From positions 62,001-126,000 of the forward strand of contig CAJXLF010000003.1 in assembly GCA_913055805.1 (NCBI GenBank): a stretch of DNA of 64,000 nucleotides, in the 5' to 3' direction. The position numbers and the translations under genes are program-made. Below, piece by piece: positions 1 to 64,000 of the stretch. The stretch is from an uncultured Salinisphaerales bacterium (GTDB lineage Bacteria > Pseudomonadota > Gammaproteobacteria > Nevskiales > CAJXLF01). Numbering within the stretch: the first letter of the stretch is position 1; each line of letters begins with the position of its first letter. The notes below the pieces were generated by a model. The model made no database searches. It was not told the origin of the DNA and was given only the letters and a program-made list of their open reading frames with translations.

Positions 1-164
1 GCCCCTTTGCGGAAACCAAGGAACAGATCGGCGGCTTTTTCCTGATTGAAGCCCGCGACTTCAACGAAGCCCTGAACATTGCTTCGCGTTGGCCGTCGGC
101 CCGTATCGGCAGTATCGAGGTACGACCTATTCAGGAAGGGCTGCCGACGAGCAACCGCTACTGA
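1..164 (+). CDS. YCII/DGPF-domain protein, C-terminal fragment
   Basis: An open frame entering from the left edge (first full codon at position 3) ends in TGA at 162-164. The visible 53 residues contain GGFFLIEARDFNEAL, a tryptophan and IEVRPI, the usual C-terminal half of YCII-related (DGPF) proteins, small ferredoxin-like-fold proteins that often accompany ECF42 sigma factors. An ECF42-type sigma lies in this window at 12854. The 3' end overlaps the convergent VOC gene by 7 nt. The start and N-terminal half lie outside the window. Function beyond the family name is unknown. Confidence 0.7.
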   Translation, partial: PFAETKEQIGGFFLIEARDFNEALNIASRWPSARIGSIEVRPIQEGLPTSNRY

Positions 165-553
165 AGATTGAGCTGCCAGGACACCTTGAAACGGTCGCAG
201 ACCCAGCCATAACGCCGGCTGAAACCGTAGTCGTCCAGCGGCATCATCACCTGCCCGCCGCTGGACAACTCGGCAAATAGTCTTTCGAGTTCAGCCTCGT
301 CCTCGCATTCTACGAAGACAGACATGGCCGGTGTAAACGTAAAACCATGTTCGATCGGGCTGTCGATGCAGATGAAGTCCCGGTCGCGCAGCCTGAAATA
401 CGCCATCATGACGGAACCTTCCTGGCCGGCTTCACCGGGCCCGTAACGCCGGACCTCGGTAACAGCCGCGTCCTCGAACAATGAAACGTAGAAGTTCATG
501 GCCTCCTCGGCCGCGCCCTCGAACATCAGGTGGGTAAGTATCTGACGTGCCAT
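158..553 (-). CDS. PhnB-like VOC-family protein
   Basis: 131 residues of the PhnB / 3-demethylubiquinone-methyltransferase-like branch of the glyoxalase (VOC) superfamily: QILTHLMFEGAAEEAMNFY at the N terminus, ICIDSP and FTFTPAMSVFVEC in the middle, and YGWVCDRFKVSWQ at the end. The start at 553 is preferred over an upstream ATG at 580 because AAGGAG sits 7 nt before it. It is probably last in the minus-strand operon ArsR - SRPBCC - SRPBCC - VOC. The substrate is unknown; members of this subgroup are usually annotated only by fold. Confidence 0.8.
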   Translation of the reverse strand: MARQILTHLMFEGAAEEAMNFYVSLFEDAAVTEVRRYGPGEAGQEGSVMMAYFRLRDRDFICIDSPIEHGFTFTPAMSVFVECEDEAELERLFAELSSGGQVMMPLDDYGFSRRYGWVCDRFKVSWQLNLQ

Positions 554-576
554 TGCGCACTCCTTGTCGTCTGAAT

Positions 577-1140
577 TCAACGAGCGGAAATCCGCTCGTT
601 ATAGAGCTTTTCCACCTCAGTGAATGACGACCAGAAGCCGCGCGGCGCCCGGTGGTTGAGATGATCCAGCAACAGACCCAGATGCGTATGCCAGCCGCTG
701 GCCACATTGGCCATGGTCGCCCTGTCGAACAGGCGCTCATGCGTCACCACCAGCAGTACGCCATCATCCTGTGGCGTTAATTCGAATGTGACCTCCGAGT
801 CCTCGGCAGGCGCGCCCTCGCCGTGGCCTTGCGGCCAGGTAAAGCTCAGCACCCGCGGCGGCTCGCAGCGGGTGATGTGGCAGTGATGCACATGCCCGTC
901 GGCGTCAGCCCAACGCTCGGGAGTGGGCTCATGTGACAGCTGGCTGTGCCTGAACACCAGCTCGAATCCCGCACCTGGCGCCAGGTCCATGCTCCCGGCA
1001 GCCAACCATTTGGCGCGCTTGTCGGATTCCACCAGATAGGCCCATACCCGTTCAATCGGCCCGGGCAGCAGGCGCTCGATACGCACCGTGGCGGAATCGA
1101 CGATCTCGCCTGCAGGCTCCTGGATATTCAGTTCCGGCAT
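577..1140 (-). CDS. SRPBCC (AHSA1-like) protein
   Basis: 187 residues with the START-like helix-grip fold of the AHSA1 family: VRIERLLPGPIERVWAYLVES near the N terminus, then AKWLAAGSMDLAPG, VLSFTWPQG and VTFELTPQDDGVLLVVTHERL. These proteins bind hydrophobic ligands in a cavity, and no enzyme activity can be deduced. An AAGGAG ribosome site precedes the ATG. It lies one nucleotide downstream of the preceding SRPBCC gene, in an operon headed by an ArsR repressor; ArsR plus AHSA1 is a very common pair. It differs clearly from its neighbour at 1142, so it is a paralogue rather than a recent duplicate. Confidence 0.85.
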   Translation of the reverse strand: MPELNIQEPAGEIVDSATVRIERLLPGPIERVWAYLVESDKRAKWLAAGSMDLAPGAGFELVFRHSQLSHEPTPERWADADGHVHHCHITRCEPPRVLSFTWPQGHGEGAPAEDSEVTFELTPQDDGVLLVVTHERLFDRATMANVASGWHTHLGLLLDHLNHRAPRGFWSSFTEVEKLYNERISAR

Positions 1141-1141
1141 G

Positions 1142-1621
1142 TCAGCTCCTTGCTTTCCATGATTCGCTCAAGGCTTCAATCTGCGCCAGCATGCGACCCC
1201 AGCCGCCTTCTGTCTGTTCCACATAGTCGGACCATTCGGCACTCATTTCATGAACGATGGTTGCCACGCAGCCTTCCCCGTCAGCTTCCAGGGTCAGGGT
1301 TACAGTTGAAAGATTCTGCGTTTCCTCTTCCTCCGAGGTGAACCAGGTGAATACCAGCCTGTGCGGGCGCTCCATTTCCAGGTAGCTGCCCCAATGAATC
1401 GCCTCGCCTTCGTCGCGCATGTCGGAAAAGACAAACCGGCCGCCAGGTCGGGCATCCACTTCCACACGCCGCACATCGCCCGCCAGCCCTGCCGACTTCA
1501 GCGCCGCGGCCATCCAGCTGCGGATTCTTTCCGGCTCGAGCCAGGCGTCAAACACCCGCTCGGGCGAAACCGCCATCCGACGACTGGCACGCGCTGCAAC
1601 TGTGCCTTCTGCAATACTCAT
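1142..1621 (-). CDS. SRPBCC (AHSA1-like) protein
   Basis: 159 residues. The family pattern is RMAVSPERVFDAWLEPERI, VDARPGGRFVFSDM, HRLVFTWFTSEEE and VTLTLEADGEG, with the closing region GWGRMLAQIEALSES. The start at 1621 gives an ATGA overlap with the ArsR gene and has GGAGGAATC directly before it. A longer in-frame extension upstream is not credible because it would lie inside the ArsR gene. Probably a ligand-binding START-fold protein co-regulated with its repressor; the ligand is unknown. Confidence 0.87.
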   Translation of the reverse strand: MSIAEGTVAARASRRMAVSPERVFDAWLEPERIRSWMAAALKSAGLAGDVRRVEVDARPGGRFVFSDMRDEGEAIHWGSYLEMERPHRLVFTWFTSEEEETQNLSTVTLTLEADGEGCVATIVHEMSAEWSDYVEQTEGGWGRMLAQIEALSESWKARS

Positions 1622-1983
1622 GATTCCTCCTTGTTTTGCGTGGCTTTTGCCGCTTCGTCCTCGGCTTTGAGCGCAGCCTCCAACGCATCCAGGCTGCGGC
1701 TCCAGAATCGCTTGTAGTAAGCCAGCCATTCATGTACTTCGGCCAGCCGGGCAGCTTCAAGTTCACACCAGTGGGTTCTGCCTTGCACCCGTCGGCGCAC
1801 CAGTCCGGCTTTTTCCAGCACCTTGAGATGCTTGGAAGCGCCGGCCAGCGACATGGCGAAGGGCTCGGCCAGGTCGCTTACGCGCTGTCCACCCCTGCTC
1901 AGGCGGCGCAGCATTTCGCGGCGCGTGGGGTCGGCCAGGGCGCGGAAGATGTTGTCGAGATGTTCGGGATTTTGTTCAACCAT
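1618..1983 (-). CDS. ArsR-family transcriptional repressor
   Basis: 121 residues with a winged helix-turn-helix: IFRALADPTRREMLRRLS, then SDLAEPFAMSLAGASKHLKVL as the recognition region and a basic wing RRRVQGRTHWCEL. There is no CxC metal site of the ArsR/SmtB metal-sensor type, so this is the SdpR-like branch that pairs with AHSA1 proteins. It is first in the operon and overlaps the next gene by 4 nt. Repeated half-sites GGTTnAnTAT lie just upstream (1986-2034), suggesting autoregulation. The effector signal is unknown. Confidence 0.9.
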   Translation of the reverse strand: MVEQNPEHLDNIFRALADPTRREMLRRLSRGGQRVSDLAEPFAMSLAGASKHLKVLEKAGLVRRRVQGRTHWCELEAARLAEVHEWLAYYKRFWSRSLDALEAALKAEDEAAKATQNKEES

Positions 1984-1985
1984 AT

Positions 1986-2034
1986 GGTTGATTATAGTCG
2001 TGGTCCTGATATAGTCAACCCATTGGTTAAATAT
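1986..2034. promoter_or_regulatory. Candidate ArsR operator, three half-sites
   Basis: Three related half-sites lie directly upstream of the ArsR gene: GGTTGATTAT at 1986-1995, ATAGTCAACC at 2011-2020 and GGTTAAATAT at 2025-2034. The last two form an inverted repeat around CATT with 8 of 10 positions matching. The first and second also pair as an inverted repeat. AT-rich palindromes of this kind are normal ArsR targets. The position would block the ArsR promoter and could also affect the divergent operon at 2108. Confidence 0.6.
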
Positions 2035-2041
2035 TATCCCC

Positions 2042-2068
2042 TGTCGATTTCATGCAACGCGGTTCGAC
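2042..2068 (+). promoter_or_regulatory. Candidate ECF42-type promoter for the 2108-4730 operon
   Basis: TGTCGA at 2042-2047, a 17-nt spacer, and CGAC at 2065-2068, 39 nt from the ATG at 2108. The same element with the same spacer and almost the same distance to the gene is at 11399-11425, before the operon that encodes an ECF42-type sigma factor. As I recall, the ECF42 group uses TGTCGA at -35 and CGA/TC at -10. No transcription start data are available. Confidence 0.6.
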
Positions 2069-2107
2069 TAGTCTGTGACTAACCACTCAACCAAGGAGAT
2101 TAAAGTC

Positions 2108-2593
2108 ATGACTCAACCGATCCCGGAAGGCCACGAAGGCCTGATCCCCCACCTCGTCTGCGACCCCTGCCCCGAGGCTATCGAGTTCTACAAGAAGGCC
2201 TTCGGCGCCGAGGAACTGGGCCGTGTCGAGCAGCCGGGCACTGGCAAGATCATGCACGCTGCCATGCGCATCGACGGCCGCGTGCTGTTCCTGGTCGACG
2301 ACTTCCCCGAGTTCTGCATGGATGGCGAAGGCAAACCGAACTCGCCCAAGGCCCTTGGCGGTTCGCCTGTCACCATTCATCGTTATGTGCAGGACTGTGA
2401 TGCCGCCGTGAAACAGGCCGAACGGGCCGGCGCCAAGGTACAGATGCCGCCCGAAGACATGTTCTGGGGCGACCGCTATGCCGTGATCGTCGACCCCTTC
2501 GGACATTGCTGGTCGCTGGGCACGCATATCCGCGAAGTCAGCGAGGAAGAAATGGACGCCACCCTGGCGCAAATGGCGCCACAGGAAGCCTGA
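2108..2593 (+). CDS. VOC-family (PhnB-like) protein
   Basis: 161 residues of the glyoxalase/bleomycin-resistance fold: LIPHLVCDPCPEAIEFYKKAF, GKIMHAAMRIDG, LFLVDDFPEF, SPVTIHRYVQDCDAAVKQA and the end motif DMFWGDRYAVIVDPFGHCW. The FWGDR...DPFGHxW signature is typical of PhnB-like proteins. The ATG at 2108 has AAGGAG 9 nt upstream. It is the first gene of a plus-strand operon with a thiol-rich membrane peptide and two DUF899 proteins. Whether it binds metal or catalyses anything is not known. Confidence 0.87.
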   Translation: MTQPIPEGHEGLIPHLVCDPCPEAIEFYKKAFGAEELGRVEQPGTGKIMHAAMRIDGRVLFLVDDFPEFCMDGEGKPNSPKALGGSPVTIHRYVQDCDAAVKQAERAGAKVQMPPEDMFWGDRYAVIVDPFGHCWSLGTHIREVSEEEMDATLAQMAPQEA

Positions 2594-2616
2594 ACCAAGG
2601 GCAAAGGAGTAGAACC

Positions 2617-2763
2617 ATGTGTCCCGCATGTCTGACTACACTGGCCCTGGCCTCCGCCGGCAGCACTGCGGTCGGCGGGGTCTCGGCCCTGGCGATACGC
2701 CGCTATATCAACCGGCGCGCCGCCCGACCTGCCACTCCGCCCCCACCACGGAAGGAGCATTGA
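2617..2763 (+). CDS. Small CPAC-motif membrane protein
   Basis: A 48-residue product beginning MCPACLTTLALASAGS, with a CxxC at residues 2-5, one hydrophobic glycine/alanine-rich segment up to about residue 27, then a basic proline-rich tail (RRYINRRAARP). AAAGGAG lies 8 nt before the ATG, supporting translation. It sits between the VOC gene and the first DUF899 gene and ends 2 nt before the latter's start. The exposed CxxC next to CxxC-bearing DUF899 proteins suggests a thiol-redox role, but this is inference. No named family is claimed. Confidence 0.7.
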   Translation: MCPACLTTLALASAGSTAVGGVSALAIRRYINRRAARPATPPPPRKEH

Positions 2764-2765
2764 AA

Positions 2766-3539
2766 ATGGAAACGCCGAAAATTGTATCCCCCGAGGAATG
2801 GCGTGCCGCACACGCCGCACACCTGGCACAGGAAAAGGCCCTGACCCGCCAGCGCGATCAATTGCGCGCCGAGCGCCGCAATCTGCCATGGGTGAAAATC
2901 GAAAAGAACTATGTCTTCGACACCACCGACGGCAGGAAAACCCTGGCCGACCTGTTCGAGGGCCGCAGCCAGCTCATCATCAAGCACTTCATGTTCGGCC
3001 CTGGCTGGAGCGAGGGCTGCGTGGGTTGCTCCTTCGAAATGGACCACATTGAGGGCGCCCTGCAGCACCTGGAACAGCATGACGTGAAGTTCGCCGCCGT
3101 ATCCCGCGCCCCGCTGGCTGAAATCCTGCCTTTCAAGCGGCGCATGGGTTGGCAGTTCAACTGGGTCTCCTCCCACGGCAGCGACTTCAATTACGACTTC
3201 CACGTATCGTTCACCGCAGAAGAAATGAAGGCCGGAAAGGCGTATTACAACTTCCAGGAAACCGAAGTGCCGATTGAGGAATTTTCCGGCCTGAGTGCGT
3301 TCTACATGAATGAAGCCGGCGAGATTTTTCATACCTTCTCCGCCTACGGTCGCGGCGCCGAAGAAGTGCTGGGCACTTATATGTTGCTCGACATCACTGC
3401 CAAAGGTCGCAACGAAACCGGACCCAACTTCAACCTGACCGACTGGGTACGCCATCACGACCGCTACGGCTCTGGTGGCCACGTCGATTCACGTGGGCGC
3501 TACCAGGCGGACAGCGCTTCCTGCCACAAAGGAGATTGA
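2766..3539 (+). CDS. DUF899 thioredoxin-like protein (copy 1)
   Basis: 257 residues matching DUF899: VSPEEWRAAHAAHLAQEKALTRQRD, then ADLFEGRSQLIIKHFMFGP and GCVGCSFEMDHIEG, which carries the CxxC of a thioredoxin-like fold near residue 83. It ends WVRHHDRYG followed by a longer tail. The ATG at 2766 was chosen because GGAAGGAG precedes it and it follows the small CPAC gene closely. A second DUF899 gene lies at 3996; the two differ enough to be old paralogues. The family is presumed to be redox-active, but substrates are unknown. Confidence 0.88.
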   Translation: METPKIVSPEEWRAAHAAHLAQEKALTRQRDQLRAERRNLPWVKIEKNYVFDTTDGRKTLADLFEGRSQLIIKHFMFGPGWSEGCVGCSFEMDHIEGALQHLEQHDVKFAAVSRAPLAEILPFKRRMGWQFNWVSSHGSDFNYDFHVSFTAEEMKAGKAYYNFQETEVPIEEFSGLSAFYMNEAGEIFHTFSAYGRGAEEVLGTYMLLDITAKGRNETGPNFNLTDWVRHHDRYGSGGHVDSRGRYQADSASCHKGD

Positions 3540-3540
3540 T

Positions 3541-3975
3541 ATGAGTGAAGACGAAAAACAGATCAGGGCCCTGATCGACCGCTGGGTGGAGAAAGCCTGC
3601 GACCGCGATATCGATGCGGTCATGGCCTGCTATGCACCAGGCGTGGTGGCCTTCGACGCCATTGTCGCCCTGCAGTTCAAGGGTGCCGACGCCTACCGCA
3701 AGCACTGGGAATACTGCATGAGCTTCTCGGAGTCGATGGGTGACATGATCGTGAAGGTACCCGAAATGAGCATCACCATCGGCGGCGATGTGGCCTTTTG
3801 CCACTATCTCTCCAACTGCGGCTGCATCGATAAAGACGGCAAGGAACAGACCGGCTGGATGCGCGGCACGGTGTGCCTGCGCAAGATCGATGGCCAGTGG
3901 TTGATTGTCCACGAGCATTATTCCGCGCCTTTCGACCCGGAGAGCATGAACGCACTGACCGAACTGCAACCCTGA
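3541..3975 (+). CDS. SnoaL/NTF2-like protein
   Basis: 144 residues with the cone-shaped NTF2 fold of SnoaL-like / ketosteroid-isomerase-related proteins: IRALIDRWVEKACDRDIDAVMACYAPG, GADAYRKHWEYCM and the closing LRKIDGQWLIVHEHYSAPF. The start codon follows the previous stop by one nucleotide, with AAAGGAG before it. It sits between two DUF899 genes in one operon. Such proteins often act on small hydrophobic compounds, but no catalytic residue can be assigned with certainty. Confidence 0.87.
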   Translation: MSEDEKQIRALIDRWVEKACDRDIDAVMACYAPGVVAFDAIVALQFKGADAYRKHWEYCMSFSESMGDMIVKVPEMSITIGGDVAFCHYLSNCGCIDKDGKEQTGWMRGTVCLRKIDGQWLIVHEHYSAPFDPESMNALTELQP

Positions 3976-3995
3976 TACCTTCCTGAGGAGGCCCC

Positions 3996-4730
3996 ATGAG
4001 CGAAACTATGACTGCCCTGCCCGAAGTCGTTTCGAAAGAGGAATGGCTGAAGGCGCACGAGGAAATGCTGGCCAAAGAGAAGGCGCACAGCCGTGCACGC
4101 GACGCACTCAACGCCGAACGGCGCTGCCATCCAATGTACCGCATCGACAAGGATTATGCGTTTGACGGCCCGGACGGCAAGGTCAGTCTGCTCGATCTGT
4201 TCGACGGCCGCCGCCAGCTCATTCTCTACCACTTCATGTTCGGTCCCAATGCCGAGCAGGGCTGCGACGGCTGCTCCATGGTGGTCGACAACATGTGCCA
4301 CCCGGCACACCTGCATGCCCGCGATATCAACCTGGTGCTGGTGTCACGCGCCCCGCTGGAGAAAATCGAGCCGTTCAAAAAACGCATGGGTTGGGACCTG
4401 CCCTGGTACTCGTCATTCGGCAACGACTTCAGCTTCGATTTCGGTCTGGGACACAAGACCCTAAAGGCCGGCGAATACCAGGACGGCGAGATGTTCGGTA
4501 TGAGCGTCTTTATCCGCGACGACGAGGGCAACATCTACCGGACCTGGTTCACCCAGCACCGCGGCGTTGAATACCTGGGCACCAGCTTCAGCTTTTTCGA
4601 CATCGTCCCCTACGGCCGCCAGGAGGACTGGGAAGACTCGCCCGAAGGCTGGCCGAAAGGACCCCGCTATTCCTGGTGGCGGCATCACGACCGTTACGGC
4701 AAGGAAGATAAACCCTGTCATGACAAATGA
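3996..4730 (+). CDS. DUF899 thioredoxin-like protein (copy 2)
   Basis: 244 residues: VVSKEEWLKAHEEMLAKEKAHSRARD at the N terminus, LLDLFDGRRQLILYHFMFGP, the CxxC in GCDGCSMVVDNMC, and the family ending RYSWWRHHDRYG. The architecture matches the gene at 2766, with an extra cysteine shortly after the CxxC. A TGAGGAGG ribosome site precedes the ATG. It is the last gene of the operon. Having two DUF899 copies plus a CPAC peptide in one operon is unusual and points to a shared thiol-related process, which is inferred from context only. Confidence 0.88.
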   Translation: MSETMTALPEVVSKEEWLKAHEEMLAKEKAHSRARDALNAERRCHPMYRIDKDYAFDGPDGKVSLLDLFDGRRQLILYHFMFGPNAEQGCDGCSMVVDNMCHPAHLHARDINLVLVSRAPLEKIEPFKKRMGWDLPWYSSFGNDFSFDFGLGHKTLKAGEYQDGEMFGMSVFIRDDEGNIYRTWFTQHRGVEYLGTSFSFFDIVPYGRQEDWEDSPEGWPKGPRYSWWRHHDRYGKEDKPCHDK

Positions 4731-4738
4731 AGCCCTCT

Positions 4739-4833
4739 CCCTTCCTTAACTGAAGGAAGGGACGGGCCGGCCGGCGGCAGGAGGAGATTCAGGGTGTTGA
4801 AACCCTGTGGGGGAGGGGGTCCGACCGGCCCGT
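4739..4833. repeat. Nested hairpin element between convergent genes
   Basis: The interval between two convergent genes contains a perfect 9-bp inverted repeat (CCCTTCCTT / AAGGAAGGG, 4739-4761), a short AGGGT/ACCCT hairpin near 4791-4805, and an enclosing 9-bp pair ACGGGCCGG (4762-4770) with CCGGCCCGT (4825-4833). There is no U-run, so it is not a classic intrinsic terminator. It may end transcription from both sides or be a REP-like dispersed repeat. Confidence 0.55.
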
Positions 4834-4844
4834 GTTCCGAACGC

Positions 4845-6392
4845 TTATGACTCCTTTTTTGTCGCTGTGTTCCTTGAAAGATTTGATGCTTCCAGAATAT
4901 CGTCGCCGGAATCGTCATCCGATTTTCTCGCCGTCAGGCTCTGCGGCGCCCGCTCCGGCCAGCCACCGGCCACCGAACGGTAGACCGCCACCAGCGCCGT
5001 CGTGGCGCGGGTGCGGCTCTCCGCCAGCTGATCCTCGGCGCTGAGCAGCGAACGCTCGGCATCCAGCACCTGCAGGAAATCCGCGGCGCCGGCGTCGAAG
5101 CGCAGCCGCGCCATCTGCGCGGCCTTGGTGCTGGCCTCGGCGGCATCCTTCAGGTGCCCGCTTTCGTCACGCGTCTTGCGGTAGCGCACCAGGGCCGATT
5201 CGGCTTCTTCCAGTGCCCGCAGCACCGTGCCCTCGTAGGCCGCCAGCTGTGCATCGGTGGCCGCATCGCTGGCCGCAATGCGTGAACGTACCCGGCCCAG
5301 GTCGAGGAAGGCCCAGCTGATGGACGGCCCGAAGGCAAAGGTTTCGGTGGAACTGGAGAACAGATCACCCAGGCTGTCGGCCGCCGAACCATAGGCTCCG
5401 TTGATAGTCACGCGCGGAAACAGATCTGCCGTAGCCACGCCGATGCGTGCTGTCGCCGCCGCCAGGCGGCGCTCGGCGGCCTGGATGTCAGGCCGGCGGC
5501 GCAGCAGTTCGGCGGGTGTGCCGACCGCCACTGTCGCCGGCAGCACCGGCAGCGGCTGGCTGGCTTCCAGTTCCGCGCGCAGCTCGCCCGGCTGGCGGCC
5601 GTTGAGAACGGCCAGCCGGTGAATGGTGGCGGCGATATCCGCTTCCAGCGCCGGGATACGCGACAGCGTCGACTCAAGCTGAGCACGTGCACGTGCGGTA
5701 TCGAACTCGGTGCCGCGTCCGGCCTTCAGACGTAACTCGGTGAGGTTCAGGGTCTCGCGCTGGTTGGCGGCATTGTCCTGCGCGATGCGCAGCTGCTCCT
5801 GGTGGCCACGCAACTCGAAGTAGCTGCGTGCCACCTCGGCGGCAATGCTCACCTGCAAGGCGCGCAAGTCCGCTTCAGCCGCCGCTGCCTCGGCACGGCT
5901 GGACTCGATACTGCGGCGCACGCGGCCGAACAGGTCCAGCTCCCAGAAGGCCACCGCGCCGGCATCGTAGATTTCCGTTTCCAGGGCCTGGGCAGGCACG
6001 CCCGGCGCCTGGTCGGCGCTGGTCTGCGATTCGGTGTAGCCGCCCTCGGCGGTCACGGTCGGCAGGCGGTCATAACCCTGCAGTCGCGCCAGGGCGAAGG
6101 CCTGCTCCACCCGCGCCAGGGCGCCGCGCAGATCGTGGTTGGCAACCAGCGATTCCTGCACCAGCCTGGTCAGCACCGGGTCCTCGAAGCGCTGCCAGAA
6201 CTCGGCCACCGGTTCGGTGGTTTCGGTAGCGGCGTCGGCGCGCTCGAACTGCGCCGGCGCTGCGGGCTGGGGCCGCACATAGTCGGGACCGACCGCGCAG
6301 GCACTGAGCAGAAATGCCGAAAGTACAAGAAGGGTCACACCCCCTCCCCATCCCTCCCCCGTCAAGGGGGAGGGGGAAAGCAAGCTACGCAT
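4845..6392 (-). CDS. RND efflux outer-membrane lipoprotein (NodT/OprM family)
   Basis: 515 residues. A lipobox LLSAC is followed by AVGPDYVRPQPAAP, the classic start of mature NodT-family outer-membrane factors. The two repeated efflux-protein domains follow (DLFGRVRRSIESSRAEAAAAEADL and SWAFLDLGRVRSRIAASDAATDAQLAAYE). It forms the trimeric exit duct for the pump encoded just upstream. The ATG at 6392 overlaps the pump gene's end and has AGGAGGTG in front. Oddly, a GC hairpin repeat coding SPSPLTGEGWGGG lies between the start and the hydrophobic signal. A GTG at 6338 is a possible alternative start. Confidence 0.92.
   Translation of the reverse strand: MRSLLSPSPLTGEGWGGGVTLLVLSAFLLSACAVGPDYVRPQPAAPAQFERADAATETTEPVAEFWQRFEDPVLTRLVQESLVANHDLRGALARVEQAFALARLQGYDRLPTVTAEGGYTESQTSADQAPGVPAQALETEIYDAGAVAFWELDLFGRVRRSIESSRAEAAAAEADLRALQVSIAAEVARSYFELRGHQEQLRIAQDNAANQRETLNLTELRLKAGRGTEFDTARARAQLESTLSRIPALEADIAATIHRLAVLNGRQPGELRAELEASQPLPVLPATVAVGTPAELLRRRPDIQAAERRLAAATARIGVATADLFPRVTINGAYGSAADSLGDLFSSSTETFAFGPSISWAFLDLGRVRSRIAASDAATDAQLAAYEGTVLRALEEAESALVRYRKTRDESGHLKDAAEASTKAAQMARLRFDAGAADFLQVLDAERSLLSAEDQLAESRTRATTALVAVYRSVAGGWPERAPQSLTARKSDDDSGDDILEASNLSRNTATKKES
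6352..6374. repeat. GC-rich hairpin repeat inside a signal-peptide coding region
   Basis: CCCTCCCCC at 6352-6360 pairs perfectly with GGGGGAGGG at 6366-6374 around the loop GTCAA. On the minus strand it is read in frame as part of SPSPLTGEGWGGG in the N-terminus of the outer-membrane lipoprotein. Peptides of this composition are a known by-product of a dispersed palindromic repeat in some proteobacterial genomes, as I recall. In the mRNA it would fold a few codons after the start. Confidence 0.6.
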
Positions 6393-9300
6393 GAGCCACC
6401 TCCTCTGCACCGGCAGCATCGCCGGCGGCTTCTTCGAATTCCGAATCAGGCTGGTGCTGCTCGGCGATCAGGGCGTAGAACACCGGCACCACGAACAGGG
6501 TGAAGACGGTGCCCAGCACCATGCCGGTGACCAGCACCATGCCGATACTGTTGCGTGCTTCGGCGCCGGGACCGGACACCAGCACCAGCGGCAGGTGGCC
6601 GAACACCGTGGCCGCCGAGGTCATCAGCACCGGCCGCAGACGGGTCAGCGAGGCCTCGCGCAGCGCCGCCATTTTTTCCAGGCCGCGCTTCTGCAGGGTG
6701 TTGGCGAACTCCACGATCAGGATGCCGTTCTTGGCGATCAGGCCCACCAGGGTGATCAGGCCCACCTGTGAATAGATGTTCAGCGTGGTGAACTCCATGA
6801 AGGTGAACAGCAGCGCACCGGAGATGGCCAGCGGCACCGAGCCCAGCAGCACGATCAGCGGATCGCGGAAGCTCTGGAACTGGGCCGACAACACCAGGTA
6901 GATCAGCAACACCGCAAAGCCCAGGGTCGCAGTAAGCGTGCCACCCTCAAGACGGATCTGGCGCGACTCGCCGGCATGATCGATCACGGTGTGCGGACCG
7001 CCGATGGCCAGGGCCGCCTCTTCCAGCACGCGCAGGCCCTCTTCCTTGGTGGTACCGGAATTGACGCCGCCGAAGATACGTACCGCGTTACGCTGCTGGA
7101 AACGATGCAGGGCGCGCGGCGCGGTGCCGGTTTCGATGCGGGTGAAGGAAGAGACCGGCACCAACTCACCACCGGGCCCACGGATTTTCAGGTCCAGCAG
7201 CGGCGACAGCGTGGCGCGGTTCTCGTCACCCACCTGCGGAATCACCTTGTAGCTACGGTCGTAGTAGTTGAAGCGGTTCACGTAGGCGCCACCCAGCAAT
7301 GTGCCCAGCTCCTGCGCCACACCGGCCAGATCCAGACCCAGGTCAGCCACCTTCTCGCGGTCCAGCACCACCCGCGCCTCGGGCAGGTCTATCTTCAGAT
7401 CGCTGTCCACGTACAGGAACTTGCCGCTCTGTTGGCCGGCGTTGACCACCTGCTGCGCCAGTGCCTGCATCTCTTCCAGCGGCGCATCGCTCAGCAGCAA
7501 CATCTCCACGTCGTACTGGCCAGGTGTCGGCAGCGGTGGGTCCAGGCTGGGAAACACACGCAGGCCGGGCACCTCGGACACCGCCTCGTAGACGTCGTCA
7601 AACATCTCCGCGGTGGAGCGATCGCGCTCCGTCCAGTCCTTGGCCACCAGACCACCGAAGCCGCCCCAGGAGGCGATCAGCGACCAGGTGAAACGGGTTT
7701 CCGGCAACGCCGTAATCGCATTGGCCACTTCCAGCGAATGCCGGTGACTGGCAGCCAGGGTGGAATCCGGTGCGGCCTCGAAAAACAAACTGATGTGACT
7801 CTGGTCCTCGACCGGCGCCAACTCCTTTTTCGAGAAATGATGCAGCGGCCAGGCCGACAGGGTCACGATCAGGGCCGCGGCCACCACTGCCCACTTCATT
7901 TCCAGCGCGATATCCAGCGCCCGCTCATAGACCCGCCGTACGGCGTCGAAACCACGGTTGACGCGTATGGTCAGCCAGGCCTCCTTGCCGTGCGGGTGCA
8001 CGAAGCGCGAACTCATCACCGGCGACAGCGTCAGCGCGACGAAGCCGGACACCACCACGGCGGCCGCCAGGGTGATGGCGAATTCCAGGAACAGCGCGCC
8101 GGTCAGCCCGCCCTGGAAGGCGATGGGCGTGTACACCGTGGCCAGGGTGATGGTCATGGCAATCACCGGGCCACGCAGTTCGCGCGCACCGGCCAGGGCC
8201 GCGGCAATACGCGACTTGCCTTCGCGCACATGGCGCTCGACGTTCTCCACCACCACGATGGCGTCGTCCACCACCAGGCCCACCGACAGCACGATGGCCA
8301 GCAGGCTCAGCAGGTTCAGGCTGAAGCCGGCGGCGTACATCACCAGCCCGGCGCCGATCAGCGATACCGGCATGGCAATCAGCGGCACCAGCGCGGTGCG
8401 GACGGAACCCATGAACAGGTACACCACCAGGCCCACGATCAGGATGGTCTCTACCAGCGTCTTGCTGATTTCCTCCAGCGCGTCGCGCATGAACATGGTG
8501 CCGTCCCACACCAGCCGCATTTCGATGTCGGCCGGCAGGTTCGGGCGGATGCGCTCCATCTCGTCTTTCAGCGTCTGCGCCACTTCCAGTTCGTTGGAAC
8601 CGATCAGCGTCCACACACCCAGGTAAACGTTTTCCTGCGCGTTGTACTTGGCCACCATCTCGGCTTCCTCGGCGCCCAGCTCCACGCGCGCCACGTCACG
8701 CAGGCGCACGGTGGCGCCCTCGCGCTCGGCGACGATCAGGTTGGCGAATTCCTCGGCCGAGCGCAGGTCGGTGTTGGCCAGCAGGTTCACCTGTACCCAC
8801 TCGCCCTTGGTGCGGCCCACCGCGGCCAGGTAGTTATTGCGCTGCAGGGCGGCATGCACATCGCCCGGCGACAGGTTCAGCGCCGCCAGGCGGTCAGGGT
8901 CGATCCATACCCGCATGGCCACCTGCTGGGCGCCTTCGAAGGTCACGCGCTGCACGCCGTCCAATGTCGCCAGCTGCGGCTGCAGAGTGCGCGCCAGCCA
9001 GTCGGTCAGCGCCGGCACGTCACGCTCGGAGGAAGTAAAGCCAAGATAGAAAGTGGCATAGGGCCGGTCCGCACGCTGCACTTCCACCGTCGGTGGTTCA
9101 GCCTCGGGCGGCAACTCGTTGCGCACCTGCTGCAGCCGCGCAGTCACTTCGGCCAGCGCCGTGGTACTGCTGTGGTTGAGCTGCATGTGCACGGTCACCG
9201 TACTGATACCGGCGCGACTGGTGGATTCGATGTAATCCACCCCGCTGATGGAAGCCACGGCACGTTCGATCGGCGTGGTCAGAAAACCGCGTACGGTCTC

Positions 9301-9471
9301 GGCGCTGGCGCCGGTATAAACAGTGCTCACCACCACCGAGGAACTTTCCAGCGTCGGGTACTGCTGGATGGGCAGGGCCGACAGCGCGCGCCAGCCCATC
9401 AGCACCAGCACCAGGTTGGCGACGATGGCCAGCACCGGATGTCGAATGAAAACGTCGGTAAATGCACGCAT
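6385..9471 (-). CDS. RND multidrug efflux pump, inner-membrane permease
   Basis: 1028 residues of the AcrB/MexF type (HAE1 family). The N-terminal helix is FTDVFIRHPVLAIVANLVL; the porter domain follows; the proton-relay segment VLSVGLVVDDAIVVVENVERH carries the paired aspartates. The second transmembrane block includes VLLIYLVLSAQFQSFRDPLIVLL and VGLIAKNGILIVEFAN. It works as a trimer, taking drugs or other hydrophobic compounds from the periplasm in exchange for protons. Genes run adaptor - pump - outer-membrane factor on the minus strand, with a TetR repressor divergent at 10772. The substrate range cannot be predicted. Confidence 0.95.
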   Translation of the reverse strand: MRAFTDVFIRHPVLAIVANLVLVLMGWRALSALPIQQYPTLESSSVVVSTVYTGASAETVRGFLTTPIERAVASISGVDYIESTSRAGISTVTVHMQLNHSSTTALAEVTARLQQVRNELPPEAEPPTVEVQRADRPYATFYLGFTSSERDVPALTDWLARTLQPQLATLDGVQRVTFEGAQQVAMRVWIDPDRLAALNLSPGDVHAALQRNNYLAAVGRTKGEWVQVNLLANTDLRSAEEFANLIVAEREGATVRLRDVARVELGAEEAEMVAKYNAQENVYLGVWTLIGSNELEVAQTLKDEMERIRPNLPADIEMRLVWDGTMFMRDALEEISKTLVETILIVGLVVYLFMGSVRTALVPLIAMPVSLIGAGLVMYAAGFSLNLLSLLAIVLSVGLVVDDAIVVVENVERHVREGKSRIAAALAGARELRGPVIAMTITLATVYTPIAFQGGLTGALFLEFAITLAAAVVVSGFVALTLSPVMSSRFVHPHGKEAWLTIRVNRGFDAVRRVYERALDIALEMKWAVVAAALIVTLSAWPLHHFSKKELAPVEDQSHISLFFEAAPDSTLAASHRHSLEVANAITALPETRFTWSLIASWGGFGGLVAKDWTERDRSTAEMFDDVYEAVSEVPGLRVFPSLDPPLPTPGQYDVEMLLLSDAPLEEMQALAQQVVNAGQQSGKFLYVDSDLKIDLPEARVVLDREKVADLGLDLAGVAQELGTLLGGAYVNRFNYYDRSYKVIPQVGDENRATLSPLLDLKIRGPGGELVPVSSFTRIETGTAPRALHRFQQRNAVRIFGGVNSGTTKEEGLRVLEEAALAIGGPHTVIDHAGESRQIRLEGGTLTATLGFAVLLIYLVLSAQFQSFRDPLIVLLGSVPLAISGALLFTFMEFTTLNIYSQVGLITLVGLIAKNGILIVEFANTLQKRGLEKMAALREASLTRLRPVLMTSAATVFGHLPLVLVSGPGAEARNSIGMVLVTGMVLGTVFTLFVVPVFYALIAEQHQPDSEFEEAAGDAAGAEEVAHA

Positions 9472-9498
9472 GGCAATACCCTCCCTGAATCCTTGCTC

Positions 9499-10626
9499 TT
9501 AGTTGCTGCGGGAATTGTTTGCAGAGCCGGCTTGCGCCACCTGTGGCACGGCAATCGACACCAGGGCGCTGTCCTGCAGCTTGAAGGCGCCGGTCGCCGC
9601 CACCTGCTCGCCAACGGACAGTCCCGCCTCGATCACCACTTCGTTACCCAGCACGGTGCCGGCCTGCACGCGCCGCATGCGGGCTCGGCTGTCGCCGTTT
9701 TCGTCCTGCTCGATGACATACACCCGGTCACCCTCGGGGCCACGGCGCAAGGCACTTACGGGGACGGTCACCGCCAGGCGCGTTGGCCCCACAGGGACTT
9801 CCACCTGTACCGATGCACCGGGCGACGGCAGACGATGGCTGTACTCGATGCGGGCGCGCGCCATTGCGTTGCGGGTCTGCGGATCAACACGAGCGTCCAG
9901 CGCTACGATGGTGGCCTCCATGGGCGTATCAGCCGCAGTGGAAACAATCTTCACCACATCACCTTCGCGCAACTGCTCCGCGACCTGCTGGGCCACGGTG
10001 AAGTCCACGTGCACGCCGGTGCCCACGCCCTGCAGGGTGGTCAGCAGCGTGCCCTGGTTCAGGTACTGGCCGGGATGCACGTCGGCGATACCTACCCGCG
10101 CGCGGAACGGCGCACGGATAGTCTTGCGCTCGATGATGGCCTGGGTGCGGCGAATGCCGGCCAGCGCCACGTCACGCTCGGCCTTGGCGCGGTCCACTTC
10201 ATCCTGGGATACCGCGCCGCTCTTGCGCAGTTCCGACAGACGCCGGTACTGGGTTTCAGCCAGCCCGGCCTCGGCCCGGTGCGCAGCCAGTTCTGCCTCT
10301 TCCACCGAAACATCCAGCGCCACCAATACGGTGCCGGCATCGACGATTTCACCTGACTCCAGATTCACCCGACTGACCGTGCCCGGCAGCTCATTGCGCA
10401 GGCTGATGGACTGCAGGGCCAATACCGTACCAACCGAAGTCGTGGAGGGTCGTTGCTCACGCTGCTGCGCCTCCACCGCGGTAATGCTTTCCACCGGTTC
10501 CTGCTGATTGGCGGAAGCCGCTTCGGCTTCCTGGATGGCGCCGTATTTCCACGCTCCCAGCACAACGCCAAAGCCCACAACAACACTCAACAGGGCCAGG
10601 GGTGCTATTTGTTGACGACTTTTCAT
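9499..10626 (-). CDS. RND efflux periplasmic adaptor (membrane fusion protein)
   Basis: 375 residues. An N-terminal hydrophobic anchor (LALLSVVVGFGVVLGAWKY) precedes the lipoyl halves (LRNELPGTVSRVNLESGEIVDAGTVLVALD and TIRAPFRARVGIADVHPGQYL), which flank a short helical hairpin containing LSELRKSGAVSQDEVDRAKAE; beta-barrel and membrane-proximal domains follow. The ATG at 10626 has AAGGAG 9 nt upstream; an open frame runs further up into the operator region but is not credible. It links the pump at 6385 to the duct at 4845. Confidence 0.93.
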   Translation of the reverse strand: MKSRQQIAPLALLSVVVGFGVVLGAWKYGAIQEAEAASANQQEPVESITAVEAQQREQRPSTTSVGTVLALQSISLRNELPGTVSRVNLESGEIVDAGTVLVALDVSVEEAELAAHRAEAGLAETQYRRLSELRKSGAVSQDEVDRAKAERDVALAGIRRTQAIIERKTIRAPFRARVGIADVHPGQYLNQGTLLTTLQGVGTGVHVDFTVAQQVAEQLREGDVVKIVSTAADTPMEATIVALDARVDPQTRNAMARARIEYSHRLPSPGASVQVEVPVGPTRLAVTVPVSALRRGPEGDRVYVIEQDENGDSRARMRRVQAGTVLGNEVVIEAGLSVGEQVAATGAFKLQDSALVSIAVPQVAQAGSANNSRSN

Positions 10627-10710
10627 GCTGCTGCTCCTTGCTCGATGACAGGTTCGGCGTGCCTTTTTAGTCCTTGACTTAAGGGGCCGACCCCGCAACA
10701 ATGTGACTAT

Positions 10711-10750
10711 ACCGTTCGGTAACATTTGAAATGTTACTGACCGGTCACTC
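10711..10750. promoter_or_regulatory. Candidate TetR operator between efflux operon and tetR
   Basis: Three palindromes lie side by side: ACCGTTCGGT (10711-10720, one mismatch), a perfect GTAACATT-TGA-AATGTTAC (10719-10737), and TGACCGGTCA (10738-10747). They sit between the divergent adaptor gene and the TetR gene, so a single repressor could control both promoters. The arrangement resembles AcrR-type operators. Confidence 0.65.
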
Positions 10751-10771
10751 ACATGTCAAGAGGATTTTTCC

Positions 10772-11377
10772 ATGTGTGCAGCCAAGGCCGAAGTCGCCAC
10801 CACCGAACCCCGCCGCACAGCGCGGGACCGGATCTTTGATAGCGCCAAGGATCTGTTCTACCGCTACGGCATACGCGCAGTCGGGGTGGAAAGCATTGCG
10901 GCCGAAGCGGATGCCACCAAGATGACGCTGTACCGGAATTTCAGCTCCAAGGACGAACTGGTTGCGGAATGCCTGCGTGATCACAAACGTGAATTCTGGG
11001 ACTGGTGGGAAACTGTGATCGCACCGCATGAGGGCGATCCCAAGGCTCAGTTACTGGCGCTGATGAATGCCTTTATCTGCCACGAATGCGGTGACCGCTC
11101 ACGCGGCTGCCCTCTGGCCAATGCTGTGGTAGAACTTCCGGAAAAGAGTCACCCTGGCCGTGCGGTCATCGTGGAACACAAGTTCTTGATCCGCGAACGC
11201 CTGCGTGAGCTGTGCCGCGATATGGAGGCCAAAGACCCCGACACACTTGGCGACGCCCTTCACCTCCTGATTGAAGGCGCCTATATCTCCCAGCTGACCT
11301 TCGACTGTAAAGACGACCCCGCCGACGCCCTGCCCCGCATCGCCGAAACGCTTATCGAAGCCCATCTGAAAAAATGA
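10772..11377 (+). CDS. TetR/AcrR-family repressor of the RND operon
   Basis: 201 residues. The N-terminal helix-turn-helix reads RDRIFDSAKDLFYRYGIRAVGVESIAAEADATKMTLYRNFSSKDEL (residues about 18-64). The C-terminal ligand domain is rich in cysteines (FICHECGDRSRGCPLANA). An AGAGG ribosome site precedes the ATG. It is divergent from the efflux operon with a palindrome-rich gap, so local repression relieved by a pump substrate is likely. The HECGDRSRGCP stretch might allow thiol or metal sensing, which is speculation. Confidence 0.92.
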   Translation: MCAAKAEVATTEPRRTARDRIFDSAKDLFYRYGIRAVGVESIAAEADATKMTLYRNFSSKDELVAECLRDHKREFWDWWETVIAPHEGDPKAQLLALMNAFICHECGDRSRGCPLANAVVELPEKSHPGRAVIVEHKFLIRERLRELCRDMEAKDPDTLGDALHLLIEGAYISQLTFDCKDDPADALPRIAETLIEAHLKK

Positions 11378-11398
11378 TCTGAAAAATAAAAAAGCGAC

Positions 11399-11425
11399 TG
11401 TCGATTCCAAGGTTCCACAGTCGAC
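11399..11425 (+). promoter_or_regulatory. Candidate ECF42-type promoter for the 11466-14122 operon
   Basis: TGTCGA at 11399-11404, a 17-nt spacer, and CGAC at 11422-11425, 40 nt before the ATG at 11466. The flanking bases CTGTCGATT and TCGACTA are shared with the element at 2042-2068. The operon it precedes ends with an ECF42-type sigma gene, which fits autoregulation. A 7-bp inverted repeat CGACTGT/ACAGTCG overlaps the element. Confidence 0.6.
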
Positions 11426-11465
11426 TATCAGGTAATGAGTCCCCGATAGCCAACAAGGAACCGTC

Positions 11466-11999
11466 ATGTTCAAGAAAATATCACTTGCGATTGTCATTCT
11501 GGCCGCGGCCGTTCTGCTCTACGCCAGCACGCGTCCCGATCATTCCCGCATTGAACGATCATTGCTCATTCAGGCGGCTCCCGAAGCCATCTTTCCTTAC
11601 CTGAACAGCCCGCGTGCCCATCAGACATGGTCACCCTGGGAAAACAAGGACCCCGACATGCAGCGTGATTACAGCGGTCCGCAGGCCGGTAAAGACGCCA
11701 AGTACGAATGGTCCGGCGACAGCAATATAGGCAAGGGGCGCATGACGGTGATTGAATCCAACCCGCCCAGCCAGGTACTCATTGCACTGGAATTTCTCGA
11801 ACCCATGCAGGCCAATAACACGGCCGAGTTCACCCTCCGCCCGGAAGCTGGCGGCACCGAAGTAACCTGGGCGATGTATGGACCGGCAAACTATTTGTCG
11901 AAACTGATGAGCCTGTTCCTCGATTTCGACGCAATGATCGGCAAGGAGTTCGAAAGCGGCCTGGCACAGCTCAAGCAGCAGGTCGAAAACGGCTCCTAA
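11466..11999 (+). CDS. Membrane-anchored SRPBCC (polyketide-cyclase-like) protein
   Basis: 177 residues: one N-terminal transmembrane helix (ISLAIVILAAAVLLYAST), then a SRPBCC domain with IERSLLIQAAPEAIFPYLNSPR, WSPWENKDPDM and GPANYLSKLMSLFLDFDAMIGKEFE. The WSPW..KDP pattern is common in START-fold proteins with this anchor. AACAAGGA precedes the ATG. It is first in the probable operon SRPBCC - VOC - DUF1428 - ECF42 sigma. It probably faces the periplasm and binds a hydrophobic ligand; no activity is assigned. Confidence 0.85.
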   Translation: MFKKISLAIVILAAAVLLYASTRPDHSRIERSLLIQAAPEAIFPYLNSPRAHQTWSPWENKDPDMQRDYSGPQAGKDAKYEWSGDSNIGKGRMTVIESNPPSQVLIALEFLEPMQANNTAEFTLRPEAGGTEVTWAMYGPANYLSKLMSLFLDFDAMIGKEFESGLAQLKQQVENGS

Positions 12000-12061
12000 C
12001 AGGCAACCATGTTCGAAGCGGCCTGCAATATGGCTGCTCTCTTACCCACAAGGAAACGACC

Positions 12062-12481
12062 ATGAAAATCAATCCCTATCTCTTTTTCGACGGCAACTGC
12101 AAGAAAGCCTTTGCCTTTTACGAACAAGCCATTGATGCCCGGATCGAGGACATGATGAGCTGGCGCGACGGCCCCATGGCCGATGACATGCCGGCTGAAA
12201 TGCTGGACAGGGTGATGCACGCCAGCCTGCTGCTGGGCGAAGAACGCATCATGGCTTCCGATGAAACACCGCCGGAAAACTTCAAACCCATGAACGGCAT
12301 TCGCGTGGTGATCAACGCCAACAGTGCGGAAGACGCCGAGCGATTCTTCGCCAACCTGTCCGAAGGTGGCGAGATCAATATGCCGATGGAGGAAACCTTC
12401 TGGGCCAAACGCTTCGGCATGCTCACCGACCGCTTCGGTGTACCCTGGATGGTGAACTGCGACAAGGAAGCTCAGGCGTGA
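12062..12481 (+). CDS. PhnB-like VOC-family protein
   Basis: 139 residues of the PhnB-like branch: INPYLFFDGNCKKAFAFYEQAI, MHASLLLGEERIMASDETPPE, GIRVVINANSAEDAERFFANL and the end motif ETFWAKRFGMLTDRFGVPWMVN. It is the third PhnB-like protein in the window after 158 and 2108. An ACAAGGAAAC ribosome site precedes the ATG, and the gene overlaps DUF1428 at 12478 by GTGA. The link with an ECF42 sigma factor suggests it is part of that sigma's regulon. Confidence 0.88.
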   Translation: MKINPYLFFDGNCKKAFAFYEQAIDARIEDMMSWRDGPMADDMPAEMLDRVMHASLLLGEERIMASDETPPENFKPMNGIRVVINANSAEDAERFFANLSEGGEINMPMEETFWAKRFGMLTDRFGVPWMVNCDKEAQA

Positions 12482-12840
12482 GTAAATATGTCGACGGCTA
12501 TGTGCTGGCCGTACCCAAAAGCAATGTCGAGCAATACCGCAAGCTTTCCGAGCAATGCGGCCGGGTGTGGAAAGAATACGGTGCGTTGGAATACATTGAA
12601 TGCGTGGCTGAAGATGTACCCGACGGCAAAGTCACCTCCTTTCCGCAGGCAGTCAAACTCAAGCCCGGCGAAGTCGTTGTGTTCTCGTGGATCATCTATG
12701 AGTCACGCGCCAAAAGAGACGAGGTCAATGATAAGGTGATGAAAGACCCCCGCCTGAAAGACATGATGCATGCAGAGAAAATGCCTTTTGACGGCATGCG
12801 TATGTTCTGGGGCGGTTTCGAAACCATAGTGGAACTCTGA
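12478..12840 (+). CDS. DUF1428 family protein
   Basis: 120 residues matching DUF1428: YVDGYVLAVPKSNVEQYRKLSEQCGRVWKEYGALEYIECVAEDVPDG, then PGEVVVFSWIIYESRAKRDEVNDKVMKDPR and KMPFDGMRMFWGGFETIVEL. It folds as a dimeric ferredoxin-like protein in known structures, with unknown function. It begins with GTG overlapping the preceding stop and ends 13 nt before the sigma gene. Such genes commonly travel with YCII, VOC and ECF42 genes. Confidence 0.9.
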   Translation: MSKYVDGYVLAVPKSNVEQYRKLSEQCGRVWKEYGALEYIECVAEDVPDGKVTSFPQAVKLKPGEVVVFSWIIYESRAKRDEVNDKVMKDPRLKDMMHAEKMPFDGMRMFWGGFETIVEL

Positions 12841-12853
12841 TCCAGGGCCTGCC

Positions 12854-14122
12854 ATGCCGATACGCCTGGGAGACACCAAGACCATACATGCCCAAATCGA
12901 GGCGATTTACCGCAATGATTCACGCCGTGTACTGGCCACGCTGATACGCTTGCTGGGCGACTTCGAACTGGCTGAAGAAGCTCTGCACGAAGCCTTCAGC
13001 GCCGCCATGAATCAGTGGCCGGTCGAAGGCCTGCCCGACAACCCGCGGGCATGGCTGGTCTCCACGGGCAGATTCAAGGCCATTGACGGCATACGCAAAC
13101 GCGCCCGTTTCGACAATTCGGCGCATGAAATCGCCGAGCATTTCGACGGCGACGATTCAGACGCCCCGGAACTCGACGAGCGGGCGGTCGAGGACGATCA
13201 TCTGCGCCTGATCTTTACCTGTTGTCACCCGGCGCTGGCGCCGGATGCCCAGGTCGCGCTGACCCTGCGCGAAGTCTGCGGCATGACTACAGAAGAAATC
13301 GCCAGCGCCTATCTGACCAGCCCATCTACCCTGGCGCAGCGCATCGTGCGGGCCAAGGGCAAAATCCGCGATGCCGGTATTCCCTACGAAATCCCCGCGG
13401 CGCAGGATCTGCCCGAACGTCTCGACAGCGTCTTGCAGGTGGTCTATCTCATCTTCAATGAGGGTTATTCGGCATCGGCCGGCGACGAGGTCCTGCGGCA
13501 TGATCTCTCGACCGAGGCCATCCGGCTGGCCAAACAACTCGTGTCCCTGTTGCCCGAGCCAGAGGCCCTTGGCCTGCTGGCGCTGATGCTGCTGCATGAC
13601 GCACGGCGCGACGCCCGCCGCACCATTGATGGCGATGTGATTCTGCTGGACGAGCAGGACCGCAGCCTCTGGGACCAGACACAGATCGCCGAGGGCATCC
13701 GCCTGATCGAACAGGCCCTGGGTTCGAAACGTTTCGGCCCCTACACTCTGCAGGCCGCCATTGCCGCCGTACACTGCGAGGCGAGCAACGCAGAAGACAC
13801 CGACTGGCCACAGATCGTGGCGCTGTACGACGTCTTGCTGCGTATCCAGCCGAATCCGGTGATCGAATTGAACCGCGCCGTAGCCCTGGCCATGCGTGAC
13901 GGACCCGAAGCAGCACTGCGGCGGATTGATGCCATCCTGGCCAGTGGTGATCTGGCCGATTATCACCTTGCCCATGCCGCGCGCGCCGACATGCTGCGCC
14001 GCCTGGGCAAGCACGGGGAAGCCCGGAGCGCCTACCAACAAGCCCTGTTGCTGGTGCGCCAGGCGCCGGAACGCCGCTTCCTGGAACGCCGCCTGGCAGA
14101 GCTTCCAGTCAAGGCCTCTTGA
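12854..14122 (+). CDS. ECF42-type RNA polymerase sigma factor with long C-terminal extension
   Basis: 422 residues. Sigma region 2 spans about 15-85 (LIRLLGDFELAEEALHEAFSAA, ARAWLVSTGRFKAIDGIRKR) and region 4 about 115-170 (LIFTCCHPAL, ALTLREVCGMTTEEIASAYL). A roughly 240-residue extension follows with LIFNEGYSAS, EAIRLAKQL, LALMLLHDARRDAR, FGPYTLQAAIAAVH and a TPR-like end. These features identify ECF42 (DUF6596) sigmas, which lack an anti-sigma gene and use the extension for control. It is likely to direct transcription from the TGTCGA-N17-CGAC sites at 2042 and 11399, including its own operon. The activating signal is unknown. Confidence 0.93.
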   Translation: MPIRLGDTKTIHAQIEAIYRNDSRRVLATLIRLLGDFELAEEALHEAFSAAMNQWPVEGLPDNPRAWLVSTGRFKAIDGIRKRARFDNSAHEIAEHFDGDDSDAPELDERAVEDDHLRLIFTCCHPALAPDAQVALTLREVCGMTTEEIASAYLTSPSTLAQRIVRAKGKIRDAGIPYEIPAAQDLPERLDSVLQVVYLIFNEGYSASAGDEVLRHDLSTEAIRLAKQLVSLLPEPEALGLLALMLLHDARRDARRTIDGDVILLDEQDRSLWDQTQIAEGIRLIEQALGSKRFGPYTLQAAIAAVHCEASNAEDTDWPQIVALYDVLLRIQPNPVIELNRAVALAMRDGPEAALRRIDAILASGDLADYHLAHAARADMLRRLGKHGEARSAYQQALLLVRQAPERRFLERRLAELPVKAS

Positions 14123-14187
14123 TATATTATTCTCAAGCTATAGAACAAATTATTTATTCCTGAATGGAATATATTTATCATATTTTG

Positions 14188-14202
14188 TGAGAATCATTCT
14201 CA
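14188..14202. promoter_or_regulatory. Fur box upstream of ferredoxin-NADP reductase
   Basis: TGAGAAT-C-ATTCTCA is a perfect 7-1-7 palindrome, the central part of the Fur consensus, followed by TTTA. It lies 64 nt before the reductase ATG in an AT-rich gap, implying iron-dependent repression. Confidence 0.85.
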
Positions 14203-14266
14203 TTTAGAAACTAATCCACTACAGTGCTGCCTCACATTCACCGATTGCATTGATTGCGAGGTACAC

Positions 14267-15043
14267 ATGGTCGCTTTCGCCACGGAACAGGTCCTGGACG
14301 TCCGTCACTGGAATGACAGTCTTTTCAGTTTCACCACCACGCGTGATGAATCACTGCGCTTCCGTAATGGCCAGTTCGTGATGGTGGGCCTCGAGACCGA
14401 GGCACGCCCGCTGCTGCGGGCCTACAGCATTGCCAGCGCCAACCACGAGGAAAACCTCGAGTTCTTCAGCATCAAGGTACCCAACGGTCCCCTGACCTCG
14501 CGCCTGCAGCACCTGAAGAAAGGCGACCCGGTTCTCATCAGCCGCAAACCCACCGGCACTCTGGTGCTGGATGACCTCAGAGCCGGCAAGCGCCTGTGGC
14601 TACTGGCCACCGGCACCGGCCTGGCGCCGTTCCTGAGCCTGATCAAGGACCCGGAGGCCTATGAGCGCTACGATGAAGTCATCCTGGTGCACGGCGTGCG
14701 CCGCGTCAGCGACCTGGCCTATCGCGACCTGATCGAGCACGAACTGGCCCGGCATGAGTACCTCGGCGAAATGGTCGGCAACCAACTGCGTTACTACCCG
14801 ACCGTAACCCGTGAACCGTTCCGCAACCAGGGTCGCATTACCGATCTGCTGGAAGGCGACAAGATCACCGACGATCTGGGCCTGCCGCCGATCGACCCGG
14901 CCAACGACCGCTTCATGCTCTGCGGCAGCCCGGCCATGCTCGACGACACCGCCGCCATCCTCGATGGGCGCGGCTTCGCTATCTCCCCCGGCATCGGCGA
15001 ACAAGGCGACTACGTGATCGAGCGGGCGTTTGTCGCCAGATAG
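14267..15043 (+). CDS. fpr: Ferredoxin/flavodoxin-NADP+ reductase
   Basis: 258 residues, the usual length of bacterial Fpr. The FAD-binding RAYSIASA is near residue 49, the NADP-binding GTGLAPFLSLI near 121-131, and the nicotinamide region is FMLCGSPAMLDDTAAIL. It moves electrons between NADPH and ferredoxin or flavodoxin. With a Fur box upstream and siderophore genes nearby, it may supply electrons for reductive iron release or Fe-S repair. That role is inferred; the enzyme family is clear. Confidence 0.93.
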   Translation: MVAFATEQVLDVRHWNDSLFSFTTTRDESLRFRNGQFVMVGLETEARPLLRAYSIASANHEENLEFFSIKVPNGPLTSRLQHLKKGDPVLISRKPTGTLVLDDLRAGKRLWLLATGTGLAPFLSLIKDPEAYERYDEVILVHGVRRVSDLAYRDLIEHELARHEYLGEMVGNQLRYYPTVTREPFRNQGRITDLLEGDKITDDLGLPPIDPANDRFMLCGSPAMLDDTAAILDGRGFAISPGIGEQGDYVIERAFVAR

Positions 15044-15063
15044 TCGAATAGCCTGCATCACAC

Positions 15064-15091
15064 AACCGGCGGCCTGTTCCGCCGGTTTCTT
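15064..15091 (+). terminator. Intrinsic terminator after fpr
   Basis: A 9-bp perfect stem AACCGGCGG / CCGCCGGTT with a 6-nt loop is followed by TTCTTTA, 20 nt after the fpr stop codon. Stem and U-rich tail fit rho-independent termination. Confidence 0.85.
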
Positions 15092-15199
15092 TACGCATGT
15101 AGTAAGCACCTGTTCCGAAGATTAAGCGTCATTCTCGTTTGCAACATGATGCAGCACTGAAGAACCCGCAACGGCGAAAAATATCTGCTGCAACAGAAA

Positions 15200-16093
15200 T
15201 CAGAGTCCTGATACCAAGCCGGAACTGAAAGTCTTGTTGTCACGCAAGTTCAAGGCGTCGAGGGCGTTCTCATACAACAATTTTGACAACACCCCCTCCG
15301 CCCACGGTAGTTTTTTGAAGTTTTCCACAAAGTCCTTGATAGGAGTCAATGGATATGCGGAACCAAACAGAAATTTGTTGGCAAACCCTTCCAGGTTTTT
15401 GTTTACCGCACGAAGCCAGTCCTCGTGCCCCATGTGCCAAAGATAGCCCTCGGGACTTAGCCAGATGTTATCGCGGCGCATTGCTATAGCTATTGCCTCA
15501 CGGACATAGGGGTAGCATCCATGAGCACAGATAATTCGCAGGTGCGGAAAATGTTCACTAATCCTTTCGATATGATTCGGGTGTGCATAGGTTAAATACT
15601 GCCCCCCCTTTAACCCGGACGTCTGGATGATGACCGTTGCGTCCAGGTCCTGCAGTAATGCATACACATCAAATAGCGAGTCATCCGATGGCGCACAGCC
15701 TGGCGCACGACCCGGCTCAATACCAAAAACGCAAATATCAAGCTGTTTAAAGCATCGCTCGATCTCTTCAAGACTGTTGTGAAAAGTATTGCTCACATCA
15801 ATACCACCACAGGCAACAAACTTTCCCGCGTTACGGCGCTGGATATCTGCCAACTCATCGTTGGATGTGGTGCGATCAGGAAAAGTGTACTTGGCGAGTT
15901 TCGCTCCGGGATTGCATCCAGATGCCGATACAGCCGTGGTGATACCCGCTGCTTCGATTTCATGAAAAAAACTGGCCTCGGTACCCTCCTTCAACGATTC
16001 AATCAATTCCAACCGACCACTCTTCCGCAACTGGTTTCTGTAGTAGTCAGCTGACTCTCCACCCGTGAAACGGCAACGCACGTCAATAATCAT
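15200..16093 (-). CDS. Amidohydrolase-2-like protein with lost metal ligands
   Basis: 297 residues with the TIM-barrel layout of the amidohydrolase-2 (ACMSD/gamma-resorcylate-decarboxylase-like) family: MIIDVRCRF start, GIEPGRAPG, LDATVIIQTSGLKGGQYLTYAHP, FPHLRIICAHGCYPYVREAI and FLFGSAYPL. The normal HxH is RCR here, the usual H in the IHT-type strand is Q, and the D of FGSD is A; only the AHG histidine remains. It is therefore probably not a metal hydrolase and may be a pseudoenzyme or use a different chemistry. It lies 42 nt downstream of the ATP-grasp gene in a more A/T-rich cassette. Confidence 0.8.
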   Translation of the reverse strand: MIIDVRCRFTGGESADYYRNQLRKSGRLELIESLKEGTEASFFHEIEAAGITTAVSASGCNPGAKLAKYTFPDRTTSNDELADIQRRNAGKFVACGGIDVSNTFHNSLEEIERCFKQLDICVFGIEPGRAPGCAPSDDSLFDVYALLQDLDATVIIQTSGLKGGQYLTYAHPNHIERISEHFPHLRIICAHGCYPYVREAIAIAMRRDNIWLSPEGYLWHMGHEDWLRAVNKNLEGFANKFLFGSAYPLTPIKDFVENFKKLPWAEGVLSKLLYENALDALNLRDNKTFSSGLVSGL

Positions 16094-16135
16094 TTAATAG
16101 CTCATGCACTCAAATGGAGACGAATTCAGCGCCTG

Positions 16136-17254
16136 TCAGGGCGTATTTGCAGATACCCAGCGGCCATTTGGCCGCAACACTTCGACCAGCTTCGACTGAA
16201 TAGAGCAGCTCTCCGGCAAACGGGCGACAGCAGTGCATGCTTCGACACCGGGAACAACATCCGGCAGCTGGTGGAGAGCATGCCAGCGAACGGCAAGTCC
16301 AACTTCGTCGTAACCCAGAAGATAGCGGGCTGAAGTCGCACCGGTAAATCGACCATTTAACTCAAAAATTTTCAGCTCACCATCGCGGGAACGCTGACAT
16401 TGGAGATTCAGCGGACCGCGCCATCCCAGCTCGGCAAATACCCCGGCGCTGGAACGCCCTAATTCAATCACCTCTGCGTCAGTTTCAATGTGAACAGACT
16501 CGCTCTTTCCAGCTCGCATGGTGTTCCTGGTCGCGAAGACACCGCAGACACCGCCATCCGGAGCAATGTACGCCTGAATGGAAGTCTTGATACCTTCAAA
16601 ACTGTGAAAGAGCGGCACGCCACCGGCCTCGATTTCAGCCAGGTATCGCTCTATCTCGCCTGCATCACCCAAAAACGGCTGAGCAACCAGATCGGTTGCA
16701 CCGCCAATTCGCTCCAGTTGGGATCTACGGGTTGCAATGGAAACCCGCCGCGAGGCAAATTCGGTAGCAGGCTTAAGGAGCAGCGGGAAACCATGCTCTG
16801 CAATAAACCTGTCCACGGAGTCTGTCGGCTCACTCAAGCGAATCGTCGCTACAAAGGGCAATCCACGCTGCTGGCAAAAAACAGCAGAAGCGTGCTTACA
16901 GAGCATGACTTCTGCGAGCTCCCGGCTTCCACATAGGGCAACCTCAGCCCAGCGTGGGTCTTGAGCGGCTTTATTCGCAAGCCAAAGCACGTCATCGTCG
17001 CGGCATGGAATCACAAGATCAGGCATGGTTCTATCAAAGATATCGTTCATCCGCTGATCGAATATCAACTCACCGTCGGCTGTTTCGGGTACGAGATAAA
17101 CCTCATCGTAGTCAAACAGACCCGGCGCATCCGCGACACTACTGGTAGCCACAAGTTGTAGCGCATCTCGCCTTTCACGCAAGGTGGCCAAAACGTTCAG
17201 GCCAACGCCGCTGGCTCCTGATAGCAACAAGATAACAATACGGGACCCTGACAT
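16136..17254 (-). CDS. ATP-grasp ligase-like protein
   Basis: 372 residues. An N-terminal Rossmann-type pre-ATP-grasp part (IVILLLSGASGVGLNVLATL) is followed by the ATP-binding region with FPLLLKPATEFASRRV and DLVAQPFLG and the metal/phosphate motif IFELNGRFTGATS near residue 300. This resembles the CarB/PylC-like group, which joins a carboxylate or amine to an acyl-phosphate. GAGAGGATAA precedes the ATG. Genes on both sides suggest glycan or small-molecule biosynthesis; substrates are unknown. Confidence 0.85.
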   Translation of the reverse strand: MSGSRIVILLLSGASGVGLNVLATLRERRDALQLVATSSVADAPGLFDYDEVYLVPETADGELIFDQRMNDIFDRTMPDLVIPCRDDDVLWLANKAAQDPRWAEVALCGSRELAEVMLCKHASAVFCQQRGLPFVATIRLSEPTDSVDRFIAEHGFPLLLKPATEFASRRVSIATRRSQLERIGGATDLVAQPFLGDAGEIERYLAEIEAGGVPLFHSFEGIKTSIQAYIAPDGGVCGVFATRNTMRAGKSESVHIETDAEVIELGRSSAGVFAELGWRGPLNLQCQRSRDGELKIFELNGRFTGATSARYLLGYDEVGLAVRWHALHQLPDVVPGVEACTAVARLPESCSIQSKLVEVLRPNGRWVSANTP

Positions 17255-17365
17255 TTATCCTCTCGAAAGACCCTGATCTATATGTACTTTATAATCCGAC
17301 AACCATAAAGCTTCGCGCGAAGCTGCAGACGCTACCAGCATTTCCCAATCGATTCATCTCAAAAA

Positions 17366-18283
17366 ATGACCGACAGACCTTCATTTGTCATCTATACGCA
17401 ACGTTATGAGGAAAAGAGTGGAGGCTCCCTCCTGCTGCACCACCTCTGTCACTATTTAAACGAATGTGGTTACCCTGCTTATCTCTGGAAGTGGGACAAG
17501 AAGCTGCGCAAAAAAACCCGAAGGAATTGGCTATCGACGATGACGTATCACGTGGAGCGCCTCAAACACCGTCTTTCAATGCCTGGCGATAAACCTTCCA
17601 GGCGCGCTTTCACCTCTCCCCTGCTCAATACGCCCGTCGCCAGCTATCAGGATTTGGCCAAATCGATTGTGATATATCCGGAGGTTATTTCCGGAAACCC
17701 GCTTTACGCCAAGCGCGTTGTACGCTGGTTCCTGAATCGACCCGGCTTCTTTACCGGGCATGTCGAATATGGCGATGATGAGCTGCACTTTCATTTCCGG
17801 GATCAGTTTCGCAGCCCCGACCATCCATCAACCGAATTCCGCTTTTTCGTATCGCTCAAGTGTTTTCAAAAGACCAATTTCGGCAAGCGTAGTGGCACTT
17901 GCTTTATATTGCGCAAAGGTAAAAACAGAACAATCGAGCACGATCTCACTAATGGCATCATCATCGACGAACTTCCAAATAATGAAATAGCGGAAGTGTT
18001 CAACCAGTGCGAGTATTGTATTTCCTACGATTTACACAGCGCCTATTCCTCCTACGCGGCGCTATGCGGGTGCAAATCCATTGTCGTTCCCGACCCGCAG
18101 TTGACTATTGAAGCGTGGCGAAAAGCGGAAGATAGTCGCTGGGGCGTCGCCTACGGCGAAGACGACCTCGACCGGGCCCAGGAAACACTTCCACTATTGA
18201 TCGAGCGAATAAAAAATGACAACGAAAACGTGCTGGCCACAGTTGACCAGTTTGCAAAGTCCATCATTGAACACTTTCACTAG
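17366..18283 (+). CDS. WavQ-like putative glycan-biosynthesis protein
   Basis: 305 residues, soluble. It opens PSFVIYTQRYEEKSGGSLLLHHLCHYLN, has IVIYPEVISGNPLYAKRVVRWFLNRPGFF near residue 100, and later CEYCISYDLHSAYSSYAALCGCKSIVVPD. The YPEVISGNP..A..VVRW..N.PGF region recalls WavQ-like proteins of Vibrio lipopolysaccharide core clusters; this is recognition from memory. The general shape is that of a GT-B-like glycosyltransferase lacking clear catalytic motifs. It is divergent from the ATP-grasp gene and is followed by a DegT aminotransferase. Confidence 0.65.
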   Translation: MTDRPSFVIYTQRYEEKSGGSLLLHHLCHYLNECGYPAYLWKWDKKLRKKTRRNWLSTMTYHVERLKHRLSMPGDKPSRRAFTSPLLNTPVASYQDLAKSIVIYPEVISGNPLYAKRVVRWFLNRPGFFTGHVEYGDDELHFHFRDQFRSPDHPSTEFRFFVSLKCFQKTNFGKRSGTCFILRKGKNRTIEHDLTNGIIIDELPNNEIAEVFNQCEYCISYDLHSAYSSYAALCGCKSIVVPDPQLTIEAWRKAEDSRWGVAYGEDDLDRAQETLPLLIERIKNDNENVLATVDQFAKSIIEHFH

Positions 18284-18354
18284 CGTAGCCAACAAAGTGC
18301 GTGGTTGTACTGCATCCCGGATAACGGTTGATCTTGCCACCGGGAAAACCTCAT

Positions 18355-19464
18355 ATGAGCGATGAGCCGATCTATGTGACCCAGCCCTGGCTACCACCCC
18401 TTGAAGAGTTCATGCCATATCTACAGCAAATATGGCATAGCCGAATTTTAACCAACCGAGGGCCGTTTTATCGTCAGTTTGAACAGGCGCTCTGCGATTT
18501 TCTGCAGGTGGAGCATGTCGCATTGTGTGCCAATGGCACGATTGCGCTGAGCACAGCATTGCATGCTGCAGGACTCGAGGGCGAGGTAATTACTTCACCC
18601 TATTCGTTTCCGGCAACAGCGCATGTGTTGGCTAACAGCAATTTGACCCCTGTCTTTGCTGACATTGATCCGATGACTTTTTGCCTGGATGCTGCCACGA
18701 TCGAACCCGCAATCACCCCTCGAACAGCCGCGATCATGCCCGTACATGTTTACGGAAATACCTGTGACACGCGTTCGATAAAAGCAGTCGCGGACAAAGG
18801 CAACTTGAGAGTCATCTACGATGCGGCACATGCCTTCGGTGTGCAGGACGACGCTGGTTCTGTATTGAAGCATGGCGACTTTTCCGCGCTCAGCTTCCAT
18901 GCCACGAAGGTATTTAACACCTTTGAGGGCGGCGCCATTGTTTGCGCCGACAGACAAACCAAGGAGCTCGTAGACAAACTCAACAACTTCGGCATCGCAG
19001 ATGAAACCACCGTAGTCGCCGCGGGACTCAACGGCAAAATGGATGAATTCAAGGCCTCGCTCGGGCTACTCCAGCTGAAGCATTTTGAACAACTCGTGTC
19101 TAGACGAAAAATGATAGATGCGAGCTACCGGGAGCAACTAGGCGACATTCCCGGGATTACACTGATGCAGCGTGATGGTCGGCAGGTTTCGAATTTTTCT
19201 TATTTTCCAATACTCGTCGAACCAGGTTATCCCCTCGATCGGGATTCTTTGTATGAAAAACTAAAATCCCGCGGCATTTTCTCTCGTCGCTATTTTTACC
19301 CCCTTATTTCCAATCTTCCCATGTATCGCAACTTACCCTCCGCGGACCCCGCCAATCTTCCTGTCGCCAACGCGATCAGCAACAAAGTGCTCTGTCTGCC
19401 GATTTATTCGGCACTATCTGACGAGCAGGTGGAAAAAGTGGTTGGCGTATTGAAATGCCATTGA
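18355..19464 (+). CDS. DegT/DnrJ/EryC1/StrS sugar aminotransferase
   Basis: 369 residues of the PLP-dependent sugar aminotransferase family: ALCANGTIALSTALHAAGL, ITSPYSFPATAHVL, VIYDAAHAFGV and the Schiff-base lysine in SFHATKVFNTFEGGA (about residue 185). The FSRRYFYPL segment matches substrate-pocket residues of the family. The enzyme transfers an amino group to a keto-sugar nucleotide. The ATG at 18355 is preferred to a TTG 27 nt upstream. With the WavQ-like gene it suggests an amino-sugar for a surface polysaccharide. Confidence 0.92.
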   Translation: MSDEPIYVTQPWLPPLEEFMPYLQQIWHSRILTNRGPFYRQFEQALCDFLQVEHVALCANGTIALSTALHAAGLEGEVITSPYSFPATAHVLANSNLTPVFADIDPMTFCLDAATIEPAITPRTAAIMPVHVYGNTCDTRSIKAVADKGNLRVIYDAAHAFGVQDDAGSVLKHGDFSALSFHATKVFNTFEGGAIVCADRQTKELVDKLNNFGIADETTVVAAGLNGKMDEFKASLGLLQLKHFEQLVSRRKMIDASYREQLGDIPGITLMQRDGRQVSNFSYFPILVEPGYPLDRDSLYEKLKSRGIFSRRYFYPLISNLPMYRNLPSADPANLPVANAISNKVLCLPIYSALSDEQVEKVVGVLKCH

Positions 19465-19519
19465 TCTTATAGCGCCAAACCCGGGAGTATCGTCTTCTGC
19501 AACTCTCCCGCACTTATAT

Positions 19520-19534
19520 TGAGAATGATTCTCG
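19520..19534. promoter_or_regulatory. Fur box upstream of TonB receptor
   Basis: TGAGAAT-G-ATTCTCG matches the Fur 7-1-7 core with one arm mismatch and is followed by TTTGTAATAAT. It lies 48 nt before the receptor start at 19583. Confidence 0.82.
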
Positions 19535-19582
19535 TTTGTAATAATATTCTCCTTTAAGAAAAATCCATTCGAGAATCCGTCA

Positions 19583-21820
19583 ATGCGCATTACCTACATG
19601 GCCGCAAGCTTGGCTGTGCTTGCCTGCATGCTACCAACCGTGTTCGCTGCAGAAAGCGAAAGCAGCAACTCAGATAACGAATCGGCGTCTGCCGAGACCA
19701 CCGAGGCACTGGAAGTCATCGTTGTAACGGGCGAAAAACTGGGCCGTGCGCTCGCAGATACCGCCTCCAGCGTAAACGTCACCAGCGGCGAGGATCTGGC
19801 CGATACTCCCGAGCAGGATCTTTCCGAACTGCTGCGCCGCAGCGCCAATGTGGCCGCGCCCCGCGATGACAAGTTCTCCCTGCGCGGTATCAACAACCAG
19901 GGTCTGACCGGCCGCATCCGCCAGGCCGCCAGCGTCTTCGTTGACGGCACGCGCATCGAGGCTCGTGGCGTAGTGCATGCGTTTGATATTGAGCAGGTGG
20001 AAATCTATCGCGGTCCGCAATCCACCACCTTCGGCCCCAATTCCCTGGCCGGCGCCATTGCGGTCAAGACGCGCGACCCGGAACCCTATTGGGGCCTGAA
20101 CGGGCTGATCGGCGGCGGCGAAGCCGGCTCACGCCAGTATGCCCTGGCCGGCGGCGGCCCGATCACCGAGAACCTGGCCTTCCGCCTCACTGGCGACTTC
20201 AACGAAACCGACGGTCAGGTCACCAACACCACACTGCATGATGACCGCTGGCACGCGCAGGAACGTCAACTTGGCCGCGCCAAACTGCTGTGGACCCCCT
20301 TTGGTCAGGAGGGTACCCGCGTACTGTTCAGCGCCCAACGCACTTCGCTGGAGGAAGGCACTGAACTGCTGCGCGAAGAACTGGCCGAAGAAGGCATCGC
20401 CACCGATAACGAACAGGGCTTCTTTACCGACGACACTGATGTCTACAGCCTGAACGTCGACGTGCCGGTCGGTGACAACCTGCGCTTTGTCTCGCACAGC
20501 AGCTATGCCAGCACCGACCAGATCCGCAAGGGCGACTACGATGCCGGCCCCGAGGATAACGGCTTTTTCATCAACGAAACCTTCTACGATAATTACAGTC
20601 AGGAATTCCGCCTGCACTTTGACTACAGCCGCTGGCAGGCGGTCGCGGGTATCTACGGCTTCGATGAAGATCTCTATGCCAGCGCCCTCACCCGCCGCCT
20701 GCCCTACGCCTTCCAGGGACTGGAACTGCGCGCCGACGCCGACTCCTTCCAGGCGCGGGAAGGTCGCACCTACGCCATCTTCGGCGAAGTGGACTTCGAC
20801 ATTACCGAACGCTGGACGCTGACGGCCGGACTGCGTCATGAGCGCAACAAACCCACCGACAGCGGCCTGTTCATCGCCACCAACGGCACATTGATCGCTC
20901 CGGACGGCGCCAGCGTGGAAGAACTGCTGGGCATCCCCGGACTCGGTACCCTGCTCGGACCGGTGCTCGACGGCCTGTCCGGTCCGGCCCAGCCGATCCT
21001 GGACCAGATCAACCTTGCGCCGCTTATCAACCAGACCGGCCTGCTGCCGGTGGGCGGCTACGAGATTGAAAGCGAGCATGAGCAGACCCTGCCCAAACTC
21101 GGTATCCGTTATGCCCTCACTGATCGCAGCAATGTCTTTCTGACCTATACCCAGGGTTACCGCAATGGCGGCGCCCAGGTCACATCAGAAGGCGTAGTAA
21201 ACGAGTTCGATCCGGAATTTACCGACAACATCGATCTCGGTTACAAGGGCCACTGGGGGCCGGTCTACATCAATGCCAACCTGTTCCATGTGCAGTGGAC
21301 AGATCAGCAGGTGCGTATCCGCACCAGCACCATTGACCGCTTGATCAAGAATGCCGGTGAATCAGAACTCTACGGCGCCGAACTGGAAGTGGGCGGCAAG
21401 CTGATGCCGACCCTGGACTGGTATATGAACACCGGTTACGTACGCACCGAGTTCATCGAGTTCGAGGACAACGACGAGGACTTCTCGGGCAACGAATTCC
21501 CCTATGCACCGAAATACACGGGCGGCGCCGGGCTCACCTGGCGGCCCTGGGATCACTACCTGGTGGACTTCAACGTCGGCCATACCGAAGCCTCGTTTAC
21601 CGATCCGCAAAACAGCGAGTCGGAACAAACTGACGCCTACACCCTGCTGAACATGAAGCTGGGCTACGAGTGGTCCAACTACGGCGTTTACCTGTTCGGC
21701 CGCAACCTCACCGACGAATACTACGTGACTGACCGCCTGAACCTGGATTCGGTGGGCCTGCGTGGCGTAGTGGTGGGCGAGCGTCGTGTGCTTGGCGTGC
21801 AGTTCGAGGGCAGCTTCTAG
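19583..21820 (+). CDS. TonB-dependent outer-membrane receptor
   Basis: 745 residues with a signal peptide ending around VFAAES. The TonB-box-like EVIVVTG is followed by the plug domain (SVNVTSGEDLADTPEQDLSELL, VEIYRGPQSTTFGPNSLAGAI) and a 22-strand-type barrel ending RRVLGVQFEGSF with a terminal phenylalanine. It imports an iron complex across the outer membrane using TonB energy; the ligand is not predictable. A Fur box is upstream and a methyltransferase follows 8 nt downstream. It shares the VVTGEKLGR start with the receptor at 34246, so the two are paralogues. Confidence 0.93.
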   Translation: MRITYMAASLAVLACMLPTVFAAESESSNSDNESASAETTEALEVIVVTGEKLGRALADTASSVNVTSGEDLADTPEQDLSELLRRSANVAAPRDDKFSLRGINNQGLTGRIRQAASVFVDGTRIEARGVVHAFDIEQVEIYRGPQSTTFGPNSLAGAIAVKTRDPEPYWGLNGLIGGGEAGSRQYALAGGGPITENLAFRLTGDFNETDGQVTNTTLHDDRWHAQERQLGRAKLLWTPFGQEGTRVLFSAQRTSLEEGTELLREELAEEGIATDNEQGFFTDDTDVYSLNVDVPVGDNLRFVSHSSYASTDQIRKGDYDAGPEDNGFFINETFYDNYSQEFRLHFDYSRWQAVAGIYGFDEDLYASALTRRLPYAFQGLELRADADSFQAREGRTYAIFGEVDFDITERWTLTAGLRHERNKPTDSGLFIATNGTLIAPDGASVEELLGIPGLGTLLGPVLDGLSGPAQPILDQINLAPLINQTGLLPVGGYEIESEHEQTLPKLGIRYALTDRSNVFLTYTQGYRNGGAQVTSEGVVNEFDPEFTDNIDLGYKGHWGPVYINANLFHVQWTDQQVRIRTSTIDRLIKNAGESELYGAELEVGGKLMPTLDWYMNTGYVRTEFIEFEDNDEDFSGNEFPYAPKYTGGAGLTWRPWDHYLVDFNVGHTEASFTDPQNSESEQTDAYTLLNMKLGYEWSNYGVYLFGRNLTDEYYVTDRLNLDSVGLRGVVVGERRVLGVQFEGSF

Positions 21821-21828
21821 GCATTGCC

Positions 21829-22476
21829 ATGAATCCCGCTGACATCGCTGCCCAGCTGCGTTGCCCCAGTGGTAGTGATGCCCGCGAAACCGCCGAGCGG
21901 ATGAATGCCGCCAATGGCGAAACCAACCGCCGGGTCATCAGTCAGCTGGGCATCACCGACAACAACCGGGTGCTGGAGATCGGCCCGGCCAATGCCGCCT
22001 TCGCTCCTGAAATCATCGGCGCCGCAGATCAGGTCAGCTACTGTGGCCTGGATCATTCGGCCGACATGGTGCAGCAGGCCAGGGAACGCTATCGCGACTG
22101 GGATCACGAGCTGCGCTTCGAACAGGGCAGTTCCGATGCCATCCCCTGGCCCGACGCATACTTCGACCGGGTACTGGCCGTGCATACGCTCTACTTCTGG
22201 AAACAACCGCTGGACCACCTGCGGGAAATCCACCGTGTGATGAAACCCGGAGCGCGTTTCGCCCTGGCCTTCGGCGACATCAGCTTCATGCGTGAACTAC
22301 CCTTCACGCTCTATGGTTTCACTCTCTACGACCAACAGGCGACAACGACCCTGTTGAAGGAAGCGGGCTTTGAGGTGCTACAGGCCGTCAGCCACAAGGA
22401 AACCGGCCAGAGTAATACCGGCGAAAACGTCGAGAAGCAGATCAATATCCTGCTCTGCACACTTGTGAACGAATAG
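21829..22476 (+). CDS. Class I SAM-dependent methyltransferase
   Basis: 215 residues with the Rossmann methyltransferase motifs: VLEIGPANAAFAPEI (SAM site, near residue 45), YCGLDHSADMVQQARERY, SSDAIPWPDAYFDRVLAVHTLYFW and LREIHRVMKPGARFALAF. The type resembles UbiE/COQ5-like small-molecule methyltransferases. It starts 8 nt after the TonB receptor stop and probably shares its Fur-controlled transcript. Substrate unknown; a siderophore-modifying role is only a contextual guess. Confidence 0.88.
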   Translation: MNPADIAAQLRCPSGSDARETAERMNAANGETNRRVISQLGITDNNRVLEIGPANAAFAPEIIGAADQVSYCGLDHSADMVQQARERYRDWDHELRFEQGSSDAIPWPDAYFDRVLAVHTLYFWKQPLDHLREIHRVMKPGARFALAFGDISFMRELPFTLYGFTLYDQQATTTLLKEAGFEVLQAVSHKETGQSNTGENVEKQINILLCTLVNE

Positions 22477-22498
22477 ACCTGCTAGCACGCTGTTGTTC

Positions 22499-23770
22499 CT
22501 AAGACCTCAGCCCGTGGTGCCGGCTGATGCCATCGTAGACGATATTCGACACCCCGCGGATAACGTTCCCGCGCGAACGAATCCAGGAACTGTAGTTCCG
22601 CGCCCGGGCATCCCTCTCGATAACGCCGATAATAATGTACGGGTAGCGCTTGCCCTTACGGTCGCGCACCACCAGGATGCCCATGTCACCGCAGAGCTGT
22701 GCGGTGCTTCCGGTCTTGTTGTAGACCGCTGTGCCCTTCGGAATCGAATGTGCTCCCGTGTAGATGCGGTCCTTGCCGGGCAACGCCATCAATCGCTTGA
22801 TCTCGTCGGCGCCGGGGATGTCTTCTTTCCACAGCGCATAGAGGAAGCGGCTGTAGTCATGCACCGACGCCTTGTTGCGATAGGTGCGCCCGCCGGCGGG
22901 GATGTATTCGACGATTTCGGTGTTCTCGAAGATACCCGGGTACTGGTCACTCAGAATGCTCTGCACGGCAGCAGGCCCGCCAACCTGACGCATGATCCAG
23001 TTGGTCGAGTAGTTGTTGGATCGTTGAATCATGCGCTCCATGTGACGTCTCGACTTGGGACCATAGTGCAGCTTGCCCTCCTGCACCTTGTGGAAGAACG
23101 CCATGGCGAAGAACGGCTTGACCAGGCTCGCGGCCTGGAACTTGGCGTCCTCGTTGATACCGACCAATTTCTCGCCGCTGGTGAAGTCATATACCGACCA
23201 CGCCGTGCGCTCGTGGGAGTTAATGACGCCGCGCGCACGCAGCTTCTTGACGTAGCCTTCCACCGCCTCCTCGATGTCGTTGTGCATCGACCGTTTCGCG
23301 ACGGCCTCCCGCACTGTTTCGGTAGCCGATTCGGTAGCGGGGCTGAACGAGGCCTTGATCGCTCTGGCATCCGAGGTCGGTGACGCTGCCTTTGCGACCC
23401 GCTTCGCCTCGACTGGGGCGCGATCGGCGAAGTTCCAGTTGCGCGCGCGCATGGGCACGGCGCGATCCAGGCCCCTGGCCTGAAGCAGGCGCGTGTGGCT
23501 CGCCGCGACACGCCGGGCGTCATACGCACTGCCGCGCCGGTAGTAGATAACGCCGTACAGCGATTCCTTCTCCACAATCCGCAGGTCGCCCGCGATCTGT
23601 GGACCAAGCACCGCGGCAACCTTGGCGCGGTAATCCTCGGCGCTATGCAGGTAACGCGACCACAGGTAAGACACGTTGTACGCGTCGGCGGCCAGCGCCG
23701 GCTTCATGGGAAGCAGAGTGACGAGCGCCAGCAGGACGAGGCGCAGCGAGGACGGCAGCATTCGTATCAT
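22499..23770 (-). CDS. Secreted serine hydrolase (beta-lactamase/DD-peptidase fold)
   Basis: 423 residues with a signal peptide (LVLLALVTLLPMKPALA). An unassigned N-terminal domain spans about 30-130. A class-A-beta-lactamase-like domain has SxxK as ASLVKP (about 215-218), the second motif RSNNYSTN and KTGST near 350. These are the hallmarks of penicillin-interacting serine enzymes. It may be a DD-peptidase or beta-lactamase-like hydrolase acting in the periplasm. The ATG at 23770 has AGGG upstream; an in-frame extension beyond it lacks support. Confidence 0.82.
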   Translation of the reverse strand: MIRMLPSSLRLVLLALVTLLPMKPALAADAYNVSYLWSRYLHSAEDYRAKVAAVLGPQIAGDLRIVEKESLYGVIYYRRGSAYDARRVAASHTRLLQARGLDRAVPMRARNWNFADRAPVEAKRVAKAASPTSDARAIKASFSPATESATETVREAVAKRSMHNDIEEAVEGYVKKLRARGVINSHERTAWSVYDFTSGEKLVGINEDAKFQAASLVKPFFAMAFFHKVQEGKLHYGPKSRRHMERMIQRSNNYSTNWIMRQVGGPAAVQSILSDQYPGIFENTEIVEYIPAGGRTYRNKASVHDYSRFLYALWKEDIPGADEIKRLMALPGKDRIYTGAHSIPKGTAVYNKTGSTAQLCGDMGILVVRDRKGKRYPYIIIGVIERDARARNYSSWIRSRGNVIRGVSNIVYDGISRHHGLRS

Positions 23771-23844
23771 TGGCTTGATCCCTGTACCTGGTTTGTGACG
23801 CTCGGACACGGGACCAAGGCCCGCACCCCCCTGAAATAGACTCT

Positions 23845-23861
23845 CCCTAAAGTCTTTAGGG
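23845..23861. promoter_or_regulatory. 17-bp palindrome upstream of serine hydrolase gene
   Basis: CCCTAAAG-T-CTTTAGGG is a perfect palindrome 75 nt before the hydrolase start and 38 nt after the sugar dehydrogenase stop. It could be an operator for the hydrolase promoter. There is no U-run to make it a terminator. Confidence 0.4.
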
Positions 23862-23899
23862 TAAAACATTGTTTATAAAGGAATCAATACCCCAGGCTT

Positions 23900-25213
23900 T
23901 CACTGTAATCCAATAATACGCAGAATCTTGTCGCCCCCCTGAAGGCAGAAGTTGGGGTTCCAGGCTAGCGCCCCGCGTGCGTCGCAGTTGGTGGTGGTCA
24001 CATAGAGGTAGCCGTCCGGACCTTCTGCCACGGTACGAAGTCGCCCGAATCGCTGCTTCAGAAGGACCTCGCGTGCCTCGACGATGTATGGATTATCAGG
24101 ATCCAACTGGATGCGGTGCAGGTGCTGGCCCTCGTCCGGTTGCATGGGCAGGCCCTGGGTGGCCGCAAAGAAGCTGCCGGTCCATTCCGGAATCGCATTA
24201 CCCCGATACAACGTGGCGCCGCCGGGCGGGAGCGAGCGCTCCCAGACAATTACCGGCTCGGTGACGCCCTGCGCCTTGTCGCATCCGGTGGTGTCCGGCC
24301 AACCGGAGTTCTCACCTGCGCGAAACACGTTGAACTCGTCCAGGCCCTTGGTAAAAGGGCCGCCATCATCGTTGAAGGTCGGGCCGTGTTCCATCATCAG
24401 CAGATGGTGGGGATCGAACCAGTCGAAGCCCTGCGTGTTGCGGATGCCGGACAGGTACACATAGCTGCCAGGGGTGGGGTTGTCGTCCGGAATGGAGCCA
24501 TCCGGATTCATGCGCAGCAGCTTGCCGGCCACCGAATCGGGCTGCTGTGCCTGCCGGGCCTCGTAGGCGCCCACGCCCAGGTAGAGCTTGCCGTCGGGGC
24601 CGATGCGCATGCGTCCGCCAGCGTGATGGATGCCCCCGGGGATGTCGTCGATAAGAATTCGGTCAAGCTCGGCGCTGCTGTAGTCCTCGGCCATCGTGAA
24701 AAGGCCAAGACGGTTGTACAACGAGTTGTCTGCCGCCCGGGCCGTCCAGTACATGTAGAGTTGCCGGTTCTCCGCGAAGTCAGGGTGCAGCAGCACTCCG
24801 AGCAGACCACCCTCGCTGCCCAGACCGCCAAGCTCCTCGAACCACGAAATCTCGGCGATATCGACCTGCGCCACCGCACCCGACTGCAGTTGTCCGCTGC
24901 GGACGATGCGCAGCAGCCCCTTGTCCCGTTCGGTGAAGATCATGTCGCCATTAGGCAACCAGTCCAGACCCCAGGGAATCTCGAGCCCTTCGACCGCAAC
25001 CTCGACTTCCAACTCCGGACCGAGGGGCGCATCATCGCCCGCTGACTGCGGCACAAACTCGCAAGCCTGACGACTGTACTGCCGCGGCTGCGCCTGGGCG
25101 GCACTGCTGCCGTCACTGTCGTCGTTGTTGTCGCTGCCGCATCCCGTCAGCACGAATACGCAGAGCAGGATATACCCGGTGGTTTGCAGCAGGCGGTTGG
25201 CTCGACTCAGCAT
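23900..25213 (-). CDS. PQQ-dependent aldose-sugar dehydrogenase-like lipoprotein
   Basis: 437 residues. A lipobox LTGC is followed by a Ser/Asp-rich linker, then the soluble glucose/sorbosone dehydrogenase six-bladed propeller: LEIPWGLDWLPNGDMIFTERD, GGLLGVLLHPDF, IHHAGGRMRIGPDGKLYLGVG (catalytic His region), SGIRNTQGFDWFDP, EHGP and RFGRLRTVAEGPDGYLYVTTTN. It probably oxidises sugars in the periplasm using PQQ. The ATG at 25213 fits an AGGA site and a proper signal. PQQ genes are not in the window. Confidence 0.88.
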   Translation of the reverse strand: MLSRANRLLQTTGYILLCVFVLTGCGSDNNDDSDGSSAAQAQPRQYSRQACEFVPQSAGDDAPLGPELEVEVAVEGLEIPWGLDWLPNGDMIFTERDKGLLRIVRSGQLQSGAVAQVDIAEISWFEELGGLGSEGGLLGVLLHPDFAENRQLYMYWTARAADNSLYNRLGLFTMAEDYSSAELDRILIDDIPGGIHHAGGRMRIGPDGKLYLGVGAYEARQAQQPDSVAGKLLRMNPDGSIPDDNPTPGSYVYLSGIRNTQGFDWFDPHHLLMMEHGPTFNDDGGPFTKGLDEFNVFRAGENSGWPDTTGCDKAQGVTEPVIVWERSLPPGGATLYRGNAIPEWTGSFFAATQGLPMQPDEGQHLHRIQLDPDNPYIVEAREVLLKQRFGRLRTVAEGPDGYLYVTTTNCDARGALAWNPNFCLQGGDKILRIIGLQ

Positions 25214-25333
25214 GACTGGATCCTGGAACGATGCGAGCCAAAAAGGTAACATATGTTCTATCTTAAGCACAGGACGCGCTATAAAAAGGCCCATGACGCG
25301 CAGGCCTGGGCGACCGGTACCATATTTAAGGAA

Positions 25334-26365
25334 TCAGCCAGCTGACCCACGCGAAAACACCGTGAGTGGATGATCGGCAATGATGCGCACGTCGACGGTG
25401 GCGTCGACCGCCAGTTCCTGCTCGTGATTGACCCGCACTTTCACTTCCGGGCCGTTGAACAGATACACACCGTAGAGACGGGTCTCGCCTTCGTAACGGC
25501 ACCAGGCGATATGGCCATTGCCCGGCGAGGCCGGCGTCAGTGACATATCGTTGGGCCGCAGCAGCACATCGACCTCGGGACCGCCGCCGTTGTGAATGCT
25601 GGCCTGGTTGCGCCCCAGCACCGTTGTGACCTCGCCTCCGGACAACTGGCCGGGAATGAACTCGGCATCACCCAGGAAACTGGCCACGAAACGGTTGGCG
25701 GGATCACGGAAACAGGCCTCGGGCTTGTCCAGTTGTTCCAGCCGGCCGGCGCGCATGACACCGATGCGATCACCGATGGACATGGCCTCTTCCTGATCAT
25801 GCGTGACCCAGATGGCCGGCACGCCGGCGGTCTTCAGCACATCGCGGATTTCCCAGCGCAGGGTCGACTTGAGCGCCGCGTCCAGGTTCGACAGCGGCTC
25901 GTCCAGCAGCATCAGTGCCGGCTCATGGGCCAGTGACCGGGCCAGGGCCACCCGCTGCTTCTGGCCGCCGGACAGTGTCTGCGGTTTGGCATGCCGGAAG
26001 GGCGCCAGACCCAGCATGTCGATCCAGCGGTCAGCGGCCTGCTTGTTCTTCAGCCGGAAGTTGATGTTCTGTTCGACGTTGAGATGCGGAAACAGGGCGA
26101 AGTCCTGAAAGACCAGCCCGGTGCGGCGTTTTTCCGGCGGCACCATGCGCTGCCGGTCGATCTTCAGATCGCCAATCAGGATCTCGCCGCTGTGCGGCGG
26201 TTCGAGACCGGCCACCGTACGCAGCACCGTCGACTTGCCGCAGCCCGTGGGCCCCACAAGACTCAGAATCTCCCCCTCGCCGAGCACGAAGTCGACCTCG
26301 TGGACGACCACGTTCTGGTCATAGGCGACGGAGAGATTGCGTATTGCCAGCATGCTTTGATTCAT
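25334..26365 (-). CDS. fbpC: Ferric iron ABC transporter, ATP-binding protein
   Basis: 343 residues. Walker A GPTGCGKST is at 38-46, the Q-loop is VFQDFALFPHL, the signature LSGGQKQRVALARSL, and Walker B LMLLDEPLSNLD with the H-loop VTHD. A C-terminal TOBE-type regulatory domain follows. It powers iron uptake through the permease at 26403. The start at 26365 (MNQSMLAIRN) gives the normal N-terminus; an upstream open frame overlaps the permease gene and is cysteine/tryptophan-rich nonsense. It is the last gene of the FbpA-B-C operon. Confidence 0.93.
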   Translation of the reverse strand: MNQSMLAIRNLSVAYDQNVVVHEVDFVLGEGEILSLVGPTGCGKSTVLRTVAGLEPPHSGEILIGDLKIDRQRMVPPEKRRTGLVFQDFALFPHLNVEQNINFRLKNKQAADRWIDMLGLAPFRHAKPQTLSGGQKQRVALARSLAHEPALMLLDEPLSNLDAALKSTLRWEIRDVLKTAGVPAIWVTHDQEEAMSIGDRIGVMRAGRLEQLDKPEACFRDPANRFVASFLGDAEFIPGQLSGGEVTTVLGRNQASIHNGGGPEVDVLLRPNDMSLTPASPGNGHIAWCRYEGETRLYGVYLFNGPEVKVRVNHEQELAVDATVDVRIIADHPLTVFSRGSAG

Positions 26366-26402
26366 CCGGGAGCAGCTCGGGAGATCGAGGGTTTCGCGTA
26401 TT

Positions 26403-27896
26403 TTACAGAGATGCCCGTTCTTCGCCGGACAGCAGCACCACCAGCGCCACCATGGACACCAGCACCAGCAGCAGGCCCGGGATGGCACCGTAGCCCAGAT
26501 AACCGGCTTCGTAGACCCGCCACAGATAGGTGGCGAGCGTATCAAAACCGGTGGGCTGCAGCATCAGCGTGGCAGGCAGTTCGCGCATGGCTTCGAGAAA
26601 AACCAATGCCGCGCCGGCAGCAATACCCGGCAACGCCAGCGGCAGGCTGACGCGCCGGAAAGCTTCCGCCGGCGAAGCCCCCAGGCTGCGCGCGGCCGCC
26701 ACCAGGTTGCGGTCGATGCGCTCGGCGCGGCTGCGGATACTGCCCACCGCCAGCGACAGAAAGCGCAGCACATAACCCAGCACCAGCAGGGCCAGGGTCT
26801 GATACAGCATATCCAGCTGCAGACCGATGTAGACCAGCGCCGTGCCCAGCACAATACCCGGCACACCGAAACCGAAATGGGTGGCGCGCTCCAGCAGCCG
26901 CCCTGCTCTGCCGGCAGTCGTAGCATAGGCCACGGGCAGGGCGACAATCACCGCAGCGATGGCGGCCAGCAGCGAAGCATGTACCGAGTTCCAGGCATAG
27001 GCGGGATCAAAGCCGGCCGCACCTTCACGCAGCAGCCAGACGGTAAACATGCCCAGTGGCAGACCCAGCGCCGCCATCAGGATCGACAACACGATAGCGA
27101 CCAGCAGGATCAGGTGACCCGGCTTCACATACAGGTTCAGGGTACGCCCCGGACGCTCGCGCTCGGCGCTGACCCGTGATTCCAGCCACAGCACCACGGC
27201 CACCAGCGCCAGCAGATAAACCGACAGCAGGGCCGCGCGCTCCAGACCGAAGGCGTTGTATTCCACGTAAATCATGCGCGTGAAGGTATCCAGCCGCATG
27301 ATGGCCGGCGTGCCGAAATCCGAAAGGGTGTACAACGCCACGATGAGGGCACCGGCGGCAATACCGCCGCGGGCTCGCGGCAGCACCACGCGGCGCATGG
27401 CCTGCGGCAGGGACAGGCCCAGCACACGTGCCGCATCGACCATGGAAGGATCCAGATTGCGCAGCGACGCGCGCGTGGTCAGCATCACAAACGGAAAGGT
27501 ATAAAGCGTCATGACCAGCACGGCGCCGGGCAGCCCTTCCAGGCGTGGCGTGGCAATGCCGAGCAGCGTTTCCAGTTCGCCGCCGCCGCCAAAAGCGGCG
27601 AAATAGGCGAAGGCACCGATATAACTGGGCATGGCCAAAGGCGCGGCCAGGGCCGCCAGCCAGAAGCGGCGGCCCGGCAGATCCGCATAGGCCATGACAA
27701 AGGCCAGCGGTACGCCGACCAGGATGCTGGTCAGCACCGTCAGGCCGGTGAGCAGGATGGTATTGAGCAGGATTTCGGCCGTGCGTCCGCTGAATTCCAG
27801 CTCGGCGCTGAAGCCGAGCCAGACCAGCACTGCCAGCGGCGCCAGCGCCGCCAGCGCGATCGGCACACTCAACCAGAAAGAGGTGTTGTGCCTCAC
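26403..27896 (-). CDS. fbpB: Ferric iron ABC transporter, permease
   Basis: 497 residues with two fused sets of membrane helices, as in FbpB/SfuB proteins. Each half carries an EAA-type loop: VDAARVLGLSLPQAMRRVVLPRARGGIAAG and VAAARSLGASPAEAFRRVSLPLALPGIAAG. It forms the inner-membrane channel for Fe3+. It overlaps the binding-protein gene by 4 nt (ATGA), and the ATPase follows 37 nt downstream. Confidence 0.94.
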   Translation of the reverse strand: MRHNTSFWLSVPIALAALAPLAVLVWLGFSAELEFSGRTAEILLNTILLTGLTVLTSILVGVPLAFVMAYADLPGRRFWLAALAAPLAMPSYIGAFAYFAAFGGGGELETLLGIATPRLEGLPGAVLVMTLYTFPFVMLTTRASLRNLDPSMVDAARVLGLSLPQAMRRVVLPRARGGIAAGALIVALYTLSDFGTPAIMRLDTFTRMIYVEYNAFGLERAALLSVYLLALVAVVLWLESRVSAERERPGRTLNLYVKPGHLILLVAIVLSILMAALGLPLGMFTVWLLREGAAGFDPAYAWNSVHASLLAAIAAVIVALPVAYATTAGRAGRLLERATHFGFGVPGIVLGTALVYIGLQLDMLYQTLALLVLGYVLRFLSLAVGSIRSRAERIDRNLVAAARSLGASPAEAFRRVSLPLALPGIAAGAALVFLEAMRELPATLMLQPTGFDTLATYLWRVYEAGYLGYGAIPGLLLVLVSMVALVVLLSGEERASL

Positions 27897-28933
27897 AACA
27901 CGCCGGTCTCGCGCATCAGGGCCAACGCCGGTTCGAGTTCCGCCAGGCGGCCCAGGTCCAGGCGCGGCGGATTGATCTCGCTCATGGCCGGCAGGGCTTC
28001 GGGGCCGGCCACATCCTGTACCAGAGGAATTTCAAACGCCTCGCGGGACAGGTAGGACTGCACTTCGCGGGTGAGCAGATAACGGATGAAGTTCAGGGCG
28101 TTCTCGTTTTCGCTGAATACCGCCGCACCCGAGGCATTGACCAGGCAGCCGGCGTCGTTATGCGTGAAGGCCAGCTCGACGGCGGCATCCGGTTTCCCCT
28201 GCTTGAGACGCAGGGTGTAGTAGTGATTGGACAACCCCACGTCGACTTCGCCGCGGGCAGTCGCCAGCACCACGCCCAGTTCACCGGCATAACCGCGGGC
28301 CCGGCCCTTGATCGCTTTCAGCCACTCGCGGGTAGCCGCCTCGCCTTCCAGCAGATGCATGGCAGCGACGAAGGACTGGAACGCGCCGTAGGCCGGTGCC
28401 CAGCCGATTTTCAGATCACTGTCGGCGAGGTCCATGATGCTTTTCGGCAACTGCTGAGCCGTCACCTTCTGCGGATTGTAGGCCAGGGTGCGTACCCGCC
28501 CGGAGATGGCTGCCCAGCGCGGGTAACGGAACGTCGGATTGATCTGCTGGCGCAGCGATTCGGGCAGTTCTCTTGAAATGCCCCGCGCCGCCACGACCGC
28601 CAGGGCGCCCGCATCCACTGACCAGAAAACATCGGCCCGCACGCCGCCGGCCTTGTGCTCGGCGATCAGGGTGTTGGCCAGCGCACTGGACGGCGCGCGC
28701 CGGATACGCAGGTCGAGATCAGAATTACGATCACGAATGGCGTCGATGACGTCTTCGTAGAGTCCGCCTTCGCCATGGCCCAGGTAGATGCGCAGCTTCC
28801 CTTTCAGTTCGGGCAGCTCATCTACCGATAGTGCCGGGGAGAAACCCCCAACGGGCGTCGGCGCAGCCCGCAGCGCCATGGGACCCAACAGGCCGATGCC
28901 CGCAGCAGCCTTCAGTAGCGTTCTTCGCTGCAT
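27893..28933 (-). CDS. fbpA: Ferric iron ABC transporter, periplasmic binding protein
   Basis: 346 residues with a twin-arginine-like signal (MQRRTLLKAAAGIGLLG) and class-II binding-protein architecture: LRIYLGHGEGGLYEDVIDAI, GVRADVFWSVDAGALAVV, and VDVGLSNHYYTLRLKQG, where the adjacent tyrosines correspond to the iron-binding pair of FbpA. It captures Fe3+ in the periplasm for the permease. It starts 2 nt after the preceding gene and overlaps the permease by 4 nt. Confidence 0.92.
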   Translation of the reverse strand: MQRRTLLKAAAGIGLLGPMALRAAPTPVGGFSPALSVDELPELKGKLRIYLGHGEGGLYEDVIDAIRDRNSDLDLRIRRAPSSALANTLIAEHKAGGVRADVFWSVDAGALAVVAARGISRELPESLRQQINPTFRYPRWAAISGRVRTLAYNPQKVTAQQLPKSIMDLADSDLKIGWAPAYGAFQSFVAAMHLLEGEAATREWLKAIKGRARGYAGELGVVLATARGEVDVGLSNHYYTLRLKQGKPDAAVELAFTHNDAGCLVNASGAAVFSENENALNFIRYLLTREVQSYLSREAFEIPLVQDVAGPEALPAMSEINPPRLDLGRLAELEPALALMRETGVL

Positions 28934-28935
28934 GT

Positions 28936-29769
28936 CTAGAATACGCTGGACTTCTTCTCGTCAACCCCGGCCAGCAGTTCTGCAGCCTTGTCCAGCCGTG
29001 CTTTCATCTGTTCGACCATCGCGACGACTTCCTGCTGCGGCTTGCCGGAATTGATCAACACCGGCAGGTCGACGTTGAACTCCTTCTCGAGCGTGGACAC
29101 CAGCTCTGCGTCCTGGGCGATCAGGTCGCCTTCAAGACCTTCGAAGCGATGCAGGTAGGCATCACCGATCAGGCTCTTGGCAGCCTCGGCATCGCCGCCG
29201 GCGTATTTCTCGACGGCCGAATCCAGCGCCGCCTTGATGGCTTTAATCTCGTCCTGGCTATCGGGCCTTTCCGACTGCCCTGCTGCCGGCTGCATAGCCG
29301 CCCGATTCTGCGTGGCTTCCACACCTTGCACACGTTGCGCAGCCGCCAGGCGGATGCCGCCCATGCCTTCATGCAGCGCGTCTCTGACGCCGCGCACACT
29401 CATCACGAATTCGCGGACAGAGGCCTTTTCCTTGGCCGCCTGCTGCATCACGCTGATGGCGGCCCAGATCGGCGGATAGAGCGGGATGGATACGGTCTCG
29501 ACAGCTTCATGATATTTCTTCACTTCCCATTCTTCGATGAAAGCATCAATGGCGGGCTGCACATCCTTTTCGGCGGCATACTGGCCGGCAATTTCATCCA
29601 GAAGCGTGGAAAGCCTTTCAACATCCGCGACATAAGCATCCAGATGTTTTTCGAAGGTTTGCACATGTTCGCCGGGGCCTTCATGAGAGTGCGCTAAGGC
29701 GCTCTGCGTCCAGGCGAAAGCGAAAACAAGGGCTGCGGACCAGAGCGCCGGCTTGAGGAATTGCTGCAT
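28936..29769 (-). CDS. Periplasmic protein resembling the FTR1 periplasmic region
   Basis: 277 residues: signal peptide ending SALAHS, then an all-helical protein. The middle part has WEVKKYHEAVETVSIPLYPPIWAAI, and the later part has AVEKYAGGDAEAAKSLIGDAYLHRFEGLEGDL, a pattern I associate with the periplasmic section of long bacterial FTR1 iron permeases. There is no membrane permease domain. It heads the FbpABC operon with a Fur-box-like palindrome 28 nt upstream, so it probably binds or hands over iron. The ribosome site is weak. The FTR1 likeness is from memory and needs a profile search. Confidence 0.7.
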   Translation of the reverse strand: MQQFLKPALWSAALVFAFAWTQSALAHSHEGPGEHVQTFEKHLDAYVADVERLSTLLDEIAGQYAAEKDVQPAIDAFIEEWEVKKYHEAVETVSIPLYPPIWAAISVMQQAAKEKASVREFVMSVRGVRDALHEGMGGIRLAAAQRVQGVEATQNRAAMQPAAGQSERPDSQDEIKAIKAALDSAVEKYAGGDAEAAKSLIGDAYLHRFEGLEGDLIAQDAELVSTLEKEFNVDLPVLINSGKPQQEVVAMVEQMKARLDKAAELLAGVDEKKSSVF

Positions 29770-29796
29770 TACGGAAGATCCATGGATTTGCAAGAG

Positions 29797-29825
29797 CCCT
29801 AAATGATAACAGTTCTCATTTAGGG
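29797..29825. promoter_or_regulatory. Fur-box-like inverted repeat before the fbp operon
   Basis: CCCTAAATGA (29797-29806) and TCATTTAGGG (29816-29825) are perfect 10-bp arms around TAACAGTTC. The centre AATGATAAC-AGTTCTCATT resembles the Fur consensus. It is 28 nt from the probable start at 29769. Confidence 0.65.
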
Positions 29826-29855
29826 TAACAATGAACAAGTGATCATATGGTCGCC

Positions 29856-30047
29856 TCAGGATATCTGTCTCGCGCGTCCGGCGATCATCCATCGCCAGCC
29901 ACCCAGAACCAACGGCAGCATTGCAAGAACGAAAAAAAGAAGATCAGGCAATCCTTCCATCACCAACATGCCGACAATGCCGACAATGCCGACAATCACC
30001 ACTAGCGCCATCAACATCAGTGCCTGCAACCGCCTGCCCGGATTCAT
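29856..30047 (-). CDS. Small two-helix membrane protein of an iron operon
   Basis: 63 residues: a first helix LMLMALVVIVGIVGIVGMLVM, a second LLFFVLAMLPLVLGGWRW and a basic tail. Translation is supported by CGGAGG 8 nt before the ATG and by an ATGA overlap with the PepSY gene. The VGIVGIVGM stretch is encoded by a 9-bp tandem repeat (29968-29994). Small hydrophobic proteins next to PepSY proteins are common in TonB-receptor operons; the function is unknown. Confidence 0.75.
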   Translation of the reverse strand: MNPGRRLQALMLMALVVIVGIVGIVGMLVMEGLPDLLFFVLAMLPLVLGGWRWMIAGRARQIS

Positions 30048-31195
30048 GCAGCGACCTCCGTTGCGACTTCTTCAGGCCGTCGCCGTCGTCGCCGGTTCCA
30101 CCACAGCCAGGCACCGTTGGCAGTAATGAACAGTGTCAACCAGGTACACAGGGTCCAGAGTATTTTCAGGGGCAAGCCACCATAATCGCCGAAATGCAGC
30201 GGCTGTGACAACGTGATCGCCTTCAGATACAGAGGCAGATCCAGAGCCACTGGCACTTCGCCGGTGGCCGCGTCGACAAAGGCCACGCTGAACATACGCT
30301 CCTCCAGGCCTTCGCTGCCCACCAGCAATACTGTGTAATGCCGCGGCGAGGAAAACTCCGTCGCCGGGAACACCACCGAACTTACCTGCCATCCCGGTTT
30401 AGCAGTGGCAGTGGCCACCTCGAAAACCTTGTCCAGGTTCACGGGAGGTTCGAGAGCATCCACCGGCATCATGGCGTCAGCCTCGGCACGGAAGTCGCTC
30501 AGGCCTGTTATCTGCCAAACACCTATGGCCAGATTGTTAAAGCCAAGCAGCAGGCCGGTAACAGTTACCACCAACGCCCAACCCAGCACCATGGCGCCAA
30601 TAAAATTATGCAAATCCAGTTGCAACAGACGTGCTCCCTTGCCCTTGCGCAAAACACCGAAGGCCACGCGCTTCACGTAGGGCGCATACACCACCATGCC
30701 GGATAAAAGGGAAACCAACACGAGCAGGGCTATCAGGGCCCCGACAAGTTCACCCCAGGGTCCCAGGAACCACTCGGCATGCAACTCCAGTAAAAAACCT
30801 GTCAGGGTTATTCCCTGCTCTGGATCACCAATCAGCTCACCCGTGGCGATATCCGTAAAGCGCAACTCGGCCGCCTGAAAGCCAGGCTCAAGCTTCGGTG
30901 CGGTCACCACCAACAGCACTCCGGGATGATGATCCGGATCAATCCCTACGCTCATGATCCGCTCGTCCGGATAGGCGGCCTTCACGGCAGCCACTGACTC
31001 AGACAATGGCAGACTGGCATCAAACCCTCGGCTCTTGGCCTCGGGTACGACGCCCAACAGATAATCCACCTCTTCGTGGAAAATAAGCACCGTACCGGTC
31101 AGACACAGAATAAGAAACGGCAGCGTGGCGATGAGACTGGTCCAGCGATGCAGCCACAGGTTGATGCGAAACCAGCGCGAACCCGCACCGCTCAC
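30044..31195 (-). CDS. PepSY-domain membrane protein (PiuB-like)
   Basis: 383 residues from a GTG at 31195 that overlaps the stop of the DUF998 gene and has GGAGGTGG upstream; an open frame reaching 31393 lies inside the neighbour. It has four main transmembrane segments (INLWLHRWTSLIATLPFLILCLTG, LVGALIALLVLVSLLSGMVVY, GAMVLGWALVVTVTGLLLGF, ILWTLCTWLTLFITANGAWLWW) with conserved histidines and periplasmic PepSY domains. Such proteins are thought to reduce or release iron from siderophores at the inner membrane. The operon is TonB receptor - DUF998 - PepSY - small protein. Confidence 0.87.
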   Translation of the reverse strand: MSGAGSRWFRINLWLHRWTSLIATLPFLILCLTGTVLIFHEEVDYLLGVVPEAKSRGFDASLPLSESVAAVKAAYPDERIMSVGIDPDHHPGVLLVVTAPKLEPGFQAAELRFTDIATGELIGDPEQGITLTGFLLELHAEWFLGPWGELVGALIALLVLVSLLSGMVVYAPYVKRVAFGVLRKGKGARLLQLDLHNFIGAMVLGWALVVTVTGLLLGFNNLAIGVWQITGLSDFRAEADAMMPVDALEPPVNLDKVFEVATATAKPGWQVSSVVFPATEFSSPRHYTVLLVGSEGLEERMFSVAFVDAATGEVPVALDLPLYLKAITLSQPLHFGDYGGLPLKILWTLCTWLTLFITANGAWLWWNRRRRRRPEEVATEVAA

Positions 31196-31875
31196 TGCAC
31201 CACCTCCAGACGGCGTTTCATTACCCAGGCCAACCCGCTGAGATAGCCCCAGATCAGCGGTAGTAATACCCACATCGGCAGGAAATTGAACTGTGCCGAT
31301 GCGCGCTCCGGTCCGGCATGTGCGAGTTCCCAACGCATAGCATAGATGTCGATCATGATAATGGCGGCAGCAGTAAGAACGGACAGGGCGCACCAGAATA
31401 ATGATTTGCGGGCGAAATGCCAGGCCAGGATGAAACAGGCAATGGCCAGCGCGTTGAATCCCGTGAAACCGGCCAGACTGTGCACGATGGCGTGAAAACT
31501 CGCGTCGTCGGTTAAAGGTGCACCTGGCGGCGTACCGGGATCCGGTGGAAACCCGAACGCCGGATCGGTGGGAAACAGGGCGACGAGAATATGCATCAGC
31601 GCGAAAGCGCCGAGCAACCAGGCCACCCAGCGGCCACCCGGTTGACCACGTAGTGCGCGACCGATGCCCAACGCCAATGCGGTAGTGAGTAGACCCGTGA
31701 TGCAGAAATTCAGCGTCTGCAACCAGCCGTGTTCGCCCAGCGCCAGCATGCTGCTGCCATGGCGCTGCAGCTCAAAACCCTCGCGGGTCATGGCCAATGT
31801 AAGCCCTACCAGCAGGACGAGCGGGCCGGCCAGCATCCCTATAGTGAGCAGGCGTTTCGTCATGCGACCATTCAA
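31192..31875 (-). CDS. DUF998-like membrane protein
   Basis: 227 residues with about six transmembrane segments (LLTIGMLAGPLVLLVGLTLAM, LNFCITGLLTTALALGIG, WVAWLLGAFALMHILVALF, FNALAIACFILAWHF, LFWCALSVLTAAAIIMIDIY, LPMWVLLPLIWGYLSGLAWVM) and the loop FPTDPAFGFPPDPGTPPG typical of DUF998. It overlaps both neighbours by 4 nt, so it is translated with the TonB receptor and PepSY genes. Function is unknown. Confidence 0.82.
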   Translation of the reverse strand: MNGRMTKRLLTIGMLAGPLVLLVGLTLAMTREGFELQRHGSSMLALGEHGWLQTLNFCITGLLTTALALGIGRALRGQPGGRWVAWLLGAFALMHILVALFPTDPAFGFPPDPGTPPGAPLTDDASFHAIVHSLAGFTGFNALAIACFILAWHFARKSLFWCALSVLTAAAIIMIDIYAMRWELAHAGPERASAQFNFLPMWVLLPLIWGYLSGLAWVMKRRLEVVQ

Positions 31876-34118
31876 AATTCGAACTCCAGTCCACCCATCA
31901 CCCGCCGGCGCTGACCGAGACTGACGACATCGTCTACGAACAGGCTGAAGTCATTGGCATCGCGGCGGTAGTGTTCGTCGGTCAGGTTGGTGCCGGCCAT
32001 GAACAGGGTCGCCGGCCCGACTTGCCAGCGCACGGTCATATTCACCAGCCGGTAACTGAACAGCTCATGCTGCGACTGATTGTCGGCATTGGCCGGCGTC
32101 GAACCCGTCCATTGCACATCCGGGCGAATCAGCAGACTGGACCAGGGCCGCCATTCCAGCGCCAATAGACCGGAATATTCCGGCGCCTTGGGCAGTTTGT
32201 TGCCGGCAAAGTCTTCGCCCTCGGTACTGATGTATTGATCGAACTCGCCACGCGTCACACCATACCCTCCGACAAGCTGCAGCTTCTGCATGGCCTGCCA
32301 GCGGAACTCCAGCTCACCGCCTTGGATGGTCGCCCGGCCGGCGTTTTCGATGAAAGTATCGGTGCCCTCGCCGCCTTGCAACTGCATGTCTTCCCAGCGC
32401 GTACGGAACAGGTTGAGCGCAAACTGCAGCTTCCAGGGGTCATAGATACCCTTGAAGGAAAGCTCGACGTTTTTCGTGCGCTCCGAATCGAATTCAAAGA
32501 CACGACCGGACACCTGGTTGAAGCCGGAGCCGCCGGGGCGATAGCCCTCGGTGTAGGCCGCGCCCAGGAACCAGCCGTCGAAAAGCTCATAACGCGCCGC
32601 CACCTTGGGCAGTACTTCCGAAAACTCACGTGAGACTTCCTGACGAGTATTGCCCGGCACGGCACCTGCCGAAGTCAGCAGACTCACCGCCAGATCTGCC
32701 GTCGGGCTGTCACCCGCCGTGCTGGCGCTGATCACGCGGCTGTTTTCCTCACGATCGGCGCGTACCCCGGCCGTCAGTGTCAGCCGCTCGGTCGCTGCCC
32801 AGTCGAGCTCGCCGAATACCGCTATATCCTCGACTTCCGCTGGCTGCGCGCTTTCGAAAAGAACATTGCCCAGCGGCAGGGAACAAAGGATTTCAAGCCC
32901 GCAGATTCCGGCCTGGTCGAGGGCGGCATTGATGTTGATGTAGCCCGAACTGACATCGCCGTCGCGGCTGTCGTAGTAGTAGGCGCCCACACTGCCCTTG
33001 ATGCGTTCGCCCTGGTACTGCAAGCGCAGCTCCTGCGAGAAGGCGCGGGCATCTTCTTCCTGAAAGGTGGCCGCGTCATCCTCCGGGCCGTAGTCGGTAT
33101 CAAAGCGGCTGATAGTTTGCGAACGGATCCAGGCGCTCACGGCGTGCATCTGCCAGCGGTCGCTCAGGCGAAAACCCTGATCCAGAGACAGCATCTGCGC
33201 GTCGTTATCGTAGTCGTAGGGTGCGTTGCTGGTGGCAACGCGTGATTCCTCCTCGCCCAGCAACACGTAGTTGCTGCCCGAATAGCGCTGCATGTCGTAA
33301 ACGCCGAACAAGGCGCTGTAGCGCCCCCCGGCGCCAGCGGGCTGCCATTTGGCGCGCAAGCGCGTGCTCTCACTTTCGCGACGCGCCCAGTCGTCTTCGC
33401 CACGCGTGGCGTTGAAATTATCGCCATCATCGTTGCGCCGGTCATGCACCAGGCGCAGCGCCAGGGTATCCGGCAACAGGGTGGCTTCCCCGGCCAGGGC
33501 ATAGTGTCTGCTGTTCGCATCGCCCCCGCTGACGCGACCGCGCAATTGCGGGAAAAAGCCGGGCAAGGGTTCGGGCGCTATGGAGTTGATCACCACACCG
33601 CCGGCCATGGCATTACGCCCCAGACTGGTGGACTGTGGGCCGCGCAGAATTTCCACGGAGGCCAGATCGAAAGCCGACAGGTCGGCATAACTCAGTGCCG
33701 AACGCGGCAGACCGACGCCGTCGAAAACCACTGCCGAAGTCGTGCTATAGGCGGCAAAGGCACCGGCGCCGCTGGCGCCATAACTGCCGATACCGCGCAG
33801 GGTCATGCCGCCGAAACCGTAATCATGTTCTTCCAGACTGGCATTGGGTGTGGCACGGATCACGTCGTAAACATCCTGCGCTGCGCTGCGCTCGATTTCC
33901 CCGCCCTCGATTACGGCCACGCTGCTGGTGGTTTCCAGCGTACTGCGGTCGATCAATTCGCCGGTGACGATGACGGGTTTCAGCTCCACCGCCCCGTCGG
34001 CCGGTTGCCCCGCTGCCGCGCTTTCATCCTTTACCGTATCCGAAGCAGTTTCGCGTTCGTCAGCTGCGGCCATGACACTCAGGCAACACAGAATCGAGAA
34101 CATTGCCATGCGATGCAT
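31872..34118 (-). CDS. TonB-dependent outer-membrane receptor
   Basis: 748 residues: signal peptide ending AAADE, TonB box KPVIVTGE, plug with VEILRGPQSTSLGRNAMAGGVVIN, and a barrel ending VMGGLEFEF. It imports a ferric complex; the ligand is unknown. It is first in a four-gene minus-strand operon and shares a Fur box (34201-34215) with the divergent receptor at 34246. The plug GIGSYGASGAGAFAAYSTTSAVVFDGVGLP is distinct from its neighbour, so different ligands are likely. Confidence 0.93.
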   Translation of the reverse strand: MHRMAMFSILCCLSVMAAADERETASDTVKDESAAAGQPADGAVELKPVIVTGELIDRSTLETTSSVAVIEGGEIERSAAQDVYDVIRATPNASLEEHDYGFGGMTLRGIGSYGASGAGAFAAYSTTSAVVFDGVGLPRSALSYADLSAFDLASVEILRGPQSTSLGRNAMAGGVVINSIAPEPLPGFFPQLRGRVSGGDANSRHYALAGEATLLPDTLALRLVHDRRNDDGDNFNATRGEDDWARRESESTRLRAKWQPAGAGGRYSALFGVYDMQRYSGSNYVLLGEEESRVATSNAPYDYDNDAQMLSLDQGFRLSDRWQMHAVSAWIRSQTISRFDTDYGPEDDAATFQEEDARAFSQELRLQYQGERIKGSVGAYYYDSRDGDVSSGYININAALDQAGICGLEILCSLPLGNVLFESAQPAEVEDIAVFGELDWAATERLTLTAGVRADREENSRVISASTAGDSPTADLAVSLLTSAGAVPGNTRQEVSREFSEVLPKVAARYELFDGWFLGAAYTEGYRPGGSGFNQVSGRVFEFDSERTKNVELSFKGIYDPWKLQFALNLFRTRWEDMQLQGGEGTDTFIENAGRATIQGGELEFRWQAMQKLQLVGGYGVTRGEFDQYISTEGEDFAGNKLPKAPEYSGLLALEWRPWSSLLIRPDVQWTGSTPANADNQSQHELFSYRLVNMTVRWQVGPATLFMAGTNLTDEHYRRDANDFSLFVDDVVSLGQRRRVMGGLEFEF

Positions 34119-34200
34119 GTTTTCAAGTCTCCCTGTTTGTTCATTTTATGTGTACGGCGGCCCTTGCCACGCAGCTTTCCCACGGCCACGCAAACATCAT

Positions 34201-34215
34201 TGAGAATCATTCTCA
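34201..34215. promoter_or_regulatory. Fur box between divergent TonB receptors
   Basis: TGAGAAT-C-ATTCTCA is a perfect palindrome, identical to the one at 14188, followed by TTTGAAATAA. It is 31 nt before the plus-strand receptor start and 83 nt from the minus-strand one, so it could repress both. Confidence 0.87.
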
Positions 34216-34245
34216 TTTGAAATAAACTCCGCTGTCAAATTTCAG

Positions 34246-36552
34246 GTGGTAACAATGCAAAACAAACCAAGGGCAGGACGCGCGTTGCGCGCAGCGATTT
34301 ATTTGATCCTGATGCAGCCATCCCTTTCGGTTGCAAACGAACAACCGGCGGCAACAGCGAATCAGGACACAACCGCAAAAGAACTGGATACCGTGGTCGT
34401 GACCGGTGAAAAGCTGGGCCGCAGCCTGGAAGAAACCGCCAGCTCGGTATCGGTCACGACCGAGGCCGAACTGGAGGACTACGGCGACGAAAACCTCGAT
34501 GACGTGGCCGAACGCACCGCCAATGTCACCACCAGCGGCCAGGGTGGACTGAGCATTCGCGGCGTCAGCGCCACCGGCGCGGAAGGCACCGGCGGCGGCC
34601 AGCCAGTCATCAGTACCTACCTGGATGGCGTGCCGGTGGATAACTTCGGCCTGGCCAGCAACGTCTTCGACAGCTTCGATATGGAACAGATCGAAATCCT
34701 GCGCGGCCCGCAATCCACCAGCCTGGGCCGCAATGTGCTGGCCGGCGCCGTGGTGGCGGTGAGCCGTGATCCAACGCCCTACTGGGATGCGCGCCTGCGC
34801 CTGCGTGCCGCGGAACTGGGGACCCGGCAATACGCGTTCGCCGGCGGCGGCCCCCTCGGTGACAGCCTGGCGTTTCGCGTTACTGCCAATCACCGTGAGA
34901 CTGAGGGCTTCCTCACCAACACCACGCTCAATGACGATGAATGGGGCGCCGAGGAAACCGATCTGTTGCGCGGCAAACTGGCCTGGAGCCCGGATTTTGC
35001 CCCCGGCCTGAAACTGATGCTTACCGGCGCCCGCACCGGCCGCGAAGGACGCCGCAGCCTTGGCATTGAGCAGAATTCCGACGGCGATTCCGCCCGCCGC
35101 ACCGTGACCAACAATGAAGACCCGGGTCTTAACGAACTGGAATCCGACCTGTGGTCGCTGCGCGCCAGCTATCCCCTGACGGAGCAGGTTACGCTGACCG
35201 CCACCACGGGCTATATCGACACCGTCTGGGCGGAACGCCTGGACTATGACCAGTCCGACTACGATGGCGGCATCGGCTTTTTCGACCAGCACAACCGCAA
35301 TTACAGCCAGGAAATCCGCCTGAACATCCAGGACTGGGGCCGCTGGACCGGCGTGGTCGGGCTGTACGGCGGCCGCTTCCTCAGCGAGGCCCTGTATGCC
35401 AACAATGGCGTCAGGATTCCGGGTGCCGAAGTGTTGCCGGTACCGGTTGTGGGCGAACTGGTTGAAATCAGCATCGACCAGTACAACGACTTCAGCGATG
35501 AAGCGGACAACCTGGCCTTCTTCAGTGAATTCGATTATGCCGCCAGCGAACGGCTGACCCTGACCTTCGGCCTGCGTTACGACACCGAGGAGCGCGCAGC
35601 GGTGAATGATTACGCCATTACCCGCGCAGACGGTTACCTGGTGCCCGGCGGCCCGTTGTCCGAAGTCGAGATTCTCGGCCAGATTCTGCAGGCCGGCGGC
35701 ACCGTGGACCTGCTGCCCTTGCTCGGCGCCGGCGTCACGCCGAATCCCGGCACCAATGGTGTACAGACTGCCGAAGCCGAGTATGAAGCGCTGCTGCCCA
35801 AACTGGGACTGCGCTACCGGCTGACGGAAATCTGGACCGCGGTTGCCACTTATGCCGAGGCCTACCGCGCCGGCGGTGCCGAGGTGAACAGCAGTGACGC
35901 CAGCATCAACGAGTTTGATCCCGAGTTCACCCAGAACTACGAGGTTGGCCTGCGCGCCTTCTGGCCGACCCGTGGCATCCGCCTGAGCCTGAACGCCTAC
36001 TACGTGGACTGGCAGGATCAGCAGGTACAGGTGCCGACCGCCGACGGCATCAACTTCATCACCCAGAACGCCGCTTCCTCCACCCTGCAAGGCGGTGAAC
36101 TGGAGGCCAGCTGGCAACTCAGTCCTGCCTGGAACCTCTATGCAAGTTACGGCTACAGCCAGACCGAGTTCGAAGACTACCGCACCGCCTCGGATGATTA
36201 CTCGGGCAATGAATTCGTCGAGGCACCGGAACACAGCGGCAGTATCGGTGCCCGCTGGCGCGGGTTGTCCGGCTGGTTCGCCAGCGGCAGCATCAGCCAC
36301 ACCGACGAATACTTCCTGCAACCGGACAACGACCCGCGTGCCACCGGCGACGAACGCCAGCTGGTCAACCTGCGAGTCGGCTACGAAGCCACACACTGGT
36401 CAGCCTATGTCTATGGCCGCAACATCACGGACGAAGACTACGCCGACTATCGTTACCAGTACGATGGCACCTTTGGCTATCCGGAACCCTCGCGGGCCAT
36501 TCAGTATGGCGACCCGAGAATTATCGGGGTTCAGCTTGAACTCATGCTGTGA
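34246..36552 (+). CDS. TonB-dependent outer-membrane receptor
   Basis: 768 residues: signal sequence, TonB box TVVVTGEKLG, plug with LSIRGVSATGAEGTGGGQPVISTYLDGVPV and IEILRGPQSTSLGRNVLAGAVV, and a barrel ending RIIGVQLELML. It ends in leucine rather than the more usual phenylalanine. It imports a ferric complex under Fur control. The N-terminal region is close to the receptor at 19583. Another iron unit starts 114 nt downstream after its own Fur-like box. Confidence 0.93.
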   Translation: MVTMQNKPRAGRALRAAIYLILMQPSLSVANEQPAATANQDTTAKELDTVVVTGEKLGRSLEETASSVSVTTEAELEDYGDENLDDVAERTANVTTSGQGGLSIRGVSATGAEGTGGGQPVISTYLDGVPVDNFGLASNVFDSFDMEQIEILRGPQSTSLGRNVLAGAVVAVSRDPTPYWDARLRLRAAELGTRQYAFAGGGPLGDSLAFRVTANHRETEGFLTNTTLNDDEWGAEETDLLRGKLAWSPDFAPGLKLMLTGARTGREGRRSLGIEQNSDGDSARRTVTNNEDPGLNELESDLWSLRASYPLTEQVTLTATTGYIDTVWAERLDYDQSDYDGGIGFFDQHNRNYSQEIRLNIQDWGRWTGVVGLYGGRFLSEALYANNGVRIPGAEVLPVPVVGELVEISIDQYNDFSDEADNLAFFSEFDYAASERLTLTFGLRYDTEERAAVNDYAITRADGYLVPGGPLSEVEILGQILQAGGTVDLLPLLGAGVTPNPGTNGVQTAEAEYEALLPKLGLRYRLTEIWTAVATYAEAYRAGGAEVNSSDASINEFDPEFTQNYEVGLRAFWPTRGIRLSLNAYYVDWQDQQVQVPTADGINFITQNAASSTLQGGELEASWQLSPAWNLYASYGYSQTEFEDYRTASDDYSGNEFVEAPEHSGSIGARWRGLSGWFASGSISHTDEYFLQPDNDPRATGDERQLVNLRVGYEATHWSAYVYGRNITDEDYADYRYQYDGTFGYPEPSRAIQYGDPRIIGVQLELML

Positions 36553-36577
36553 CGGCTTATCAGGCACCGTCTGTAAT

Positions 36578-36592
36578 TGAGAAGCAATCTCA
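36578..36592. promoter_or_regulatory. Fur-box-like palindrome before PepSY-TonB operon
   Basis: TGAGAAG-C-AATCTCA differs from the perfect boxes in the window at two positions and is followed by TTTAGAATAA as they are. It lies 74 nt before the PepSY start at 36667. Confidence 0.65.
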
Positions 36593-36666
36593 TTTAGAAT
36601 AAGCGGTCACGCTTCGTCCGCCCCCGGTACGCCCGTTATGAACCCTTTCCAGATGGTCATTCCGAA

Positions 36667-37953
36667 ATGAAGTTGCTCTACCCACTACTATGGCGCTGGC
36701 ATTTCATTATCGGCCTGCTTGCTGCTCCGGTACTTATCAGCGTCAGCATCACCGGCGCGCTGTATGCCTTCGAACCGCAACTCGAACGGGTATTCGAACC
36801 CTTCCAGACCTATGCGCCCTGCGATGATTGTGAGCGACTGCCCTACTCGGTACTGACCGGAACCGGTCATGCACAGCGCCCGGAATGGCATCTGCATGCC
36901 CTGTTTGACCCGGGCAACGGCCGCAGCATCCAGGTACACCTGGAAGACCCGGCTGGCGAGAAGGAAGACCTGGCCGTATTTCTGGATCCGCATACTGGCG
37001 AAGTGCTGCATCAGCGCAGTGCGGATGAGGGCATTTTCACCTTTATCCTGCGCCTGCACCGCACGCTGCTGGCAGGGGAATTCGGCCGCAATATCACCGA
37101 GATCATGATCAGCTGGATATTTGTGACGCTGTTTCTCGGTTTCACCCTGTGGTGGCCGCGGCGTAACAAGGGCGGCGGTGGCTGGTGGCCACGCCTGCGC
37201 TCGAAAGGACGGCGCTTCTGGCGCGACCTGCACAGTGTCATCGGCTTCTACCTGTTGCCGATCTTCCTGCTCATCGGTTTCACCGGCCTGTTCTTTTCGC
37301 CCTGGGCCAATTACACCATTCTTGCCGGCATGTTCGCTGCCGACCAACTGCCGGACATATATATAAGTCCGCCCAAGGTGGAGAATCCGCCTGCGAATGC
37401 AGAGCGTCTGGGCATTGACGGTATCATTGATGACTTCCTGGCCCGTAATGATGTCGAGCATTTCGACGTGCATTACCCGGAGGCCCCGGAAGATGCCTAC
37501 GTATTGAGTGCTCACATTGGCTTCGATGTCTGGAAGCTGCGTCAGGCACACTACAATCCCTACAACGGCCAACTGCTGGGCGAGGCTCGCTGGGAAGACC
37601 TGAAACCCGGCGCCCAGGCGCTGATGCTGTTTTTCCCGTTGCATACCGGCAGCATCTTCGGGCTGGGCACTCAAATCATTGCCTTTGTTGCTGCACTACT
37701 CATGGTCTTCATCAGCATCGCCGGCATCGTCATGTGGTGGCTGCGGCGCAAGCCGGGTGAAATCGGACTGCCGGAGCTTGGTGATAATCCGCAGCGACCC
37801 GGCTGGAAGGGCTGGCTGTTGATTGCCGTGTTGGGTCTGATGCTGCCCGCCTTCGGCGCTTCCCTGCTGGTGATCTTCGCCTATAGCGGCCTGCGCCGCT
37901 TCAAGCGCAGGCAATTCAGTGAAGAACCCTCCCCGGCCGAGGAGGCTGTGTGA
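36667..37953 (+). CDS. PepSY-domain membrane protein
   Basis: 428 residues: N-terminal helix WHFIIGLLAAPVLISVSITGALYAF, periplasmic PepSY part, helices ITEIMISWIFVTLFLGFTLWW and FYLLPIFLLIGFTGLFF, and a C-terminal hydrophobic pair including GWLLIAVLGLMLPAFGASLLVIF. Conserved histidines RLHRTLL and DLHSVIG fit heme or quinone-linked ferric reductases of the PepSY_TM family. It is the first gene of PepSY - tonB - exbB - exbD - receptor, and its stop overlaps the tonB GTG start. Confidence 0.9.
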   Translation: MKLLYPLLWRWHFIIGLLAAPVLISVSITGALYAFEPQLERVFEPFQTYAPCDDCERLPYSVLTGTGHAQRPEWHLHALFDPGNGRSIQVHLEDPAGEKEDLAVFLDPHTGEVLHQRSADEGIFTFILRLHRTLLAGEFGRNITEIMISWIFVTLFLGFTLWWPRRNKGGGGWWPRLRSKGRRFWRDLHSVIGFYLLPIFLLIGFTGLFFSPWANYTILAGMFAADQLPDIYISPPKVENPPANAERLGIDGIIDDFLARNDVEHFDVHYPEAPEDAYVLSAHIGFDVWKLRQAHYNPYNGQLLGEARWEDLKPGAQALMLFFPLHTGSIFGLGTQIIAFVAALLMVFISIAGIVMWWLRRKPGEIGLPELGDNPQRPGWKGWLLIAVLGLMLPAFGASLLVIFAYSGLRRFKRRQFSEEPSPAEEAV

Positions 37954-38630
37954 AGCGTGGCCTGGTTGTCTTCGCCTGGCTGGCTTCAGCGGTATTGCAT
38001 GCCGCTGTCGCAGGCGCGCTCGCGCTGCAACCCAGCAACCCGGTCAAAATCGAACTGCCCAAATCCGTACAACTGGTCAAACTGGCACCCCCCAAACCCG
38101 CACCGGTGGTAGAACCGACACCACCACCGCCGCCGGTAAAACCACCCCCGCCCAAACCGAAGCCCGAGCCGGTGGTTAAACCCAAGCCCAAACTCAAGCC
38201 GAAGCCGGTCGCCAAACCCCTGCCGCCACCCGAGCCGGAACCCGAACCGCCTGCCGAAGTGCCGGTCGCGAAAGCGGCGCCACCCGCACCACCGGTCAAG
38301 GCACCGCCGGCACCGCCCAGCCCGGCGCCCGGGCCGGTCTACAAACCCGTCGATGTGGGCGTGGCCTACCTGAACAATCCCAAGCCGCCCTATCCCTCGG
38401 TGGCGCGCCGTCGCGGCTGGGAGGGCACCGTGGTGCTGCTGCTGAACCTGGATAAGGACGGCAACCCGGTGAGCGTGGACATCGCCGATTCTTCCGGCCA
38501 CCGCATTCTGGACAAGGCCGCCCTGGCGACTGTGCGGCGCTGGCGCTTTCAACCGGCCACGCGTGACGGCGAGGCCGTCGCCGCCAGCAATGTGAAAGTG
38601 CCTATTCAATTCAGCCTGAATGAAGGCTGA
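37950..38630 (+). CDS. tonB: TonB energy-transducing protein
   Basis: 226 residues. It has one N-terminal helix (LVVFAWLASAVLHAAVAGALAL) with the histidine needed by ExbBD-coupled TonB, a long Pro/Lys-rich spacer (about 45-130), and the C-terminal domain PPYPSVARRRGWEGTVVLLLNLDKDGNP to LATVRRWRFQPAT. It carries proton-motive energy from ExbBD to the outer-membrane receptors. GTG start with GGAGG upstream, overlapping the PepSY stop. Followed by exbB after 36 nt. Confidence 0.95.
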   Translation: MKRGLVVFAWLASAVLHAAVAGALALQPSNPVKIELPKSVQLVKLAPPKPAPVVEPTPPPPPVKPPPPKPKPEPVVKPKPKLKPKPVAKPLPPPEPEPEPPAEVPVAKAAPPAPPVKAPPAPPSPAPGPVYKPVDVGVAYLNNPKPPYPSVARRRGWEGTVVLLLNLDKDGNPVSVDIADSSGHRILDKAALATVRRWRFQPATRDGEAVAASNVKVPIQFSLNEG

Positions 38631-38666
38631 TGCGCAGAAACAAGAGATTCTTTCAAGGACAGCAAG

Positions 38667-39293
38667 ATGAGTTTTGATACAACCTGGTTCTCGTGGTGGG
38701 CACATGCCGACGTCGTGGTACGTGGCGTGTTCCTGGTCCTGGTGGCGGCCTCTTTCGCCACCTGGGTGGTGGTGTTTTTCAAACTGCCGCAGTTCCTGAA
38801 CCTGACGCGCAACGAACAACGCGCCGCCCGTCTGCTGGCCGACGAGGACCCGCATGGTCTGGCCGGGCTGGATGCCGAAGCGCCCTCCCGCCAGCTGCTG
38901 GAAAGCGCACAGCGCCTGCTCAAGCGCCGCGCGGCCAGCGCCGCCGAATTGCAGGAGCGCATGGACGCCGTGCAGGAACCGATTCGTGTTACCCAGGAAC
39001 GCTATCTCACTATTCTGGCCACGGTCGGCAGTTCGGCGCCCTTTATCGGCCTGCTCGGCACGGTGTGGGGCATCATGCATGCCCTGCAGACCCTGGCCGG
39101 CCAGGCGCTGACCCTGGAAGCCGTGGCCGGACCGGTGGGCGAGGCCCTGGTGGCCACCGCCGTCGGCCTGTTCGCCGCCATCCCGGCCCTGATCGCCTAC
39201 AACGGCCTGCTGCGCTGGCTGCGCCAGATCAATGCCATGACCGCCGCCAATGCCCGTGAACTGGTTGACCTGCTTTCCATGAGAACAAGCTGA
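38667..39293 (+). CDS. exbB: ExbB proton-channel protein
   Basis: 208 residues of the MotA/TolQ/ExbB family. Three helices are visible: [43 protein letters not shown] and [23 protein letters not shown]. The [10 protein letters not shown] segment is the family signature. It forms the pentameric channel driving TonB. ExbD starts at the stop codon (TGATG overlap). Confidence 0.95.
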
Positions 39294-39697
39294 TGGCCGG
39301 ACCACTATCATCCGAACATGAAAACCCCATGGCGGAAATCAACGTCACGCCGCTGGTGGACGTGATGCTGGTACTGCTGGTGATCTTCATCATCCTGGCG
39401 CCGCTGTTCGCCCAGGCCCTGCGCGTGGACCTGCCGGCCGCCGAGGCGCCGCCACTGGACGAACCCAGGCTGATCGACGTGGTCGTGGACGCCGGGGGCA
39501 CCATTACCGTCGCCGATCAGCCCATGGCCGTGGAAGACGTGCCTCGGGCAATCAGCGAGGCCCTGCAACGCGACCCCAAGGCGGTCATCCGCCTGGGCGG
39601 CGATGACAAAACCGATTACGGCATCATGGCGCGGGTCATTGCCGCCATCCAGGAAGGGGGCGGCGAACAGCTGGCATTTGCCACCAAACAACCCTAG
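39293..39697 (+). CDS. exbD: ExbD proton-channel protein
   Basis: 134 residues. The membrane helix VTPLVDVMLVLLVIFIILAPLF carries the conserved proton-carrying aspartate (PLVDVMLVLL). The periplasmic domain follows with DVVVDAGGTITV and YGIMARVIAAIQEGG. It partners ExbB and TonB encoded just upstream. Start overlaps the exbB stop by one nucleotide. Confidence 0.95.
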   Translation: MAGPLSSEHENPMAEINVTPLVDVMLVLLVIFIILAPLFAQALRVDLPAAEAPPLDEPRLIDVVVDAGGTITVADQPMAVEDVPRAISEALQRDPKAVIRLGGDDKTDYGIMARVIAAIQEGGGEQLAFATKQP

Positions 39698-39740
39698 GCT
39701 TTGCATCACTCAGAACAACCCGAGAAAAAAGGGAGACAAG

Positions 39741-41813
39741 ATGTCGGCATGGAGGAGAGCCGCAGGCCACAGCGCCTGCGTGGCAGGGTGTTGCATGGCA
39801 ATGACCCTGTCGCCCCTGATACAGGCCCATGAAACGGATGAAGGCAGCACGCTTGAGGTCCTGATCGTCGAAGGCCATCGCACCAATCTCATCGGCGAAG
39901 CCACGACCGCTTCGGAGGGCCTGGTTACACAGAAGGAAATCGAGGCGCGCCCGATCCTGCGCACCGGCGAGGTACTGGAATTCGTGCCCGGCATGATCGT
40001 CACCCAGCACAGTGGCACCGGCAAAGCCAACCAGTATTTCCTGCGCGGCTTCAATCTGGACCATGGCACCGACTTCAACACCAGCGTCGACGGCATGCCG
40101 GTGAACATGCGCACCCACGGCCACGGCCAGGGTTACACCGACATCAACTTCCTGATCCCCGAACTGATCCAGACCATCGACTACAAGAAGGGGCCCTATT
40201 ACGCCGACGTGGGTGATTTCTCCGGTGCCGGCGCTGCCGAATTCACCACCCGCAGCCGCATCAGCCGGCCGCTGGCCAAACTGGGCATCGGCGAGGACGG
40301 CTACCAGCGCCTGCTGGCCATGGGCGATGTGGCAGCTACCGACGGCAACCTGTTGATAGCTTTCGAGGGCCAGCGCTACGACGGCCCCTGGACCGATATC
40401 GACGAGGACCTGGACAAGAACAATGCCGTGCTGACCTGGAGTCAGCCTCTGCGGGATGGCCGACTGCGCCTCAGTTTCATGGGCTACGACAACCGCTGGA
40501 ATTCCGCCGACCAGATTCCGCGGCGCGCGGTCGATCAGGGCATCATCGACGAACTGGGCTCGCTGGATACCACCGTGGGCGGCGAATCCAGTCGTTACAG
40601 CCTGTCCGGCAACTGGCGCAATGCACACTGGAATGTCTCGGCTTACGCTATCCGCTACGAACTCGACCTGTGGTCCAACTTCACCTATTTCCTTGACGAC
40701 CCGACACAGGGCGACCAGTTCCAGCAGGTGGACGACCGCAGCCTGTATGGCTTCGACCTGAGTCGCCATCTGCATACCCGCCTGGGCGGCTATGAAGTAC
40801 GCCAGCAAATTGGCTGGCAACTGCGCCAGGACGACATCGACGATGTAGCCCTGCTGCGCACCCGGTCACGACAACAGATCGGCAGCGTACGCCGGGATGC
40901 AGTGGAAGAACTGTCCACCGCGCTTTACTGGCAAGGCGAAACACCGCTGACCGAACGTCTCACCGGCCGCGCCGGCCTGCGCTATGACTACTATGATGTG
41001 GAAGTGGATTCCGGCCTGGCCGCCAACAGCGGTTCGGACAGCGACGACATCATCAGCCCCAAACTCAGCCTCACCTACCGATTCAATGAACAGTACGAGG
41101 GCTACCTGAGCGCGGGCCGCGGTTTCCATTCCAACGATGCACGCGGCGCCACCATTACCGTTGATCCCGTCTCCGGCACGCCGGCCGAGCAAGTGGATTT
41201 GCTGGTGCGCTCACAGGGCGCCGAACTGGGGCTTCGCTTCTACGATGCCGCGCGCCTGAACCTGTCCGCCGCGCTGTGGATGCTGGAACTGGATTCTGAA
41301 CTGCTGTTCGTCGGCGATGCCGGCAACACCGAAGCCAGCCGCGCTTCACAACGTTACGGCCTGGAAGTGGCCGGCTACTACTGGATCGGCCAGAACTGGA
41401 GCATGGACCTGGAACTGGCCTGGACGCATTCGAAGTTCAGCGAGGATGATCCGGCTGAAGGCAATCACATTGACGGCTCGCTGCCGTTCGTGGGTTCGGC
41501 CGGTATCAGCTACCAGCCGGCGCTGGGCTGGAACGGCAGCCTGCGGGTGCGACACTTCGGCGAACGCACGCTGGACAGCTTTGATACCGTCAATTCCGAC
41601 GCCACCACCGTGACCAATCTCGCGCTGGGCTATCAATGGCAGGACTGGAGCCTGACCCTGGACGCCCTGAACCTGCTGGACAGTGACGACCACGACATCG
41701 ACTACTTCTATGCCTCGCGCCTCGCCGGCGAACCGGCCGCGGGTGTGGAAGACATCCATTTCCATCCCATCGAGCCGCGGACGCTTCGCCTCACCGCCGC
41801 CTACCGGTTCTGA
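39741..41813 (+). CDS. TonB-dependent receptor linked to TonB-ExbBD
   Basis: 690 residues from the ATG at 39741, preceded by GGGAG. TonB box LEVLIVEG. The plug is unlike the other receptors: NQYFLRGFNLDHGTDFNTSVDGMPVNMRTHGHGQGYTDINFLIPELI, rich in histidines. The barrel ends RTLRLTAAYRF with a terminal phenylalanine. It sits directly after exbD, so it is probably co-transcribed. It belongs to a separate receptor subfamily whose substrate I cannot name; it need not be a siderophore. Confidence 0.92.
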   Translation: MSAWRRAAGHSACVAGCCMAMTLSPLIQAHETDEGSTLEVLIVEGHRTNLIGEATTASEGLVTQKEIEARPILRTGEVLEFVPGMIVTQHSGTGKANQYFLRGFNLDHGTDFNTSVDGMPVNMRTHGHGQGYTDINFLIPELIQTIDYKKGPYYADVGDFSGAGAAEFTTRSRISRPLAKLGIGEDGYQRLLAMGDVAATDGNLLIAFEGQRYDGPWTDIDEDLDKNNAVLTWSQPLRDGRLRLSFMGYDNRWNSADQIPRRAVDQGIIDELGSLDTTVGGESSRYSLSGNWRNAHWNVSAYAIRYELDLWSNFTYFLDDPTQGDQFQQVDDRSLYGFDLSRHLHTRLGGYEVRQQIGWQLRQDDIDDVALLRTRSRQQIGSVRRDAVEELSTALYWQGETPLTERLTGRAGLRYDYYDVEVDSGLAANSGSDSDDIISPKLSLTYRFNEQYEGYLSAGRGFHSNDARGATITVDPVSGTPAEQVDLLVRSQGAELGLRFYDAARLNLSAALWMLELDSELLFVGDAGNTEASRASQRYGLEVAGYYWIGQNWSMDLELAWTHSKFSEDDPAEGNHIDGSLPFVGSAGISYQPALGWNGSLRVRHFGERTLDSFDTVNSDATTVTNLALGYQWQDWSLTLDALNLLDSDDHDIDYFYASRLAGEPAAGVEDIHFHPIEPRTLRLTAAYRF

Positions 41814-41842
41814 AAACAGCGTTTGACGAGTAAGATTGACTC

Positions 41843-41998
41843 ATGGACGAGAGCAGGAAGCAGCAGGATAAAACCGGCCTCCGCTGGAAGCTGGCGGCCA
41901 AGCTGGGCTTCTGGTTCTTCTTTCTCAAGGGCATGCTGTGGCTGATCGTACCGGCCCTGGCGGTATGGTTCGGCTGGGAAGTCACACACCAGGAATAA
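41843..41998 (+). CDS. Small single-helix membrane protein
   Basis: 51 residues: a basic start (MDESRKQQDKTGLRWKLAAK), a hydrophobic segment FWFFFLKGMLWLIVPALAVWF and a short tail GWEVTHQE. It lies 29 nt after the receptor and 3 nt before the SRPBCC gene, in the same direction. There is no strong ribosome site. It looks like a real small inner-membrane protein from composition and spacing, but no family was recognised. Confidence 0.6.
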   Translation: MDESRKQQDKTGLRWKLAAKLGFWFFFLKGMLWLIVPALAVWFGWEVTHQE

Positions 41999-42001
41999 CG
42001 C

Positions 42002-42460
42002 ATGCGTTCCTCGCCCATCATTCTGGAATTCAGCTCCGAACTGGCGGTGCCGCCGCCCGAGGTCTGGCGCTGGATGACGTCGGTGCAAGGCATCACCGCG
42101 GAAATGATGCCGATCATGAAAATGACTGTGCCGAAGCACATCCGCGACATCAGCCAGACCGATGTCCAGCCCGGCCAGCGCCTGTTCCGCAGCTATATCT
42201 TCCTGTTCGGCTTCCTGCCCTTCGACTACTCCGATCTGACCCTGACCGAAATCAATCCAGGCGTCGGTTTCGTGGAGGAATCACCCATGGGTTCGATGAA
42301 GCGCTGGCGGCATGAACGTACACTGGAAGCCATTCCCATCGGCACCCGGCTAACCGACCGCCTGACGTTCGAACCACGGCTGGCGCGCGGCCTGACAAGA
42401 TGGTTCGTGCGGCGCTTTTTTGAACACCGACACAAGGTGCTGCGCACTAGACTCGGCTAG
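42002..42460 (+). CDS. SRPBCC-like protein
   Basis: 152 residues: ILEFSSELAVPPPEVWRWMTSVQGI at the N terminus, FRSYIFLFGFLPFDYSDLTLTEINPG in the middle and RLTDRLTFEPRLARGLTRWFVRRFFEHRHKVL at the end, a common polyketide-cyclase/SRPBCC pattern. It closes the plus-strand iron operon and overlaps the convergent MFS gene by 4 nt. It probably binds a hydrophobic ligand; a role in iron uptake is not established. Confidence 0.78.
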   Translation: MRSSPIILEFSSELAVPPPEVWRWMTSVQGITAEMMPIMKMTVPKHIRDISQTDVQPGQRLFRSYIFLFGFLPFDYSDLTLTEINPGVGFVEESPMGSMKRWRHERTLEAIPIGTRLTDRLTFEPRLARGLTRWFVRRFFEHRHKVLRTRLG

Positions 42461-43707
42461 ACGCTGTCCGTAACCGCCGCAACAGAGCGCGTGGCACGGG
42501 CTGGACGGAAAAGCGCCAGCATCACTGTTACCGCCAGCATGACAACGGCCACAACCAGTCCCAGCAGCGGATAGTCGTGCAGATAAGTATAAGCCCAGCC
42601 CCCCACCGCAAAACCCAGGGTGTGACCAGCAGTGTGCATCAGTGTCAACAGTCCGAAAACACGACCACCGCGCCTGTCTCCACCTCGCTCACTGACCAGC
42701 GTCGAGTAACCGGGGATCAGAAAGGCGATACCTGACACGAATACCAACAACCCCGCCAGCGCCAGGTAATGGCCCAGCGTTGCCCATAGCATTACCGTCC
42801 CGACCAGGAACAGAACGGCGCCCAGTGCCAGGCTCACACGCGGCGCCTGCAGCCTTCGTACAACCAGCAACTGCATCGCCACACTGTGCATGGCCACCAT
42901 CAGCAACAACAGGGCCGTACCCGTTGAGGCCTGTACCGAGGTCAATCCATAAAAATCATCAAGCACCGGGCCCAGCATGACCTGCAACTGTCCGATGGCG
43001 GTCGCACCCAGCAGTGCAGAGAACAACAGGGCGCACAGGGTACGATTCAACATCACGGAAGCAGGCGCCGCCGCCTCTTCTGGCGCGGCCCGGTTCCCGG
43101 TATTCGCCATAGACCGAACCAGCAGAATGCCGGTTAACGGCAATATCACCAGCCAGACCAGCGGCAGCAGACCGGTCACTCCCGTGGATGATGCGATCAG
43201 CATTCCGGCACCCAGGGCCGGCAGCGCCAGTATTGGCCCCAGCACACGACCAAGGTTGGTGGCGGCACTCATGGAAGACAGGGTGGCCAGACGCCGGTGC
43301 GGAGCTGCATTTTCGACCGCCCAGGCCTGGCAGGCAGGATAGATACCCGCAGCAAAAAGGCCGTAGATCACACGACTCAGGCCCAGCAGAATCAGGCCCG
43401 TGGCAGTCTCCAGCCAGCCTGCGGCCAGCGCCAGCAACAAGCCGACAAACAGCAACTGCGCCAGCAATGCACCGGACAGTCCCGCCATCACCACAGGTTT
43501 GCGGCCGTGTCGGTCACTGATCTCGCCCCACAGGGGTCCGGCCGCCATGAAACACAGGGTGCCCAGCGCCACGATGCTGCCGATGCTGGCGATACTCAGC
43601 CCGCACAGCTCACTGAGCAGGGGCACCATGGTTAGCAACACAACCTGCCCGGCCCCGAGCGTGGCCACCACCATGCCCAGACGCTTCAACGAGAAACTAG
43701 CGGACAT
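42457..43707 (-). CDS. MFS transporter, probable siderophore exporter
   Basis: 416 residues with 12 predicted membrane helices. The A-type loop GEISDRHGRKPVVMAGL is the MFS signature; RVIYGLFAAGIYPACQAWAVENAAPHRR follows. It is divergent from the siderophore operon with a Fur-like box in the shared gap. Aerobactin loci often carry an MFS gene (ShiF type) beside iucA, so export of the new siderophore is likely. This is inferred from position. Confidence 0.88.
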   Translation of the reverse strand: MSASFSLKRLGMVVATLGAGQVVLLTMVPLLSELCGLSIASIGSIVALGTLCFMAAGPLWGEISDRHGRKPVVMAGLSGALLAQLLFVGLLLALAAGWLETATGLILLGLSRVIYGLFAAGIYPACQAWAVENAAPHRRLATLSSMSAATNLGRVLGPILALPALGAGMLIASSTGVTGLLPLVWLVILPLTGILLVRSMANTGNRAAPEEAAAPASVMLNRTLCALLFSALLGATAIGQLQVMLGPVLDDFYGLTSVQASTGTALLLLMVAMHSVAMQLLVVRRLQAPRVSLALGAVLFLVGTVMLWATLGHYLALAGLLVFVSGIAFLIPGYSTLVSERGGDRRGGRVFGLLTLMHTAGHTLGFAVGGWAYTYLHDYPLLGLVVAVVMLAVTVMLALFRPARATRSVAAVTDSV

Positions 43708-43807
43708 GGCGCTGAAAAAATGGCTTGAGGCACAACAGGATCATGGCTGGAAATATGAGGTGTAACGGGCCGAACAGAGACGCAGGATACTGGCCGCACC
43801 TTGCAAA

Positions 43808-43822
43808 TGCAAATCATTCTCA
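43808..43822. promoter_or_regulatory. Fur box upstream of siderophore operon
   Basis: TGCAAAT-C-ATTCTCA keeps the right arm of the Fur core perfectly and five of seven bases in the left, followed by TTAAGATT. It is 16 nt before the ATG at 43839 and also lies between the operon and the divergent MFS gene. Confidence 0.75.
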
Positions 43823-43838
43823 TTAAGATTCGCGCCCT

Positions 43839-45692
43839 ATGGACACACTCGCTCAAGCTACCGCATCGGCTGTCGATGTGAACGCCGCCCCGACAGCGGC
43901 GACAGAAAATGCTGACAACGCGGCAGAGCGCCTGTCAGCCAACTGTTTCTTTAATGCCCTGATACGGGAAACCGGCCTGGGCGAGTGGATCACGGAAAGC
44001 CGGCCGTGGATACCCGATGGTATCGCCCTGCCCGCCTTGCGTATCGCTCTGCCCGCCCAGGGCGCCAGTCTGTGGCTGAATGCGAGTTATCGAAGCCTCT
44101 TTGGCCGCCATCAATTCAATACGCCTATCCGCTACCAGGATGCGCAAGGTCACAGCCGCACAATCAACCTGGCCCTGGCAGCACATGTCATCGCCAGTGA
44201 ACCCGGCATATTCCCCCAGGCCGAACCCCGCCAGCGGCATCAATTCACAGAACGCGTGCAGATGAGCGTGCGCAACATGGCGCAGGCCATTCGGGCCAGA
44301 CAGGATGACTTTCCCCGGCTGTTCGGCAAAGCCATCGACTTCGCCGAAGCCGAGCAGGCACTGCTGTGCGGACACTCCATTCACCCGACCCCGAAAAGCC
44401 GTGAACCCTTTACCGATACGGATGCAGAAACCTACGCACCTGAATTCGGTAATACCTTCACGCTGCAATGGCTGGCCATCCATGCGGCCCGGCTGGAAGG
44501 CAAAAGTGGCTGCAGTGAACTGACTGCCGCCGATTTCGCGCGAAAGGTCTGGGCCAGCGAAAACATGCAGGACCCCGTACCGGACACGCACGTACCCGTC
44601 CCCATGCATCCCTGGCAGTGGCAACGCCTGCGCCAGTACCCGGACATCGCCCGGTTGATCGAGGCAGGAGACATTATCGAGCTGGGCCAAGGCTGCAAAC
44701 CCTGGCGGGCCACATCATCCCTGCGCGCAATCCATGCCGGGCATAGTCCCTACATGCTGAAATTCTCGCTCAGCCTGCGACTGACCAACTCGCTACGCAC
44801 TTTGTTGCCGCACGAAATGGCCCGCGGCCTTGAAATCCCGCAGGTAAGAAGCACGCCGATTGGCCGCGAATTTGCCGACCGCTATCCCGCATTTTCCGTG
44901 CTTGCCGAACCGGCTTTCCTCATGCTCAGAGACGCCCAGGGTGAAGCATTATCCGAAAGCATGGTGCTGTTCCGCGAGAACCCTTTTCGTGAAACCGCGG
45001 CCGACAATTGCTGCCTGCTCGCCACCCTCACGCAGGACCACCCTTTCGGTGGTATGGCGCGGGCGGCGCAACTGGTTGCCCGGTATGGCGAACGCCGACA
45101 ACTTGATACGGCCTCGGCCTGCGCCGAATGGTTCGAGGCCTTCATGGATGCGGTGCTAGAACCTCTGTTGATCGCGCAGGCGGATTACGGCCTGCTCTAT
45201 GGCGCACATCAGCAGAACCTGATTATCCGTTTTGAAAACGAGTTGCCGCGTGCCGGATACTTCCGGGATTGCCAGGGCAGCGGCTACAGCCAGCTCGGCG
45301 CGGAACTGCTCAAGCCACATCTGCCGAACCTGGGCAGTGGCACCGAGAATGTCATCGATGACGTCATGGCCAATCGTCTGTTCGCCTACTACCTCATCGT
45401 CAACAGTTGCTTCGGACTGATCAGCGCATTGGCCGCTGCCGGCGTCAGCACGGAGAGCCACTTACTGTCACTGCTACGCGCTCGGCTGGAAAAACTGCAA
45501 GCCGGCCCGCGTCGTGATCGCAGCTGTCTCAACTATCTTCTCGAAGCTGACGAACTCTGGGCCAAGGGTAATTTCCATTGCGCCATTATCGGCCTCAATG
45601 AAACCACCACCGAAGACCCGCTGGCCATTTATCACCGGATGCCCAACCCCCTCAAACATGTCATACAACCGCAGGCAAGGATTGCATCATGA
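43839..45692 (+). CDS. iucA: IucA-type NIS siderophore synthetase
   Basis: 617 residues of the IucA/IucC family. Motifs: ATP-site GHSIHPTPKSREPF (near residue 180), PMHPWQWQRLRQYP, YMLKFSLSLRLTNSLRTLLPHE, and YGLLYGAHQQNLII with the conserved HQQN. A FhuF-like C-terminal part follows. It condenses a hydroxamate amine with citrate using ATP. It is about 40 residues longer than E. coli IucA, mainly at the N-terminus. First gene in an A-B-C-D order identical to aerobactin operons, Fur-controlled. The next gene overlaps by 4 nt. Confidence 0.92.
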   Translation: MDTLAQATASAVDVNAAPTAATENADNAAERLSANCFFNALIRETGLGEWITESRPWIPDGIALPALRIALPAQGASLWLNASYRSLFGRHQFNTPIRYQDAQGHSRTINLALAAHVIASEPGIFPQAEPRQRHQFTERVQMSVRNMAQAIRARQDDFPRLFGKAIDFAEAEQALLCGHSIHPTPKSREPFTDTDAETYAPEFGNTFTLQWLAIHAARLEGKSGCSELTAADFARKVWASENMQDPVPDTHVPVPMHPWQWQRLRQYPDIARLIEAGDIIELGQGCKPWRATSSLRAIHAGHSPYMLKFSLSLRLTNSLRTLLPHEMARGLEIPQVRSTPIGREFADRYPAFSVLAEPAFLMLRDAQGEALSESMVLFRENPFRETAADNCCLLATLTQDHPFGGMARAAQLVARYGERRQLDTASACAEWFEAFMDAVLEPLLIAQADYGLLYGAHQQNLIIRFENELPRAGYFRDCQGSGYSQLGAELLKPHLPNLGSGTENVIDDVMANRLFAYYLIVNSCFGLISALAAAGVSTESHLLSLLRARLEKLQAGPRRDRSCLNYLLEADELWAKGNFHCAIIGLNETTTEDPLAIYHRMPNPLKHVIQPQARIAS

Positions 45693-46408
45693 GCACCCCC
45701 GCCGAACTTCTGCAGCAGGCAGTTGATTATCAGAACCCGGAACCCTGGTATCGCGGCAATAACGCCGGCAAACACCCGCTCACCTGGGTAGAAAGCGAGA
45801 CGGGCCTGCGTCATCCGCGGCGTGCCTACCTGCCCAACGGCGAACTCTATCGCCGGCATATACCCTCACTGGGCATGGACTTCAGCCTGCGCCGTCTGCA
45901 CCCGGAACTGGACCTGGAGCGTTTGACCAAATGGATGAACGATCCCCGTATCGCCGCCTTCTGGGAACAGGACTGGCCGCGTGAGAAACAGGCCGAATAC
46001 ATCGAAAAAACGCTGACCGACCCGCACAAGCAACCCGTCATCGGTTGCTTCGATGACCTGCCGTTCGGCTATTTTGAAATCTACTGGGCGCTGGAAGACC
46101 GCCTCGGCCCCTACTACGACGCCGACCCTTTCGACCGCGGCCTGCATTTACTGGTGGGCGAGACCGAATACCTGGGCGCGAAGTATTTCCGCGCCTGGAT
46201 CAACAGCATCTGTCATTTCATGTTTCTGGACGACAGCCGCACCCGGCGGCTGGTGGGCGAACCCCGCGCCGACAACACTGCTCTGCTGAAGTATCTGGCC
46301 GACTCCTATGGCTGGAAGAAGATCAAGGAATTCGACTTCCCGCACAAACATGCCGCCCTGCTTGTATGTGAGCGCGACGACTTCTTCGCGCAGGCCGATT
46401 TCTCATGA
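45689..46408 (+). CDS. iucB: IucB-type N6-hydroxylysine acetyltransferase
   Basis: 239 residues of the GNAT siderophore-acetyltransferase family: YRRHIPSLGMDFSLRRLHPELDLERLTKWMNDPRIAAFWEQDWPR, PVIGCFDDLPFGYFEIYWALEDRLG, and GLHLLVGETEYLGAKYFRAWINSI. The family acetylates N-hydroxylysine or a related hydroxylated amine. E. coli IucB is longer (about 315 residues), so only the catalytic core is present, closer in size to RhbD-type proteins. Overlaps both neighbours by 4 nt. Confidence 0.88.
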   Translation: MSTPAELLQQAVDYQNPEPWYRGNNAGKHPLTWVESETGLRHPRRAYLPNGELYRRHIPSLGMDFSLRRLHPELDLERLTKWMNDPRIAAFWEQDWPREKQAEYIEKTLTDPHKQPVIGCFDDLPFGYFEIYWALEDRLGPYYDADPFDRGLHLLVGETEYLGAKYFRAWINSICHFMFLDDSRTRRLVGEPRADNTALLKYLADSYGWKKIKEFDFPHKHAALLVCERDDFFAQADFS

Positions 46409-48237
46409 GCCGGACACAGGATCAGCTGGCCCGCTGGCAAAAAGCCAACCGGCGGGTAATCGCCAAATCCCTGGCCGAGCTCTGTTACGAACAGGCGCTG
46501 AGCTGTGACAGCGAACGCCCGGGCAACTTCAACGTCAACCTGAAAAGTGGCGTGCGCTACCGCTTCCGCGCCACCGCCACATTGTGGGACTGGCTGCATA
46601 TCGAACAAGACAGCATCGAGCGCGAACATGACGGCCAGCGCGGTCCGGCACTGGATGCGGCGCAGTTTTTCATTGACGCCGCCGGCGACCTGGAGCTGAA
46701 TGCCAGCACACTGGGTAATCTGCTGCATGAAACCAGCAACAGCCTGTCCGCCGACATGATCCTGCTGGAAAAACAGGCCGGCTGGACGGCAGAGGCCATG
46801 GCTCAACTGCCCGACGAAGAGCTGCAGTGTCTGCTCGACGGCCACCCCAAGGCCATCGTCAACAAGGGGCGCATTGGCTGGGGTGCCGGGGAATACGCGC
46901 GCTACGGCACCGAGTCCGGCCAAACCGTAAAACTGCTCTGGCTGGCCGTATCCCGAGACCTGGCCCGTCACGGCGCGCGCGATGACTGGCAATGGCCGCA
47001 GCTGCTGGCGCAAAGCATGAACACGGCCGACCTCGCCGCCTTTGACGCCGCCTGCAAGTCGCAGGGAATCGATTGCACCCATTACCTGCCGCTGCCCGTG
47101 CACCCCTGGCAATGGCAACGCCACATCCAGCATCACTATGCGGCCGAGATTGTCAGTGGCCGCATCCGTTACCTGGGTGAATTCGGCGATCACTATCTGC
47201 CCCAGGTATCGCTGCGTACGCTATCCAACGCCCAGCGGCCCGAAGCGCTGCATATCAAGTTGCCGCTGACGGTGCTCAACACTTCCTGCTACCGTGGCAT
47301 CCCCGGCCAGTACATGCAGTGCGGCCCGGCGCTGTCGGCCTGGATGCAGAGCCTGTGCGAACGCGATGAGGAACTGCGCCAACGCGGCGCCGCTGTCATG
47401 CAGGAAGTGGCCGGGGTGCATGTGCCCCACCCGCATCATGCCCAGGTGGAAGGCACCCCTTACCGCTACAACGAAATGCTTGGCGTTACCTGGCGCCAGA
47501 GCCCGGTCGCACTTTGCGCAGAAGACGAGCGCCACCTGCTCATGGCCGCCCTGCTGCAGACTGACGCCCATAACAACAGCATCGCCAAAGCCCTGATCGC
47601 AGCTTCCGGCCTCCGCACGGAAGCCTGGCTTGAGAAACTTTTCGGCAGCGTCGTAGTACCGCTCTACCACCTGCTGTGCAAATACGGCATCGGCCTTGTT
47701 GCGCATGCCCAGAACCTGACCCTGGTGCTGAAAGACAACCTGCCGGTACGCGTACTGCTCAAGGACTTTCAGGGCGATCTGCGCCTGGCTTCGGGCGAGT
47801 TCCCCGAACGTGCCGACCTGCCTGAAGCAGCGCAGAAAGTACTCACCCAGCTGCCGCCGCCCTACATCTATCACGACCTGTTTACCGGTCACTTCGTTAC
47901 TGTGCTGCGCTATCTCTCGGCGCAGCTGCAGGCCGACAGCGGCCTGGATGAAATGCGTTTCTACGCCATCCTGACCCGCGTGCTGCGCGACTACCAGAAC
48001 AGACATCCGGAGCTGGCGACACGCCATAACCTGTTTGACCTGTTTCGCCCACGTGTCGAACGCGTGTGCATTAATCGCGTGCGTTTTCAGGTCGGCTACG
48101 ACGACAACGCCGAACGCCCCGTACCCATTGTGGGCGGTGATCTGGACAACCCTGTTTATCTTGCCGAACAGCCAACCGAGAAAAACAACAACGGTCAGCC
48201 ACGGGCAGCAACAAAACTGCTGGAGGCTGTTTCATGA
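46405..48237 (+). CDS. iucC: IucC-type NIS siderophore synthetase
   Basis: 610 residues of the IucA/IucC family: DGHPKAIVNKGRIGWG near residue 150, PVHPWQWQRHIQHHY, SLRTLSNAQRPEALHIKLPLTVLNTSCYRGIPG, YGIGLVAHAQNLTLVLKD and the FhuF-like end RVCINRVRFQVGYDDN. It should add the second hydroxamate arm to the citrate intermediate made by IucA. Third gene of the operon with ATGA overlaps on both sides. Confidence 0.92.
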   Translation: MSRTQDQLARWQKANRRVIAKSLAELCYEQALSCDSERPGNFNVNLKSGVRYRFRATATLWDWLHIEQDSIEREHDGQRGPALDAAQFFIDAAGDLELNASTLGNLLHETSNSLSADMILLEKQAGWTAEAMAQLPDEELQCLLDGHPKAIVNKGRIGWGAGEYARYGTESGQTVKLLWLAVSRDLARHGARDDWQWPQLLAQSMNTADLAAFDAACKSQGIDCTHYLPLPVHPWQWQRHIQHHYAAEIVSGRIRYLGEFGDHYLPQVSLRTLSNAQRPEALHIKLPLTVLNTSCYRGIPGQYMQCGPALSAWMQSLCERDEELRQRGAAVMQEVAGVHVPHPHHAQVEGTPYRYNEMLGVTWRQSPVALCAEDERHLLMAALLQTDAHNNSIAKALIAASGLRTEAWLEKLFGSVVVPLYHLLCKYGIGLVAHAQNLTLVLKDNLPVRVLLKDFQGDLRLASGEFPERADLPEAAQKVLTQLPPPYIYHDLFTGHFVTVLRYLSAQLQADSGLDEMRFYAILTRVLRDYQNRHPELATRHNLFDLFRPRVERVCINRVRFQVGYDDNAERPVPIVGGDLDNPVYLAEQPTEKNNNGQPRAATKLLEAVS

Positions 48238-49523
48238 CCCAGGTACTCGACCTTGCCGGCATAGGCGCCGGCCCCTTCAATCTGGCTGTGGCCGCCCTGC
48301 TGCACGAGCAACCTCTGCAGAGCCGCTTCTTCGAAGCCAGGCCTGAATTCGCCTGGCACCCCGGCCTGATGTTACCTGGCGCCCTGCTGCAGACCTCATA
48401 CCTGAAGGATCTGGTCACCCCGGTGGACCCGACGAATCCACACAGCTTTCTGAACTATCTGGTCAGCCACCAGCGCTTCTATGACTTCATGAATGCCGAA
48501 CAGGCAGCCATCAGCCGCCAGGAATTTGCTGACTATCTCGCCTGGGTAGCAGGTCGTCTGCCCAATCTGGCCATGAACAGCCCTGTTGAACAGGTTGAAG
48601 ATATGGGCGACCACTTCCGCCTGCAGGTCAACGGCGAATCTGTTCGCGCCCGCAACCTTTGTGTCGCCGGCGGCAAACAGCCGTATATTCCGGACTGCTG
48701 CAAACCACTGCTGTCCGATCACTGCTTTCACGCACTGGGCATCGCCCATCGTGATCTCGATCTGCGCGGCCGGCGTGTGGCAGTTATCGGTGGCGGCCAG
48801 ACCGGCGCCGAAATCGTGCAGAACCTGCTGAACGACCACTGGGGCCGGGCTGAAAAGGTACTGTGGATTTCAAGACGCAGCAATTATCTGCCGCTGGATG
48901 AAACCCCCTTCACCAACGACTGGTTCACACCCGATTACGTGGATCACTTCCGCCAGCTGCCAGCCGCGCGCCGCGCGCAGATTGTGGCCGAGCAGAAACT
49001 GGCCTCCGATGGCATTTCGCCCTCCACGCTGAAAGCGCTGTATCAGCAGTTCTACCGTATCCGTCATCTGGATAACGATGCGAACCGGGTGGCACTGCTG
49101 CCCAACCGCGAACTGCAGAGCCTGGTGCATTCCAGTGGCTACGGCCTGACGCTGCGAAACGCCTTCAACGACGACCTCGAATATCACCGCGCAGACGTCG
49201 TGATCCTGTGCACCGGCCTGGAAGAATCCCTGCCCGACTGCATGAACGAACTAAGGCGCCGCCTGCATCGCGATGAGGCGGGCCGCCTGCTTCTCAATGG
49301 CGCATTTTCAGCCAGACTGGATGCGGCCAACGGACGCCGTATCTATCTGCTGAATGTCGGCCGCCACAGCCACGGCATCTCCGAACCCCAGCTTTCGCTG
49401 TCGGCCTGGCGCGCCGCCTGCGTGGTCAATGACCTGACCGGCAAGGCCGTCTACGAAACACGCCAGGCAGATAACTTCATGCGCTGGGCCACCGACGGCG
49501 CACCCCAGGCAGCCGTCGCATAA
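48234..49523 (+). CDS. iucD: IucD-type L-lysine/L-ornithine N-monooxygenase
   Basis: 429 residues. The FAD motif GIGAGPFNLAVAAL is near the N-terminus, a second nucleotide-binding motif VAVIGGGQTGAE lies near residue 180, and the family end LLNVGRHSHGISEPQLSLSAWRAA is present. It makes the N-hydroxylated diamine for the acetyltransferase. Operon order A-B-C-D points to lysine (aerobactin type), but ornithine or another diamine cannot be excluded. No diaminobutyrate decarboxylase of the rhizobactin pathway is nearby. Confidence 0.9.
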   Translation: MTQVLDLAGIGAGPFNLAVAALLHEQPLQSRFFEARPEFAWHPGLMLPGALLQTSYLKDLVTPVDPTNPHSFLNYLVSHQRFYDFMNAEQAAISRQEFADYLAWVAGRLPNLAMNSPVEQVEDMGDHFRLQVNGESVRARNLCVAGGKQPYIPDCCKPLLSDHCFHALGIAHRDLDLRGRRVAVIGGGQTGAEIVQNLLNDHWGRAEKVLWISRRSNYLPLDETPFTNDWFTPDYVDHFRQLPAARRAQIVAEQKLASDGISPSTLKALYQQFYRIRHLDNDANRVALLPNRELQSLVHSSGYGLTLRNAFNDDLEYHRADVVILCTGLEESLPDCMNELRRRLHRDEAGRLLLNGAFSARLDAANGRRIYLLNVGRHSHGISEPQLSLSAWRAACVVNDLTGKAVYETRQADNFMRWATDGAPQAAVA

Positions 49524-49526
49524 GAT

Positions 49527-50138
49527 CTATTGATAAGTCGCCAGGTATTCCGCCGGAATCTCCAGCGGGAAAAAGCCGCCTGAAAACGCCGTGACCAAGA
49601 GCGCGGAAAACAGCACTGCGGAACCCATCACCGCATAAGCCGCACGATCACGCAGCAGGCGACTGAAGCGCTCGCGCGTAAGCCAGTGCAATGCGCAGGC
49701 CACATGGGTGAAAAAAGCGACCACCGCCAGAAAATAATAGGGCACGAAGAAGAAGGCATACGGCAACAGGTTCAGACCCGCGGCGGCAAACCAGAAATTG
49801 GTATCCAGGCCCAGCAGGTAACGGCCGCCGAGTACGGCGCTGACGTGCACCAGCAGAAAGAATGCGAGGTACGCCCCGGACGCAGCCTGCGCCAGTTCGA
49901 AAAATCCCTGCCGCTGCCCCCATCGCCGAACGACAAAGAACAGCCCCGATCCGATCTGGAACAATACGCATATCAATAAGAGCGTTTCGGCCAACGGGTG
50001 GCGATACGCCCCCCGCAGCCGCTCCATCACTTCCATATGCATCTGCACTCCCGCAAAGGCGGCTGCATGATTGACCAGATGCAACAGCACGAACAGGCCG
50101 ATGATCATGGCCGAACTGCGATGCAGCTTATGCAGCAT
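49527..50138 (-). CDS. Cytochrome-b-like membrane protein linked to ECF41
   Basis: 203 residues with five hydrophobic helices. Histidines sit inside or next to them: LHRSSAMIIGLFVLLHLVNHAAA, LAFFLLVHVSAVLGG, VAFFTHVACALHWL. The spacing recalls SdhC/FrdC-type diheme anchor subunits, so it may bind heme, but there is no catalytic partner nearby. GGAGGTGG precedes the ATG at 50138, which overlaps the AhpD-like gene by 11 nt. It is probably co-transcribed from the ECF41-type promoter at 50622-50648. Confidence 0.72.
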   Translation of the reverse strand: MLHKLHRSSAMIIGLFVLLHLVNHAAAFAGVQMHMEVMERLRGAYRHPLAETLLLICVLFQIGSGLFFVVRRWGQRQGFFELAQAASGAYLAFFLLVHVSAVLGGRYLLGLDTNFWFAAAGLNLLPYAFFFVPYYFLAVVAFFTHVACALHWLTRERFSRLLRDRAAYAVMGSAVLFSALLVTAFSGGFFPLEIPAEYLATYQ

Positions 50139-50589
50139 TTTCCACCTCCGCCGGCAACGGCGTGCGCATACCCACACCCAGCCGGTTCCAGGCATTGATG
50201 GCCGTGATACTGAAAGTCAGATCGGCGATCTGCTGATCGCTGTAGTGATTCTGCAGGCGCTGATAGTCGGCATCTGGCGCCCCCAGAGGACCCAGTTCGG
50301 TCAGCAGCTCGGCCCAGTTCAGTGCCGCTTTTTCCGGCGCGCTGAACAGTGGAGATTCACGCCAGCCGGCCAGGGTATGCAGGCGCCGCGAATCCTCGCC
50401 GGCTTTCTGCAGGGCAGTGGCATGCATATCCATACAATAAGTACAGCCGTTGATCTGCGAGACCCGCAGGCTGATCAACTCCAGAAAGCGTTTGTCCAGG
50501 CTGCAGTCTTCCAGATAACGGGCCATCTGCAGCATGCCCTTGAAGGCGGGGGCCGCCAGGGTGGGATAGGGCAACCTTGCTTCGTTCAT
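50128..50589 (-). CDS. Carboxymuconolactone decarboxylase / AhpD-like protein
   Basis: 153 residues with the alkylhydroperoxidase-D core: CSLDKRFLELISLRVSQINGCTYCMDMHATALQKAGED, where CTYC and the following histidine form the redox site, and LFSAPEKAALNWAELLTELG. Members reduce peroxides or act on thiols. Carboxymuconolactone-decarboxylase proteins are the standard partner of ECF41 sigmas, and an ECF41 gene is 61 nt upstream. AAGGAG precedes the ATG. Its start region carries a promoter of the ECF41 type. Confidence 0.92.
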   Translation of the reverse strand: MNEARLPYPTLAAPAFKGMLQMARYLEDCSLDKRFLELISLRVSQINGCTYCMDMHATALQKAGEDSRRLHTLAGWRESPLFSAPEKAALNWAELLTELGPLGAPDADYQRLQNHYSDQQIADLTFSITAINAWNRLGVGMRTPLPAEVENAA

Positions 50590-50621
50590 TGTTCGCTCCT
50601 TGCATCAGTGTCTATACACAT

Positions 50622-50648
50622 GACGCAGGAGGTATCGGCTTTGTGACC
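50622..50648 (-). promoter_or_regulatory. ECF41-type promoter for the AhpD-like gene
   Basis: On the minus strand GGTCACA (50648-50642), a 16-nt spacer and CGTC (50625-50622), 32 nt before the ATG. This matches the ECF41 consensus TGTCACA-N16-CGTC, as I recall it, at all but the first base. Confidence 0.8.
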
Positions 50649-50650
50649 GC

Positions 50651-51517
50651 TCAGTGCGATTTTTCTGTCGCCGGGAGTTTATCAGGGTTACGAATATTGT
50701 AGATGCTATGAATACGCTGGCCATCGTGCACGATGGTCACGATGGATTCGAGGCGTCGACCGACATACTGGAACAACGCAGGCTGGCCATTGGCCAGTCC
50801 CACTCGCCAGTTCATCACACCCGGTGGTGTTCTTCGGGCCACTGCCCGGTAAAGGCGCAGGACACGTTCAGCGCCCCGCAATACGCGCAGCGCGGCGATC
50901 ACCTTGCCACCGCCATCGGAAATCATTTCCACTTCGGGATGCAACAGAGCCAGCAAGTCAGCCGCATCGCCGGATTGCATGGCGTCGGCAAAGCGCTGCA
51001 GCACATCGCGATGCGTGTCGGCATCCACGGTGTAGCGTGGCCGCTCGGCCTGTACCCGTTCGCGGGCACGGCTGACCAGCTTGCGGCAGGCTGCTTCCTG
51101 TTTGTTGAGAATACCGGCGACTTCGCTGTAGGGAGTGTCGAAGACTTCGCGCAACAGATAGGCGGCCCGCTCTTCCGGGCTGAGCCGTTCCAGCACGGCC
51201 AGGAAAGCCAGTGACAGATCGTCGGCCAGTTCCAGCAAGACGTCCGGCGCCTCGGCGCTTTCAGTCACCAGAGGTTCCGGCAGCCAGGGACCGATGTAGT
51301 CCAGGCGCTGTTGCTTCACGCGGCGCAGCTGATCCAGGGACAGCCTTGTCACCACCGTGGTCAGCCAGGCAGCAGGCTCGTGAATATCGTCAATGTCGGC
51401 TGAAGACCAGCGCAACCAGGCATCCTGCAGCACGTCCTCGGCCTCACTGCGTGAGCCGAGCATGCGGTAGGCAATGCCGAACAGGCGGTCGCGTTGTTGC
51501 TGAAAGATTTCCGTCAT
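50651..51517 (-). CDS. ECF41-group RNA polymerase sigma factor (SigJ-like)
   Basis: 288 residues. Sigma 2 (QQRDRLFGIAYRMLGSRSEAEDVLQDAWLRW) and sigma 4 (LSPEERAAYLLREVFDTPYSEVAGILNKQEAACRKLVSRARERV) are followed by a SnoaL-like C-terminal domain. All three marks of ECF41 are present: WLPEP in the linker, DGGGK in the extension and NPDKL at the end. In this group the extension takes the place of an anti-sigma factor. It should transcribe its own gene and the AhpD-like gene from matching promoters. Confidence 0.94.
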   Translation of the reverse strand: MTEIFQQQRDRLFGIAYRMLGSRSEAEDVLQDAWLRWSSADIDDIHEPAAWLTTVVTRLSLDQLRRVKQQRLDYIGPWLPEPLVTESAEAPDVLLELADDLSLAFLAVLERLSPEERAAYLLREVFDTPYSEVAGILNKQEAACRKLVSRARERVQAERPRYTVDADTHRDVLQRFADAMQSGDAADLLALLHPEVEMISDGGGKVIAALRVLRGAERVLRLYRAVARRTPPGVMNWRVGLANGQPALFQYVGRRLESIVTIVHDGQRIHSIYNIRNPDKLPATEKSH

Positions 51518-51519
51518 GG

Positions 51520-51558
51520 CTGTTCCGTCATGGATGCATACATCTTATGACGGAACAG
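51520..51558. repeat. 12-bp inverted repeat over the ECF41 gene start
   Basis: CTGTTCCGTCAT (51520-51531) and ATGACGGAACAG (51547-51558) are perfect arms separated by 15 nt. On the minus strand the right arm includes the -10 element and the left arm the ribosome-binding region two bases before the ATG. Confidence 0.75.
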
Positions 51559-51575
51559 CGGCTGATTTTGTGACT
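51549..51575 (-). promoter_or_regulatory. ECF41-type promoter of the sigma gene
   Basis: On the minus strand AGTCACA (51575-51569), a 16-nt spacer and CGTC (51552-51549), 31 nt before the ATG at 51517. It has the same design as the site at 50622-50648 and supports autoregulation. Confidence 0.8.
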
Positions 51576-51581
51576 GCACGC

Positions 51582-53408
51582 CTACGGAATGGCGAACATC
51601 AGCTCGACGTTGCGATCACCGGCCTCACCCACACGCACCCCGCCCTGACTGCAGAGAGCATCCAGATTGGCCTCGGTCAGGGCAGCAGCCACCGCTTCCG
51701 GGTCGGCCAGGTAGAGTGCGCAGCGGTCATCCGCCTCGGCCAACGGCTTGGCGCGCTCGAAAGTATGCGTGAGCACCGGCGCACGGATAGTGCCGGTGCC
51801 GTCGCCATTATCAAACACCTCGATCAGACGCTGCTCCTGCGGATGATCAATCAGCGACGCCGATTCGATCTGCCAGAAGCCATGGCAAGGTGCAGGCCCC
51901 TTGCACTCCACGGCAGCTTCAACCGTGCCATTGGAACCCACGCCGTCCTCCACCTTGAAGGCGCGGATACGATGCTGATGGGTATGCCCGGCCACCCAGG
52001 CAATAACGTTGGGCCAGGAGGCCAGTTCCGCGTTCAACCCGGCGGCGCTCACATCCTGCGGCGGAATCAGCGGCGCGAGCATGCCGAATTCGGCAAAGGT
52101 CAGGTCCGGATGATGCGAAAACACCATCACCAGTTGGTCCTGATCCGCCGCCTGCGCCAGCTCGGCTTGCAGCCACTCGAACTGGGCAGCATCCAAGGTG
52201 CCGTCCGACAGGCCAAAGGGATTGCGCACCAGATCGGTCGGCAGACGCGGGTCGGTGCCATCCAGAATGGTATTGAGTACGATCATGCGGAAACGGCCGT
52301 CACCGGCGTCGAAGGCATAATGGCCATCGTTACGCGGGTTGTCGTCATCACGCCGCTCGGCATCGGCCAACTGGAAACCGTGCCCGACCGGCCCCGGCGC
52401 AGGCAGGGTATAGAAGAATTCATCAATGAATTCGTTCTGCTGGATCATGTAATGCCGGCCGCTGACGAAAAGCGCTTCATTGATGCCGACGCCGACGGGC
52501 ACCGTACCGCGCAGATAGCCATCGTGATTACCGAAGGCCACGTACCAGGGCATGGCCAGCGGTTCGTTAATGCAGCCTTCACTGCCTGCTTCACAGCGCA
52601 GGACTTCAGGCAAGCCGGGCGCGCGCGTCACGGTCTGACGGGTCGGATCCACGGAGCCATCTGCCGCCCGGCCGGTGATGGCGGCCAGCTCGGTGTTCAG
52701 CAGCTGCTGCACCATGCGGGTCAGGATCAAATGGAACAGCGGATTGGAGGGATCCGGGTCGGGCGCCTGGGTATCCGCCACCCCGCGACCGGTGAAACGT
52801 GTGCAGGCCTGTTCGATGATCACCTCGGGCGTACCCTCCGGCAAACCGGCCACGCATTGCGTCTCGAAGGCGCTCATCTGGTCGAAGCTGCCATCCATGT
52901 TGTCGATAAAACGACGGGTCTCGCCGATCGTCGTGAGGTCCGCGCTGTCGCCGGTAATAATCACGAACTCGGCCGGATATTCCCGATGACAGTCGTTGAC
53001 CCCGGCGATCATGTTGTTCAGCACTTCGTCGGAATATTCTTCCTGCAGGCGCATGGCTGATTCGAACTGCACCAGCAGCGGATCGACTTCCGAGGCGCCG
53101 TTAACCGCCTGGCCATCATCATCAATGATGTGATCGTCGGTGAACTGTACAAAACGCAGCATCAGGCTGGCATCGGCACTGCGCGTTCCGGCCACCAGAT
53201 CCTCGCGCAGCACGAAGGCTTCATCGGTCATATTGGCGCATTGCGCCGGCACCGATGTCTGACTGGAGGAAGCGTTGTTACTCGCCGGGCCATTGTCCTC
53301 GGAATCACTGCCACAACCGCTTATGCCAAGCATGGCGGCTGTACAGAGCGCCGTAAACATCTGTAGATAACTATGGCGGAACTGCCGCAAATGACGCTTG
53401 CCTTCCAT
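51582..53408 (-). CDS. Calcineurin-like phosphoesterase lipoprotein
   Basis: 608 residues with lipobox GISGC and a Ser/Asn-rich linker. The metallophosphoesterase motifs are in order: LRFVQFTDDHI, FVIITGDSADL, WYVAFGNHDGY, MVFSHHPDL and VAGHTHQHRI. The dimetal core binds phosphate esters outside the cell or in the periplasm; the substrate is unknown. Several cysteines in the middle suggest disulfides. GGGAGG precedes the ATG at 53408; an upstream in-frame extension would delete the signal logic. It ends 7 nt before the ECF41 promoter. Confidence 0.88.
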   Translation of the reverse strand: MEGKRHLRQFRHSYLQMFTALCTAAMLGISGCGSDSEDNGPASNNASSSQTSVPAQCANMTDEAFVLREDLVAGTRSADASLMLRFVQFTDDHIIDDDGQAVNGASEVDPLLVQFESAMRLQEEYSDEVLNNMIAGVNDCHREYPAEFVIITGDSADLTTIGETRRFIDNMDGSFDQMSAFETQCVAGLPEGTPEVIIEQACTRFTGRGVADTQAPDPDPSNPLFHLILTRMVQQLLNTELAAITGRAADGSVDPTRQTVTRAPGLPEVLRCEAGSEGCINEPLAMPWYVAFGNHDGYLRGTVPVGVGINEALFVSGRHYMIQQNEFIDEFFYTLPAPGPVGHGFQLADAERRDDDNPRNDGHYAFDAGDGRFRMIVLNTILDGTDPRLPTDLVRNPFGLSDGTLDAAQFEWLQAELAQAADQDQLVMVFSHHPDLTFAEFGMLAPLIPPQDVSAAGLNAELASWPNVIAWVAGHTHQHRIRAFKVEDGVGSNGTVEAAVECKGPAPCHGFWQIESASLIDHPQEQRLIEVFDNGDGTGTIRAPVLTHTFERAKPLAEADDRCALYLADPEAVAAALTEANLDALCSQGGVRVGEAGDRNVELMFAIP

Positions 53409-53565
53409 GGAAAACACCTCCCGATCCTGTCCTGTTCGTTGTTTCGGGAGTATAGCTCCAGGGCGTTGAATTGACATTTTTGTGACAACGCGGGGTGCAC
53501 CAAAAAATTCCGACATGATCTCTTGTTAGAATAGCGCCAGCATCTGTCCGGGTATCCAGAACAAC

Positions 53566-54315
53566 ATGTCATACAAGATGATCAAACCGATAGGCCAGGC
53601 ATTGACCGGCATGGCCTTGCTACTCGCCGCCGCCCCGGGTTTCGCCCAGTGCGGCTCGGCCACGGTAGCCGAACGTCCGGCAGATATCGTCTCCCTGGGC
53701 AGCGTGGCCAAAGACATCATTCTGGACATCCGCTACGCCGGCAGCGATAACTTCCTCGGCCGCAAAGTGGCCGGCTACGAGGCGCCGCAGTGTTATGTCA
53801 CAAAGGCGACCGCCGATGCCCTGGCCGTTGTGCAGGCCAAGGTCAAGGAAGAAGGCCTGAGCCTGAAGGTGTTCGACTGCTACCGTCCGCAACAGGCGGT
53901 CAATGATTTCATGAGCTGGGCCGCCGGCCCCACGGCCAAGACGAAAGACGTGTATTTCCCCAAACTGCCGCAGTCGGAGCTGATCCCGCAAGGCTATATT
54001 GCCGAATGTTCCGGCCATAGCCGCGCCAGCACCGTCGACCTCACTCTGGTCAAGCCGGGCGAAACCGGCCCCGACCTGCGAGGCTGTAACGGCAGCGGCA
54101 GCGGCGAACTGGACATGGGCACCGGTTACGATTGTTTCGACCCGCTGGCCAACACCACTGATCCGAATGTTGATCTGCGCGCCCAGCGCCGCCGCCTGCG
54201 CCTGGTCAGCATCATGGAACGCCACGGCTTCGATAACTACGCCAAGGAGTGGTGGCACTTCACCTTGCGTGACGAACCCTATCCCGACACCTACTTCGAT
54301 TTCCCGGTGGAATAG
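53566..54315 (+). CDS. Secreted VanX-like D-alanyl-D-alanine dipeptidase
   Basis: 249 residues, signal peptide (LTGMALLLAAAPGFAQ) and the M15D peptidase domain: ILDIRYAGSDNFLG, LKVFDCYRPQQA, zinc motif SGHSRASTVDLTL (about 149-161) and the catalytic EWWHF (about 228-232). It cleaves D-Ala-D-Ala, probably in the periplasm for wall recycling (DdpX-like). It carries no van-cluster neighbours, so a vancomycin-resistance role is unlikely. The gene is preceded by a 157-nt gap with no other feature seen. Confidence 0.9.
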   Translation: MSYKMIKPIGQALTGMALLLAAAPGFAQCGSATVAERPADIVSLGSVAKDIILDIRYAGSDNFLGRKVAGYEAPQCYVTKATADALAVVQAKVKEEGLSLKVFDCYRPQQAVNDFMSWAAGPTAKTKDVYFPKLPQSELIPQGYIAECSGHSRASTVDLTLVKPGETGPDLRGCNGSGSGELDMGTGYDCFDPLANTTDPNVDLRAQRRRLRLVSIMERHGFDNYAKEWWHFTLRDEPYPDTYFDFPVE

Positions 54316-54473
54316 CAGCGTAGAAAGTTTCTTTCTGCCGGCGTTATTATCTGCCTGCAGGAGGAAGGGGAACGCAGTGCCCTTGACGAACAAAAGCTGC
54401 GCCCACACCACCACGAATAAATCACAATCCATTGCCGCAACCATGACAGCGGCCGCATCGGGACCTGGAATAT

Positions 54474-55169
54474 ATGTCTCTCAGCAATCAAAGCAGCGAC
54501 GAACGCATCGCCTTTCTGCGCGGCCTGTTTGATGACTATATCGCCCTGCCCCGGCACACCGCCGACAGGGAGTTTCAGGCGCGGCTGAAAGCCCTGCAGA
54601 CCTGGGAAGCCGAAGATATCCGGCGCCGGCATTGCGTGGCCATCGACGATGACCGCCATTACCGGAAACTGCTGGACTACTATTTATCGTCCCTGCATAA
54701 CGGCCTCGGCCTGCAGGGCATGGTGGGCCAGGGGCCGGACAGCCTGGAGAACGCCCGCAAACTGAACAAGGCCTATGAACTCTTCGCCAATGCCATCGAG
54801 TTCAGCGTACTCACGGCCAGCCTGCAGGACCGTCTGGTCAACGGTCTCGGCGATGCCGTCATCACCACTGAAAACTATGCGGCTGCCATGACAGAATGTG
54901 ATGACCTTGAACAACGCGAACAACGTCTGGAATTACTGGTGAGCATTGGCCACCTGGTAGCGCCGCATATCGACAGCCGGCTTATTCACACCGGCTTCAA
55001 GATGCTCAAGGGTCTCTTTCGCAACAGCGGCATGGCCGAAATTCACAGCACCCTGGACGAAGGTTTCAGGCAGTTACGCGGCATCCCGCGCCTGGCCCAG
55101 CAAATGGCGCGGTTTGCCGAGACAGAGAAACAGCATCTGCACACAATGACTGATGGAGATTCACCCTAA
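54474..55169 (+). CDS. FFLEELY-family-like protein
   Basis: 231 residues, all-helical and soluble: LKALQTWEAEDIRRRHCVAIDDDRHYRKLLDYYLSSLHNG, YELFANAIEFSVLTASLQDRLV and HIDSRLIHTGFKMLKGLFR. The overall shape resembles the FFLEELY-motif family often found near fatty-acid genes, but the FFLEELY signature itself is replaced by DYYLSSLH. It is next to a TetR gene and the alkane hydroxylase locus (3' ends overlap by 4 nt). Function unknown. Confidence 0.65.
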   Translation: MSLSNQSSDERIAFLRGLFDDYIALPRHTADREFQARLKALQTWEAEDIRRRHCVAIDDDRHYRKLLDYYLSSLHNGLGLQGMVGQGPDSLENARKLNKAYELFANAIEFSVLTASLQDRLVNGLGDAVITTENYAAAMTECDDLEQREQRLELLVSIGHLVAPHIDSRLIHTGFKMLKGLFRNSGMAEIHSTLDEGFRQLRGIPRLAQQMARFAETEKQHLHTMTDGDSP

Positions 55170-55828
55170 CGGCTGGACTTCAAGGCCTTGCCGGCCAGCT
55201 CCATGGCCTCATGCGCCAGCGCGTCACTGGTGGCGTGGGCACGAAAGAAAGTGTGCGCCAGACTGCCGATAAGGCGCATCGACTCATTGGAACGCATACG
55301 ACGCAGAGGCAGAATAATCGCCTCCATGGTGGAAATAATCGCCTGGGCCATATCCTCCACAGGTATCTCGAATTCCAGCTCCCCCTGCTCAATGCCCTGC
55401 TCAATGGCGGCAGCGATCAGGCGGGCAGCATTTTCCTCGAAACGACGCTGCATCTGGGTGGCCTCCGACAATTCGGCCGTGGCGGCATCCAGCCAGTAGC
55501 CCGCCACGCCCTCCTGGATACGCGGATCCTTGAGCAAGGACACCATGCCGTGGAAGATGGCCATGAGCTTTTGCCCCGGCTCCTGCTCGCTGATCACGCG
55601 ATTGAACACATGGCGCTCGAACAGGCTTTGCAATTCCCGTAGACAATCCGTGAACAGCGCTTCCTTGCTGTCGTAGTGCCAGTACAGGGCGGCTTTGGTG
55701 ATGCCGGCGGCCTCGGCCACGGCATACATGGATACGCCGTCATAGCCATAGCGTCCGAACAGACGGAACGCTGCGGAGCGTATGTCCCTGAGGGTCTCTC
55801 CCTGTTTAACCGCCGGCCTGCGCCCCAT
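55166..55828 (-). CDS. TetR-family regulator of the alkB locus
   Basis: 220 residues: KQGETLRDIRSAAFRLFGRYGYDGVSMYAVAEAAGITKAALYWHYDSKEALF is the DNA-binding domain (about 8-58); the C-terminal part is a typical ligand domain. Divergent from alkB with three CGGTTAATT-type sites in the gap, one of them within a sigma-70-like promoter. It most likely represses alkB and itself until an alkane-derived ligand appears. Confidence 0.9.
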   Translation of the reverse strand: MGRRPAVKQGETLRDIRSAAFRLFGRYGYDGVSMYAVAEAAGITKAALYWHYDSKEALFTDCLRELQSLFERHVFNRVISEQEPGQKLMAIFHGMVSLLKDPRIQEGVAGYWLDAATAELSEATQMQRRFEENAARLIAAAIEQGIEQGELEFEIPVEDMAQAIISTMEAIILPLRRMRSNESMRLIGSLAHTFFRAHATSDALAHEAMELAGKALKSSR

Positions 55829-55849
55829 AACCCATCCCTGCTATAAAAT

Positions 55850-55859
55850 TAATTAACCG
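55850..55859. promoter_or_regulatory. TetR-type operator half-site near the tetR start
   Basis: TAATTAACCG, the reverse complement of CGGTTAATTA, 22 nt upstream of the TetR start codon. The same 10-mer occurs at 55987-55996 and a nine-of-ten match at 56070-56079. Confidence 0.55.
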
Positions 55860-55973
55860 TTAGTTTACATTTTAAGCGTTTATCACGCGCGGTTATTTTC
55901 TATTCCTGAAGCTGCACGAGACTGGTTTTATTAACGTTTCTCTGCTTCAACCGGATAAGGCTGCTGTTATTTA

Positions 55974-56002
55974 TTGACTGACCGGTCGGTTAATTATATA
56001 TT
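55974..56002 (+). promoter_or_regulatory. alkB promoter with embedded TetR operator
   Basis: TTGACT (55974-55979) and TATATT (55997-56002) are separated by exactly 17 nt and resemble sigma-70 -35/-10 boxes. The spacer is filled by ACCGGTCGGTTAATTA (55981-55996), whose ACCGGTCGGT part is palindromic. Bound repressor would exclude RNA polymerase. Confidence 0.7.
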
Positions 56003-56063
56003 CTCCCGCGTAATCGGCGCAGGGCCGGTTTAACTGATGTGTGATTTGTACTAACCTTAAACT

Positions 56064-56079
56064 ACCGATCGGTTAATTT
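56064..56079. promoter_or_regulatory. Second TetR-type operator in the alkB leader
   Basis: ACCGATCGGTTAATTT, with the perfect palindrome ACCGATCGGT and 14 of 16 bases identical to the site at 55981-55996. It lies 28 nt before the alkB start and could act as a roadblock. Confidence 0.6.
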
Positions 56080-56107
56080 TCCGCGGTGCAACATTAGGAG
56101 CAAGGGC

Positions 56108-57274
56108 ATGACAACACAGACCATGAGCCCCTCGAACTGGAAAGATTCCAAACGTTATCTGTGGATTCTGAGCGCCACCATTCCCGCTCTAATGTTCGTC
56201 GGCTGGGGGCTGTATGCCTGGACCGGCTCTGAACTGGGCTTCTGGTTCGGCTTCGTCTTCCTCTACGTGATTATTCCGATTCTGGATTTTGCCATTGGCA
56301 CTGATCAGGAAAATCCTCCGGAAAACCTGGTACCCGTACTCGAAGATGATCGCTATTACCGCGTCCTGACCTACCTGTTTATCCCGCTGCAACTGGTGGC
56401 TTTCGTCTGGGCCTGCTGGATGGTGAGCAGCGGTCAGCTTGGCTGGGTCGGGCTCATTGGCCTGACCTTGTCGACCGGCGTGCTGGGTGGCCTGGGCATC
56501 AATACGGCACACGAGCTGGGGCACAAAAAAGAAAAGCTGGAACGCTGGCTGTCCAAACTGACGCTTGCGCAAGTGGCCTATGGTCACTTCTACGTGGAAC
56601 ATAACAAGGGCCACCACAAAAACGTGGCCACGCCGGAGGATCCGGCCAGTTCGAAACTGGGAGAAAACTTCTACCAGTTCCTGCCGCGCTCCGTGATCGG
56701 CAGCCTGCGTTCCGCCTGGCGCATTGAGAAAGAACGATTGGCACGCCTGGGCAAAGGGCCGCTGACACTGGAGAACGAGAATATCCAGGCATGGCTGATG
56801 ACCGTCGTGCTATGGGCCGGCCTGGTGACCGCCTTTGGCGCCATGATTATTCCCTTCCTGGTCGCCCAGGCGATCTATGGCTTTTCATTGCTGGAGGTGG
56901 TGAATTTCCTGGAACATTACGGTCTGTTACGCCAGAAGGAAGCCAATGGCCGCTACGAGCGCTGCCGACCGGAGCATTCCTGGAACAGCAATAACATCGT
57001 AACCAATCTGTTCCTGTATCAGCTGCAGCGTCATTCCGATCACCATGCCAATCCGACACGTCGCTATCAGGCCCTGCGCCACTTTGACGAAGCACCGCAG
57101 CTGCCTTCCGGCTATGCCTCGATGGTGTTGATTGCCTATGTGCCCCCACTCTGGCGCGCCGTAATGGACAGGCGGGTTATCGAGCATTACCGGGGTGATT
57201 TCAGCAAAATGAACATCTATCCGCCGGCGCGCGAAAAGTACCTGGCCAAGTATGGCTCGGCCACTATGGCCTAG
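56108..57274 (+). CDS. alkB: Alkane 1-monooxygenase
   Basis: 388 residues, integral membrane. The histidine boxes of the diiron site are intact: HELGHKKE (about 134), EHNKGHHKN (about 164) and LQRHSDHH (about 306-313), plus the alkane-hydroxylase mark NFLEHYGLLR near 265. It hydroxylates medium to long n-alkanes at the terminal carbon using electrons from rubredoxin, two of which are encoded downstream. TTAGGAG precedes the ATG. Divergent TetR and operators suggest alkane-inducible expression. Confidence 0.96.
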   Translation: MTTQTMSPSNWKDSKRYLWILSATIPALMFVGWGLYAWTGSELGFWFGFVFLYVIIPILDFAIGTDQENPPENLVPVLEDDRYYRVLTYLFIPLQLVAFVWACWMVSSGQLGWVGLIGLTLSTGVLGGLGINTAHELGHKKEKLERWLSKLTLAQVAYGHFYVEHNKGHHKNVATPEDPASSKLGENFYQFLPRSVIGSLRSAWRIEKERLARLGKGPLTLENENIQAWLMTVVLWAGLVTAFGAMIIPFLVAQAIYGFSLLEVVNFLEHYGLLRQKEANGRYERCRPEHSWNSNNIVTNLFLYQLQRHSDHHANPTRRYQALRHFDEAPQLPSGYASMVLIAYVPPLWRAVMDRRVIEHYRGDFSKMNIYPPAREKYLAKYGSATMA

Positions 57275-57294
57275 TGGATCATCCCTTCGAAATC

Positions 57295-57323
57295 AGGCAC
57301 GCTTAAGGCGTGCCTCTTTTTTT
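57295..57323 (+). terminator. Intrinsic terminator between alkB and rubredoxin genes
   Basis: AGGCACGC (57295-57302) pairs perfectly with GCGTGCCT (57308-57315) around TTAAG and is followed by CTTTTTTTC. It begins 20 nt after the alkB stop and lies 39 nt before the first rubredoxin start. Confidence 0.88.
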
Positions 57324-57362
57324 CAGCTCCAGGTGACTACGGAGAAACTGCGGAGAAAAACC

Positions 57363-57530
57363 ATGGCACGTTATGAATGCGATGACTGCGGCTATATTTA
57401 TGACGAAGACAAGGGCGAACCGCATGAGGGCTTCGCGCCAGGTACACAGTGGCAGGAGGTCCCGCAGGACTGGGCCTGTCCGGATTGTGCAGTCCGCGAG
57501 AAACCCGACTTCAAGAAGCTGGAGGAGTAA
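57363..57530 (+). CDS. Rubredoxin, AlkG1-like
   Basis: 55 residues. The iron is bound by CDDCG (residues 6-10 region) and CPDCA near the end. Here the second motif ends in alanine rather than glycine and is followed by VREKPDF, one residue longer than in the next gene. An extra arginine after the second CxxC is the mark of AlkG1-type rubredoxins, which as I recall do not support AlkB efficiently. It may have another electron partner. A CGGAG site precedes the ATG. Confidence 0.9.
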
Positions 57531-57532
57531 GC

Positions 57533-57697
57533 ATGAAAAAATGGGAATGCATGGTCTGCGGTTTCATCTACGACGAGGCTGAAGGCCTGCCCGATGAGGG
57601 CATAGAACCCGGCACGCGCTGGGAAGACATCCCCGACGACTGGACCTGCCCTGACTGCGGCGCCTCCAAGGCCGATTTCGAGATGGCCGAAATCTGA
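57533..57697 (+). CDS. Rubredoxin, AlkG2-like
   Basis: 54 residues: [12 protein letters not shown]...[13 protein letters not shown], with both CxxCG motifs standard and no arginine insertion, as in AlkG2-type rubredoxins that pass electrons to alkane hydroxylase. It starts 2 nt after the first rubredoxin, with AGGAG upstream. No rubredoxin reductase gene is in the window, so it must be supplied from elsewhere. Confidence 0.92.
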
Positions 57698-57940
57698 GTG
57701 TCACAAGAGAAGATCAACCGCAGCGAATGGGAAAACCCCGATAACTGGGGCGGCCCCGTATTCATGTCTCTGTACTTCAGCAAAAGAGACAGCCGCATCT
57801 GGGTGCCGAAGCAGATTCCCTGGACCGGCTGGACGGTGAACCTTGCTCATACCGGGGGCGTACTCTGGTTTTTCGCTGTGATCGTCGGCGCCATGTTGCT
57901 GGTCGTGGCGTCGGCTTTCTATACCATCGCTTATCGCTGA
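57698..57940 (+). CDS. DUF5808-like small membrane protein
   Basis: 80 residues from a GTG directly after the rubredoxin stop. NPDNWGGPVFMSLYFSKRDSRIWVPKQIPWTGWTVNLAH resembles DUF5808 (W-x-GxxY..DxRxxVPK...GWT.N), followed by one helix VLWFFAVIVGAMLLVVASAFY. Its position after alkB and rubredoxin suggests a membrane role in alkane oxidation, which is inference. Confidence 0.75.
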   Translation: MSQEKINRSEWENPDNWGGPVFMSLYFSKRDSRIWVPKQIPWTGWTVNLAHTGGVLWFFAVIVGAMLLVVASAFYTIAYR

Positions 57941-57976
57941 CCCTGCTCCACCGCCTGCACATGCTAGGCTTTGACC

Positions 57977-59161
57977 ATGGGACACACTGCTGAACCTGTC
58001 TGGAATGAACTTGTGCAGGCTGCCGTGGATTTGCGGCATGACCTGCATCGCCACCCCGAACTACCCTGGTCCGAGGTAGAAACCGCACAACGTATCCGCA
58101 AGGAACTCAGCCAGGCGGGCATCGCCTGGCGTGCCTGCGCCGACACCGGCACCGTCGCCAGCCTGGCCGCGGATGCACCAGGCCGCCATATCGCACTGCG
58201 CGCGGACATTGATGCCTTGCCTATCACCGAGGAAAGTGGTGCCGCATGGAGCTCGGAAAATGACGGCTGCATGCATGCCTGCGGGCATGACGGCCACACC
58301 GCCAGCCTGTTCGCCGCCGGCCGCTGGCTGAAACAACACGAAGCGGAACTGCCCGGGCCGATCAGCCTGCTGTTCCAGCCCGCGGAGGAAGGTGGACACG
58401 GCGCCAAACGCATGATCGAAGACGGCGCACTGGAAGGCGTCGACATGATCTTCGGCTGGCATAACTGGCCCGCCATTCCTTTTGGCAAGGCCGTCTGCCC
58501 CGACGGCCCGGTGATGGCCGCCAACGGCACCTTTGATATTACGGTGACTGGCAAGGGTGGCCACGCCAGCCAGCCAGAGGCCTGCCGTGATCCGGTACTG
58601 GCCGGCTCTGCCATCGTCATTGCCCTGCAGCAGATCGTCAGCCGCCGTCTGCCACCGCAGCAGGCAGCGGTCATCAGCGTAACCTCCTTCGATGCGGTTA
58701 GCGGCCCTACGGTCATTCCGGACCAGGCCACGCTGAATGGCAGCTTCCGCATCGCCGACGACAACCTGCGCAGCCGCATCAGTGAACTCATTAACGAGAT
58801 TGCCACTTTCACGGCCCGCGCCCACGGCGTTGATGCCAGGGTGCAGATGCATTCCCGCTACGGCGCCACCGTGAACCACGGTGGCGCGGCCGAAATCCTG
58901 CGAGCCGCACTGGCCGATGAACTGGGGCCGGACTGGCACAGCCAGAACACGCGGGTGCCTATCATGGCTTCGGAAGATTTCAGTTATTACCTGAATGAAG
59001 TGCCGGGCGCCTATGCGCTGATCGGCAGTGACGATGGCAACGGCCACGACGCGCCCTGCCACAGCCCGCGCTACGATTTCAACGACGCACTTATTCCCCT
59101 GGTGGCCCGCATGTACGCGCGGCTGGCAGGCGCGCCGTTACCAGAAATCGCTTCTGCCTGA
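57977..59161 (+). CDS. doeB2: M20-family amidohydrolase, probable N-acetyl-diaminobutyrate deacetylase
   Basis: 394 residues. The M20D dimetal peptidase motifs are LRHDLHRHPELPWSEVET, GCMHACGHDGHTASL, LLFQPAEEGGHGAKRMIEDG and FGWHNWP, with MASEDFSYYLN near the end. General relatives are hippurate or IAA-amino-acid hydrolases. In front of doeD, doeA and doeC it fits the M20-type DoeB2, which removes acetate from N-alpha-acetyl-diaminobutyrate in ectoine breakdown. The assignment rests on context. Confidence 0.8.
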   Translation: MGHTAEPVWNELVQAAVDLRHDLHRHPELPWSEVETAQRIRKELSQAGIAWRACADTGTVASLAADAPGRHIALRADIDALPITEESGAAWSSENDGCMHACGHDGHTASLFAAGRWLKQHEAELPGPISLLFQPAEEGGHGAKRMIEDGALEGVDMIFGWHNWPAIPFGKAVCPDGPVMAANGTFDITVTGKGGHASQPEACRDPVLAGSAIVIALQQIVSRRLPPQQAAVISVTSFDAVSGPTVIPDQATLNGSFRIADDNLRSRISELINEIATFTARAHGVDARVQMHSRYGATVNHGGAAEILRAALADELGPDWHSQNTRVPIMASEDFSYYLNEVPGAYALIGSDDGNGHDAPCHSPRYDFNDALIPLVARMYARLAGAPLPEIASA

Positions 59162-59306
59162 ACCCTGACGGCTGTCCGCTGTCACCCATTTATATCCGCA
59201 TGTTTTTTTGCGCTCCGGCACATGAAGTGCTAGTTGTTAGTCAGTAACGGTGATTCGCATTGGCCTTTGCCCCTGGTGGCGGGTCGTGATGTAAAGGAGA
59301 ACGGTG

Positions 59307-60584
59307 ATGAACGTCGACGCCTTCGAGAAATGGGAATCTGAAATTCGCGGCTACTGCCGCGCCTACCCCACGGTATTCGCCTCCGCTTCCAACGCCCGCC
59401 AGATTGATGAAGACGGCCGCTCATATATCGACTTCTTTGCCGGCGCCGGCGTACTCAATTTCGGCCACAACAACGCGCGCATGAAACGCGCCATGATCGA
59501 GTTCCTGGAAGCCGACGGCGTGGCCCACAGCCTGGACATGTACACCACGCCCAAGCGCGCCTTCATCGAGAAGTTCGCTGAAACTGTTCTTGAGCCGCGC
59601 GGTATGAACCACCGCATGCAGTTCATGGGCCCCACCGGCAGCAATGCCGTGGAAGCGGCGCTCAAGCTGGCACGCAAGGTCACCGGCCGCCACAACGTAG
59701 TCGCCTTCAGCCACGGCTTCCACGGCATGACCCTGGGCTCCCTGGCCTGCACGGCGAATGATTATTTCCGCAACGCCGCCGGCGTGCCGCTGCTGAACGT
59801 CATCCGCATGCCGTTCGAGACCCGGCCCGGCGGCGGCCTGCAGTCACTGGACGACTACCGCGCCCTGCTGGCCGATGTCTCCAGCGGCCACAAACCACCG
59901 GCCGCCTTCATTGTGGAAGTCATCCAGGCCGAGGGCGGCGTCAATGTAGCCAGCAAGGAATGGCTGCAGGCGGTGCAGAAACTGGCGCATGACCACAGCG
60001 CCCTGTTCATCATCGATGACATCCAGGCGGGCTGCGGCCGCACCGGTTCCTACTTCAGTTTCGACGGCATGGATCTTGATCCGGACATCGTCAACCTGGC
60101 CAAGGGCCTGGGCGGTTTCGGCACACCCATTGCCATGAACCTGGTGAAACCCGAGCACGACAAGCACTGGCAGCCCGGCGAGCACACCGGCACCTTCCGC
60201 GGCCAGGGCCTGTCCTTCGTGGCCGGGCGCGAAGCGCTGAGTTATTTCGAAAACGACGAGCTGATGTCCGAGGTGCGTGCCAAGGGTCAGCGCATGGCCG
60301 ACCACCTGCAGGCCATTGCCGGCGAATTCCCTGCAGAGAAACTGGCGGTACGCGGCCGTGGCATGATCCAGGCGATTGATGTCAACGACGGCGCACTGGC
60401 CAAGGCCATGGCCAAAGAATGTTTTGACAACGGCCTGCTCATCGGCCCCTGCGGCAGCGGTGGCCGGGTGATGAAGCTGATCCCGCCGCTGACCATTCCC
60501 GACGACGAACTCTCCGAGGGTCTGGACATCTTCAGCAACGCGGTCCGCAAGGTGCTGCAGGAAAACCAGAGGAAGTCCGCATGA
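59307..60584 (+). CDS. doeD: Diaminobutyrate-2-oxoglutarate transaminase
   Basis: 425 residues of the class-III PLP aminotransferases: FFAGAGVLNFGHNN, MGPTGSNAVEAALKLARKVTGR, HGFHGMTLGSLACTAN, IIDDIQAGCGRTGSYFSFD and the lysine in LAKGLGGFGTPIAMNL. The sequence is close to EctB. Because the next genes are DoeA and DoeC and no ectA/ectC is present, catabolic DoeD is preferred: it converts diaminobutyrate to aspartate semialdehyde. Start at the ATG 59307 (AAGGAG 7 nt upstream) rather than the GTG just before it. Confidence 0.88.
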   Translation: MNVDAFEKWESEIRGYCRAYPTVFASASNARQIDEDGRSYIDFFAGAGVLNFGHNNARMKRAMIEFLEADGVAHSLDMYTTPKRAFIEKFAETVLEPRGMNHRMQFMGPTGSNAVEAALKLARKVTGRHNVVAFSHGFHGMTLGSLACTANDYFRNAAGVPLLNVIRMPFETRPGGGLQSLDDYRALLADVSSGHKPPAAFIVEVIQAEGGVNVASKEWLQAVQKLAHDHSALFIIDDIQAGCGRTGSYFSFDGMDLDPDIVNLAKGLGGFGTPIAMNLVKPEHDKHWQPGEHTGTFRGQGLSFVAGREALSYFENDELMSEVRAKGQRMADHLQAIAGEFPAEKLAVRGRGMIQAIDVNDGALAKAMAKECFDNGLLIGPCGSGGRVMKLIPPLTIPDDELSEGLDIFSNAVRKVLQENQRKSA

Positions 60585-61804
60585 GACAGCGCGATGACAT
60601 GACCTTTCCTTTCGAGGAATACGAGCGGCGCCTGCATGAACTTCGTCAGCGCATGAGCGACCGCCTGCTGGACGCGGTGGTGATCTCGGACCCCGAGAAT
60701 CTGATGTATCTCACCGACTACCAGACCACAGGCTACTCCTTCTTCCAGGCGCTGGTGGTGCCGCTGGAAGACGAGCCCTTCATGATCACCCGCAGCATGG
60801 AAGAGTCGAATGTGCATGCCCGCACCTGGGTGGAATTGACCCGGCCCTACCCGGATACCGGTGACGCCATCCAGAGTCTGGTGCATGGCCTGCGTGAATT
60901 CGGGCTGGACAAGAAGGACGTGGGCTACGAACGCAACAGCTACTTCTTCCCGGCCTATCATCAGGACTATATCCACACCGCCTTTACCGAAGGCCGCCTG
61001 CTGGATTGCTTCGGCATCGTCGAGGAAGGCCGCATCTGCAAGTCTGCAGTGGAAATCGACATCATGAAAAAAGCGGCACGCGCCACCGAAGCCGGCATGC
61101 GCGCCGGTATCGACGCCTGCGCGGCCGGCGTCACCGAAAACGACATCGCCGCCGAAATCAGTGCGGCCATGTTCCGTGCCGGTGGCGAAGCCCCGGCGGT
61201 GATGCCCTATGTGACCTCCGGCCCGCGCAGCATGATCGGCCATGCCACCTGGGAAGGCCGCACTGTGCAGCCGGGCGAACATGTGTTTCTGGAAATCGGC
61301 GGCTGCTACCGGCGTTACCACACGGCCATGATGCGCACCGTGGTACTGGATGAACTGTCCACCTCGATGTTCAAGGCGCAGGAACGCATGAAACTGGCGC
61401 TGGCCGAGGTCAAGTCCGCCATCCGCCCGGGACTGACGGTTTCCGACGCCGACAACATCGTGCGCAACATCATTACCGACAATGAGGTCGGCGCAAACCT
61501 GATCACACGCTCCGGCTACTCCATCGGCATTGCCTTCCCGCCCAGCTGGGACGAGGGTTATATCGTCAGTCTCAAGCAGGGCAACTCGGCCATCATGCGC
61601 GAAGGCATGACCTTCCACATCATTCCCTGGATGTGGGGCGTGGACGGCGACAAGACGGTAGGCATTTCCGACAGCATTCATGTCACCGCCAATGGCTGCG
61701 AATCCTTCTTCAGCCTGGACGAGAACTTTGTCGCCAAGCCGGACCAGGCCGCCGACAGCGGCGGCGCCATCCCTCTTAACAGCAACCACAACGAAGTCGC
61801 CTGA
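60581..61804 (+). CDS. doeA: Ectoine hydrolase
   Basis: 407 residues of the M24 creatinase-like (pita-bread) fold: an N-terminal creatinase domain with DAVVISDPENLMYLTDYQTTGYSF, then the catalytic half with AGMRAGIDACAAGVTENDIAAEI, HATWEGRTVQPGEHVFLEIGG and YSIGIAFPPSWDEGYIVSL. DoeA opens the ectoine ring to N-acetyl-diaminobutyrate. Its length matches the Halomonas enzyme. It overlaps doeD by ATGA, and AGAGGAAG precedes the ATG. Confidence 0.9.
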   Translation: MRQRDDMTFPFEEYERRLHELRQRMSDRLLDAVVISDPENLMYLTDYQTTGYSFFQALVVPLEDEPFMITRSMEESNVHARTWVELTRPYPDTGDAIQSLVHGLREFGLDKKDVGYERNSYFFPAYHQDYIHTAFTEGRLLDCFGIVEEGRICKSAVEIDIMKKAARATEAGMRAGIDACAAGVTENDIAAEISAAMFRAGGEAPAVMPYVTSGPRSMIGHATWEGRTVQPGEHVFLEIGGCYRRYHTAMMRTVVLDELSTSMFKAQERMKLALAEVKSAIRPGLTVSDADNIVRNIITDNEVGANLITRSGYSIGIAFPPSWDEGYIVSLKQGNSAIMREGMTFHIIPWMWGVDGDKTVGISDSIHVTANGCESFFSLDENFVAKPDQAADSGGAIPLNSNHNEVA

Positions 61805-61806
61805 AC

Positions 61807-63177
61807 ATGCTGACAGTTATCGATCCAAGTAACGGCGAAGTCATTCGCGAAGTCACGCCACTGAGCACTGCCGACATGTATGGCGTCATGGGCAAAGCCG
61901 AAGACGCCTACCGTGAGTGGCGGCGAAGCAGTTTTTCTGATCGCGCTGAAATCCTGTGCAAGGTCGCTGCGCATATGCGCGAGCACATGGACGAACTGGC
62001 GCCGCTGATGACCGAGGAAATGGGCAAGCCCATCAAGGAAGCACGTGGCGAAGTGGAAAAAGCGGCCTGGTGCGCCGAGCACTACGCCGCGCATGCCGAG
62101 GACTATCTGGCCACCGAGTACATTGAATCGGATGCCACCCGCAGTTACGTGCAGTACCTGCCGCTGGGTCCGGTGCTCGGCATCCTGCCCTGGAACGCGC
62201 CCTTCTGGCTGGCCTTCCGTTTTTGCGCGCCGGCGCTGATGGCTGGCAATACCTGTGTCATGAAGCATGACCCGCATGTACCGGCCTGCGCTCAGGCCAT
62301 CGCCGATGTCTTCAAGGCCGTGGGTGCACCGGACGGCGTCATGCAGAACCTGCTGCTGGAAACCCCACAGGTGGAAAACGCCATTCGCGACCCGCGCATC
62401 CAGGCCGTATCTTTCACCGGCTCGGACCGGGGCGGCGCCGCCGTGGCGGCCATCGCCGCTTCGGAAATCAAGCCGGCGGTGCTGGAACTGGGCGGCTCGG
62501 ACCCCTGCATCGTGCTGGCCGACGCCGATCTGGAAACAGCAGCCGACATCATTACCCTGTCGCGCATCATCAATGCCGGCCAGTCCTGCATTGCCGCCAA
62601 GCGCATCCTGGTGGAAGCGCCGGCTTACGAACAGATGGTCGATCTTATTAAAGAGCGCATGGCCAGGCTCAAGCTGGGCGACCCACGGGAGGAAACCACT
62701 GACATCGGCCCCCTTGCCCGCGAGGACCTGCGCGACAACCTGCATCGCCAGGTACGTGAAACCATCGATGCCGGCGCACGCTGCCTGCTGGGCGGCGAAC
62801 TGCCGGACGGCCCCGGTTTCTACTACCCGCCCACACTGCTGGCCGATGTCAGTGAGGACATGACCGCAAGCTGCGAGGAAACCTTCGGGCCGGTGGCGGT
62901 GATGACCCCGGTCAGGGACGCCGACCAGGCACTGGCTATGGCCAACGACACCCGCTACGGCCTGGCGGCGGGCCTCTGGACCACCGCCGAGCGCGGTGAA
63001 GCCTTGGCGCGTGACATCGAAGCGGGCCAGGTTGCGATCAACGGCATCGTCAAAACCGATCCACGCCTGCCCAGCGGCGGCATCAAGCGCTCCGGCTACG
63101 GCCGCGAACTCGGCCCGCACGGCATCCGCGAATTCGTCAATGCGCAGCAGGTCTGGGTCGGGCCAAAGCAGGCATAG
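61807..63177 (+). CDS. doeC: Aspartate-semialdehyde dehydrogenase of ectoine catabolism
   Basis: 456 residues of the NAD(P)-dependent aldehyde dehydrogenase superfamily: LGILPWNAPFWLAFR, FTGSDRGG, catalytic Glu in VLELGGSDPCIVL (about 227) and catalytic Cys in NAGQSCIAAKRI (about 261), and EETFGPVAVMTPV. Generic annotation would be succinate-semialdehyde dehydrogenase; position after doeA supports DoeC, which oxidises aspartate semialdehyde to aspartate. It starts 2 nt after the doeA stop. Confidence 0.87.
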   Translation: MLTVIDPSNGEVIREVTPLSTADMYGVMGKAEDAYREWRRSSFSDRAEILCKVAAHMREHMDELAPLMTEEMGKPIKEARGEVEKAAWCAEHYAAHAEDYLATEYIESDATRSYVQYLPLGPVLGILPWNAPFWLAFRFCAPALMAGNTCVMKHDPHVPACAQAIADVFKAVGAPDGVMQNLLLETPQVENAIRDPRIQAVSFTGSDRGGAAVAAIAASEIKPAVLELGGSDPCIVLADADLETAADIITLSRIINAGQSCIAAKRILVEAPAYEQMVDLIKERMARLKLGDPREETTDIGPLAREDLRDNLHRQVRETIDAGARCLLGGELPDGPGFYYPPTLLADVSEDMTASCEETFGPVAVMTPVRDADQALAMANDTRYGLAAGLWTTAERGEALARDIEAGQVAINGIVKTDPRLPSGGIKRSGYGRELGPHGIREFVNAQQVWVGPKQA

Positions 63178-63225
63178 TCGCTGCAATTCCGGGACTGTGG
63201 GTGCCAACGTAGCGAGCACCAAGGC

Positions 63226-63299
63226 CTTGTAGATTCCTTCACGGGAACCCTCTGCCGCAGGGACGTACTTGCAGCGGTTACCGGGCAGGAATCTACAAG
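63226..63299. repeat. 13-bp inverted repeat element after doeC
   Basis: CTTGTAGATTCCT (63226-63238) and AGGAATCTACAAG (63287-63299) are perfect arms around a 48-nt centre with smaller hairpins (CCCT...AGGG). It lies in the 270-nt gap after doeC, where no gene is seen. It may be a REP-type repeat or structured RNA; no transposase is present. Confidence 0.6.
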
Positions 63300-63447
63300 A
63301 CCGTCCGCAAGTCTGGCCCTCTTGACCTCACAGCGCTCATTTCCACGGCTGACAATCAACATTACTGCCGTCGTTGCCGCCGATCACAACCTGCAATTAA
63401 TCTGACCAAGTACCCACGAATATTCATGCACTTGGCAGATTTCAGGC

Positions 63448-64000
63448 ATGCAAAGAACGATTACCAGAATCATGCGGGATGGACTCACCCTGACCGGCAC
63501 CAGCTATGGCCCGGAAGAGGGTTACCCGGTCATGCTATTCCACGGCGGCGGCCAGACACGGCATGCCTGGGGCAGCACCGGCGAAGCCCTGGGCAAAGCC
63601 GGTTATCACGCCATGGCCTTCGATTTGCGTGGTCATGGCGACAGCGCCTGGGCGCCTCACTACGAAACCTTTGACTTTGTGCAGGACGTGCACGAACTCT
63701 GCATCCGCGAATACCGCCCACCCATCATAGTAGGCGCGTCACTGGGCGGCATCAGCGGCCTGTTGGCCAATGCCGGAGAGGACGGCGAAATCTCCAGGGC
63801 GCTGGTACTTGTAGACATCGCCCCGCGCACCAATCCGGAGGGAGTGGAGCGCATTCTCGATTTCATGGCCGCGCATGTGGACGGCTTTACCACTCTGGAA
63901 GAAGCCGCCGAAGCGGTCGCCGCCTATCAGCCACACCGTAAGCAGCGCTCCGATCCGAGCGGCCTGAAAAAGAACCTGCGCCAGCATCCGGATGGCCGCT
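63448..64000 (+). CDS. Alpha/beta hydrolase, 3' end outside window
   Basis: 184 residues visible from the ATG at 63448. The oxyanion-hole motif FHGGGQTRHAW, LRGHGDS, and the nucleophile elbow GASLGG (serine in the G-x-S-x-G pattern) show an alpha/beta hydrolase. EAAEAVAAYQPHRKQR follows as cap-region helix. The catalytic aspartate and histidine region lies beyond the window. Substrate unknown. Confidence 0.87.
   Translation, partial: MQRTITRIMRDGLTLTGTSYGPEEGYPVMLFHGGGQTRHAWGSTGEALGKAGYHAMAFDLRGHGDSAWAPHYETFDFVQDVHELCIREYRPPIIVGASLGGISGLLANAGEDGEISRALVLVDIAPRTNPEGVERILDFMAAHVDGFTTLEEAAEAVAAYQPHRKQRSDPSGLKKNLRQHPDGR

Follow-up and report, generated by a model that had tools for sequence, protein, structure and literature searches.

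Our analysis points, with a probability of about 0.87, to the element at positions 2042 to 2070 being a promoter of the single ECF42-type sigma factor of this genome, from which the VOC-CPxC-DUF899-SnoaL-DUF899 operon would be driven as one of at least nine units headed by the same boxes. The window is the whole 64-kb stretch of DNA analyzed, and "CPxC peptide" is our own name for the group to which the short product of the operon's second gene belongs.

The pattern TGTCGA-N17-CGACTA has two exact matches in the window, one before this operon and one before the operon of the sigma factor itself, and none in 100 dinucleotide shuffles. The earlier note had paired the two elements by their boxes and 17-nt spacer, their distance to the gene, and their flanks, and all three likenesses hold: the boxes and spacer are identical, the end of CGAC lies 39 nt from the ATG in the first case and 40 nt in the second, and the flanks CTGTCGATT and TCGACTA are common to both. 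Once up to two mismatches are allowed, the three matches in the window are what chance alone would give (3.35 expected), and the motif is therefore informative in its exact form only. Transcription is predicted to start near position 2077, an offset borrowed from Table 1 of PMC6180224, in which a single Sinorhizobium meliloti RpoE10 promoter is shown with its start base marked.

Table. Features of the operon, its divergent neighbor, and the sigma factor locus, in window coordinates
Feature	Position	Strand	Remarks
ArsR-family regulator, divergent	1618..1983	-	heads ArsR-SRPBCC-SRPBCC-VOC run (1983 down to 158)
Palindrome CAACCATATGGTT	1977-1989		putative ArsR operator
Sigma70-like TTGACT-N16-TATAAT	between the two palindromes	-	hexamers read by eye
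Palindrome CAACCCATTGGTT	2016-2028		putative ArsR operator
Predicted ECF42-type promoter	2042..2070	+	-35 TGTCGA (2042-2047), 17-nt spacer, -10 CGACTA (2065-2070)
VOC/glyoxalase-superfamily protein	2108..2593	+	first gene of operon; Pfam PF00903, 5.9e-15
CPxC peptide, 48 aa	2617..2763	+	MCPAC and hydrophobic stretch; from translation, relatives, hydrophobicity
DUF899 protein	2766..3539	+	PF05988, 5.7e-96
SnoaL/NTF2-like protein (SnoaL_3)	3541..3975	+	PF13474, 1.4e-19
Second DUF899 protein	3996..4730	+	PF05988, 2.2e-85
Perfect inverted repeat, 9 bp	4739..4761	+	after operon, without T run; read by eye
Second predicted ECF42-type promoter	11399..11427	+	before the sigma factor's own operon
SRPBCC	11466-11999	+
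VOC/YjdN-like	12062-12481	+
DUF1428	12478-12840	+
ECF42-type sigma factor	12854..14122	+	sigma regions 2 and 4, DUF6596, TPR-like C terminus

In the 3.38-Mb genome as a whole, the exact 12-base motif has 10 copies and its reversed control has none. Nine of the ten end 28 to 49 nt upstream of a start codon, and the tenth lies within a long open reading frame. The nine head two YCII (DGPF) units, two VOC units, two AHSA1/SRPBCC units, a DUF1801 unit, the sigma factor's own operon, and the operon described here; the two that precede YCII genes, C3:61312 and C3:61739, fall a short way outside the left edge of the window. The earlier note's "two-part regulon" thus proved too small, giving way to at least nine promoters. 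Eight sites in the genome carry one mismatch, and gene context was taken from six of them (C2:27143 and C13:25939 were left out). One lies 49 nt before a GST gene (C10:140414) and another 125 nt before an AHSA1 gene (C13:1636), both uncounted among the nine, and no gene of such kind was found at the other four (two on C8, one each on C4 and C19). A ten-base pattern, TGTCGA-N16-18-CGAC, was rejected as too loose, with 47 genome matches against 42 for the reversed pattern. That result is what would speak for a mere chance match at 2042, but such a coincidence is hardly credible in view of the counts for the 12-base version, the placement of nine copies before genes of few families, and the retention of a shorter form of the motif before DUF899 genes across several genera.

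The sigma factor is the sole DUF6596 match genome-wide. Its 422 residues comprise Sigma70_r2 (19-85) and Sigma70_r4_2 (120-170) by Pfam, DUF6596 (189-288; 6.1e-37), and a segment at 344-405 matched by TPR models with scores under their curated cutoffs; the TPR-bearing C-terminal extension of about 200 residues given for ECF42 in PMC8999054 is present. No anti-sigma gene adjoins it, SRPBCC, VOC, and DUF1428 genes standing before it and a gene for an FAD/NAD-binding oxidoreductase after it. The YCII/DGPF neighborhood that also marks the group is represented here by a pair of YCII genes that carry their own motif and lie some 12 kb from the sigma gene; the sigma factor's own operon contains no YCII gene. 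For RpoE10, an ECF42 sigma, promoter boxes of the form TGTCG(G/A)-N17-CG(T/A)C have been mapped, and the boxes at 2042 (TGTCGA-N17-CGAC) fit those of two RpoE10 targets (TGTCGG-N17-CGTC; PMC6180224).

Across 80 DUF899 loci, searched with a shorter form of the motif and not the 12-base version, boxes spaced by exactly 17 nt lay within 300 nt of DUF899 at 18, compared with 3 at most for any other spacer; the reversed pattern gave 0 at spacer 17 but up to 5 at spacer 13. When the loci were split by genus name, the motif preceded DUF899 at 16 of 20 loci from Pseudomonas, Stutzerimonas, Halopseudomonas, Halomonas, or Billgrantia versus 2 of 60 others, so outside Pseudomonas/Halomonas-type genera DUF899 genes mostly lack it. 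An ECF42 sigma is present in all 50 genomes tested among those behind these loci. On a Pseudomonas aeruginosa plasmid (NZ_CP133752.1), the motif stands 42 nt before a YciI gene, followed by genes for a CPxC peptide, DUF899, and an ECF42 sigma, the last two being 52% and 67% identical, respectively, to their counterparts in the window. In genome G072 the motif lies 79 nt before DUF899, with YCII genes and ECF42 downstream, and in G043 it lies 31 nt before a CPxC peptide gene that is followed by YCII, YCII, DUF1428, and ECF42. Because the boxes and spacer are RpoE10-like (PMC6180224), because the motif precedes DUF899 in Pseudomonas/Halomonas-type genera, and because the plasmid array brings the same genes together, we judge from sequence that the operon very probably belongs to the ECF42 targets, and the same evidence upholds the earlier note's proposal of an ECF42-type promoter before a DUF899/CPxC operon. 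The motif also precedes DUF899 in several other genera. Less favorable are the six further genomes of the order in which a strong DUF899 match occurs: the motif is present in one, ArsR-SRPBCC-DUF899 in another, and neither in the remaining four within the stretch examined.

Against those 50 of 50 genomes, ECF42 sigmas are present in 46 of 85 genomes of the organism's own order and in 33 of 370 genomes of a class sample. The exact 12-base motif was discarded as a general feature of the order, since the 84 other genomes hold it 19 times against 12 for its reverse, which is near chance. Across the 369 other genomes of the class sample, a hand count gave 59 places for the motif and about 93 for its reverse, so that overall the motif is the rarer of the two; we therefore rely on clustering and gene context rather than totals. 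Of the 32 other ECF42 genomes in that sample, 5 hold at least two exact motifs, compared with 4 of the 337 genomes without ECF42 (hand tally; Fisher p = 0.0004), and a 17-nt-spaced motif is found in 19 of 20 ECF42 neighborhoods hand-picked from the order, against 3 of 20 for the reversed control. Both comparisons weigh against the idea that a different ECF sigma uses the element and that the ECF42 sigma is merely a neighbor, which we consider improbable. Three genomes fit that idea: G159, G207, and G318 keep 2, 5, and 4 exact motifs, respectively, and the same gene families, yet show no PF20239 match, and a search of them with the whole sigma returned distant sigmas only, plus a 34-residue piece resembling the ECF42 C terminus in G207. 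These assemblies are, however, drafts of 160 to 280 contigs, and the ECF41 promoter printed in PMC6180224 reads TGTCAC, not TGTCGA.

The divergent arsR gene offers another candidate regulator, and an ArsR input on the promoter region is possible. Within the window, the palindrome pattern is matched three times (0.41 expected), with the first palindrome contributing once per strand. Comparable palindromes lie close to the start of arsR in 10 of 23 relatives, by a wider pattern that was built after seeing those sequences (background 0.01 per stretch), and in G041, from another family of the order. A narrow pattern, which matched 2 of 28 loci, was set aside. The face-to-face layout of arsR and ECF42 promoter recurs in G041, with the sigma factor's own operon on the ECF42 side. 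Should the ArsR repressor, acting through the 2016-2028 palindrome, be the operon's main control, the ECF42 site would be secondary or idle. The two intergenic palindromes would suit this arrangement, as would the 28 of 80 DUF899 loci with arsR upstream on the same strand; these all lack the motif within 300 nt of DUF899 and indicate that DUF899 genes can stand under ArsR. Here, however, the sigma70-like promoter between the palindromes is, as read by eye, directed at arsR; no second promoter was noticed by eye on the DUF899 side; and the distance from palindrome to -35 box varies from 26 nt in the window to 33 nt in G041. We regard ArsR as the main control to be very improbable. Joint control is less far-fetched, albeit still doubtful: ArsR, acting at 2016-2028, might form a two-input switch together with the ECF42 sigma at 2042, the pair governing back-to-back operons whose small redox and ligand proteins are of the same kinds, in which case the ArsR ligand would release one side and tune the other.

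With the ECF42 sigma as the probable regulator, the operon's products bear on what it might control. The two DUF899 proteins score 320.8 and 286.3 bits against PF05988 (curated cutoff, 27). The first is predicted to adopt a thioredoxin/peroxiredoxin-like fold with an invariant CxxC: its model (pLDDT 85.8) matched peroxiredoxins and ResA in Foldseek, C85 and C88 are invariant in 27 sequences, and the best sequence match in the PDB was no better than E 0.39. The CPxC peptide, which no Pfam family matches even at E values as high as 1, has the MCPxC start, the glycine-rich hydrophobic stretch, and the position beside a DUF899 or ECF42 gene typical of its group, in which M1, C2, P3, C5, G15, G20, and G21 are invariant in 10 of 10 sequences; the plasmid peptide, outside those 10, lacks the glycine pair at 20-21. 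The inverted repeat after the operon is possibly a 3' hairpin. In the scheme that we infer, from signal and sigma binding to transcription and biochemical role, the TPR-like C-terminal extension would do the sensing, as proposed for ECF42, and the active sigma with RNA polymerase would switch on the YCII, VOC, SRPBCC, DUF1801, DUF1428, DUF899, and CPxC peptide genes, perhaps for redox or xenobiotic defense.

This kind of regulator is known, and an ECF42 regulon beyond DGPF proteins, which the earlier note had put forward, is not new as such given the RpoE10 targets in PMC6180224. The link to DUF899, CPxC, and NTF2-like genes is the part for which no earlier report was found in the searchable literature, the main ECF42 papers lying outside it. 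If correct, DUF899 and the CPxC peptide would give the ECF42 regulon an assayable redox part, and so short and strict a promoter would make such regulons readable from genomes. One further probable relative is PA1351 of P. aeruginosa, which we take to be a member of the ECF42 group in view of a Xanthomonas sigma that matches it in a PMC6085468 table; as of 2013 PA1351 had no assigned function (PMC3832394). The review PMC8999054 describes the ECF42 signal and binding partners as open.

Among known systems, RpoE10 is alike in its boxes, N17 spacer, targets with hydrophobic-ligand and glyoxalase-like domains, and adjoining YCII gene, and no anti-sigma was found for it either (PMC6180224). It differs in that its targets named there include no DUF899, CPxC peptide, or NTF2-like genes, whereas here nine units bear the motif, with CGACTA as the -10 box; at S. 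meliloti SMb20475-SMb20474 the gene after the mapped promoter is VOC, and the open reading frames of at least 90 aa listed at 2700-5500 include no DUF899. The Streptomyces venezuelae ECF42 sigmas and Pseudomonas putida ECF-10 are alike, by review description, in their TPR-rich C-terminal extension of about 200 residues and YCII-related neighbor (PMC8999054). ArsR-SRPBCC operons resemble the divergent run and its palindromes near arsR, but the DUF899 genes of the window sit on the ECF42 side, outside the arsR operon. The P. aeruginosa plasmid shares the exact promoter motif and the gene families, except that what forms one array there is divided here into separate YCII, DUF899/CPxC, and sigma units, each with its own motif.

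The element at 2042 is very probably a promoter read by an ECF42-type sigma factor, and we put the probability of this reading at about 0.87. The earlier note had rested its case on the boxes, the 17-nt spacer and the near-equal gene distance that this element shares with the copy at 11399, and the likeness was borne out, as the end of CGAC lies 39 nt from the start codon at the first site and 40 nt at the second, with no such match in shuffled sequence (see the table). The operon behind the 2042 element encodes a VOC protein, a 48-residue peptide that we name the CPxC peptide, a DUF899 protein, a SnoaL_3 protein, and a second DUF899 protein; the operon behind the other encodes SRPBCC, VOC, and DUF1428 proteins and an ECF sigma factor with DUF6596 and TPR-like matches. 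The genome, a 3.38-Mb draft in 21 contigs of which the window takes up C3:62001-126000, has one DUF6596 match and two DUF899 genes, both of the latter within the operon behind the 2042 element. A perfect 9-bp inverted repeat without a T run lies 3' of that operon (4739-4761).

The proposal of a two-part regulon proved too narrow. The exact motif occurs 10 times in the whole genome (the reversed pattern, 0 times), and nine copies end 28 to 49 nt upstream of a start codon, so that at least nine motifs are placed as promoters and the regulon is larger than had been supposed. The tenth, on contig C17, falls within an open frame of 479 residues, and a search for a downstream start codon with a ribosome site found none. 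One-mismatch motifs (CGATTA) also stand upstream of a glutathione S-transferase gene (C10:140414, L092; 49 nt away) and of an AHSA1 gene (C13:1636, L093; 125 nt away).

Motif copies, the genes behind them, and elements on the arsR side (window positions unless a contig, C, is named)
Feature	Position	Remarks
Exact motif TGTCGA-N17-CGACTA	2042-2070 and 11399-11427	2 copies in window; 0 in 100 shuffles
Two window operons behind motif	2042-2070 and 11399-11427	
Two YCII genes behind motif	C3:61312 and C3:61739	second starts 262 bases left of window
OmdA/DUF1801 gene and two AHSA1 genes behind motif	C16	
Two VOC genes behind motif	C9, C10	
Two palindromes	1977-1989 and 2016-2028	between divergent arsR and ECF42 promoter
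TTGACT-N16-TATAAT		minus strand; between divergent arsR and ECF42 promoter; read by eye

We searched the best 80 of at least 570 confirmed DUF899 loci for TGTCG(A/G)-N-CG(A/T)C within 300 nt upstream of DUF899 (the full 300 nt being present in 78). The pattern occurs in 18 loci at spacer 17 and in at most 3 at each other spacer from 10 to 25; the other strand and one shuffled pattern gave at most 1 each, and the reversed pattern gave 0 at spacer 17 but 5 at spacer 13. The motif is mostly kept before DUF899 in one group of genera and mostly lacking beyond it. Going by the genus in each record title, it is present in 16 of the 20 loci from Pseudomonas, Stutzerimonas, Halopseudomonas, Halomonas, and Billgrantia, not all independently because 9 of the 16 are Pseudomonas, against 2 of the 60 other loci (one Sulfotelmatobacter, one Rokubacteria); two more of the 20 have the boxes with a 16- or 18-nt spacer. 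Of the same best 80 loci, 28 are preceded by an arsR gene in the same orientation, none of them with the motif; an ECF42 sigma gene falls within 7; and motif, arsR, and sigma are all absent in 30. Also speaking against the ECF42 reading, six other genomes of the order with a strong DUF899 comprise one with the motif, one with an ArsR-SRPBCC-DUF899 arrangement, and four with neither in the stretch looked at.

In the order 46 of 85 genomes have an ECF42 sigma, and of the 370 genomes of the class sample 33 do (own genome counted); all 50 tested DUF899 genomes have one, a figure that indicates co-occurrence rather than proof because these genomes were selected by DUF899. Among 20 ECF42 gene regions of the order, hand-picked from the list of ECF42-bearing genomes, the 17-nt-spaced motif was found in 19 and the reversed pattern in 3. 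Since the reversed pattern does turn up in some of the controls, we slightly lowered our confidence in the ECF42 reading and slightly raised that in the use of the element by some other sigma, which we still consider improbable. Two genomes of the order join the motif, its putative targets, and the sigma: in G072, met outside the sample of six, the motif lies 79 nt upstream of DUF899, with YCII genes and an ECF42 sigma further downstream, and in G043 it lies 31 nt upstream of a CPxC peptide gene followed by YCII, YCII, DUF1428, and an ECF42 sigma 68% identical to that of the window. The surroundings of the -10 box vary by genome among the ECF42 neighborhoods L238-L257 (CGACTA, CGACCA, CGACGT, CGTCGT), a variation that may follow sigma lineages.

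The CPxC peptide had no Pfam match, and M1, C2, P3, C5, G15, G20, and G21 are invariant in 10 aligned sequences. It was detected in 4 of the 370 class-sample genomes (our own, G159, G207, and G318), each with at least two motifs, and some copies may have been missed because at most 18 first-look candidates were scored per genome. G207 (L208, L231), G318 (L209), and G159 (L217, L218) keep several ECF42-type motifs and target genes. In these three, DUF6596 gave no match, and the whole window sigma found only distant sigmas plus, in G207, a 34-residue piece resembling the C-terminus of an ECF42 protein. Loss of the ECF42 gene, its placement in an assembly gap, or use of the motifs by a different sigma would each account for this, and the finding counts against the ECF42 reading.

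The arsR promoter with its two palindromes stands back to back with the ECF42 promoter in the window (1977-2070) and in G041 (L080, 1430-1530), a genome from another family of the order, so that the layout spans two families with different ECF42-side genes. In G041 the arsR side carries ArsR-SRPBCC-VOC, and opposite it are the motif, VOC, DUF1428, and the ECF42 sigma; in the other 19 motif-bearing ECF42 regions of the order, no ArsR match was found. Palindrome and box are 26 nt apart in the window and 33 nt in G041, and given this difference a common mechanism would not follow from the layout.

A redox role for DUF899 is suggested by its structure model (pLDDT 85.8), for which the PDB search gave peroxiredoxins and thioredoxins of the ResA type (177 matches at E ≤0.001, the best at 9.2e-06, with query-length TM-scores of about 0.3-0.45), and by a CxxC whose cysteines are both invariant in 27 aligned sequences.

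In the literature searched, where DUF899 was seldom and the CPxC peptide never a query by name, neither was found as an ECF42 target. Two plasmids, Acinetobacter nosocomialis pWM98B (L260) and P. aeruginosa pMKPA34-2 (L261), have in common an array of an ECF42-like sigma, two YciI, an NTF2-like protein, four VOC/glyoxalase proteins, and a MATE efflux protein. The gap between a 17-nt-spaced motif and the gene that follows is 46 nt for the first YciI and 43 nt for the NTF2-like gene. P. aeruginosa plasmid NZ_CP133752.1 has the order motif, YciI, CPxC peptide, DUF899, sigma, and its sigma and DUF899 are 67% and 52% identical to those of the window. An ECF42 regulon is a kind of system already known. 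Published work on ECF42 sigmas describes a TPR-rich extension of ~200 residues and a YCII neighbor (PMC8999054), and that on Sinorhizobium meliloti RpoE10, a member of group ECF42, prints promoters of which two read TGTCGG, 17 bases, CGTC and names among its targets glyoxalase-like proteins and one hydrophobic-ligand-domain protein (PMC6180224).

Follow-up and report, generated by a model that had tools for sequence, protein, structure and literature searches.

An amidohydrolase-fold subfamily with a replaced metal site and the pairing of one branch with an ATP-grasp ligase gene

Closest described proteins and the gene in the window

The decarboxylases and hydratases of COG2159, which include LigW, gamma-resorcylate decarboxylase, iso-orotate decarboxylase, ACMSD, and LigJ, are amidohydrolase-fold enzymes that use a metal. 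The metal-site residues of iso-orotate decarboxylase are His12, His14, His195, and Asp323, and LigW His241 is listed among the residues that hydrogen-bond to the substrate carboxylate (PMC6305744). BB4693 from Bordetella bronchiseptica (3irs and 3k4w) is an uncharacterised TIM-barrel protein, and no paper on BB4693/3IRS and no function were found in the open-licence literature. LigI, a 2-pyrone-4,6-dicarboxylate lactonase, and galactaro-lactone isomerase are metal-independent enzymes of the amidohydrolase superfamily; they belong to a different subfamily, COG3618, and are a precedent for metal-free catalysis on this fold.

The window, a stretch of 64,000 nucleotides from an uncultured Salinisphaerales bacterium, carries an amidohydrolase-fold gene at 15200..16093 on the minus strand. 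The gene is an intact ORF of 297 amino acids and belongs to a subfamily, referred to here as RxR, that features arginine at both beta1 positions in place of the metal site. In Pfam the protein matches Amidohydro_2 (PF04909) over residues 73-282 with 75.1 bits against a cut-off of 26.4, NCBIfam gives no match to it, and it is the single Amidohydro_2 gene found in the window genome. AlphaFold2 predicts a full TIM barrel with a pLDDT of 90.5 and a pTM of 0.91.

The best structure match, and the only close one among solved structures, is BB4693 (3irs), whether determined by sequence, Foldseek, or VIA-align. VIA-align superimposes the model on 3irs with a Z of 32.9 over 268 residues and an rmsd of 2.5, and the whole-chain fold is common to both proteins. 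The two share 31% identity, and BB4693 features DFRLR at beta1, no beta5 His, FGTAYP at beta8, and HG after beta6; however, it belongs to a DFRxRPP branch and not to the DVRCR branch of the window protein. The matches that follow are metal decarboxylases and similar COG2159 proteins with Z of about 20-23. The Foldseek list also contains 4i6k, which is probably a LigI-type entry. The COG2159 decarboxylases and hydratases share with the window protein the fold and the beta6 His, which binds carboxylate in those enzymes and corresponds to His191 here, but they retain the metal-site residues and the metal.

The beta1 strand of the window protein reads D4-V-R6-C-R8 (16070..16084, minus strand) instead of DxHxH, and this segment aligns with IVDVHTHTP of the canonical relative L046 and with IIDFRLRPP of BB4693, which places R6 and R8 at the beta1 positions where L046 has DVHTH. 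At beta5, I156-Q157-T158 (15620..15628, minus strand) stands in place of the metal-ligand His, and at beta8, F243-G-S-A246-Y-P248 (15350..15367, minus strand) stands in place of FGSD(Y/F)P. Alignment with LigW (4inf) pairs Q157 with His188, His191 with His241, and A246 with Asp314, where a tag offset of 22 in 4inf was inferred from the match of the numbering to these three LigW residues. As judged from the alignment, all four of the four metal-site residues are replaced (R6, R8, Q157, and A246). The beta6 His191 (15521..15523, minus strand) is retained, and because it aligns with the carboxylate-binding LigW His241 it is a substrate-side residue, which leaves none of the four metal-site residues.

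The original prediction described DVRCR for DxHxH, IQT for IHT, and FGSAYP for FGSDYP in an intact frame, and both the direct reading and the LigW alignment agree with this, as do the unbroken ORF and the Amidohydro_2 score. It also called for structure prediction and alignment with active relatives, which give the full barrel with R6, R8, Q157, and A246 at the metal positions. Its single remaining His is present as His191, but the assignment of this residue as a metal ligand does not hold. The loss of the metal ligands supports the non-metal function that was proposed for the protein.

The RxR subfamily

A residue table was compiled for 53 homologues, which include 31 RxR rows. In all 31 rows both beta1 positions are Arg, beta5 is Q, M, or T, beta8 is A, S, or C, and His191 is kept. 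These rows come from the window, Chlorobiota, Bacteroidota, Alpha- and Betaproteobacteria, Campylobacterota, and plasmids. Around the barrel mouth D4, His191, P214, and Y217 are kept in the subfamily, and E126 in nearly all of its members. Since the same residues recur in all 31 clade members, the pattern exceeds what chance would give. Nine relatives from Chloroflexota and Thermomicrobiota retain the metal site, with His at beta5, Asp at beta8, and, where the N-terminus is aligned (L046), DVHTH at beta1. In the tree the 31 RxR rows lie on one branch with support of 98/98, and the long-branched sister of this clade, L003, has one Arg and a beta5 His. The sequences thus describe a monophyletic amidohydrolase-fold subfamily whose metal-site residues are replaced, and the erased site is a trait of the whole subfamily, for which a structure has been solved, and not one specific to the window gene. 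A third type was observed in other genomes of the window's order (L004-L014), with DxWxQHP at beta1 and FG(S/T)N(Y/F/W)P at beta8, in which the standard site is also missing.

A contig scan with a single sequence gave 0 matches and one with a two-sequence alignment gave 23 loci. At E 1e-30 only one of the 295 genomes in the family of the Algoriphagus genome G428 matches, and this is G428 itself. In the family of G432 (200 genomes) there are six RxR matches at E 1e-60, of which only that of G432 belongs to the clade linked to an ATP-grasp gene that is discussed below.

The nearest relatives outside the linked clade adjoin genes for aconitase, MmgE/PrpD, enolase-superfamily, PEP mutase/ICL-like, LysR, and TTT solute-binding proteins, a setting of carboxylic-acid catabolism. 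More distant RxR members (L020, L021, and L023) adjoin ssuD, sfnG, and msuE genes for sulfonate and dimethylsulfone. Four catabolic loci (L017, L035, L036, and L037) each carry two different RxR paralogues, which are in tandem in L035 and L036; such pairs may be consecutive enzymes or form a heteromer. Small anionic substrates are a thread common to the RxR contexts, and this fits the arginine pair in the pocket.

Selection acts on the amidohydrolase-fold gene. Two Algoriphagus copies differ with a dN of 0.023 and a dS of 0.48, a dN/dS of 0.05, which shows that the gene is under purifying selection. The window copy is 78, 73, and 65% identical in amino acids to those of L024, L030, and L029, respectively, at saturated synonymous sites. 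Alignment positions that are conserved in 16 or 17 of 17 rows cluster toward the C-terminal ends of the barrel strands (16/48 vs 28/234, odds ratio 3.7, p 7e-4); because the strand-end windows were chosen manually, this result is taken as supporting evidence only. The conservation around the mouth of the barrel and the purifying selection together argue that the protein has a function.

Pairing with an ATP-grasp gene and transfer of the locus

In the window an ATP-grasp ligase of 372 amino acids, identified by profile and fold matches, is encoded at 16136..17254 on the minus strand, 42 bp upstream of the amidohydrolase-fold gene in an apparent operon. The partner resembles RizA, 2pn1, and PylC. 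It shares the ATP-grasp fold with RizA, YwfE, PylC, and 2pn1, the last also by profile, at 15-16% identity.

The eight closest amidohydrolase-fold sequences, including that of the window, form one clade nested in RxR with support of 100/99. This small clade of eight members spans unrelated phyla, and the window copy is 65-78% identical to the others. A same-family ATP-grasp gene immediately adjoins the amidohydrolase-fold gene in 8/8 loci, with gene order and strand combined in three different ways. L029 shows a 4-bp overlap between the two genes, and in L024 they are separated by a gap of ~140 bp with a second, epimerase-fused ATP-grasp gene on the other side. All eight proteins have DVRCR at beta1, QTS at beta5, and G(S/T)A(Y/F)P at beta8. 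Homologues in the same cassette with HxH and Asp, the finding that would have spoken for local mutation, were searched for, and 0/8 have HxH or a beta8 Asp.

Three genomes with relatives from outside this clade (G433-G435) give no match to the linked ATP-grasp. The converse pairing fails: L076, L077, L054, and L055 of the ATP-grasp family have no amidohydrolase-fold homologue within roughly 4 kb, and because ATP-grasp relatives occur without this gene the dependence is one-way. The ATP-grasp family was found at E 1e-30 in 2/200 genomes of the family of G432. Conservation of the ATP-grasp partner is 36-43%, far below that of the amidohydrolase-fold protein. The ATP-grasp gene of an Algoriphagus MAG (L025, 1384-2355) carries one in-frame TGA, which reflects either a broken gene or an assembly error.

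The two genes lie in a low-GC island of four genes with approximate bounds of 15145..19517. The GC3 of these four genes is 0.53-0.58, compared with 0.74-0.84 in the surrounding genes tested, and an RxR member was found at E 1e-48 in 0/84 other genomes of the window's order. In the L028 and L030 loci, which have a GC of 0.66, low GC is confined to the amidohydrolase-fold gene (0.47 and 0.42), and the adjoining ATP-grasp genes are host-like (0.66 and 0.64). Between these two loci the ATP-grasp genes have diverged recently (dS 0.26), and synonymous sites are saturated in the amidohydrolase-fold genes. The simplest reading is that the amidohydrolase-fold gene came separately and settled beside the ATP-grasp gene, and this separate arrival argues for a functional link of both genes. 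L028 and L030 show that the pair can also travel apart, which would be unexpected for a tight complex. The results show that genes of the linked branch are tied to an ATP-grasp gene and move between genomes by horizontal transfer. The GC contrast in L028/L071 and L030/L072 suggests that a single gene was transferred to a position beside an ATP-grasp gene.

Repeats at the island edges (15121-15144 and 19518-19541) were considered as insertion marks and dropped, as they match at 79% and the right copy overlaps a Fur-box-like site. There is no tRNA near the island. The Fur-box-like palindrome TGAGAATNATTCTCNTTT has perfect matches at 14188-14205, 19520-19537, and 34201-34218 (plus strand), and with up to two mismatches there are six matches vs 0.01 expected. 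The first two sites lie upstream of a ferredoxin-NADP-reductase-like gene (14267) and a TonB receptor gene (19583), and the island is therefore located between two probably iron-regulated genes.

The other two island genes are on the plus strand. One (17366..18283) encodes a 305-amino-acid protein that matches no Pfam family at E 0.1, gives only the impression of a glycosyltransferase, and has a 36% identical homologue in the Pseudohoeflea locus. The other (18328..19464) encodes a DegT/DnrJ sugar aminotransferase, whose closest solved relative is 2po3 and whose best NCBIfam match is DesI. The window genome also clearly encodes a dTDP-glucose 4,6-dehydratase, which would supply the substrate of a DesI-type enzyme. 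Glycan-type genes are also found near the linked clade in L024 (GT41, DegT, and the epimerase fused to ATP-grasp), L026 and L027 (GT2, the only such gene near), L028 (WbqC and hexapeptide transferases), L029 (a weak DegT match and the homologue of the 305-amino-acid protein), and L030/L072 (PhyH, GT41, and an O-antigen-ligase-like Wzy_C protein). The set varies by locus, and a direct aminotransferase link is limited to the window, L024, and L029, the last by a weak match.

Proposed function and alternatives

The product of the amidohydrolase-fold gene seems to be a functional, metal-free component of a small cassette, and the gene does not seem to be in decay. We propose that the window protein acts on a carboxylate without a metal, as an enzyme or at the least as a binding protein. 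The Arg pair would hold an anion at the former metal position, and His191 and Tyr217 may perform the acid-base work of a lyase, isomerase, hydratase, or lactonase reaction. The protein would make or modify a hydroxy- or dicarboxylic acid, which the ATP-grasp ligase would then couple to an amine. The most plausible amine is a 4-amino-4,6-dideoxy sugar from the DesI-like aminotransferase, and the resulting N-acylated sugar would be part of a surface or flagellar glycan. A metal-independent enzyme that acts on the carboxylate ligated by the ATP-grasp, probably to a 4-amino sugar, is the likeliest reading, at about even odds in our judgment, with substrate and catalysis inferred.

The main rival, which we regard as rather unlikely, is a pseudoenzyme that has no catalysis of its own and assists the ATP-grasp ligase by binding to it, activating it, or contributing specificity as a subunit. 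Such a role would agree with the loss of all four metal-site residues, the constant pairing with the ATP-grasp gene, and the overlapping genes of L029, but the pocket residues are also kept in the relatives from catabolic operons that have no ATP-grasp gene. Additionally, the conserved columns favour the barrel mouth, and it is the ATP-grasp partner that diverges and not the amidohydrolase-fold protein. An ordinary hydrolase or decarboxylase with a rebuilt metal site, built for example from E126, D99, H191, or the Cys of the DVRCR branch, is improbable. Although nearly all members conserve E126, D99, and H191 at the ends of strands and metal decarboxylases are among the close structural relatives, the beta1 positions are two arginines in every member and no residue set equivalent to a known family site is left. 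The suggestion that the gene is a decaying pseudogene with local mutations is already refuted and is given next to no weight: ligand loss alone would look like this, but the same changes are found in all clade relatives, the frames are intact, and the dN/dS is 0.05. The same changes across the 31-member clade and the purifying selection uphold the original prediction of a selected function, and the recurrence in homologues that it proposed as a check was found in every member.

The proposal of a metal-independent carboxylate enzyme may extend to the subfamily. We tentatively suggest, at somewhat lower confidence than the cassette model itself, that RxR proteins are widespread metal-free carboxylate enzymes with an arginine pair in place of the metal, and that one branch is a mobile accessory of amino-sugar-decorating ATP-grasp ligases. 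The fold, the subfamily, and one structure are already known; no description of the pairing, the mobile branch, or the subfamily-wide loss of the site was found in the open-licence literature, nor were papers on ATP-grasp with Qui4N or on amidohydrolase and ATP-grasp in polysaccharide clusters. RxR family records are annotated as 'amidohydrolase family protein', a label that implies metal hydrolysis, which the residues do not allow. The pairing with ATP-grasp provides a concrete substrate hypothesis. Testing one member would assign a function to a structure that dates from 2009, reveal how the fold of a metal enzyme is remade once the metal is gone, and correct the annotation across Pseudomonadota, Bacteroidota, Chlorobiota, and Campylobacterota.
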